A stretch of 32,579 nucleotides of DNA, taken from positions 1-32,579 of the forward strand of contig LJUW01000023.1 of the NCBI GenBank assembly GCA_001304315.1, given 5' to 3'. The notes under the pieces were generated by a model. The model was given only the letters and a program-made list of their open reading frames with translations. It did not search any database and had not been told where the DNA came from. The stretch's first letter is position 1; each line of letters starts with the position of its first letter. Positions 1 to 32,579 of this stretch are shown one piece after another. The DNA comes from a candidate division Zixibacteria bacterium SM23_73_2 (GTDB taxonomy: Bacteria; Zixibacteria; MSB-5A5; SM23-73-2). The translations under genes and the position numbers were made by a program.

Positions 1-584
1 TACTCCTCAAAGACCAATCTGAATCTATCCCCATTCCTCACCTCGGTTAAAAAATCAATCTGCCAGGCGAATATATCCGCGAATTTCAAAATAAGCTCTG
101 GATCTCTACACTGCTCGATCATCGATTCCCATAAGGAACTTTTTACCTCTCCGCTCAAGCCTTTTATCACACAGGTCAGCTCGACCGGTCTTTTCTCGAT
201 AAAAAGCTCTCCATCTTTTTTTTCTATTAGGTATTTTTCCTCCATTCCTCTGAAGTATTCAAAACGAACCAAAGAGTCCGCTTCATCATAACAGAAGATG
301 AAAGAATCGCCCGGAACGCATTTTTTAGGATCGAATATCTCTTTTAATTTCTCAGATGTGGTGTGAACGAGATTTTGTGGTGCTTTACCTTTTAAAAGGG
401 AGAGGTAAAGAGACTGATCCTTTTCGATTTTTCCGCTTAAATAACAAACTGGCCTGGGAGGAATCTCTTCCGCAGTGACTTTATCCTCTTGCTTCTTGTA
501 GACATTTAACTTGAAAGATAAAAACAAAGCAAAGACTAAAAGGCAAGAATAAATTAATGGCTTGAATACGGATTGGAGTTTCAA
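1..584 (-). CDS. M23-type cell-wall metallopeptidase, N-terminal part (3' end off window)
   Basis: Reverse-strand reading from a TTG at 584 is open to the window edge (194 codons). The TTG follows GAGGAAAGA, a good ribosome-binding site. The protein starts with a basic stretch and one membrane segment (about residues 8-25), then a region ending in 'ADIFAWQIDFLTEVRNGDRF'. That string is typical of the domain that precedes the LytM/M23 zinc peptidase domain in MepM/OapA-like murein endopeptidases. The catalytic HxxxD and HxH motifs would lie beyond the window, so enzymatic activity is inferred from the family. It begins 13 bases after the Memo-AMMECR1 stop and probably shares its transcript. 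The expected role is cleavage of peptidoglycan peptide cross-links in the periplasm, anchored in the inner membrane. Confidence 0.72.
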   Translation of the reverse strand, partial: MKLQSVFKPLIYSCLLVFALFLSFKLNVYKKQEDKVTAEEIPPRPVCYLSGKIEKDQSLYLSLLKGKAPQNLVHTTSEKLKEIFDPKKCVPGDSFIFCYDEADSLVRFEYFRGMEEKYLIEKKDGELFIEKRPVELTCVIKGLSGEVKSSLWESMIEQCRDPELILKFADIFAWQIDFLTEVRNGDRFRLVFEE

Positions 585-597
585 CTCTTTCCTCGGC

Positions 598-2136
598 TTA
601 GAATATGTCTGCGGAGAAAACGTAGATTTCCGTTTGGTCATCCTTCCAGCAGTCGAATCCCATTCCAGCTTTGTGACAGGTCTGCTTTAAAAACGTCTCT
701 TTGTCCCATCCGTAATCGGTGGCCACCTGGGGAAGCAAAAGCCCGGAGTAGTATCCTCTTTTCATATAAAGGCCGTGTTTTCCCACCTCGATCTCCTCGA
801 TTTCTTTGATTTTTTTCAAAGGAGTTAAAACCGATATCTCGATCTCCAGATCCTCAAGCTCATCCTCGGTTACCGGAGGAAACCTGGGATCTTTTAAAGC
901 TGCTGCCTCAGCCATCTCCTGGATGGTTATAAAAAGAGGCTTTATCGCCTCGATGTACCCGATGCAGCCCCTTAAGTTTCCATGCTTCTCAATGGTGACA
1001 AAAGCACCTCTTTTTTCCTTCAAAACCTCAGAGTCGACTTTAAACTCAGGCAGAGGCTTTCCTTTTACCTTACAGTCAATGGTCTTTTCAGCGATATCCT
1101 TTAACACCATCTTTTCCTTCTCAGAAAGACCCGAATCAATCCCCACTTTCCCTTCTTCTACCTTTTTCTGTTTAGGTTTGTTCCCGGAATTGAAGAAGAC
1201 TGCTGACATATACCCAACCACACCAGAATGATCTCCAGTAACATCCCCTGAATTGGCATAGTTTAAGACCTTTGACCTATCCGCACCCAGAGCCTTTGAG
1301 GTAAGCATGACAGCTATCATGGGACCTCCTCCGCAGGCCTCACATTTTCCCACAGAGAGATCATCGAAAAGTCTTTCCGGATCAAATGCGGAGACATCCT
1401 CAATCACAGTATTATCCAGCTTGACCGCCTGATCGTAGGGATGGAAATGGGAAAGGTCGGAGCTGGCAAGGATAAGCGCATTCTTATCCTTCAAAGCTTC
1501 GGCTAAGGAGTTGGCTAAAGCCTCACAGGATTCCCAGTCCTGGTCTCCCATAACAATAGGAACCAGTTTGAAATCTCCCAAAACGATTTGCAAAAAGGGA
1601 AGCTGGACCTCAAGGGAATGCTCCTCCCTTGAGCCTCCAAGGGTATGACCTTTTTCAGACAAAGAGACATCCGAGTTTTTTTCTGCGATCTTTTTGGCTA
1701 AGGATTTGTCGACTTCGATCTTACCCAGAGGGGTCTGGTAAAATGCTCCATTGAAAACCGAGGAGCCGGAGAAGGGAAGGGTATGGCTGGGAGCTATAAC
1801 AACCACCACGTCGAAGTTCAAGCCTTCCAGAAGCTTATAGGCATAAGCTGCCACCTGGCCTGAGTAAACATATCCGGCATGGGGAGAGATCAAACCAACG
1901 ATTTCCCCTGATACCTCTTCTTTTTTTGCCCTGTTAAAAAATTCAGCGATCATCCGGGAAAGCTGAACCGGATCACCAGGATAAAATGCCCCGGCAACCG
2001 CAGGTTCTCTTGTTACCTCGGTCTGTTTGTTTCCTTTTGCCATCTTTTTTCCCTCCGCCTTGGATTGAGGAGATGATTGACACTCCATCGAAAAAAATAA
2101 AAGACAAACTAAAAATATTATAATTATTTTTCTCAT
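598..2136 (-). CDS. Exported Memo-AMMECR1 fusion (AmmeMemoRadiSam proteins B and A)
   Basis: 512 residues. Residues 1-19 form a signal peptide; Cys19 in 'FSMECQ' could be a lipid-modified cysteine, but the lipobox is poor. A linker is followed by a Memo domain (about 42-316) with the conserved metal-site-like residues His86 (SPHAGY), His118 (APSH) and Cys268 (EACGGGP). An AMMECR1 domain (about 336-510) follows, with LRGCIGYIE at 388. Memo is structurally related to class III extradiol dioxygenases. In bacteria the Memo and AMMECR1 parts often accompany a radical SAM partner, which is not in this window. The biochemical role is unsettled. The start at 2136 is fixed because an in-frame TAG lies directly upstream. 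An exact 18-bp duplication covers the ribosome-binding site and start. An export signal on this normally cytosolic pair is notable. Confidence 0.9.
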   Translation of the reverse strand: MRKIIIIFLVCLLFFSMECQSSPQSKAEGKKMAKGNKQTEVTREPAVAGAFYPGDPVQLSRMIAEFFNRAKKEEVSGEIVGLISPHAGYVYSGQVAAYAYKLLEGLNFDVVVVIAPSHTLPFSGSSVFNGAFYQTPLGKIEVDKSLAKKIAEKNSDVSLSEKGHTLGGSREEHSLEVQLPFLQIVLGDFKLVPIVMGDQDWESCEALANSLAEALKDKNALILASSDLSHFHPYDQAVKLDNTVIEDVSAFDPERLFDDLSVGKCEACGGGPMIAVMLTSKALGADRSKVLNYANSGDVTGDHSGVVGYMSAVFFNSGNKPKQKKVEEGKVGIDSGLSEKEKMVLKDIAEKTIDCKVKGKPLPEFKVDSEVLKEKRGAFVTIEKHGNLRGCIGYIEAIKPLFITIQEMAEAAALKDPRFPPVTEDELEDLEIEISVLTPLKKIKEIEEIEVGKHGLYMKRGYYSGLLLPQVATDYGWDKETFLKQTCHKAGMGFDCWKDDQTEIYVFSADIF

Positions 2137-2169
2137 CTATATCACCTTCTTCATCTATATCACCTTCTT
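2134..2169 (-). repeat. Tandem 18-bp duplication of ribosome-binding site plus start codon
   Basis: The unit AAGAAGGTGATATAGATG occurs twice in exact tandem (2169-2152 and 2151-2134, reverse strand). Each copy carries AAGAAGGTGA and an ATG. The second ATG starts the Memo-AMMECR1 gene. The first opens a five-codon reading frame MKKVI whose TAG directly abuts the real ATG. Confidence 0.95.
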
Positions 2170-2210
2170 CTATTAAATACGTTTTTAAAATATTCCCATC
2201 GGATGAAACG

Positions 2211-2265
2211 CCCAACAGATAAAACAGATTAATAATATATCCGTTTCATCCTTTCATCTGTTGGG
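2211..2265. repeat. ATCTGTTGGG inverted repeat, copy 1
   Basis: CCCAACAGAT (2211-2220) is mirrored by ATCTGTTGGG (2256-2265). Inside are an AAAACAGATTAAT stretch and a CCGTTTCATC stretch, both also found in copy 2. It lies between the end of radC and the start of the Memo gene. It has no T-tract, so it is not a classic terminator. Confidence 0.85.
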
Positions 2266-2312
2266 AGATTATCCTTTCATACTTTAAGATATCTTCCTTA
2301 ACATATTTCCAA

Positions 2313-2382
2313 ATATATTCCCAACAGATGAAACAGATTATTATGATTATCCGTTTCATCCATTCATCTGTTGGGAATATAT
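2313..2382. repeat. ATCTGTTGGG inverted repeat, copy 2 with 20-bp perfect arms
   Basis: ATATATTCCCAACAGATGAA (2313-2332) is the exact reverse complement of 2363-2382. The 30-base loop contains ACAGATTA and CCGTTTCATC as in copy 1. It begins nine bases beyond the radC stop, so it would form a long hairpin at the 3' end of the radC transcript. Confidence 0.9.
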
Positions 2383-2390
2383 ACCAACAT

Positions 2391-3089
2391 TTACAAAATC
2401 TCCATCATTCCTCTTTCCCTCAAGCTAACGTAACTACCCTCTCCTATTACCAGATGATCCAGAACATCTATCCCCATGATCTTTCCCACCTCCACAACCT
2501 GCTGGGTGAATCTTGTGTCATCACTGGAAGGCTCCGGATCTCCGGAAGGATGGTTGTGAGCTAAAACAATGGCTGCTGCTCCGTATTCAATTGCCGGTCG
2601 GAATATCTCCCGGGGGTGAACCACACTAAGATTTAAACTACCGATGGAAATCACCTCATCGTGAATCAGCTTATTTCTGGTATTAAGATAAAGCCCCCGG
2701 AAATTCTCCTTTTGAAGCTTTCTCATATCCGAAAGGTATTTGTAAACATCCTCAGGATCCTTAATGGTTGGAATCCTTCCTTTGTCTTCTAAGAAAAATC
2801 TTTTCCCCAACTCGAAAGTAGCCACTATCTGACAGGCTTTTACCTGGGGAATGCCCAGAGTCTGCATCAACCTACCCACGTTTTTCTCATAAGCGATGGC
2901 TTTTGAACCGTAATCCTTTATTATCATCCTGGAGAGCTCCAAAACGTTAAGCCCCTTATATCCGGTGTTTAAAATGATGGACAGAAGCTCATGGTTTTTC
3001 AGAATGTCGGGACCGTATTTGATGAGCTTCTCCCTCGGCTTTTTCTCTCCCTCAAGCTCCTTTAATCTTATTTGATAATTTTCTGGCAT
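2391..3089 (-). CDS. radC: RadC family JAB/MPN protein (UPF0758)
   Basis: 232 residues, normal for RadC. The N-terminal helix-hairpin-helix-like part (about 15-95) includes 'HELLSIILNTGYKGLNVLELS'. The C-terminal JAB domain carries the JAMM zinc motif HNHPSGDPEPSSDD, with His178, His180, Ser188 and Asp191. The name comes from an old link to recombination repair; the true substrate is unknown, and family members are often found near mobile or recombination loci. The start at 3089 follows AGAGGAAAT and a strong promoter 24 bases upstream. The gene lies immediately upstream of the Memo gene on the same strand, separated by two inverted repeats. Confidence 0.93.
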   Translation of the reverse strand: MPENYQIRLKELEGEKKPREKLIKYGPDILKNHELLSIILNTGYKGLNVLELSRMIIKDYGSKAIAYEKNVGRLMQTLGIPQVKACQIVATFELGKRFFLEDKGRIPTIKDPEDVYKYLSDMRKLQKENFRGLYLNTRNKLIHDEVISIGSLNLSVVHPREIFRPAIEYGAAAIVLAHNHPSGDPEPSSDDTRFTQQVVEVGKIMGIDVLDHLVIGEGSYVSLRERGMMEIL

Positions 3090-3112
3090 TAGTTCTAATT
3101 TCCTCTTTGTAA

Positions 3113-3141
3113 ATTATAAATTTAAATATTTTCAAAGTCAA
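3113..3141 (-). promoter_or_regulatory. Sigma-70-type promoter of radC
   Basis: Reverse strand TTGACT (3141-3136), 17-base spacer, TATAAT (3118-3113). The predicted start near 3106 gives a leader of about 17 bases containing GAGGA. Confidence 0.75.
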
Positions 3142-3162
3142 GAAATTTGAAAAATCTTTTAG

Positions 3163-3187
3163 ATGTAGAGGAGACCTTCAGGTCTTC
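3163..3187. repeat. Short hairpin repeat TGTAGAGGAGACC-TTCA-GGTCTTC
   Basis: GAGACC (3171-3176), TTCA, GGTCTT (3181-3186). The flank TGTAGAGGAGA and the TTCAGGTCT core match the hairpin at 21168-21191 almost exactly, so this is a dispersed copy. It lies between two divergent promoters. Confidence 0.75.
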
Positions 3188-3243
3188 AGATATTTTGAGA
3201 GGGAATAACTTTATTCATTTATAAATGAGCAATTGAATTAAAC

Positions 3244-3272
3244 TTGACATTTGAAAAGAAATGGGATAAAAT
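3244..3272 (+). promoter_or_regulatory. Promoter upstream of corA fragment 1 and the APC permease
   Basis: TTGACA (3244-3249), exactly 17 bases, TAAAAT (3267-3272). The same hexamers and spacing recur upstream of corA fragment 2. It is now the nearest visible promoter for the permease at 3581. Confidence 0.75.
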
Positions 3273-3332
3273 GAAACATAAATGTTGGATAATTAAAAGT
3301 TGATTTTATTTTTTAGGGTGAGGTGAATTATT

Positions 3333-3540
3333 ATGCCCAGATTCTTTAAAAAAGTATCAAAAAAAGCTGGCCTTTCACCGGGAGCTTTGGTTCACATCGG
3401 GAAGAAGAAGGTCGAAAAGACCAGGATCAGAATTATCGACTATGATGAATCTCAGTTTCAGGAAAAGGAGGCAAAAGAAATTGAGTAATGTTTTGCTTTT
3501 AAGGATAAACCGCTGCTTAGAGCAACCCAGATTATTAACA
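3333..3540 (+). pseudogene. corA: corA 5' fragment 1 (51-codon open remnant)
   Basis: An ATG at 3333, preceded by GAGGTGA, opens 51 codons ending at TAA 3486-3488. The product matches residues 1-51 of the intact CorA at 7123 with only four differences (I5F, L42F, V47A, V50I), and the DNA differs at few silent sites. The stop arises where intact corA has GAA (Glu52), by a single G-to-T change. Readable similarity continues out of frame-control to about 3540 ('CFxFKxKP') and then fades. The metal-channel part of CorA is absent. The remnant keeps a promoter and ribosome-binding site, so it may still be transcribed and translated as a short peptide upstream of the permease. Confidence 0.88.
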
Positions 3541-3580
3541 CTACCCTGCTAAAGTACTACACTCAAAAAGTAAGATTGGG

Positions 3581-5062
3581 ATGAGCATCAAAAGAACCAC
3601 TAAGGTTACTCTCAAAAGAGAACTAAGGCTTTTTGACGTAACCAATCTGGTCGTTGGTGCAATCATAGGGGCTGACATCTACGTGGCTGCAGCTTTAGGA
3701 TCTTCACTCATCGGTCCGGCTTCTCTGCTGGCCTGGGTTGCAGCAGGCTTGCTTGCCATCCTCATTGCACTCTGCTTTGCTTACAGTAGCACACTTACCC
3801 CCTCATTGGGCGGGCCGTATGCCTACGTCAAAGAGGCTGCAGGCAATCTACCAGGATTTATGGCAGGTTGGTCTCTGCTTTTGGCAGAATGGACTTCGCT
3901 TGCGGTATTTCCGGTGGCATTTGTTCGTTATTTTAGCTTCTACTTTCCTGATCTCGGCTTTTGGGAACAAACCCTTCTGAAAGCTGTCTTTATGTCAATT
4001 ATCTTTATCACAAACTTGATCGGGATCAGAGCTGCTGGTAAGACCAATGATGTTCTCACCATTGGCAAACTGGGACCTCTCTTCCTTTTCATGGTCTTCG
4101 GTCTGTTGTATATGGGAGTTCATTCCAAAGAATCGCTTTCTTTTTTCACTCCCTTTCTTCGTGGGAACTGGAGTGACTTCGGCAAGGTCACAGTATTAGT
4201 CTTTTGGGCTTATGCTGGTTTTGAACTTGCGACTATACCGGCTGACGAAATTGAAAATCCGAGGCGAACCATCCCCAGGGCTATCCTTGTGGGTATGTCC
4301 ATTGTGGTATGCTTTTATTTAGTCACCAACTTTGTTATAAATGGAGTGCTTTCTCAGGAAGTTCTCTCTCATTCGACCGCACCCCTGGCCACGGCTGGTG
4401 CCAAGGTGATGAGCCTGATCCCGCATTTTGGTTTAATTGGAGGAGTCCTGCTCTGGTTTGGAGCTCTAATCTCCATTACGGGAGCGGATGAATCTGGCAC
4501 CGTGGGTACCTCTCGATTAGCCTATGCTATGGCTGCTGATGGGCTTTTGCCCAAAGTGTTTTGCCGTCTTCATCCACACTTTCATACTCCCTATCTTAAT
4601 TTAGGGATTCTCTCCATCACAGCGTTTGTGGCCAGCACCATTGGAACTTTGACCCAGCTAATCAGCGCCTCCGTGTTTTTCTTATCCATTGCTTACCTAG
4701 ATACAACACTTTCTCTCTACGCTCTGGAGAAGAAATATCAAAAGATGGCTACGCAGCTCAGGCTTCGGCATATCATTCCAGGACTGGGTGCTCTTGCTTC
4801 CATTTTCATAATCACTCAGGTGGGATGGCATCAAATCCTGACGGGGATATTACTGCTCCTTACAGGAACTCTTATCTACTTTTTCTACGCACCCAAGCAG
4901 AGATTGCACTATGTGTACCAAGAACTCTTCAGCCGCGAGGCGGTTTTGAGAAGGACTTACAGACAAACGGAGAGATTTTTGGCTCACCCCCTGCACCACA
5001 TCAAGCGGATGATCCATAGGCGGAAGGGGATTCCCCCAGCGTGGCACGTAGAAGAGAAATAA
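3581..5062 (+). CDS. APC-superfamily amino acid permease
   Basis: 493 residues with about twelve hydrophobic segments, the usual size for the family. The first membrane helix carries the substrate-site signature 'NLVVGAIIGADIYVAAALG'. Helix 3 has 'GGPYAYVKEAAG', and the loop 'AYAGFELATIPADEIENPRRTIPRAI' is typical of APC transporters. The substrate cannot be read from sequence; amino acids or polyamines are likely. The C-terminal tail is short and basic. No clear ribosome-binding site precedes the ATG, and the start lies 92 bases after the stop of corA fragment 1, whose promoter may drive it. The codons just upstream give no better start. Confidence 0.9.
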   Translation: MSIKRTTKVTLKRELRLFDVTNLVVGAIIGADIYVAAALGSSLIGPASLLAWVAAGLLAILIALCFAYSSTLTPSLGGPYAYVKEAAGNLPGFMAGWSLLLAEWTSLAVFPVAFVRYFSFYFPDLGFWEQTLLKAVFMSIIFITNLIGIRAAGKTNDVLTIGKLGPLFLFMVFGLLYMGVHSKESLSFFTPFLRGNWSDFGKVTVLVFWAYAGFELATIPADEIENPRRTIPRAILVGMSIVVCFYLVTNFVINGVLSQEVLSHSTAPLATAGAKVMSLIPHFGLIGGVLLWFGALISITGADESGTVGTSRLAYAMAADGLLPKVFCRLHPHFHTPYLNLGILSITAFVASTIGTLTQLISASVFFLSIAYLDTTLSLYALEKKYQKMATQLRLRHIIPGLGALASIFIITQVGWHQILTGILLLLTGTLIYFFYAPKQRLHYVYQELFSREAVLRRTYRQTERFLAHPLHHIKRMIHRRKGIPPAWHVEEK

Positions 5063-5301
5063 CTCACAGCCAGCTCCCTCTCTAAGGATTCAAAGACGAC
5101 AGGATTCTGGACCTACTATGTCAATGGGCATTCGCTTCACCATTCATGTGGCACATAAGAGAGACAACAAGGCCACTGAAGATCTGAAATATGCAAAGGG
5201 GCCTTGCTGTATGATTTGTCAGCCTCAGATAGCAAAGCCACTGTGCGATCAACGGTATATCAGGGTGCTAACCGTGAATAGGTAGCTGAGAATTCTCCCT
5301 C

Positions 5302-5844
5302 TCACTTCTTCTCAGGCTCGATTGCTTTGCCCAACTTTGAGATTTCATTCCCTAACTCATTGATACCCTTACCAACCTCATCAGCAGACCAACCCATGCC
5401 TTCAATTAGCTTTCCTGAACCCTTCAGGTAATGGTGTTTGGCCAAGGCATGATCTGCTCGAGCAAAGGCATCTTTGAGCTGCTTCTCAGAGGCAACAGCC
5501 CCTTTTTCAACGTCTTCCGCCAGTTTTCCCAGTTCGTCTGCCGAAGCCTCCAGTGTCTTTTTCCCCTCCGTTGTCGAACGGCCGGCTTCAAGCTTCAGGA
5601 AGGCTGCGCCTTTACGGATTTCTGAGCCCGCTGCTTTGAAATCCTTCTTTAGAAAGAATTCGTGGGCTTTTTGAAAGTGAAACTCAGGTTCGTCCACCAA
5701 GACTATCCATATATCTTCTTCATAAAGAGTCCAATCCCCAGGTGGTTTTTGAGTAGATTGGGCTTTTGCACCTGCGGGGTAAAACCACAATATACCTATG
5801 ATAAACGCCAGAGCAGCTACAAGCAAAAAGTTTCTGTCACTCAT
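5302..5844 (-). CDS. Exported helical protein of unknown function
   Basis: 180 residues from the ATG at 5844, chosen because GGAGGTGAAAAG precedes it; an earlier in-frame start at 5892 has no such site. Residues 1-28 are a signal peptide with probable cleavage after 'AKA'. The mature part is almost entirely helical and charged, for example 'FHFQKAHEFFLKKDFKAAGSEIRKGAAFL' in pieces around residues 55-85. It also contains regularly spaced 'ADELGKLAEDVEKG' and 'INELGNEISKLGKAI' segments. This suggests a periplasmic helical-bundle or coiled-coil protein. I do not recognise the family. It is transcribed towards the permease and away from corA fragment 2. Confidence 0.75.
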   Translation of the reverse strand: MSDRNFLLVAALAFIIGILWFYPAGAKAQSTQKPPGDWTLYEEDIWIVLVDEPEFHFQKAHEFFLKKDFKAAGSEIRKGAAFLKLEAGRSTTEGKKTLEASADELGKLAEDVEKGAVASEKQLKDAFARADHALAKHHYLKGSGKLIEGMGWSADEVGKGINELGNEISKLGKAIEPEKK

Positions 5845-5918
5845 CTTTTCACCTCCTTTCTTCAAGATTTGGCAATTGCCTTCGCCTTCCAATTATCACT
5901 ATAGTTGAAGTCTCACCC

Positions 5919-5947
5919 TTGACATTTTCAAATTTTTGCATTAAAAT
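5919..5947 (+). promoter_or_regulatory. Promoter upstream of corA fragment 2 and the MscS-like gene
   Basis: TTGACA (5919-5924), 17 bases, TAAAAT (5942-5947). It is identical in hexamers and spacing to the promoter at 3244-3272, consistent with both having been copied together with a corA 5' end. Confidence 0.75.
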
Positions 5948-6029
5948 TATAATGATGAACGAAAATTTGTCAAGAAGTTTCTCATAGTTTGAAGTTATCT
6001 CCCATATTACCTTAAGGAGGTCAATTCTA

Positions 6030-6342
6030 ATGACCAGATTCATTAAAAAAGTGTCAAAAGAGACTGGGCTTTCGCAAGACACTCTGGTTCACATTGGAAA
6101 GAAAAAGACCGAAAGGTTAGAATCAGACTAATTGACTATGATGTAGCACAACTAAAAGAGAAGGAAGCAAAAACTATTGAGGAATGTTTTCATTTTAAGG
6201 AAAGGCCAACCGTAACATGGTTAATATAGGCAAGCTTCTCGACATCACAAATATGCAAAAGATCGAAAAACATTTTAACATACACTACATTGTTTTATAA
6301 GATATTGTTAATTCTGGATAGCACCCAAATATGGAGGATTAA
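6030..6342 (+). pseudogene. corA: corA 5' fragment 2 (frameshifted and stop-ridden)
   Basis: GGAGGTCAATTCTA precedes an ATG at 6030, almost the same leader as intact corA (GGAGGTTAATTCTA). 'MTRFIKKVSKETGLS...LVHIGKKKTER' matches the CorA N-terminus, then a frameshift near 6115 stops the first frame. A second frame continues 'RIRLIDYD...EECFHFKERPTVTW'. A third carries 'IEKHFNIHYIVL*DIVNSG*HPNMED', matching intact 'IEKIGKYFDVHPLVLEDIVNTGQRPKLED'. It therefore covers roughly the first 105 residues of CorA with at least two frame changes and two stops. It runs directly into the ribosome-binding site of the MscS-like gene. It is much more diverged than fragment 1, so it is an older remnant. Confidence 0.88.
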
Positions 6343-6344
6343 AA

Positions 6345-6866
6345 ATGGAAGGAATATTGAAAGAACTGCAAAATCTGACAAACGAAATAGCGGTCTTTGG
6401 ACCTCGAGCTGTTGTGGGTCTTTTTATTTTTTTATTCTTTTGGTTATTAAGCATAATTATTAAAACCATCATAATGGACACCGGCAGGAAATTTTCACCG
6501 GGGAGAAAACAAGTTTTCAATCTGATTGGAAAGCTGGTCAAAGGTATACTGTTAGTCTTGGCCGCTGTAATTGCACTCGGTAAGATGGGCATCAATGTCA
6601 CCGCCTTAGTGGCCGGCTTGGGACTCACCGGTTTCGCTTTGGGATTTGCTCTCAGGGACGTACTCTCTAATGTTCTTGCAGGTGCTCTTATCCTTATGTA
6701 TCGACCATTCCAGCTTAATGACCGTATCTCCGTGGCTGGTTTTGAGGGAAACGTGATCGATATCGATCTTCGATACACCACACTTCAGGCCGAGAATAAA
6801 AAAATACTCATTCCGAACTCTACTCTCTTCACTAATGCAGTTAGTGTTCTGAAAGTCGAAAACTGA
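6345..6866 (+). CDS. Minimal MscS-like mechanosensitive channel
   Basis: 173 residues. Two hydrophobic segments (about 20-40 and 65-85) are followed by the pore helix region 'VAGLGLTGFALGFALRDVLSNVLAGALIL', the small-residue-rich TM3 of MscS. The beginning of the beta domain follows ('RPFQLNDRISVAGFEGNVIDIDLRYTTL', 'ILIPNSTLFTNAV'). E. coli MscS has 286 residues; this protein stops soon after the beta domain and lacks the C-terminal alpha/beta cage. The family role is release of solutes on membrane tension. Whether this short form gates ions alone is unknown. The ATG is preceded by GGAG, which lies in the tail of corA fragment 2, so transcription probably starts at the captured corA promoter. 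Confidence 0.88.
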   Translation: MEGILKELQNLTNEIAVFGPRAVVGLFIFLFFWLLSIIIKTIIMDTGRKFSPGRKQVFNLIGKLVKGILLVLAAVIALGKMGINVTALVAGLGLTGFALGFALRDVLSNVLAGALILMYRPFQLNDRISVAGFEGNVIDIDLRYTTLQAENKKILIPNSTLFTNAVSVLKVEN

Positions 6867-7072
6867 CTTTACTTTTTGAAAAATAAAGGTATCTTTACTC
6901 TGGTATTTTGTAAAGTTCGAATCAGTCGGGTCTGTGAAATTTGACGATTATGTGGGATTACATCTTTTAACTCAAACTGAGCAAGATTTTTGAAAAAAAC
7001 CTTTATGTCACCAAAAAGAAATAAATCAGAACATATGCTCATTTTGGCTGGTTATTTTTCAATATAAGGGGG

Positions 7073-7100
7073 TTGATGTATAAATATTGTCTACTATATT
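7073..7100 (+). promoter_or_regulatory. Candidate promoter of intact corA
   Basis: TTGATG (7073-7078), 16 bases, TATATT (7095-7100). It differs from the TTGACA/TAAAAT promoters kept by the two fragments. It lies inside the extended reading frame from a TTG at 7087, which argues for the ATG at 7123 as the true start. Confidence 0.5.
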
Positions 7101-7122
7101 ATTTGAAGGGAGGTTAATTCTA

Positions 7123-8187
7123 ATGCCCAGATTCATTAAAAAGGTATCAAAAAAAGCTGGCCTTTCACCGGGAGCTTTAGTTCACATCGGGAAGAAGAAA
7201 GTCGAAAAGACCAGGATCAGAATTATCGACTATGATGAATCGCAGTTACAGGAGAAGGAGGTAAAGGAAGTTGAGGAATGCTTTCCTTTCAAGGAAAAAC
7301 CGACTGTTACCTGGATAAACATAGATGGTCTTCATCAAGTTGAGATCATAGAGAAAATCGGGAAGTATTTTGACGTGCATCCGCTGGTGTTAGAGGACAT
7401 CGTGAACACGGGACAGCGTCCCAAATTGGAAGATTTAGAGAGCTACCTCTTCATTGTCCTGAAAATGCTGTCCTATGATGAGAAAGAGAAAGAAGTCTCG
7501 GTTGAACAGTTCAGTTTCATCCTGGGTCCAAATTTCGTTATTTCTTTTCAGGAAAGAGTAGGTGATGTTTTTAACCCCATAAGGGAAAGAATCAGAAATG
7601 CAAAAGGTCGTATTAGAAAAATGGGATCTGATTATCTTGCATATGCCCTGATGGATGCAGTGGTTGATAACTATTTCGCAATCCTGGAGAGACTCGGAGA
7701 AGAGATAGAGTCAATTGAGGAGGAGTTGGTCCACAATCCAAACCCAGAGACTTTACAGATAATCCACAATTTGAAAAGGGAGATGATTCTCTTAAGAAAA
7801 TCGGTTTGGCCCTTAAGGGAGGTAATCAGTGCTCTGGAGAGAGGCGAATCAACGCTCATCGGGGATTCCACCGGTATATATTTCAGAGATGTTTACGACC
7901 ATACCATTCAGGTGATCGATACCATAGAGACATTCCGGGATATGGTATCCGGAATGCTGGATATTTATCTCTCAAGCGTGAGTAACAGAATGAATGAAGT
8001 GATGAAGGTGTTGACTATTTTCGCTGCGATATTTATACCGCTCACTTTCATTGCAGGACTCTATGGAATGAATTTTGAATTTATGCCGGAGCTCAAGTGG
8101 CACTGGGGTTATTTTGGGGTACTGGCTATTATGGCTGCTGTTGGTATTTCTTTGCTGTTTTATTTTAAGAAGAAAAGATGGCTATGA
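7123..8187 (+). CDS. corA: CorA family Mg2+/Co2+ channel
   Basis: 354 residues from the ATG at 7123, chosen because GGGAGGTTAATTCTA precedes it and both fragments begin at the same methionine. A soluble N-terminal funnel domain (about 1-245) includes 'HPLVLEDIVNTGQRPKLED' and a long charged helix region. Two C-terminal membrane helices follow. The first ends in the YGMN signature (Gly315-Met316-Asn317), followed by the short periplasmic loop 'FEFMPELKWHW' and the second helix, ending in a basic tail. This is the selectivity motif of pentameric CorA channels, which take up divalent cations in the inner membrane. It is the only intact copy among four corA-derived stretches here. It is followed by a CNNM/CorC-like gene, a second protein linked to magnesium handling. 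Confidence 0.95.
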   Translation: MPRFIKKVSKKAGLSPGALVHIGKKKVEKTRIRIIDYDESQLQEKEVKEVEECFPFKEKPTVTWINIDGLHQVEIIEKIGKYFDVHPLVLEDIVNTGQRPKLEDLESYLFIVLKMLSYDEKEKEVSVEQFSFILGPNFVISFQERVGDVFNPIRERIRNAKGRIRKMGSDYLAYALMDAVVDNYFAILERLGEEIESIEEELVHNPNPETLQIIHNLKREMILLRKSVWPLREVISALERGESTLIGDSTGIYFRDVYDHTIQVIDTIETFRDMVSGMLDIYLSSVSNRMNEVMKVLTIFAAIFIPLTFIAGLYGMNFEFMPELKWHWGYFGVLAIMAAVGISLLFYFKKKRWL

Positions 8188-8241
8188 AAAAACTTTACTC
8201 AGCCGAGCATTAAGATAAGGTTAATTGAAGTAGTCGTTTTC

Positions 8242-8270
8242 TTAACCGAAGTTAAATGGTTATATATAAT
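8242..8270 (+). promoter_or_regulatory. Candidate promoter of the CNNM-like gene
   Basis: TTAACC (8242-8247), 17 bases, TATAAT (8265-8270), 31 bases before the ATG at 8301. The -10 box is perfect and the -35 box is weak. Confidence 0.5.
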
Positions 8271-8300
8271 ATAGGAATCAGGATATAAAATAAAAATACT

Positions 8301-9539
8301 ATGATCTCGAGTACTAAGATAATAATAGTGGTGATGTTAATTATCCTGTCAGCTTTTTTCTCTGGCGTGGAGATTGCCCTGTTCTCCGTGAGCAGACTCC
8401 GGGTAAAACATCTTGTTAAGAAAAAAGTAAGAGGTGCCAAAGATGTTGAAAATTTGAAGGACAAGCCACAAAGGTTGCTGATAACCATACTCATAGGCAA
8501 CAATGTGGTGAATATTGGGGCATCTGCACTGGCAACATCTATAGTATTTGAGTTTACCGAAAGCTTTGCAGTCAGTATAACCACCGGTATAATGACTTTG
8601 ATTATACTCATTTTTGGTGAGATCACACCCAAGACCCTGGCAACTAAATACAATGAACAGATCGCTTTGGTCGTAGCAAAACCTTTGGAGTTTCTTCAAA
8701 TAGTGCTTTTCCCATTGATAGTCATTTTTGAGATTTTTACTAACATGTTAACGAATATATCAGGCCAGAAGCCCAGACCTCTGGTAACAGAAGAAGAAAT
8801 AGAGACTTTTGTTACTGTTGCTGAAAAAACAGGTCAAATCAAGGATATCGAAAAAAAGATGATACATAGGATCTTCAAACTTGATGATTTACAAGCAAAG
8901 GATGTGATGACCCCACGGAACAAAATCGTTTCTGTCTCCATTGACACCCAAATCAAAGATGTTGCAGATTTTTTCCATTCCAAAGGCTATGCCAGATTAC
9001 CGGTATACAAAGAGAGCCTTGATCATATAAAGGGATTTGTACATGTAATAGATCTACAGAAGGTAATTCTGCATAAAGGAGATGAACCAGTAAGCACTAT
9101 TATGAGACCTACTCTCTTTGTACCTGAATCGAAAAAACTTGATTCATTATTGAGGTTTTTCCAGCGCAGAAAACAGCATATGGCAATTGTGGTGAACCAG
9201 TTTGGCACCAATACAGGACTGGTAACCCTGGAAGATGTTCTAGAGGAGATAGTGGGTGAGATAATCGATGAGACTGAGAAAATTGAACCTGTGATAAAAA
9301 AGATATCGGAGCGATCTTATCTGGTTCAAGGTAGGGCAGATATAGATGAGATTAATGATAAATGCAAGTTGAATCTGCCAGAGGAGAAAGCTCCATACTC
9401 TATTTCCAGTTACATATTAGATAAAATCGGCAGAATACCAAAAGAGGGAGAGATCATTAAATTACCAAAGTGTGAAATTAAGATCAAAAGCATGGAAGGG
9501 AACAGCATTAACATCGTGGTACTAACTCGCAGGAGGTGA
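8301..9539 (+). CDS. CNNM/CorC-type membrane protein (DUF21, CBS pair, CorC-HlyC domain)
   Basis: 412 residues. The N-terminal DUF21 membrane domain (about 1-165) includes 'SAFFSGVEIALFSVSRLRVKHLV' and 'FGEITPKTLAT'. A CBS-domain pair (about 195-315) starts with 'DVMTPRNKIVSVSIDTQIKDV' and has 'GLVTLEDVLEEIVGEIIDE' at its end. A C-terminal CorC/HlyC transporter-associated domain (about 330-410) completes the standard architecture. Family members have been linked to Mg2+ export or protection against high Mg2+; older annotations call them haemolysins. Its place 113 bases after corA fits a magnesium role, though the direct activity is inferred. The ribosome-binding site is weak, and a promoter candidate lies just upstream. 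Confidence 0.92.
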   Translation: MISSTKIIIVVMLIILSAFFSGVEIALFSVSRLRVKHLVKKKVRGAKDVENLKDKPQRLLITILIGNNVVNIGASALATSIVFEFTESFAVSITTGIMTLIILIFGEITPKTLATKYNEQIALVVAKPLEFLQIVLFPLIVIFEIFTNMLTNISGQKPRPLVTEEEIETFVTVAEKTGQIKDIEKKMIHRIFKLDDLQAKDVMTPRNKIVSVSIDTQIKDVADFFHSKGYARLPVYKESLDHIKGFVHVIDLQKVILHKGDEPVSTIMRPTLFVPESKKLDSLLRFFQRRKQHMAIVVNQFGTNTGLVTLEDVLEEIVGEIIDETEKIEPVIKKISERSYLVQGRADIDEINDKCKLNLPEEKAPYSISSYILDKIGRIPKEGEIIKLPKCEIKIKSMEGNSINIVVLTRRR

Positions 9540-9609
9540 ACTTGAAGTATAACTGGCAAGAGCACTACTGCTTTCGGCATATAAAGCGTTCCTAAAATGT
9601 TAAGACATG

Positions 9610-9638
9610 TTGATTTATGATCAATGAGTATGTATAAT
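9610..9638 (+). promoter_or_regulatory. Promoter of the lapA-like gene
   Basis: TTGATT (9610-9615), 17 bases, TATAAT (9633-9638), about 50 bases before the chosen ATG. Confidence 0.65.
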
Positions 9639-9688
9639 TAAAACATAAATAAGTACGTTGAGATTTGTATCAATATAGGAGTGTACTT

Positions 9689-9895
9689 ATGAAATCCAAA
9701 AGTATTATCATTCTTATCATATCTTTGTTATTTCTGATAATAATTCTACAGAACACCCAGGTTGTTACGTTGCAATTGTTCTTCTGGAAAATCGAGATGT
9801 CCCGGATCATTCTTTTGATTCTAACATTGCTAATAGGCGCTGTTATTGGATATGCTGTTGCTGAAATTGGAGCTGGTAGGCATAAAAATAAATGA
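9689..9895 (+). CDS. lapA: LapA-like small inner-membrane protein (DUF1049)
   Basis: 68 residues from the ATG at 9689, preceded by TAGGAG with seven-base spacing; a TTG at 9665 in the same frame has no such site. Two membrane helices (about 5-22 and 38-60) flank the family signature 'QNTQVVTLQLFFWKIEMSRIILLI'. In E. coli LapA works with LapB in control of lipopolysaccharide synthesis. Many lineages carry LapA-like proteins alone, so the role here is not certain. It has its own promoter and sits between the CNNM-like gene and a corA 3' fragment. Confidence 0.82.
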   Translation: MKSKSIIILIISLLFLIIILQNTQVVTLQLFFWKIEMSRIILLILTLLIGAVIGYAVAEIGAGRHKNK

Positions 9896-9931
9896 CAGAG
9901 TGTATTTTAACGTCGTTCCAATACTCATATG

Positions 9932-10077
9932 CTCACTTTCATTGCAGGACTCTATGGAATTAATTTTTAATTTATGCCAGAGCTCAAGTGGCACGGGGGT
10001 CATTTTGTGATACTGGTTATTATAGCATTGATGGTATCTCCATGCTGATTTATTTAAAGAGGAAGAGGCGGCTATAA
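9932..10077 (+). pseudogene. corA: corA 3' fragment (last ~48 codons, degraded)
   Basis: From 9932 the sequence reads 'LTFIAGLYGIN F* FMPELKWHGGHF', matching intact CorA residues 307-330 ('LTFIAGLYGMNFEFMPELKWHWGYF'). A TAA replaces the Glu codon and the channel signature reads YGIN. After a frameshift near 10030 it ends 'GISMLIYLKRKRRL' and a stop, matching 'GISLLFYFKKKRWL'. No 5' part precedes it. It ends 24 bases before the L,D-transpeptidase start. DNA identity to 8041-8187 is high in the first 70 bases. Confidence 0.9.
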
Positions 10078-10101
10078 GAGAATGATAAAAGGAGATTTCA
10101 C

Positions 10102-11787
10102 ATGCATACTTTAAATCTCCGTTTTTTCTCAGCTATTATTCTAACGATTTTTTTTGTGATCGGGCAATTCCAAGGTGTTTTTGCCCAGACATTGTCCCAA
10201 CAGATAAATGACCTTCTAAGAAATCGGATCGAAGCAGCGGGCGCTCCTCCGAGGATAGCTGTTGGGGAAGAAGTCCTTCACGCTTCGGTAATGTTACCAC
10301 TTTTCTATGAACGACGAATGTACTCACCAGCTTGGAGTAACACCGATGGTCCCTTACCGACAGCTGAGGTTTTAATCGGAGAAATCCATAAGTCCGACCG
10401 TGAAGGACTCAGACCGGATGACTATCATCTGGGTGAAATCGAAGAAATGTTGAAAGTGATTCACCAGGATCAAAAGAGGAAAAGCACACCTAATCCAGGT
10501 ATGTTAGCTGACTTAGACCTGTTGTTAACAGATGCTTTTTTGATCTATGGCTCCCATTTGTTAGCTGGTAAAGTTGATCCTGAAAAGATCGATGCTGAAT
10601 GGATCGCAAACCGAAGAGAAAAAGATATGGCCCAGGTGCTCGAGAAAGCTCTAAGTTCCATGCAGATAGAAGAAACGTTACAAACCATTCTTCCTTCGCA
10701 ACCTGGCTATAAAAGACTCCGAGATGCTCTGGCACACTATCGAAATATTGCCCAAAAGGGAGGGTGGCCAGTGATAACTGAGGGACCCAAAATGCAAAAA
10801 GGCGACCGCGGAGAGCGCGTTGTGCTCCTGCGGAACAGGCTTATCGCCAATTCGAATCTTGAATCCCGGAGAGAAGGTGATCAGGAGTTATTTGACGATG
10901 GTTTGGAGCAGGCGGTTCGAGAGTTCCAGAAGAGGCACGCATTGAGTATCGATGGCATAGTTGGAGATGCTACCCTGAAAGCATTGAACATCTCTGCAGA
11001 GGAACGGGTGCGTCAGATCGAACTGAACATGGAACGCTGGCGCTGGCTTCCTGAGCAGCTGGGGGAAAGGTTTATTCTTGTGAACATTGCCAACTTTGAA
11101 TTAGATGTATTTGAAAACGGTCAAAAGGTAATGGGTATGCGGGCAGTAGTGGGGAGACATTACCGCAGAACCCCAGTGTTCAGTGACAGAATGACCTATC
11201 TGGTCTTAAATCCCTATTGGCATATTCCGACAAACATCGCCCAACTGGATATATTACCCCAAATCCGCAAAGATCCAGACCATTTAGCAAAACTAAAGAT
11301 CAAGGTTTTTCAAGGCTGGGGCGCTGAAGCAAATGAAATCGATCCTGAAACCATTGACTGGTCTGAGGTCAAAGTCAAGAACTCAGGTTACAGATTCCGC
11401 CAAGAGCCTGGCCCCATGAATTCACTCGGTCGGGTGAAATTCATGTTTCCAAACAAATTCAACGTTTACCTCCACGATACTCCCTCTAGGAAACTTTTTG
11501 CAAAGTCCCAGCGAGCCTTCAGCTCCGGTTGCATCAGGATCGAAAAAGCGATTGAGCTGGCAGAATACTTATTGAGGAGCGATCCTAATTGGACCAAAGA
11601 AAAAATACTGGCTGAAATAGATAAAGATGTGGAAAAAACCATTAGTTTACCCGAGCCCATTTTAGTACATCTGCTTTACTGGACAGCATGGGCAGATGAG
11701 GATGGCTCCGTTCAATTTCGCGATGACATCTACGCACGGGATAATCTGCTGGATAAAGCTCTGCAGGAGAAGCCACCCACCAAATGA
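10102..11787 (+). CDS. LdtD/YcbB-type L,D-transpeptidase
   Basis: 561 residues, with a signal peptide (about 1-28, 'GVFA-QT'). The N-terminal scaffold contains 'RMYSPAWSNTDGPLPTAEVL' and 'SDREGLRPDDYH', typical of YcbB. A peptidoglycan-binding repeat (about 230-300) has 'LFDDGLEQAVREFQKRH' and 'DGIVGDATLKALN'. The C-terminal YkuD catalytic domain has 'HDTPSRKLFAKSQRAFSSGCIRI', with catalytic Cys477. The family makes 3-3 (mDAP-mDAP) peptidoglycan cross-links and, in E. coli, helps the wall withstand outer-membrane assembly stress. The ATG follows AAAGGAGATTTCAC. The stop overlaps the next gene's ATG by four bases, the same ldtD-mepK order known in E. coli. Confidence 0.93.
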   Translation: MHTLNLRFFSAIILTIFFVIGQFQGVFAQTLSQQINDLLRNRIEAAGAPPRIAVGEEVLHASVMLPLFYERRMYSPAWSNTDGPLPTAEVLIGEIHKSDREGLRPDDYHLGEIEEMLKVIHQDQKRKSTPNPGMLADLDLLLTDAFLIYGSHLLAGKVDPEKIDAEWIANRREKDMAQVLEKALSSMQIEETLQTILPSQPGYKRLRDALAHYRNIAQKGGWPVITEGPKMQKGDRGERVVLLRNRLIANSNLESRREGDQELFDDGLEQAVREFQKRHALSIDGIVGDATLKALNISAEERVRQIELNMERWRWLPEQLGERFILVNIANFELDVFENGQKVMGMRAVVGRHYRRTPVFSDRMTYLVLNPYWHIPTNIAQLDILPQIRKDPDHLAKLKIKVFQGWGAEANEIDPETIDWSEVKVKNSGYRFRQEPGPMNSLGRVKFMFPNKFNVYLHDTPSRKLFAKSQRAFSSGCIRIEKAIELAEYLLRSDPNWTKEKILAEIDKDVEKTISLPEPILVHLLYWTAWADEDGSVQFRDDIYARDNLLDKALQEKPPTK

Positions 11788-12794
11788 TCGAGCAAGATTT
11801 AATGGATCGATTACCTATGAAGTGGTTTTGTAAATTCACTTTGGCAATTTTTCTCTTGAGCCGTATGATACCCATCTCCTCCAAGCTCTCCGCGGGAGAG
11901 CCTAATGAATTCTCACCTGAGAGAGCGGTGTTTTCTGTTAAATTCAGGGAGGAAGTGTCACCTTACCGGGTAATGGGAGTCTTTGTTCTCCCCCAGGAGG
12001 AGTTTACTCTGGAAGCACTGGACAACAAGGAAAGAAAACAGTATATACTTGAAACCTCTGCAGGTCAAGTGGAGCAAGTGGCTGTCAATAAATGGAGGTG
12101 GCGGGCTCCAGCAGAGACCGGTCTTTATCCGGTCAAGATCATCCATCCCCAAATGTCCGATTCCATCACTTTGAATATCTTCGTCTTGGTACCATACAAA
12201 CAATTAAAAGGTGAATATCTCAACGATTATCGGATAGGCAATTACCCCAGCATTCCGTGGAGGCAATTACCCATCTACAAACCTCCAAAAGGTTTCCTTG
12301 AGGTCACAAAAGAAAATGAGGAGACTTTTGTATCCCCCCATTTCAAACTGAAGCAATTTCTTTGCAAGCAGGAGAGTGGCTATCCTAAATATGTGGTCCT
12401 GAGGGAACGGTTGCTTTTGAAGTTGGAGATGATACTGGAAAAAGTTAATGAGAGGGGATACCATTGTGAGAACTTCAGTATCCTCAGTGGATACCGAACA
12501 CCGTATTACAACAAACTCATTGGAAACGTGAAATACAGTCGACATATGTGGGGAGGCGCTGCGGATATATTCATAGATGAAAATCCCAAAGATGATATGA
12601 TGGACGACCTCAACCAGGATGGAAAGATAAATTATCGGGACGCGGCTATCATATATGATATCATAGATGATATGTATGGCAAGCACTGGTACAGTGTGTT
12701 TGTGGGGGGCTTAGGAAGGTATAGAAAAACAGAATCACATGGACCGTTTGTCCACGTGGATGTAAGAGGCTTCCGGGCAAGGTGGGGAGATTAG
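11784..12794 (+). CDS. MepK-like M15/DUF882 peptidoglycan endopeptidase with a dockerin-like Ca2+ loop
   Basis: 336 residues; the ATG overlaps the upstream TGA (ATGA). An internal ATG at 11817 would place the signal peptide ('KWFCKFTLAIFLLSRMIPI') at the very N-terminus, so the start is not certain. A beta-rich middle part (about 45-150) precedes the peptidase domain. Visible zinc-site residues are His254 and Asp261 in 'SRHMWGGAADIF', and His324 with Asp326 in 'HGPFVHVDVRG'. Between them lies DLNQDGKINYRD (275-286), a textbook EF-hand/dockerin calcium loop that the short E. coli MepK does not have as far as I know. MepK cuts the 3-3 cross-links made by LdtD, so this pair probably makes and removes the same bond. 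Confidence 0.87.
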   Translation: MIEQDLMDRLPMKWFCKFTLAIFLLSRMIPISSKLSAGEPNEFSPERAVFSVKFREEVSPYRVMGVFVLPQEEFTLEALDNKERKQYILETSAGQVEQVAVNKWRWRAPAETGLYPVKIIHPQMSDSITLNIFVLVPYKQLKGEYLNDYRIGNYPSIPWRQLPIYKPPKGFLEVTKENEETFVSPHFKLKQFLCKQESGYPKYVVLRERLLLKLEMILEKVNERGYHCENFSILSGYRTPYYNKLIGNVKYSRHMWGGAADIFIDENPKDDMMDDLNQDGKINYRDAAIIYDIIDDMYGKHWYSVFVGGLGRYRKTESHGPFVHVDVRGFRARWGD

Positions 12795-12866
12795 ATTAAA
12801 ATCACTCTTATAAAAACATGGTTATGGAAAAAATAGCGATAATTTACAGTAAGGTCGATTTATTCA

Positions 12867-13778
12867 ATGAAAGATCATATTATGAAATTTCCCTACTATT
12901 ACAGGATTAAACAGTTTTTAAATCACTATTTGGGAGGATTATATAAGAGAGCTGATGAGCATCATATTTTCTTGCTGGGTGGCTCATTAGCTTTTTCGCT
13001 TTTCGTCTGCACAATTCCTCTCGTTCTCGTAATTTTCTTTGTCTTAGGCATCATTTTGGAAGAATCTTACGTTAGACAACAGATAGTGTTTTTTATAGAC
13101 AGAATTATCCCCTATTCAGAATATGCCTCTTTTATCAAAAGGATTATCTTCTCCCGAGTTAGTGAGATTATAGCATATAAAACTTTAGCTGGTTACGTAG
13201 GAGTTTTGGGCTTGCTGATTGCTGCAAGCGGATTATTTAGCACTATGAGAACGGCTTTAAACACTATTTTCAAAGGTAAGGGGAAAAAACCTTCGTTTGC
13301 TGAGAAATTTAAAGATTTTGGAATAATCTTGTTGGTGTTGGCTTTTTTCTTAATTTCTACAGCCATTTTGCCCACTTTAGAAATTATAAAGGATTCAGCC
13401 TATAAAATTGAATTTCTGAGCTTTTTCAGGCTGAGTGCAGTGCAGAAGTCCTTATTTTCAATTTTAGCCTTTTTGATTATTTTCTTGTTATTCTTCGCTC
13501 TGTACTATTTTCTCCCGCATGAAAAGTTGAGCAAAAGAGCAGCTATTATCAGTGCCTTTTGGGGCGCAATATTATGGGAGATTGCGAAACAAGCTTTCGG
13601 CTACTATATAACCAATTTAAGTTCATTGGGAAGGATTTATGGTGCCTATGCTCTGATCATTGTAGTTGCATTTTGGATCTACTACTCCTCTCTTGTCTTT
13701 CTACTCGGTGCAGAGATTGGACAGTTGTATTCAGAGCGTATCAGGGATATAAGTATAACAGGAAAATCTCAGCCATAA
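12867..13778 (+). CDS. YihY/BrkB family inner-membrane protein (UPF0761)
   Basis: 303 residues with about six membrane segments. Family hallmarks include 'DEHHIFLLGGSLAFSLFVCTIPLVLVIFFVLG', 'GLLIAASGLFSTMRTALNTIF' and the late 'FWGAILWEIAKQAFGYYITNLSSLGRIYGAYALIIVVAFWIYYSSLVFLLGAEIGQ' region (quoted in pieces by its key parts LWEIAK, YGAYA and LLGAEI). The function is not established; older names (ribonuclease BN, BrkB) are not supported for the family. The ATG has only a distant TAAGG, and an alternative start at 12882 exists. It has no tight coupling to its neighbours. Confidence 0.87.
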   Translation: MKDHIMKFPYYYRIKQFLNHYLGGLYKRADEHHIFLLGGSLAFSLFVCTIPLVLVIFFVLGIILEESYVRQQIVFFIDRIIPYSEYASFIKRIIFSRVSEIIAYKTLAGYVGVLGLLIAASGLFSTMRTALNTIFKGKGKKPSFAEKFKDFGIILLVLAFFLISTAILPTLEIIKDSAYKIEFLSFFRLSAVQKSLFSILAFLIIFLLFFALYYFLPHEKLSKRAAIISAFWGAILWEIAKQAFGYYITNLSSLGRIYGAYALIIVVAFWIYYSSLVFLLGAEIGQLYSERIRDISITGKSQP

Positions 13779-14095
13779 TATGCAGTCTGAAATCTCCAAA
13801 AAGTAAAAGGTAAATCGAATGATAGTCTCAATAGAAGCCATGGGTATACTTATAATTGTTCACCTATCTTTGTTCAGCTGACCATCGTAACAGATATGGT
13901 CTGAATGAACTTAATATGTAGTTCTCAAGTGAAACACATCTCAGTTATCCTGTCGTTTTTGTGCATTCGGGAGTTTGATCGCAGATAATATGCTGCTTTA
14001 TCTTATAATGGACATGGGAAGTATGACTGAGAAAGAATCTGTTTCTTTTTTATCGCTCAAGTTTGCGGATCGGATATAATAGTTTTAAGAAAAGT
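13779..14095. other. Intergenic stretch with no recognised feature
   Basis: About 317 bases between the YihY gene and TamB. No open frame with a ribosome-binding site, no RNA gene and no strong hairpin was seen. TATAAT at 14075-14080 has no matching -35 box. Confidence 0.5.
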
Positions 14096-17000
14096 ATGAA
14101 ACGCAAAAAATCTATACGTAAAAGGTTATTTCATTGGCTGGGAGGAGGGATCCTACTTTTTTCTGTGGCAGTTATTTTTTTTCTTTTTTTCCTCACCTTA
14201 AGTCCAGGTGAAAAACTACTAAAAGGAATAGCCGAGTCACGACTTAAGGCTTTGTTAAAACAGGAGGTTCGAATCGGCACTTTGGAAACGAATCTTTTCT
14301 CCCGCATTCAACTGCAAGATGTCGAAATTCATCAGGTGCAATCTGGTGAGAGGATTCCTTTTTTGAGCTTGAATTACGTGAAGTTAAAATACTCTCTTCT
14401 AAACCTTCTTAGTAGAAGGTTTTTGATTAAATCCTTAAACCTGGACAGCTTGAACTTAAATATTTACCGAGACAGTTCGGGAATATTTAATCTTCCTTTA
14501 CAATCCTCATCCACAAAAAGGGATAGTGTATCATCCAAACGTCGATTTGATATTCGATTGAATCAATTTTCGCTTCGTAACTCCTCGATACGATACATAG
14601 ATAATCTGGCTGGTATAGATGGCTCACTTAAAAACCTTGCCATTACTGTTCAAAACAATAGGTATGAGATATATAACTATCGAATATATGTGGATTCTGG
14701 TTTCGTGCAATACCAAGATATTCCTTTATCTGGATCCAACATGAAGCTGAGCGGGTTCTTGAGCCCCCACAAGCTAAGGTTGGATTCGCTCTGGGTGGAT
14801 TTTCCTGGTCTGGAGTTTGATGGAAATGCTGAAGTTGTTATGGACCATGACACAACTATTACTGGTGATTTCTCTATACAAGGTAATTCCAGTTATCTGG
14901 TCGAGGCAGCAGGTGAAATGTTGCCCAAACAGCTTTCTTTAGTACCCGGTGATTTGAATATGGCTTTGCATCTGGAGAGTACTCTAAACCGTCCAGAAGT
15001 AAAAGCTCAACTCCAACTTCTGACATTTGACATTGCCCCCATTCGCATTGAGCACGGGTTGATTAAGGCAAACTGGACACCCGGTTCCATAGATTTGGAA
15101 AATCTGAGACTTCAGCTCTTAGGGGGTGTGATTTCCGGACAGGGGAAACTATCAACAGACAGCCTTTTACCCTACCAACTCTCTTTGTCCGTTGAAGGAG
15201 TTGATCTGGTGAAGATATGGCAATCTCTGTATGATGAAGCTTCTCCATATCAGGGGATATTAAGTGGGGAGCTAAACGCTTCAGGCTCCGCTGGAGATCC
15301 CAAAGACTGGAACATTTATGCAGATTTAAGTTTAAAGCAGCCAAAGTACCGAATGAAATCGCTGCCTTACCTGTCTGCTAAACTCACCGTTGAACAAAGA
15401 ATGGTAAATTTTTTGCTGCAACAGGGGAATTCTCATATCTTAACCAAGGTTCAATTGGACGGGAAAGATCTTGAGGGAGAATTTTCAGCAGAGATACCTC
15501 AGCTTGAGCCTCTGGCTGCATTGGCTAATTTTCCTGAGCTAACTGGAAAGCTGCAAATAGGTGGAGTACTTAGTGGTACTTTGGATTCACCTCAAATTCA
15601 GTCAGAGATAAGAGCCGAAAACATTAAATACCAGAATTTCCCGGTAGACAGCCTGACAGCCCGTGTAATATACCGGGAGGGTCAGGCTTATATTTCGGAA
15701 CTTCATTTTGCTGGTGATCTAAATCCTATTGACACGATTCAACCACCATTCCATTTCACGAATTTTACAGGTGGGATCATGTATCACGGTCATGCCAGCG
15801 GTAAAGTGGATAGCCTTACCGGGGAGGTCACTGTCGACTTAGTTAAACCCAGCTATGCAGATATTCGGTTCGATGAGGGATTTTTAAAGATAGTACTGGA
15901 TGGTCGGAGAATAAGCCTATCATCTCTTCAATTGCGGCGCGATTCCCTTTTGATCAAAGGCAAAGGGGAATACCATATCCCTTCCTCCCAAGGAGGATGT
16001 GAAATAGAACTAATGGAGATTCCCCTCAGTACCTATGATCTCGAAGACAGGATTTCTGATCTTTTTAGAAAGTTAGAGCAGGGCAAATCCCATGTGGATT
16101 ATGTAGGAAAATTAATTGGTACATTTGCTCTATCTGAGACTAAACAGTTTTCGATCAAAATGAGTGGAGATCAAATAAACCTCCAGAAATTCAAGGTTAT
16201 GTTACCAGAGTCTCAAGACATCGGAGGATTGCTCGATTTCGATCTTAATTTCTCCGGAAGTTTTATCAATCCCCAGGCAGAACTTGATTTTCTAATCCAG
16301 AAACCTCGTTATGAACTTTTGGATATGGATTCGGTGAGAGCAAAATTGATTTTCACCGATGACCAATTTCAGTTTCAACCGATAGTAATCTATGATCGAG
16401 GCCAGAATTATTCGGCTTCCGGATTGGTAGAATTAGAAAAAAGAGATGATGGCAGTTATTTTATTTCAGAACATAGCTTGTTAGAGGGGAAGGCCTCAGG
16501 GCAGAATTTTGATCTCAGCTTGCTTTTCCCATTCTTATCCCAAGACATGCAGGTGGCTGGTCGCCTATCCTTCGATTTGAACTGGCACGGGACCTTAGCC
16601 CAACCGCATCCGGCTGGCAAGATAATGGTTCGGGACGCATCGATTCGTTTGGGTCCCAATGCACAAGCTGTTGAGCAGATCGATGTAAGCCTCTCTATGG
16701 AAGATTCGGTTGTGAATGTCGAAAAAGTGAGTGCTGTAATCAAAGACACCCCGTTTCATCTCCAGGCACAAATCATAGCATCACACTGGAGAAGCTTTGA
16801 CCTTCAGACCAGCGCGAGCATTTCGGACTTTGGCAATATAATTGGAAAAGGAACGATTTCCTCTGATTCACTGAACTTCAATGCTCAAATTAAACAGATG
16901 GACCTTACACTCTTACAACCGTTTTTCAACGATTTTAAAAAACTATCTGGAACTTTGAATATGGAAATTGGTCTTACCGGTTCACCTAAAAATCCAAATA

Positions 17001-18187
17001 TTGATGGTCAACTGGAGGTGCGAGAATTGGCTTTGCATCCAGCTATTCTGAATACGCCTTTGGAGAAAGGAGTGATAAAGATCGGCTTCAATCGGAATCA
17101 GGTGAAGGTGGATTCACTTTTTACGACAATGAATGGGGGAACCATCTTTGTTTCAGGAAATCTGACTCATGATAAAGGAGGATTGACTGATGCAAATCTT
17201 GAGGCTAAAATCAATGATGTAAAGATCAATCGTCCTAAGGAATTTACTGCTTTGGTTAAATCCGCTCAACTTAGTTATCGAAAACAGAACAACAACTATC
17301 TTCTGGATGGAGATATCATTCTGTGGGAGTGCAGGATATTGTTCAATTTCAAGCCCCAGTCCATTTTACCTTTTGCCCAAGCAGTCGAAAGACCAAAGCA
17401 AAAGCTGCCTCCCTTTTTACAAAATACCCGGTTGAATATTCGATTGCGGGAGAGCGAAAATATATGGATTGACAACAACCTCGCTCGACTTCGTCTTCAT
17501 ACCGAGTTAAATGCGATAGGTTCACCGGTGCAGCCCAATATGACCGGGCGACTTGTCATAGAGGAAGGTTATCTATTATACCTTGACCGGAAGTTCAAAA
17601 TCAAAAGAGGAGTGGTGGATTTCATCGACCCGGATCGCTTAAACCCGATCATCGACTTAAAAGCTGTGAGTATCGTTAAGACCTATCGTGCAACCGAAAC
17701 AATTTCTTATACTATCGCTCTTGCCATCGAGGGTCCTTTGGATGAGGTAGTGGTAGAGCTGACCTCCGAGCCATCCCTTGACAAACCCAACATCATTTCC
17801 CTGCTTACCATTGGTGCAACCCGGGAACAATTGACCGGCAAGGATACAGAAGGCAGATCCGGTGTTCTGTTGGATCGACTCCAGTCCATTTCCAGTGACA
17901 AGTTAACTGGTTATACCTCAGGGAAGTTAGGGAGCCTTTTGGGTTTGGAAGAGTTCTCAATTGAGGGAAACCTGTTTCGGTTTGATAAATCCTGGGGCCC
18001 ACAACTGCTTGCATCCAAAAGGATCTCCCGTCGAATGACAATGACCTACATTACAACTGTGGGGCACTTCAACGAGAAAAGCATCCGCCTGGATTACGCG
18101 TTATCCAAACACTTTTCGCTGGAGGGAGAAACCGATCAGCGAGGTCGATCAGGAATGAACTTGAAATACAGGTTAAGGTCTAAATGA
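14096..18187 (+). CDS. tamB: TamB-like inter-membrane protein
   Basis: 1363 residues from the ATG at 14096; a TTG at 14063 is in frame but has no ribosome-binding site. A basic N-terminus and one membrane anchor (about 15-40) come first, then the AsmA-like start 'LSPGEKLLKGIAESRLKALL'. Over a thousand residues of repeating beta-strand segments with 'SGSFINPQAELDF' or 'GSPKNPNIDGQLEV'-type spacers follow, forming the expected long hydrophobic groove. The C-terminal DUF490 domain has 'GRLVIEEGYLLYLDRKFKIKRG' in pieces near 1165 and 'TSEPSLDKPNIISLLTIG'. TamB spans the periplasm, works with an Omp85 partner and is implicated in phospholipid transport and outer-membrane protein insertion. Its stop overlaps the following Omp85 ATG by four bases. 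Confidence 0.93.
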   Translation: MKRKKSIRKRLFHWLGGGILLFSVAVIFFLFFLTLSPGEKLLKGIAESRLKALLKQEVRIGTLETNLFSRIQLQDVEIHQVQSGERIPFLSLNYVKLKYSLLNLLSRRFLIKSLNLDSLNLNIYRDSSGIFNLPLQSSSTKRDSVSSKRRFDIRLNQFSLRNSSIRYIDNLAGIDGSLKNLAITVQNNRYEIYNYRIYVDSGFVQYQDIPLSGSNMKLSGFLSPHKLRLDSLWVDFPGLEFDGNAEVVMDHDTTITGDFSIQGNSSYLVEAAGEMLPKQLSLVPGDLNMALHLESTLNRPEVKAQLQLLTFDIAPIRIEHGLIKANWTPGSIDLENLRLQLLGGVISGQGKLSTDSLLPYQLSLSVEGVDLVKIWQSLYDEASPYQGILSGELNASGSAGDPKDWNIYADLSLKQPKYRMKSLPYLSAKLTVEQRMVNFLLQQGNSHILTKVQLDGKDLEGEFSAEIPQLEPLAALANFPELTGKLQIGGVLSGTLDSPQIQSEIRAENIKYQNFPVDSLTARVIYREGQAYISELHFAGDLNPIDTIQPPFHFTNFTGGIMYHGHASGKVDSLTGEVTVDLVKPSYADIRFDEGFLKIVLDGRRISLSSLQLRRDSLLIKGKGEYHIPSSQGGCEIELMEIPLSTYDLEDRISDLFRKLEQGKSHVDYVGKLIGTFALSETKQFSIKMSGDQINLQKFKVMLPESQDIGGLLDFDLNFSGSFINPQAELDFLIQKPRYELLDMDSVRAKLIFTDDQFQFQPIVIYDRGQNYSASGLVELEKRDDGSYFISEHSLLEGKASGQNFDLSLLFPFLSQDMQVAGRLSFDLNWHGTLAQPHPAGKIMVRDASIRLGPNAQAVEQIDVSLSMEDSVVNVEKVSAVIKDTPFHLQAQIIASHWRSFDLQTSASISDFGNIIGKGTISSDSLNFNAQIKQMDLTLLQPFFNDFKKLSGTLNMEIGLTGSPKNPNIDGQLEVRELALHPAILNTPLEKGVIKIGFNRNQVKVDSLFTTMNGGTIFVSGNLTHDKGGLTDANLEAKINDVKINRPKEFTALVKSAQLSYRKQNNNYLLDGDIILWECRILFNFKPQSILPFAQAVERPKQKLPPFLQNTRLNIRLRESENIWIDNNLARLRLHTELNAIGSPVQPNMTGRLVIEEGYLLYLDRKFKIKRGVVDFIDPDRLNPIIDLKAVSIVKTYRATETISYTIALAIEGPLDEVVVELTSEPSLDKPNIISLLTIGATREQLTGKDTEGRSGVLLDRLQSISSDKLTGYTSGKLGSLLGLEEFSIEGNLFRFDKSWGPQLLASKRISRRMTMTYITTVGHFNEKSIRLDYALSKHFSLEGETDQRGRSGMNLKYRLRSK

Positions 18188-19977
18188 TGAATCTGAAATC
18201 TATTTTTTGTTTAACTTTTATTTCTTTTTTTCTGTTATCAAACATCCAGGCCAGAGAACCTTCTTCTAAACTCAAGGTCAAATCAGTTGCCTTTGAAGGG
18301 AACCAGGCATTTAGCCAGCAAAGGCTTAGGCGAGTGATGCTTACCCGTTCCTCAAAGTTTCTATCCCCTTCCTATTACTACCCTCAGATTTTCGAGGATG
18401 ATCTTGAAAACCTTCTTTTGTTCTACCAGCAAAATGGCTACCTGGATGCGCAAATTTTAGGAACTCAGGTGAGCATAGATTCAATTGATAATGAAGTTTA
18501 TATACATATTAAATTATCAGAAGGAGAATTGACCAGAGTTGAGGGTGTAGCTGTATTTGGCAATCTTGTATTTGGTGATAGCCTGCTCCTTCAGAAAATA
18601 AAAATCAGACCGACAGACCCATTCATCCAGAAAAAAATTGATGATGCAATTTTATCTTTTCTGACACTCTATGCCAATAATGGCTACCTGGATGCTGAGG
18701 TCAAGCCAGATATTCGGATCAACCCCGAAACTCATCGAGCCTTGATCGATTTTTTAATCGATGAAAAAAATCAATATACTATCGGTGAGATACATCTGCA
18801 AGGTCTGAAGAAATGCAGGCCGGGGATAATAAAAAGAGAACTGCTTTTCAAAAAGGGAGAAGTGATAAAATACACCCGCCTTTTGGAATCGCAACGACGC
18901 CTGTATCTCAGCGGGCTGTTTCAAAGTGTATTTATCCGTCCCCAACCTGCAGCTTTTGGTGACTCTACAAAAAAGGACATTCTCATTGAGCTTCTGGAAA
19001 ATGAGCCCTTTGAGTTTAACCTTGCGGTTGGATACGGATCCGTGGAAAAAGGCCGAGCAAGGATCGAGGCTTTCAACACCAACCTGGCTGGAACTGCCCG
19101 TAAAGTTGGACTTTCCACCAAAATAAGCTTTGTGAGCCGCGGCGTAGAAGCCTCATTCACCGAACCCTGGACATTCGGTTTTCGCTGGCGTACCGATGTC
19201 AATCTTCTTTTTGAATATCTGGAAGAACCAGGTTTTGACCTTAATCGAAAAGGCGGACGTCTGGTAATTGGGAGAACATTTGGGAAGCGTTCCACCGCTT
19301 CTATAACCTATCGATATGAAGATGCAAAGTTAAGTAAGATACAGGTCGCCACCATTCCAGAGGAACTTAAAACTAATCTGCGAACCCTAACCCTTTCGTT
19401 TATCTATGATACACGGGACAATTTATTTAACTCCACCCAGGGTTTTTATTTTGAATGGAATAACGAACTCGCAGGCTCGTTTTTGAGAGGAACGGATACC
19501 TTTATGCGTCTGCAAGGGCGATTTAAATACTTTCATCCCTTGAAAAGATCCACGATTATTGCAAGTGCTCTTGAAATCGGATGGATGGATTTCTTCGGTA
19601 CTTCCAGGGACATTCCGCTAAATGAAAGATTTTATGCTGGTGGTCCCAATTCACTGAGAGGATTTGAATATCAACTTGTGGGTCCCCTGGATGCCAAAGA
19701 GATACCAATTGGTGGGAGATTAAAGGCCGTATGGAATCTAATTGAGATTCGCCAGTCAATTTACAAAATAATCGGCATGGTAGTCTTCGCAGATATCGGT
19801 AACGTATGGTCTGAGCCGCGAGAATTTCATTTTCGTGATTTTCGGACTTCAGCTGGCTTTGGACTTCGTGTAAACACGCCCATCGGAATCTTACGAGCCG
19901 ATTACGGGATCAATCTGAAACCAAGAAATGGTGAGTCACCAGGTCAATTGATATTTAACATGGGACAGACATTTTAG
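18184..19977 (+). CDS. tamA: Omp85 family outer-membrane assembly protein (TamA/BamA-like)
   Basis: 597 residues. A signal peptide (1-23, 'IQA-RE') is followed by about three POTRA domains (25-290). Each has the 'G.Y.DA' type turn: 'QQNGYLDAQI' and 'ANNGYLDAEV'. A 16-strand-type barrel makes up the rest. The lid-loop signature is LRGF (491-494) within 'FYAGGPNSLRGFEY'. The last residues are 'NMGQTF', ending in phenylalanine, the usual signal of barrel proteins. Three POTRAs and linkage to tamB favour TamA over BamA, which normally has five. It starts inside the tamB stop codon, so the two are translationally coupled. A GGTTAGC/GCTAACC hairpin begins at the last base of its stop codon. Confidence 0.92.
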   Translation: MMNLKSIFCLTFISFFLLSNIQAREPSSKLKVKSVAFEGNQAFSQQRLRRVMLTRSSKFLSPSYYYPQIFEDDLENLLLFYQQNGYLDAQILGTQVSIDSIDNEVYIHIKLSEGELTRVEGVAVFGNLVFGDSLLLQKIKIRPTDPFIQKKIDDAILSFLTLYANNGYLDAEVKPDIRINPETHRALIDFLIDEKNQYTIGEIHLQGLKKCRPGIIKRELLFKKGEVIKYTRLLESQRRLYLSGLFQSVFIRPQPAAFGDSTKKDILIELLENEPFEFNLAVGYGSVEKGRARIEAFNTNLAGTARKVGLSTKISFVSRGVEASFTEPWTFGFRWRTDVNLLFEYLEEPGFDLNRKGGRLVIGRTFGKRSTASITYRYEDAKLSKIQVATIPEELKTNLRTLTLSFIYDTRDNLFNSTQGFYFEWNNELAGSFLRGTDTFMRLQGRFKYFHPLKRSTIIASALEIGWMDFFGTSRDIPLNERFYAGGPNSLRGFEYQLVGPLDAKEIPIGGRLKAVWNLIEIRQSIYKIIGMVVFADIGNVWSEPREFHFRDFRTSAGFGLRVNTPIGILRADYGINLKPRNGESPGQLIFNMGQTF

Positions 19978-19997
19978 GTTAGCTGACTTGGCTAACC
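19977..19997. repeat. Hairpin after the Omp85 gene, loop TGACTTG
   Basis: GGTTAGC (19977-19983), loop TGACTTG, GCTAACC (19991-19997). There is no following T-run, so it may be an RNA end or processing signal rather than a terminator. The loop shares CTTG with hairpins at 21069 and 21273. Confidence 0.6.
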
Positions 19998-20040
19998 ATG
20001 TTCTCCTTAAATAACTTTAGCCATTAAACCGGAGGACTAA

Positions 20041-21057
20041 ATGGCACTTCGTCTAATAGAAGCGGTTTTACCAAAGCAATATGAACATAAGGTTCAGGAG
20101 ATATTGAAAGATCACAAGGTACTGGGCATCTGGCAACAAGGATTGTCAGAGGAAAAGGTCTTGGTAAGGGTGCTTTTGCCCACTGTGGAGACCGAGGCGA
20201 TTTTAGACCTTTTGAAAAAGCATTATTCCCATTTAGATGGTTTCAGAGTAATGCTGCTCTCCGTTGAAGCCTCCCTTCCAAGACCGGATGAACCTGAGAA
20301 AAAAACAGAAAAAGAAAAACCCAAGGAAAAACCAACCCCTCAAGCCAAGGTAAATAGAAAGAGCCGCCAGGAGATTTATACAGATATAAACCAGAGCTCC
20401 AAGCTCTCCACAGTCTATCTTGTAATGGTAATTCTCTCCACCATCGTAGCTGCGCTTGGGATTTTGCTGAATAACATCTTCGCCATAATAGGGGCTATGG
20501 TCATTGCCCCTCTTTTAGGACCCAACGTTGCCCTATCCCTTGCTACCACCTTAGGTGACATAGATCTGGCAAAAAGAGCTTTGAAAGCCAATCTATCAGG
20601 GATTTTCACTGCTCTTTTCATCTCGATTATAATAGGAACTATTTTTACAGTCAGTCCGGACATACATGTTTTAGCATTCAGGACCAAAACAGGTTTGGGA
20701 GATGTTGTTTTAGCCTTAGCATCTGGAAGTGCAGGAGCATTAGCCTTCACTACTGGCATTTCAACTGCTTTAGTTGGCGTGATGGTAGCAGTGGCTCTGC
20801 TTCCGCCTCTGGTGACATTCGGATTGCTTTTAGGATCCGGTCACTTCCAGATGGCATTGGGTGCGATGCTACTTCTTCTCATCAACCTGATTTGCATCAA
20901 CCTGGCTGGAGTAACCACCTTTTTAGCGCAGGGCATCCGCCCCATAACCTGGTGGGAGGCAGACCGGGCAAAAAAAGCAACCCGGGATGCCATAATCATA
21001 TGGGGCGTCCTGTTGTTAGCTCTTATCATCGTGATTCTTCTAACCCAGAGAGGTTAA
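20041..21057 (+). CDS. DUF389 (TIGR00341-type) integral membrane protein
   Basis: 338 residues. A soluble N-terminal part (1-80) is followed by a Lys/Glu/Pro-rich linker (about 81-112). Six or so membrane helices include the family motif 'NNIFAIIGAMVIAPLLGPNVALSLA' (about 142-166), 'ALASGSAGALAFTTGIS' and 'ALLPPLVTFGLLLG'. The function of DUF389 proteins is unknown; a transporter is plausible. The ATG follows GGAGGACTAA, a strong site. It lies 63 bases after the Omp85 gene on the same strand and may be the last gene of that transcript, ending at the hairpin cluster. Confidence 0.88.
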   Translation: MALRLIEAVLPKQYEHKVQEILKDHKVLGIWQQGLSEEKVLVRVLLPTVETEAILDLLKKHYSHLDGFRVMLLSVEASLPRPDEPEKKTEKEKPKEKPTPQAKVNRKSRQEIYTDINQSSKLSTVYLVMVILSTIVAALGILLNNIFAIIGAMVIAPLLGPNVALSLATTLGDIDLAKRALKANLSGIFTALFISIIIGTIFTVSPDIHVLAFRTKTGLGDVVLALASGSAGALAFTTGISTALVGVMVAVALLPPLVTFGLLLGSGHFQMALGAMLLLLINLICINLAGVTTFLAQGIRPITWWEADRAKKATRDAIIIWGVLLLALIIVILLTQRG

Positions 21058-21487
21058 AAAAAACGTAGGGGAGACCCTTGTGGTCTCCCGCTGGTAGTTG
21101 GGTTGGGAAATAATCATTATATACCTTGAGAGCAATTGTATCTTAATAACTCATAGAGAAATAAAAATGTAGAGGAGATCTTCAGGTCTCCATTTAGGGA
21201 GGTGAAAGGAGATAAGATATAAATTATCCACGAGCAAGACTCGTGGTCCATCTATCTAAATTATTTGCGATAGCTCACCAGTCTTGCTGGTGAGCCTTTC
21301 TTAAATGTAGGGGAGACCCTTGTGGTCTCCCTTTTGGATTCGGGAGGGGATCCCGCAAAAACGGGATTTCGCTTGGCTCAACAAGCTCCTCCCCTACGGA
21401 GTATTTGGAATTTTAGAACAATTGCAAAAAAGGTGCAGGAAATTCAACTCCTGAATCTTTCAAACAGATTAAAGCAATACTTATTTT
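21058..21487. repeat. Cluster of small hairpin repeats between convergent DUF389 and lon genes
   Basis: At least six stem-loops lie in 430 non-coding bases. They are GGGAGACC-CTTGT-GGTCTCCC (21069-21089), GGAGATC-TTCA-GGTCTCC (21174-21191) and CCACGAG-CAAGA-CTCGTGG (21228-21246). Next come GCTCACCAG-TCTTG-CTGGTGAGC (21273-21295, followed by CTTTCTT) and a second exact GGGAGACC-CTTGT-GGTCTCCC (21311-21331, followed by TTTT). The sixth is a branched element at 21341-21396. The two T-followed stems could terminate the DUF389 transcript. A reading frame across 21322-21519 is a by-product with no ribosome-binding site. Confidence 0.9.
21341..21396. repeat. Branched (three-way) repeat element, copy A
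   Basis: The outer stem is GGGAGG at the left and CCTCCC at the right. Inside are TCCCG-CAAAAA-CGGGA and GCTTG-GCTCAA-CAAGC. It shares GGGAGGGGA, GGGATTTCG, CTCAACAAGC and CTCCCCT with copy B at 26271-26328, although the inner stem sequence differs. Confidence 0.75.
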
Positions 21488-23890
21488 TTATTTTTTTACT
21501 TTACTTCTTCTCTTTTTAATTTTCTTCTTACTATCCAGAGCCAATCCCAAAACCTCATCCACAGTATCCACGAAAACGAATTTTACGTGATCCTTTATCT
21601 CCTGGGGAATCTCCTCCAGATCCTTTTGGTTGTGTCTGGACAAAATCACCGTTTTAATACCGGCACGATAAGCAGCTAAGGACTTCTCCTTTAACCCACC
21701 GATGGGCATGACCAGCCCTCTTAAGGTGATCTCGCCTGACATAGCCAGCCTGGGTTTTACCGGTCGCTCGGTCAGAAGGGAGGCGATTGCCGTTGCCATG
21801 GTAATTCCGGCTGAGGGACCGTCCTTGGGAGTACCTCCTGCAGGAACGTGGACATGAATATCGAATTTCTCGTAGAATCTATCCGATATTCCCAGCTTTT
21901 TGCTTGTGGATCTGACATAGGATAAAGCGGTCTGGGCAGATTCCCTCATCACTTCTCCCAGATGGCCGGTTAAGGTCAAGGATTTTTTACCCGGCATCTT
22001 GGTCGCCTCAACGAAGATCAGCTCCCCGCCGTAAGAGGTCCAGGCTAAACCGGGAACAACCCCCACCTTTGAGGTTCTCTCCACCGCCTCCTGAAAGAAT
22101 TTTATCGGACCCAAAAACTTCTGTAAGTTGTCAGGAGTTATCTCGATCTTTTTTTTCTCACCGGAAGCCACCATCTTAGCCACCTTCCTGCAAACCGTGG
22201 CGATTTCCCGGTCAAGGTTTCTCAATCCTGATTCCCTGGTATAATCATTGATGATCTTCTTAATCGCTTCGTCGGAGAAGGTCAGGTTTTTTGGTTTCAA
22301 CCCATGATTGTCCAGTTCCTTGGGTATAAGAAACATCTTGGCTATCTCCAGCTTCTCCAGATCAGTGTAACCCGGAATCTCGATCACCTCCATCCTGTCC
22401 TGAAGAACCGGTGGAATGGGATCCAAAAGATTTGCGGTGGTGATGAACATAACCTTGGAGAGATCAAAGGGAACGTCCAGATAGTGGTCGGAGAAGCTGT
22501 GGTTCTGCTCCGGATCCAAAACCTCCAACAAAGCTGCTGCTGGATCACCCCTGAAATCCTTTCCCACTTTGTCAACCTCATCCAGCATAAAAACAGGATT
22601 GTTGGACCCGGCTCTTTTTATCCCCTGGATTATTCTTCCGGGAAGGGATCCGATGTAGGTTCTTCGGTGACCCCTGATCTCCGCCTCGTCGTGCATCCCG
22701 CCTAAAGATATTCTCTGGAATTTTCTACCCAAGGCCCTGGCGATGGACATCCCCAGAGAGGTCTTTCCCACACCCGGAGGTCCGACAAAGCACAGGATGG
22801 GGCCCTTGAGATCGGATTTCAGCTTCCTAACCGCCAGATATTCCAAAATCCTCTCCTTGACCCTTTCCAGATCATAGTGATCCTCATCCAGAACCCTTCT
22901 GGCCTCCTTTATATTCAACCTGTCCTGGGTGGATTTGCTCCAGGGCAGCTCCACCAGCCAATCCAGATAAGTCCTGGAAACGGTATACTCGGCTGCAGCT
23001 GGATTCATCATCGCCAGCCGGTCCAGCTCCTTCTCAGCTGCTTCTTTGGCTTCCTTGGGAAGTTTTGCCGCATATATCTTTTTTTTGAACTCCTCCACCT
23101 CAGCAGCTTTCTGATCCTTCTCCCCTAATTCTTTCTGTATAGCCTTAAGCTGTTCCCTTAGGATAAACTCCTTCTGCATCTTTCCCATCTCAGCCGATGC
23201 CTTAGACTGTATCTTTCGGGAAAGCTCCAATACCTCAACCTCCTTGGCAATAAGTCGGGTAAGCTTTTCCAATCTCTGCTTAACATCGAAAGTCTCCAAG
23301 ATATGCTGCTTCTGATTTAAATTTATGTTGAGGTTGGAGGCGATCAAGTCGGCTAACTTACCCGGGTCCTCGGTATTTAAAGCTGATACCTGGAGCTCCT
23401 CCGGAAGATAAGGTGCCAGGTTAATCACCTTTTTAAGCTGTTCCAGGATGTTCCGGACCAGAGCTTCTATTTCGACGTCCTTTCTTTCCATCTCCTCAAC
23501 TATTTCGATTTTGGCCTGAAGATGAGGTTGGGATTTCAATGCCTTTTTGATCTTGATCCTGGCAAGACCCTGAACCAAAAATCTTACGCTTCCATCCGGA
23601 AATCTCAGCATCTTTATGATGGTAGCTGCTGTTCCAACCTGATAGATATCCTCAAAAACAACGTTTTCCTTCTCCGGATCCTTCTGGGCAAAAAGCCCTA
23701 TGATCTTGCCTCCAACCAAAGCCTCATCGATGAGCTTGGCATAACGCTGGTCCGAGATCATCAAAGGCATAATCAGGTACGGATATACCACCACGCCTTT
23801 CAAAGGTAGAATGGAAAGCTCCTCCTGTATCCTTTTGATCTCCTCTTTGGTTATTTTCTCGTCGGTTTTGATCAGGTTATCCTTTTTCAT
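21488..23890 (-). CDS. lon: ATP-dependent protease Lon (LonA type)
   Basis: 800 residues, the usual size. The N-terminal substrate-binding domain (about 30-220, '[18 protein letters not shown]') leads to a coiled region and an AAA+ module with Walker [10 protein letters not shown] (Lys376) and Walker B '[11 protein letters not shown]'. The C-terminal serine-lysine protease domain has catalytic Ser693 in DGPSAG and the partner Lys in '[16 protein letters not shown]'. It degrades misfolded and regulatory proteins in the cytosol. Its ATG overlaps the hsp20 stop (ATGA), so the two are coupled. It is last in the HAD, ychF, hsp20, lon operon. The C-terminus ends in a lysine/arginine-rich tail after the protease fold. 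Confidence 0.97.
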
Positions 23891-24333
23891 TCTATTTTAA
23901 TTTCCTTTCCTTTTTTCTTTTTCTTTTTTTTCACCTTTATCTCCAGATACCCATCCTTGTAATTAGCACTTATTCCATTAGGATCTATATCGTCAGGAAG
24001 ATAGATGTTTCTTTCGAACATCCCGTAATTTATCTCCATATTCCGGTAGGTGGTTCTGGAGAACTGGGTTTTCTCCTTCCGTTCCCCCTTTAGGGTCAGG
24101 ATATTCTCGGATAAAGTTATGGAGAAATCCTTCTGTTCCATCCCGGCAACTTCAACCAGGATCACCACCTCATTGGGATTTTCAAAGACGTCAGTCGGTG
24201 GTCTCCACAGCCTTTTGGAAGTCAGAACTGGCGAATGTCTGATCTTGTAAAAATGGTCGAATAGAAGATCCATCTCCTCCTGTATCCTTTTCACGTCCTT
24301 TAAAATATCCTTCTTTATTTCATCCTTGTTCAT
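23887..24333 (-). CDS. Hsp20/alpha-crystallin small heat-shock protein
   Basis: 148 residues from the ATG at 24333, chosen because AAAGG precedes it with proper spacing; a start at 24354 would overlap the ychF stop and lacks this site. The N-terminal helix (1-40) is followed by an alpha-crystallin domain (about 50-135). It includes 'PPTDVFENPNEVVILVEVAG', 'YGMFERNIYLP' and 'ANYKDGYLEIKV', then a run of lysines and a C-terminal I-x-I (IKI). Small heat-shock proteins hold unfolding proteins without ATP. Placement between ychF and lon, overlapping lon by four bases, couples holding and degradation of damaged proteins. Confidence 0.93.
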   Translation of the reverse strand: MNKDEIKKDILKDVKRIQEEMDLLFDHFYKIRHSPVLTSKRLWRPPTDVFENPNEVVILVEVAGMEQKDFSITLSENILTLKGERKEKTQFSRTTYRNMEINYGMFERNIYLPDDIDPNGISANYKDGYLEIKVKKKKKKKGKEIKIE

Positions 24334-24346
24334 ATAAAACCTTTGT

Positions 24347-25435
24347 TTAAACATTAAACCTGAAAAATATCACGTCTCCATCCTTCACCAGATAGTCTTT
24401 ACCCTCCAGTCTCAGCTCTCCTTTTTCCTTTGCCTTGTGGGTTGAGCCCAACTCTATTAACTTATCGTAATTTATAACCTCAGCCTTTATGAATCCCTTC
24501 TCCATATCAGTGTGAACCGTACCTGCAGCTTTCAAGGCAGCCATTCCTTGTGGAATTGTCCAGGCTTTTACCTCGTTTTCGTTGCAGGTGAAAAAGGATA
24601 TCACTTCCAGAAGATTATACGACAAATCTATGATTTTATCTGTGGCTTTCATTTTTATTCCCAGATCCTGCATAAAGACCTCTCTGTCCTTTTGGTCCAG
24701 CTGCAGAAGTTCCATCTCTATTCTTCCACATATTGAGGAGATAAAAGTCCTTTTGAACCTAAGAGACCGGCCTATCTCTTTTTCTGAAACCTCCCCTTTT
24801 TTTATATCGTCCTCTCCGATGTTTAAGATTACCAGCTGGGGTTTTAAACTTAAGAAACTATAGCCCCTTAAAAGCTTGTCCTCATCCTCTGAAAAATCAA
24901 AATCCCTTAAGGGAGTCTCATTGTCCAGAAGCCCCTTGCATTTGGTTAGAAGATCGGATTCCCTCTTACCCTCCTCCGATTTGGTGGAGGCAACCTCTTT
25001 TTCCAATCTTTTTAACCTCTTATCGATTTGATCCGAATCCAAAAGCATCATCTCTAAATCGAAATCGGAAATATCCCTTTTAGGATCCACGCTCCCCTGG
25101 GGATGGGAGACGTTCGGATCACCAAAAGCACGCACCACATGAAGCAAAAGATCGGTATCCCTCAGGTGTGCCAGATACTCAGCCTCGGATGCTTTCTCTT
25201 TTATCTCCTTGACCATACCCCCTACATCCACGTATTCGATCTCAGCTGGGGTCGTCTTTTTGGGATTATAAAGCTTGGAAAGCTCGTAAACCCGTGGGTC
25301 GGGAACCTTCACCTTAGCCCGGTTGGGCTCTTTTTTCCCCATGGAGAAATCACCGGTTTTGGCATGGGCTGAGGTTAATGCATTAAATATGGTGGTTTTA
25401 CCTGAAAAGGGAAGCCCGGTTATTCCTATCTGCAT
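24347..25435 (-). CDS. ychF: YchF/OLA1-type P-loop ATPase
   Basis: 362 residues, as in the family. Walker A is GLPFSGKTT (residues 7-15), where most YchF proteins have GLPNVGKST. Switch II is 'YVDVGGMVKEIKEKASEAEYLAHLRDTD'-like around residue 68, and the G4 position reads 'LVILNIGEDD' rather than NKxD, as expected for a protein that prefers ATP. A coiled-coil middle part (about 130-200) and a C-terminal TGS domain ('TIPQGMAALKAAGTVHTDMEKGFIKAEVI', 'GKDYLVKDGDVIFFRFNV') complete it. YchF binds ribosomes and affects stress responses. It starts one base after the HAD gene stop, so it depends on coupled translation. Confidence 0.93.
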   Translation of the reverse strand: MQIGITGLPFSGKTTIFNALTSAHAKTGDFSMGKKEPNRAKVKVPDPRVYELSKLYNPKKTTPAEIEYVDVGGMVKEIKEKASEAEYLAHLRDTDLLLHVVRAFGDPNVSHPQGSVDPKRDISDFDLEMMLLDSDQIDKRLKRLEKEVASTKSEEGKRESDLLTKCKGLLDNETPLRDFDFSEDEDKLLRGYSFLSLKPQLVILNIGEDDIKKGEVSEKEIGRSLRFKRTFISSICGRIEMELLQLDQKDREVFMQDLGIKMKATDKIIDLSYNLLEVISFFTCNENEVKAWTIPQGMAALKAAGTVHTDMEKGFIKAEVINYDKLIELGSTHKAKEKGELRLEGKDYLVKDGDVIFFRFNV

Positions 25436-25436
25436 T

Positions 25437-26213
25437 TTAGATCTCTATCTGGGTGATGTTGTCATAGATGAAATCCGGCTGTAAATTCTTATCGATCCCC
25501 TCCACTATCTTTTCGTCCTTATATTTTCCGGATAAAACAAAGCAGGTTTTCATTCCCATCTTTTTCGCTCCCAGAAGGTCGGACAGGGGATCATCCGATA
25601 TCATCATCGTCTCCTCGGGAGTTAGCTTGAGCTTCTTTATCACCCTTTCGAAGAAAAGTGAGCTTGGTTTTCCCAAAACATAAGCTTTTTTGCCGGATGA
25701 GTATTCCAAAGCTTTGACCACAGCTCCAACCGAGGGTGCCAGTTTTCCATCCTGGTCGGTGAAAAGTTTGTTTACGTGCAAAGCCAGTAGCTGAGCATCG
25801 TTTTTTACCAGATGGGATAAGGCTAACTTGAGTTTGTTATAGTTAAGCTTCTGATCAAGACCCACCAGAACTGCCTGAACGTCCGGACTGTGAAGTTTTA
25901 TTCCATTCTCCTTTAAAAATTTTTTAAATTCGTTTGACCCTATGGCAAAGCATTTTTTAATATTTGCCCCTAAAAGCCAATCCAAGGCCACGCTCATACA
26001 GGATTCTAATTCACCTTCATCCAGCTCAAATCCTATGTTCCAGAGAAGCTGCAAGAGGTCCTTGGGTGGATGGGTGGTGTTGTTAGTAACCAGGGCGAAT
26101 TTGAATTCTGCTTGTCTCAAATTTCTGATCCACTCCAAAGCTCCAGGAACAGGTATATAGGACTTGTCGGTGACAATAGTTCCTTCAATATCAATTAAAT
26201 AAGATTCAGCCAT
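25437..26213 (-). CDS. HAD superfamily (subfamily IIA, NagD/HDHD2-like) phosphatase
   Basis: 258 residues. Motif I is LIDIEGTIV with nucleophile Asp8, but the usual second Asp (DxD) is Glu10. Motif II is 'ALVTNNTT' with Thr43. The subfamily IIA cap (about 80-190) carries 'QAVLVGLDQKLNYNKLKLA'. Motif III is the lysine in 'VLGKPSSLFFERV', and motif IV is 'MMISDDPLSDLLGAKKMGMKT'. The family removes phosphate from small molecules; the substrate is unknown. Motif I begins at residue 8, so the ATG at 26213 is the only sensible start. It has no ribosome-binding site and lies within a few bases of the predicted transcription start. It heads the operon with ychF, hsp20 and lon. Confidence 0.9.
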   Translation of the reverse strand: MAESYLIDIEGTIVTDKSYIPVPGALEWIRNLRQAEFKFALVTNNTTHPPKDLLQLLWNIGFELDEGELESCMSVALDWLLGANIKKCFAIGSNEFKKFLKENGIKLHSPDVQAVLVGLDQKLNYNKLKLALSHLVKNDAQLLALHVNKLFTDQDGKLAPSVGAVVKALEYSSGKKAYVLGKPSSLFFERVIKKLKLTPEETMMISDDPLSDLLGAKKMGMKTCFVLSGKYKDEKIVEGIDKNLQPDFIYDNITQIEI

Positions 26214-26221
26214 ATATATTA

Positions 26222-26250
26222 ATTTTAAATTATTTCATTTTACTTGTCAA
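26222..26250 (-). promoter_or_regulatory. Promoter giving a leaderless mRNA for the HAD-ychF-hsp20-lon operon
   Basis: Reverse strand TTGACA (26250-26245), 17 bases, TAAAAT (26227-26222). Only eight bases separate the -10 box from the ATG at 26213, so the start of transcription should fall at or within about two bases of the ATG. Confidence 0.78.
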
Positions 26251-26270
26251 CAGTTTTAAGAATAAACTAC

Positions 26271-26328
26271 GGGAGGGGACCCCCCGCCTTAGGTGGGGGA
26301 TTTCGATAATCTCAACAAGCCCCTCCCC
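26271..26328. repeat. Branched repeat element, copy B
   Basis: The outer stem GGGAGGGG pairs with CCCCTCCC. The inner stem is CCCCCGCC-TTA-GGTGGGGG. It shares GGGATTTCG, CTCAACAAGC and CTCCCCT blocks with copy A at 21341-21396, while the inner stem is different but still paired. Confidence 0.75.
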
Positions 26329-26444
26329 TCCATTTTATTCTTCTAATCTGTTCAATCTGTTGAAAATCCCCTTGAAGCTCATAAAATTTAAATCGCACTA
26401 AATTTTAGGGTTATGATTTTCCGATAATTCAATATAAAACCAGG

Positions 26445-26675
26445 TTGAAAGGTGAGATATTGAAAAACCAAAACTTCCCTTGCGAGTTCTTTATCCAGGA
26501 TATAATAGATGAGACGGAAACTCAATTCCGGGCATTCGTTAAAAAGCCAGAGGACCGCTTTGCCAATCCCAAATGCTACTGGCTTCCCAAAGATAAGTTG
26601 AAAGAATTTTCTCTATGTGGAATAAAAGGTTATAAAATACCTACCTCAGTTGCCAAAAAGATAGGTTTGATTTAG
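26445..26675 (+). CDS. Small protein of unknown function
   Basis: Up to 76 residues from a TTG at 26445; a second TTG at 26460 sits a few bases after AAAGGTGAG and may be the true start (71 residues). The C-terminal part 'FANPKCYWLPKDKLKEFSLCGIKGYKIPTSVAKKIGLI' (given by its ends) looks like a folded, protein-like sequence with two cysteines. Composition is balanced and no gene overlaps it. No family recognised, no signal peptide, no membrane segment. It is the only plus-strand gene between the lon operon and the gcvT group. Confidence 0.5.
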   Translation: MKGEILKNQNFPCEFFIQDIIDETETQFRAFVKKPEDRFANPKCYWLPKDKLKEFSLCGIKGYKIPTSVAKKIGLI

Positions 26676-26770
26676 AATTAAAATCGCAAAAAAGAATAAA
26701 AGGGGAAAGACCAATCTCCTCCTAAAATTCTATACTTATAATCTATTGATCGTCACAAACTTTTTAATCC

Positions 26771-26820
26771 GTTTCATCTGTTGGGAATATATTAAGGAAA
26801 ATTTCCCAACAGATTAAAGG
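26771..26820. repeat. ATCTGTTGGG inverted repeat, copy 3
   Basis: GTTTCATCTGTTGGGAAT is followed after about 15 bases by TTTCCCAACAGATTAAA, giving an imperfect palindrome of the same family as 2211-2382. A further half copy, TTTCATCTGTTGGGAATTTC, covers 26861-26880 and overlaps the end of the next gene. Confidence 0.85.
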
Positions 26821-26863
26821 CTGAAAATGATATATTGTTAATCTGTTTTATCTGCCATCTATT

Positions 26864-27733
26864 TCATCTGTTGGGAATTTCAACTTCACACTTCACCAAA
26901 TAATCCAGCCACCCTGCTGTCATATCCGGATGGGAAGGAGTATCGTTGTAATAACCCCAGCCTCCATCCTGGTGCTGGTTGTCAACCAGATTCTGAATAC
27001 ATTCTTTAACCCAGGGATTTTCCTTATCAAATCCGAGCAACAAAAACATTCCCAGGGGACTTTCAACAGGCTCTTTCCATTTATCCTTGTGCTTTAAAGC
27101 CGCATCTAAAGCTTTTTTTAAAACCTCTGAATCAGTTTCCTCACCAGAAGAGACCAAACCTTTTACCACCCCCTCTATGGTCCACATCTCGGTTTTCTGT
27201 AAATCAAAAGAGCCGGTATGGGAGGGCCAGCCGCCCTCTTTATTCTGCATCTTTTTAAGAAATTCAACACCTCTTTTGACCTGAGAACTCTCTTTTAACC
27301 CTGCCTCAACCAGAGTGTGGATAACCTCTCCGGTTATCCAGGTAACAGAGTGAGTAGCGGAAAACCAGACCCACTTTGGATCTAAAAGAGACTTCATCTC
27401 CTCCGGCTCTGACCAGCCACCATCCTCTTTTTGTTTCTTTAAAAGAAAGCCAATCCCTTCTTTTACCAGTCCTGAATCTTTTTTCTGACCAGATCTCAAA
27501 AGCAAAGAGAGCGTCCTGGCAGAATCCCAGACAGAGGAGGGAGCGCTCTTCTCCTCCCATTTACCTAACCAGGACCAACCCCCATCCGAGTTCTGTGAAA
27601 GAACGGTTTTATCAAATGCAAGTTTGAATTCCACCTCATCGGTTCTATTTAATATCATAGGCAAAAGAAGCTTCTGATATGTTCTGCCGTTTTTTTGAAT
27701 ATATGAAACCGGATCATATTTTAGTTTGAACAC
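26864..27733 (-). CDS. Terpene-cyclase/prenyltransferase-like alpha/alpha-toroid protein
   Basis: 289 residues from a GTG at 27733, which follows AAGGAGGTTAAAG. Four QW-type repeats are visible: 'QNSDGGWSW', 'QKEDGGWSE', 'QNKEGGWPSH' and 'QHQDGGWGYYN'. Helical segments between them give the barrel fold of squalene-hopene cyclases and protein prenyltransferase beta subunits. It is under half the length of a squalene-hopene cyclase, has no DXDD acid motif that I can see, and no signal peptide. A catalytic role is therefore doubtful; binding or an unknown reaction is possible. The last codons EIPNR and the TGA stop are encoded by a dispersed ATCTGTTGGG repeat. Confidence 0.85.
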   Translation of the reverse strand: MFKLKYDPVSYIQKNGRTYQKLLLPMILNRTDEVEFKLAFDKTVLSQNSDGGWSWLGKWEEKSAPSSVWDSARTLSLLLRSGQKKDSGLVKEGIGFLLKKQKEDGGWSEPEEMKSLLDPKWVWFSATHSVTWITGEVIHTLVEAGLKESSQVKRGVEFLKKMQNKEGGWPSHTGSFDLQKTEMWTIEGVVKGLVSSGEETDSEVLKKALDAALKHKDKWKEPVESPLGMFLLLGFDKENPWVKECIQNLVDNQHQDGGWGYYNDTPSHPDMTAGWLDYLVKCEVEIPNR

Positions 27734-27844
27734 CTTTAACCTCCTTATTATTTTCCCTTATCCTCGGTAATACTTTTATCTTAACTTCGGGGTAAGGTAC
27801 CCTGAAATAACCTGAATAATCCTTTTTTCCTCTTGAGTATCTAT

Positions 27845-27963
27845 GTTCGCTTCATCCATTAAATCCACTCAATCCCCTGACTATTTTATCTGTTAAATCC
27901 GTTAAATCTGCTGACTAATTTATCTGTTTAATCCGCGTAATCCGGTGACAGCTAAATCCGCTG
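27845..27963. repeat. GGATTTAACAGAT-type tandem repeat tract
   Basis: On the reverse strand, CGGATTAAACAGATAAATTA and CGGATTTAACAGATAAAATA appear as near-identical units, each followed by GTCAG. Further GGATT(T/G)A steps lie on both sides. The tract reaches into the end of the ThiD2 gene. The AACAGAT core is shared with the ATCTGTTGGG repeats. Confidence 0.75.
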
Positions 27964-28365
27964 AACGATTTCTTTCTCCAGCTCGTAGATTTTAAACCTC
28001 ACCCTCTTGAATTTCTCCCCGGATTCCTCATTAATTAACTTCCCGAACTCCTCCAAAGCCCGCAAAGCCTCCTCAGATCTTTTAAGATTAGCCTCCACTA
28101 TACTTTTTAACTTATCCCTTTTCCTTTCGGTTTTTCCCATCCCCCTGGCGCCAACGTCTCCCTGGCTATCCCGGTGTAAAAGGAGCTTCTCTTCCTCAAA
28201 GCTTTCTTTTGCGATTTTGGTTATCCTGTGCCTTGTTGACTTAATACTTTTTGAAAGCCTCTCATCCTCCAGATAGAATCTTGCTACCTCCTCAACCACC
28301 CTCAAGCCCTCCCGGGCGCGGTTGAGATTGGCATCCAGTATCCTGTATATTTTTTTCATCTGCAT
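27952..28365 (-). CDS. thiD2: Stand-alone ThiD2-like domain protein
   Basis: 137 residues. The N-terminal signature 'RILDANLNRAREGLRVVEEVARFYLED' and 'LHRDSQGDVGARG' match the ThiD2 domain usually fused in front of thiamine-phosphate synthase (ThiE). ThiD2 has been described as a hydroxymethylpyrimidine phosphate kinase that is unrelated to ThiD. A second copy-like segment 'IVEANLKRSEEALRALEEFGKL' (about 90-112) echoes the N-terminal helix, so the fold contains an internal repeat. No ThiE follows within the window. The first ATG lies 11 bases after the zinc-ribbon gene; ribosome-binding site weak. The stop codon is supplied by repeat sequence. Confidence 0.82.
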   Translation of the reverse strand: MQMKKIYRILDANLNRAREGLRVVEEVARFYLEDERLSKSIKSTRHRITKIAKESFEEEKLLLHRDSQGDVGARGMGKTERKRDKLKSIVEANLKRSEEALRALEEFGKLINEESGEKFKRVRFKIYELEKEIVQRI

Positions 28366-28376
28366 AACTTAAAACT

Positions 28377-28655
28377 CTATTTCCATCTAACCTTTTCATT
28401 GCAGTGAGGACAAAAATAGGGATCGTCCTCATAATATTTTCCACAGTAAGGGCAGAGTTTGGGAGGCTCCTTTGACCTTAGTTTTTTCTGAGTATCCGGA
28501 CGGGAGATAAGCCATAATGGAAAGAATAAGGGGAAAATCAGAAGAGTGCCTAAAAACCATCCAAAACATGCCCCGCTCGATTTCCCCCTTTTTTTGGCAT
28601 CGTTGTAAACCCAGAATGCTAAAACGATTGCTATAAGAAGCCAGAGATATTTCAT
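28377..28655 (-). CDS. Small membrane protein with C-terminal zinc ribbon
   Basis: 92 residues. Two membrane helices (about 2-18 and 31-50) are separated by 'NDAKKRGKSSGAC', and a cytoplasmic C-terminal ribbon carries CPYC and CPHC, about 15 residues apart, able to bind one zinc ion. This architecture is widespread in small uncharacterised bacterial proteins; the function is unknown. It lies 30 bases after gcvT and 11 bases before the ThiD2 gene on the same strand, so it is probably co-transcribed with both. Confidence 0.8.
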   Translation of the reverse strand: MKYLWLLIAIVLAFWVYNDAKKRGKSSGACFGWFLGTLLIFPLFFPLWLISRPDTQKKLRSKEPPKLCPYCGKYYEDDPYFCPHCNEKVRWK

Positions 28656-28685
28656 TACTTTACATACCCAATTAGTTGGACTTTG

Positions 28686-29789
28686 CTATTTATGAGTAAA
28701 GTTCTTATAAAACGGAGGTTTTATTATCTCCGCTGAAAATGGTTTTCCCCTTATTAAAATATCAACACTCTCCCCCAACTTGGCAAATTCAGTGGAAACG
28801 TACCCCACCCCTATACCCTTTTCTAAAGACGGGGAAAAAATTCCGCTGGTTACCTTCCCTATCTTTTCACCGTTTTTTTGAATATCATATCCCTTTCTGG
28901 GAAAACCTTTATCCTTTAAAACGAAACAGACCAGCTTCCTTTTTGGTCCATCTTTTTTAACTTTTAAAATGACATCCCTGCCTATAAAATCACCCTTATC
29001 CAGCTTTACGATCCAGCCCAGCCCGGCCTCAATGGGATTGGTGGTCTGGTCTATGTCGTTTCCGTAAAGAGCATACTTCATCTCCAGCCTCAAGGAATCC
29101 CTGGCTCCCAGTCCAATCGGCTCGATCTCCATTTCCTTGCCTGCCTCCATACAGGAGGTCCACAAATTCTCAGCATGGCAAAAGGAAAAGTAAAGCTCAA
29201 AACCATCCTCGCCGGTGTATCCGGTTCTGGAGAAAAGCAAATCCACACCCGAGACCCTCCCAAAGTTAGACCAGTAATATCGCATTTTGTTCAAGTCCAC
29301 ATCAGTGAGCTTGGTCAGGATCTTCTCCGCATCCGGACCCTGAATCGCCAGAAGTGCGGTTTCGTCGCTTTTGTTTATTAGGTTGACATCTCCGAAAAGA
29401 TTATCATTCAGCCACTGGAAATCCTTGTCGATGTTGGTGGCATTGACCACCAGCATATAATAGTTATGTAATTTATAAATCAAAAGATCATCCACAATCC
29501 CCCCGTCCGGATAGCACATGCAGCAGTACTGAACCTGATACCGCTTTAGCTTTGAGACATCGTTGGTGGTAACCTTCTGCAAGAAAGCTAAAGCATCCTT
29601 GCCATGAACCTCGAACTCCCCCATATGGGTGATGTCGAAAAGACCCACCTTAGATCTTACTTTTCTGTGCTCCTGGATTATCCCCTGAAATTGAATCGGC
29701 ATCCAGTACCCGGCAAACTCCACCATTTTGGCACTGTTTTTCAGATGAAAATCGTAAAAAGGTGTTTTTTTAAGCTCTGGACTGCTCAT
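28686..29789 (-). CDS. gcvT: Glycine cleavage system T protein (aminomethyltransferase)
   Basis: 367 residues from the ATG at 29789, which follows GAGGTTTAAAT; an in-frame start nine codons earlier has no such site. The GcvT folate-binding domain shows 'KMVEFAGYWMPIQFQGIIQEHRKVRSKVGLFDITHMGE' in parts (FAGW/Y, DITHMGE), 'TTNDV', 'YPDGGIVDDLLIYK' with the conserved aspartates, and 'SRTGYTGEDGFELY'. The C-terminal barrel domain has 'GRDVILKVK' and 'GKVTSGIFSPSLEKGIGVGYV'. It transfers the aminomethyl carbon of glycine to tetrahydrofolate. The other cleavage genes (gcvH, gcvP) are not in this window, and I see no glycine riboswitch upstream. Confidence 0.95.
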   Translation of the reverse strand: MSSPELKKTPFYDFHLKNSAKMVEFAGYWMPIQFQGIIQEHRKVRSKVGLFDITHMGEFEVHGKDALAFLQKVTTNDVSKLKRYQVQYCCMCYPDGGIVDDLLIYKLHNYYMLVVNATNIDKDFQWLNDNLFGDVNLINKSDETALLAIQGPDAEKILTKLTDVDLNKMRYYWSNFGRVSGVDLLFSRTGYTGEDGFELYFSFCHAENLWTSCMEAGKEMEIEPIGLGARDSLRLEMKYALYGNDIDQTTNPIEAGLGWIVKLDKGDFIGRDVILKVKKDGPKRKLVCFVLKDKGFPRKGYDIQKNGEKIGKVTSGIFSPSLEKGIGVGYVSTEFAKLGESVDILIRGKPFSAEIIKPPFYKNFTHK

Positions 29790-29960
29790 ATTTAAACCTC
29801 GACTTTCTTTATTCACCTATGATAATGAATATCCAAAGAAATTGAAAGGGAAAAATTGAAAATACTCCAAAGAGCGAATTTACTAATGCAAAAACTAATT
29901 CACTGAACTTTTGTCAAACTCCGATGGAAATAAAACAACCATTCTTTAAGGAATAAAAAA

Positions 29961-30785
29961 TTATCTTTTGCTTTTTATCTTAAACTCATCGATCAGGTTT
30001 AAATCGTAATCGAAAACCTCCACCTTTAGATTATCCCCGGCCCTTTCAAGTTTGCAGAAGTGGTATCTCTTAACATAAACCTGGCTGTAAGGGCTTTTCC
30101 TTTCCTGATCGTAAAGCGGGGCTCCCCCTCCGCCGGTGATTATGTAGTAGATATTATTGCAATGACTTCTTTCGTAAGCATGGTCGTGCCCGTTGAAAAC
30201 CGCATCCACACCGTATTTTTCAAACAAAGGTACAATGGTCTCTCTCAGCCCCATCTCATCTTCATCATGGGGACCGGTGCTGTAGGGTGGGTGGTGAAAT
30301 ATGGCAATGATGAACTTTGTTTCATCTTCTAAACTTTTAAGATCATCCTCTAACCAATTATATTGATCCGTGCCGGGCTTGATATCCCAGTTGCTGTCCA
30401 GTATGATAAAATGCATTCGGTCGAATTCAACCGAATACCATCTTTCGTTGTTGGGAAGATCGAAGTTTTCAAAATAAATGGGGGAGTTGTTCTCGTGGTT
30501 TCCCAGGCAGGGATAAAAATCCACAGACTCAAGCATCTCTGAGGTTATCTGGTGAAAGTATTCCCAGTCCTCAGGCTCCAGTCCGTGGTGAACCAGATCC
30601 CCGGTATGAAAAACCACCTGGGGCTTTTTGCTCATCATCGCGTTGACCACCTTCTGATGAGAAAGGTGATCTGTTCGGGTGTCACCATAGATGGCAATGG
30701 TCGGGGATTCGGATAAAAAAGTGCAGGAGAGTTGAAAAAGAATTAATACTATAGTAAGAAGCCCTATCGATTTCAAGCTTTTCAT
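29961..30785 (-). CDS. Exported calcineurin-like metallophosphoesterase, probable lipoprotein
   Basis: 274 residues from the ATG at 30785, eight bases after AAGG; an ATG at 30791 is too close to that site. The signal peptide ends in 'LILFQLSC' with Cys21 as a likely lipidation site. All metal-binding motifs are present: GDTR, GDLVHHG, GNHE, 'FHHPPYS' and GHDHAYE, the pattern of purple-acid-phosphatase-like enzymes. It is expected to hydrolyse phosphate esters in the periplasm or on the cell surface; the substrate is unknown. It is 171 bases upstream of gcvT on the same strand. Confidence 0.9.
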   Translation of the reverse strand: MKSLKSIGLLTIVLILFQLSCTFLSESPTIAIYGDTRTDHLSHQKVVNAMMSKKPQVVFHTGDLVHHGLEPEDWEYFHQITSEMLESVDFYPCLGNHENNSPIYFENFDLPNNERWYSVEFDRMHFIILDSNWDIKPGTDQYNWLEDDLKSLEDETKFIIAIFHHPPYSTGPHDEDEMGLRETIVPLFEKYGVDAVFNGHDHAYERSHCNNIYYIITGGGGAPLYDQERKSPYSQVYVKRYHFCKLERAGDNLKVEVFDYDLNLIDEFKIKSKR

Positions 30786-30836
30786 AATCATATCCTTTCT
30801 AACTCGTTTTTCTTATTGTCGATTTTTTCCAATAAA

Positions 30837-30858
30837 ACCTGTATTTCTTTGTTGTCAA
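30837..30858 (-). promoter_or_regulatory. Candidate promoter of the metallophosphoesterase gene
   Basis: Reverse strand TTGACA at 30858-30853, then about 16 bases to TTTATT. The -35 box is perfect and the -10 box matches four of six, about 50 bases before the chosen ATG. Confidence 0.4.
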
Positions 30859-30884
30859 CTATTATCTACGATAAGTTTTCCCTT

Positions 30885-30902
30885 ATTACCTGGACAGGTA
30901 AT
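30885..30902. promoter_or_regulatory. Perfect 18-bp dyad ATTACCTG-GA-CAGGTAAT, operator candidate
   Basis: Eight-base arms around a two-base centre. The centre is too short for a stable hairpin loop, so a dimeric repressor site is the better reading. It lies upstream of the phosphoesterase promoter on one side and of the secreted-protein gene on the other. Confidence 0.5.
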
Positions 30903-31168
30903 CTGTCAGTCCTTATCGATTCGACCTTTTTTAACTTTTTTTAAAGATTTGAATTTTAAAAGTCGATATTTTAATAGTGTGCTGAAATAGAATAATTTTC
31001 CGGGGCAGTCAGGTAACTTAAAGAGCAAAGGAGGTGAGAGCCATAACTTGACATCCCGCACCTGATCTTTTAACCCCCAAATTTTAAGGAGAAGCCGTTC
31101 TGGGGTCACGTTACTGCAAAGGAGAGCCTAATCAACCAGGAATTATAAACGGTATAAGGAGGGGAAAA
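30903..31168 (+). other. Long leader region before the secreted protein gene
   Basis: About 265 bases without a convincing open frame. AGCAAAGGAGGTGAGAGCC (about 31023) and TGCAAAGGAGAGCC (about 31116) are similar purine-rich segments. AGGTG and CACCT could pair around the first one. TAGAAT at 30989 could be a -10 box but its -35 is poor. GGAGGGGAAAA directly before 31169 is the gene's ribosome-binding site. No known riboswitch was recognised. Confidence 0.4.
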
Positions 31169-31966
31169 ATGAGAGGCAAAACATTCTTTTTTTTACCATT
31201 GATCGCCCTTATGGCGTTTCTTCTGGGATGCACAGGTAGTTTAGTCTGGGCACAGGGGAACGGAGCACCATCTGGTCCCCATTATAATCTGAACATAATC
31301 GGTGTTCCAAAGGATAAGACCGCTGATATGACCGGAAATCACGGTCACAGGATCTTCGTCAAATTAGAGGGCAAAACCAAGATATGGCTGGGTGAAGGGG
31401 ATGATTTTCTGGTTCTGGATGCCAATGGAACCGATGGAAACGGAGCAAAATTCCAGCTTCCCGACCCGGACCCGGACGATGATCTGATTCTATCCTATTC
31501 GGTTTATGCTCGTGCTCTGGGCAGGCCCGGTGGATGGAGCAATACCACCACCTGCTTCGTGGATGATAACGGGGATACCATCTGCTCGGTGGATACTCTT
31601 ACTCTGGTCAGGACAAAGGGAAAGTCAAATTTCACCAATGTTAGCAAGGAGCTTTTAACCCTGTACATCGATACTGACGGCGATGGAGTTGCCGACAGCA
31701 GGGTGGGTCTTTTTGACCAGGAGATTTTCCAGTATTTCTGGGACTATGATAATCACGGCTTGAAATTAGCCCAGCTCAGGTTTTATCCGATTGAGGACAC
31801 CATTCCTCAGGCACCCAAATATGCAACGAAGGATGCCCCCGACCAGATCACGCTTTTCCAGAACTATCCTAATCCCTTCAACCCGGCATGCTACATGTGG
31901 CAAGCGGATTCTACTTCTACAAAATCGAAACTGACAATCTGGTCAAGACCAAAAAGATGCTTCTGA
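31169..31966 (+). CDS. Secreted protein with truncated, frameshifted T9SS-type sorting domain
   Basis: 265 residues as read. The signal region offers both a lipobox-like 'LLGC' (Cys21) and a signal-peptidase site 'VWA-QG'. The body has 'MTGNHGHRIFVKLEG', a 'NFTNVSKELLTLYIDTDGDGVADSRVGLF' segment (DTDGDGVAD resembles a Ca2+-binding loop) and 'HGLKLAQLRFYP'. It then reaches 'ITLFQNYPNPFNP', the standard opening of a roughly 85-residue C-terminal sorting domain. Instead of the domain, the frame runs into 'ACYMWQADST...' and stops. In another frame the normal end of that domain is present (31897-31974, finishing TKKMLLMK). About 45-50 residues are missing at a junction near 31889-31896. The gene is probably damaged, or misassembled. 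Confidence 0.85.
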   Translation: MRGKTFFFLPLIALMAFLLGCTGSLVWAQGNGAPSGPHYNLNIIGVPKDKTADMTGNHGHRIFVKLEGKTKIWLGEGDDFLVLDANGTDGNGAKFQLPDPDPDDDLILSYSVYARALGRPGGWSNTTTCFVDDNGDTICSVDTLTLVRTKGKSNFTNVSKELLTLYIDTDGDGVADSRVGLFDQEIFQYFWDYDNHGLKLAQLRFYPIEDTIPQAPKYATKDAPDQITLFQNYPNPFNPACYMWQADSTSTKSKLTIWSRPKRCF

Positions 31967-31974
31967 TGAAATAA

Positions 31975-32253
31975 CAGACTTAACCTTCTCTACTAAAAGC
32001 CCTCCGGATCTTGCCGGGGGGCTTTTTGTTTTTTTCGCAAGAGGTTCTAAATTCGGCGAATAAAATTCGCCTTGAAAGACTAAAAGCCCCGTCTTCTCCT
32101 CTGGATTAGATTGACATTTGGCAACGACCCTTCCTGTTTTAGAAATCTTTTAATTTCTCGTACAGAAGATCAAATCCCCCATTTCCCGGTTTTTTCTTTG
32201 ATTTTCATGCTCATAAAAAATCCCGTAAAGCCGATAAAGAAAGTAAATAAACC
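31975..32253. other. Intergenic region with terminator and a GGCGAAT/ATTCGCC hairpin
   Basis: Besides the terminator, GGCGAAT-AAA-ATTCGCC forms a perfect seven-base stem at about 32055-32071. The rest, up to the cold-shock promoter, shows no gene or RNA that I recognise. Confidence 0.6.
31995..32036 (+). terminator. Rho-independent terminator
   Basis: GCCCTCCGG, loop ATCTTG, CCGGGGGGC, flanked by AAAA before and TTTTTGTTTTTTT after. It is the clearest terminator in the window and lies 21 bases after the normal end of the damaged sorting domain. The loop again contains CTTG. Confidence 0.92.
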
Positions 32254-32282
32254 TTGACAAATATAAATTTAATGCGTATATA
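32254..32282 (+). promoter_or_regulatory. Promoter of the cold-shock gene
   Basis: TTGACA (32254-32259), 17 bases, TATATA (32277-32282). The expected start near 32289 leaves a leader of about 110 bases, as is common for cspA-type genes. Confidence 0.75.
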
Positions 32283-32399
32283 ACAGAAGCATAAGCAGGA
32301 AGGAAAAATTTAGTTTTTTAAGGTCGAAATTATTCCACACAAAAAAAATTCCCAAACTTTTATGGTTTTTTATTTAAAAAGAAAGAAGGAGGTGATTCA

Positions 32400-32579
32400 G
32401 TGTTGCAGGGTACGGTAAAGTGGTTTAACGAATCCAAGGGATATGGATTCATCACCCCGGACGGCGGAGGAGATGACCTGTTTGTACATTTCTCCGAGAT
32501 TAGCGGCGAAGGGTACAAAAGCCTTCAGGAAGGTGATCGGGTTAGCTTCGAGCAGGGTCAGGGACCAAAAGGACCTCAG
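32400..32579 (+). CDS. CspA family cold-shock protein (3' end off window)
   Basis: The first 60 codons are visible, starting at GTG 32400 after AAGGAGGTGATTCA (a near-perfect ribosome-binding site); a TTG follows directly. The single cold-shock domain shows RNP1 'KGYGFI' and RNP2 'DLFVHF' motifs and '[20 protein letters not shown]'. Family members have 65-70 residues, so only a few are missing. They bind single-stranded RNA and DNA and loosen RNA structure. A long AT-rich leader precedes the gene. Confidence 0.95.

Follow-up and report, generated by a model that had tools for sequence, protein, structure and literature searches.

Between the converging genes for a DUF389 membrane protein and the Lon protease, the candidate division Zixibacteria bacterium SM23_73_2 carries a gap of 430 bp with several hairpins that are alike in their loops, which raises the question of what kind of sequence is maintained there, and what reads it. 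The gap lies in the 32,579-nucleotide stretch of contig LJUW01000023.1 analyzed here (the window). A sequence-only reading had described six stems with unrelated arms and a shared CTTG/CAAG loop core, and had proposed selection on RNA structure, for instance through a CUUG loop bound by a protein or favoured in termination. We found that the gap is packed with REP and REPIN hairpins (Table 1), and it very probably represents a cluster of such miniature mobile elements, belonging to at least two families, that accumulated between the two convergent genes. The class of element is known, whereas its members here are new and come from a little-studied genome.

Table 1. Genes and repeat units at the DUF389-lon locus (positions in the window)
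Feature	Position	Strand	Details
DUF389 membrane protein gene	20041..21057	+	upstream neighbour of the array
Family A REP	21065..21089	+	foot GTAG 21065-21068, stem GGGAGACC, loop CTTGT, stem GGTCTCCC
Degenerate GTAG-tagged REP	21169..21192	+	GTAG-AGGAGATC-TTCA-GGTCTCC; weak fold
Family B REP	21228..21256	-	foot GATAG 21256-21252, 5-nt spacer, stem CCACGAG, loop TCTTG, stem CTCGTGG
Family B REP	21269..21295	+	foot GATAG 21269-21273, stem, loop TCTTG
Family A REP, REPIN left half	21307..21331	+	GTAG foot, CTTGT loop
REPIN right half (inverted family A REP)	21342..21397	-	stem GGGAGG.., foot CTAC (GTAG on the minus strand) 21394-21397
Lon protease gene	21488..23890	-	convergent neighbour of the array

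The hairpins and their CTTG/CAAG-core loops were confirmed at the positions first described: 21069-21089 and 21311-21331 (CTTGT), 21228-21246 (CAAGA) and 21273-21295 (TCTTG). A weaker stem, with a TTCA-type loop, lies at 21174-21191, and a branched one, with GCTTG/CAAGC inside it, at 21342-21393. Compared with shuffled sequences, the single-strand folds of the main stems have z-scores of -3.9, -4.8 and -5.5, and a 91-nt composite one of -4.8, while the unit at 21169-21192 folds weakly (z of -1.6). Not all the arms are unrelated, however: 21069-21089 and 21311-21331 have identical 8-bp stems (GGGAGACC-CTTGT-GGTCTCCC) and are one repeat. The two family B REPs form a head-to-head pair, and the right half of the REPIN has in its loop an extra structured insert of ~31 nt (stems 21350-21367 and 21371-21386). 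On contig C48, a close relative of the degenerate REP adjoins a copy of family A. Within the window we found no Rfam match above gathering score and no tRNA, and nothing similar to the array was found in plasmid DNA.

The sequence-only reading also expected CTTG to be commoner than chance among all stems of at least 7 bp. We counted CTTG/CAAG loops among intergenic stems of this size in two samples of the genome, with shuffled sequence as control. In a 357-kb sample, partly chosen by similarity to the array region, they occur in 18 of 187 stems against 0.75 in shuffles. In a 286-kb sample chosen regardless of array matches, from which contig C9, a known carrier of family B, was excluded, there are none among 69 hairpins, against 0.35 in shuffles. 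Intergenic stems overall are about three to five times commoner than in shuffles. A genome-wide preference for CTTG was therefore rejected: because the excess vanishes in unselected contigs, it belongs to particular repeat families, the REPs, and not to hairpins generally. A literature search on DNA-hairpin stability as a reason for CTTG returned no directly relevant paper.

Two further stems had been thought to share the core of the array, and neither belongs to it; their resemblance is probably coincidental. The one at 31995, with a GC-rich stem, an ATCTTG loop and a T-run 3' of a gene end, is, judging from its sequence, an ordinary terminator. The other, at 19977-19997 (GGTTAGC-TGACTTG-GCTAACC), is a perfect 7-bp stem over the stop codon of an Omp85 gene and matches none of the families. 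That gene lies in a segment (14063-19977) coding for a TamB/AsmA-like protein followed by an Omp85/POTRA protein, an arrangement that resembles a TAM-type pair.

Family A consists of a GTAG foot, an 8-bp stem and a CTTGT loop, and GTAG precedes every CTTGT stem. Searching the genome with the pattern GTAGGGG-N4-CCTTGTGG-N4-CCC and three mismatches allowed, we obtained 22 matches as opposed to three with the reversed control; the genome has about 20 copies. The stems occur in several variants with complementary partners (GGGAGACC, GGGAGCCC, GGGAGTCC, GGAAGACC, GGGAGGGG and GGGCGGGG), a collection that required pairing and so is evidence for constancy of the loop, not for pairing. In a scan of named genomes, family A was present in at least 119 stretches (named contigs) from about ten or more phyla, including Chloroflexota, Acidobacteria, Gammaproteobacteria, Deltaproteobacteria, Zixibacteria, Gemmatimonadota, Latescibacterota, Planctomycetota, Bacteroidota, Bacillota and Armatimonadetes, among others. 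The two stem positions left open by the pattern are paired in 137 and 135 of 138 cases among the matches listed, wobble included. A frequent arrangement is the inverted doublet GTAG-stem-CTTGT-stem ... stem-ACAAG-stem-CTAC, that is, a REPIN. The composite of the window, loop insert included, recurs with 75-86% identity on contigs C3, C99, C101 and C36, with a partial match on C6, and a relative (84% over 86 bp), likewise a family A REPIN, flanks the 3' end of lon in the congener G001. The insert itself is kept in several copies. A literature search with the family A 25-mer gave no match.

Family B consists of GATAG, a stem of 7-8 bp and a TCTTG loop, its foot being invariable and unlike the consensus GTAG. 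A pattern free of stem sequence, ATAG-N(4-20)-GTCTTGC, retrieves the set with constant spacing. The stricter pattern GATAG-N6-AGTCTTGCT has seven matches in this genome (G000), five in G001 and one in G006, of which the G006 match and one in G001 (contig C65) are not convincing hairpins; the remaining 130 genomes of the class lack a match, and its reversed control has none in any genome. Judged by these matches, family B is restricted to this genus within the class searched, with a copy number of about eight. We aligned 11 copies, ten found through foot and loop rather than stem and one (G001_C64b) added by eye. In this alignment 93.2% of stem cells are paired, a percentage favoured by leaving out the G006 copy on C15, the G001 copy on C65 and the second, broken minus-strand copy of G001_C64; five of the eight pairs show double changes, and foot and loop are fixed. 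The covariation score was reached by none of 500 shuffles, and slid registers are far worse. The feet point inward in the G000 pairs on C54, C9 and C105; they point outward in a GATAG...CTATC doublet on C64 of G001 (L269), which is duplicated in tandem, ~148 bp apart.

A third family, C, has the form GGAG-TGCNNNAA-CTTG-TTNNNGCA; with as many as three mismatches allowed, it was matched 32 times in G000 (reversed control, three) and 47 times in G001 (reversed control, zero). Its loop alternates between CTTG and TTTA, as in the copies C3:13191-13214 and C101:11938-11961 (G000/G001). Among 73 copies, the tetraloop is CTTG in 45, TTTA in 20, TTTG in three, CTTA in one and something else in four; a few poor matches were dropped by eye, and since the copies share descent, the numbers do not count independent events. 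Even though the search favoured CTTG, TTTA, which requires two changes, is much more frequent than TTTG and CTTA, which require one, as if the outer loop bases were paired.

Concerning possible transposases, the 2.3-Mb genome has six Y1_Tnp matches plus a gene on C14 resembling TnpAREP subclass 2.4, hence seven RAYT-like genes (contigs C105, C113, C24, C38, C77, C12 and C14), most of them flanked by a hairpin family of their own. Family B adjoins the gene on C105, which has two family B hairpins directly upstream, on the 5' side only. Its product carries HFH and Y motifs, scores 120.5 bits against NCBIfam NF047646 (cut-off 80) and matches PDB 4er8, a TnpArep. This link is based on one locus, and by a rough estimate the probability that a RAYT would lie by chance within 150 bp of some family B locus is ~0.006. 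In G001, which has family B REPs, nothing close to the C105 RAYT was found (33% identity at best). Nor did we find a clean empty site on comparing the C105 and C9 regions with G001: both sides of the former align (about 1378 and 2028 of the query) with ~8 kb of other DNA between them, and the latter has no counterpart.

No RAYT with exact family A REPs was found in this genome, whose assembly is 86% complete. In profile screens of other genomes, a family A REP lies in frame inside a RAYT ORF (L215), between the HUH and Y motifs, and another lies at the same place in a broken RAYT copy (L121). Other genes of the subclass 2.4 type in the class have different REPs in frame, and the gene on C14 (L236) has an in-frame, double-foot GTAG...CTAC palindrome with a TGCA centre, not CTTGT. 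The GTAG hairpins that flank the RAYTs on C113 and C77 have other sequences, for example GTCGAGAT-TCCA-ATCTCGAC for the former and, for the latter, units with GTAG-GGG feet and TCA/CTTAA loops. The genes on C14 and C77 are candidate partners of family A. Hairpins with a GGAG tag and a TTTA loop flank the C12 RAYT, a possible partner of family C. In related genomes, too, most RAYTs are flanked by tagged hairpins, whose loops are diverse.

These features can be compared with systems described elsewhere. The literature on GTAG REPs and REPINs/BIMEs describes REPs as palindromes of 20-40 nt with a GTAG foot, arranged in inverted doublets, intergenic and of several families per genome, and RAYT genes as having REPs on their flanks (Di Nocera 2013, PMC3733652; Nunvar 2010, PMC2817692; PMC3116915). 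Both families of the array are short palindromes in many copies (few in the case of B), mostly intergenic. Variants of the foot are known, that of A being exactly GTAG and that of B GATAG. Inverted pairs occur as GTAG...CTAC composites in G000 and as the outward doublet in G001, and at C105 a RAYT with HFH and Y motifs has two family B REPs on its 5' side, as in a REPtron. Differences are the GATAG foot and 5-nt loop of family B, the structured loop insert in the second REP of the window REPIN, and the CTTG core, which is absent from the text, figures aside, of one of these papers (PMC3733652). TnpAREP genes of subclass 2.4 are known to contain REPs in frame within their own gene (Quentin 2018, PMC6006769), as L215 and the similar genes with other REPs do; GGG at the stem base is a further likeness. 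The C14 REP, by contrast, is double-footed with a TGCA centre, and the subclass is assigned here by resemblance and not with the profiles of that study.

Closest to the behaviour of the stems and loops are the group 3 TnpAREP/REP systems of Stenotrophomonas and Marinomonas. There the REPs are perfect palindromes in which the loop bases are decisive and the stem must be perfect, pairing counting for more than sequence: mismatches hurt, and most stem swaps are tolerated with modest effects (PMC8266576). The Marinomonas TTTA loop requires T12, T13 and A15, and T12 may pair with A15 (PMC8266576), which recalls the TTTA variant of family C. The assays consulted did not include the loops CTTGT and TCTTG, and the comparison of the RAYTs found here with group 3 is one of analogy.

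Could the array be explained otherwise? If the stems had been selected to act in the RNA of DUF389 and lon, either as terminators or by offering a CUUG loop to a protein, their position between convergent genes would be natural, and the segment 19900-21600 indeed has nine terminator-like sites against 2.0 in shuffles, including the stems at 21273 (+), 21089 (-) and 21246 (-); some of the stems fit a terminator loosely. However, units tagged with GTAG or GATAG are found again, in either orientation, at loci unrelated to this one, several of them inside predicted ORFs (most copies being intergenic), CTTG is missing from intergenic stems sampled regardless of REP content (0/69), no Rfam family matches, and the tags, inverted doublets and RAYT links would be left unexplained; we consider RNA elements very unlikely. 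The idea that a constant loop on differing stems reflects selection on RNA structure is thus retained for the folded form and abandoned for RNA as the form selected. Similarly, a loop-binding protein is the best explanation of the CTTG loop, while a general preference in termination is not supported. Some units may nevertheless serve secondarily as terminators of the flanking genes.

We see equally little room for neutral or host-domesticated palindromes that do without a transposase. Gyrase, IHF and nucleoid proteins are candidate host palindrome-binding proteins, and family B does persist in G001 in the absence of a close C105 homologue. REPs/BIMEs are described as binding sites for several proteins (PMC2817692). 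Yet family B adjoins a RAYT, family A lies in frame in RAYT genes and is spread across many phyla, which points to a mobile origin. As for random stems in an intergenic region, chance probably accounts for 19977 and 31995, but for the main stems it is already refuted by fold z-scores of -3.9 to -5.5 and by copies that are repeated, tagged and covarying, leaving it a negligible probability.

A RAYT/TnpAREP transposase that acts on single-stranded DNA is the most likely reader of the loops of these REP/REPIN elements. Wherever the DNA becomes single-stranded, as it may on the lagging-strand template, each unit, a 5' tag (GTAG or GATAG) and a short hairpin, would be exposed to a RAYT/TnpAREP-type HUH tyrosine transposase, which would bind the hairpin through loop and tag, then cleave and rejoin it so that the unit spreads. 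Because such an enzyme would read loop and tag and need the stem merely paired, compensatory changes could accumulate in the stem around a fixed loop. By analogy, a constant loop on variable paired stems is the expected trace of loop-based TnpAREP recognition, and we infer that the RAYTs here move the REPs of the array in this way, with the loop as binding determinant.

Since the loops at other RAYTs are diverse, CTTG is not universal, and its sharing among families A, B and C may therefore be a coincidence. A possible but rather doubtful alternative is that at least three REP families of this genus (feet GTAG, GATAG and GGAG) have the core in common because their different RAYTs all read one loop geometry, TT closed by a swappable C-G or T-A pair. 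If this were true, the natural copies would amount to a ready-made selection experiment on the bases that a RAYT reads. With the present data, the range of the REP type GTAG-GGGNGNCC-CTTGT grows to about ten or more phyla of bacteria, and a genus-level family, B, is described together with its likely transposase. The little biochemistry that exists on target recognition by TnpAREP is consistent with the covarying stems and constant loops found here, which could extend it.
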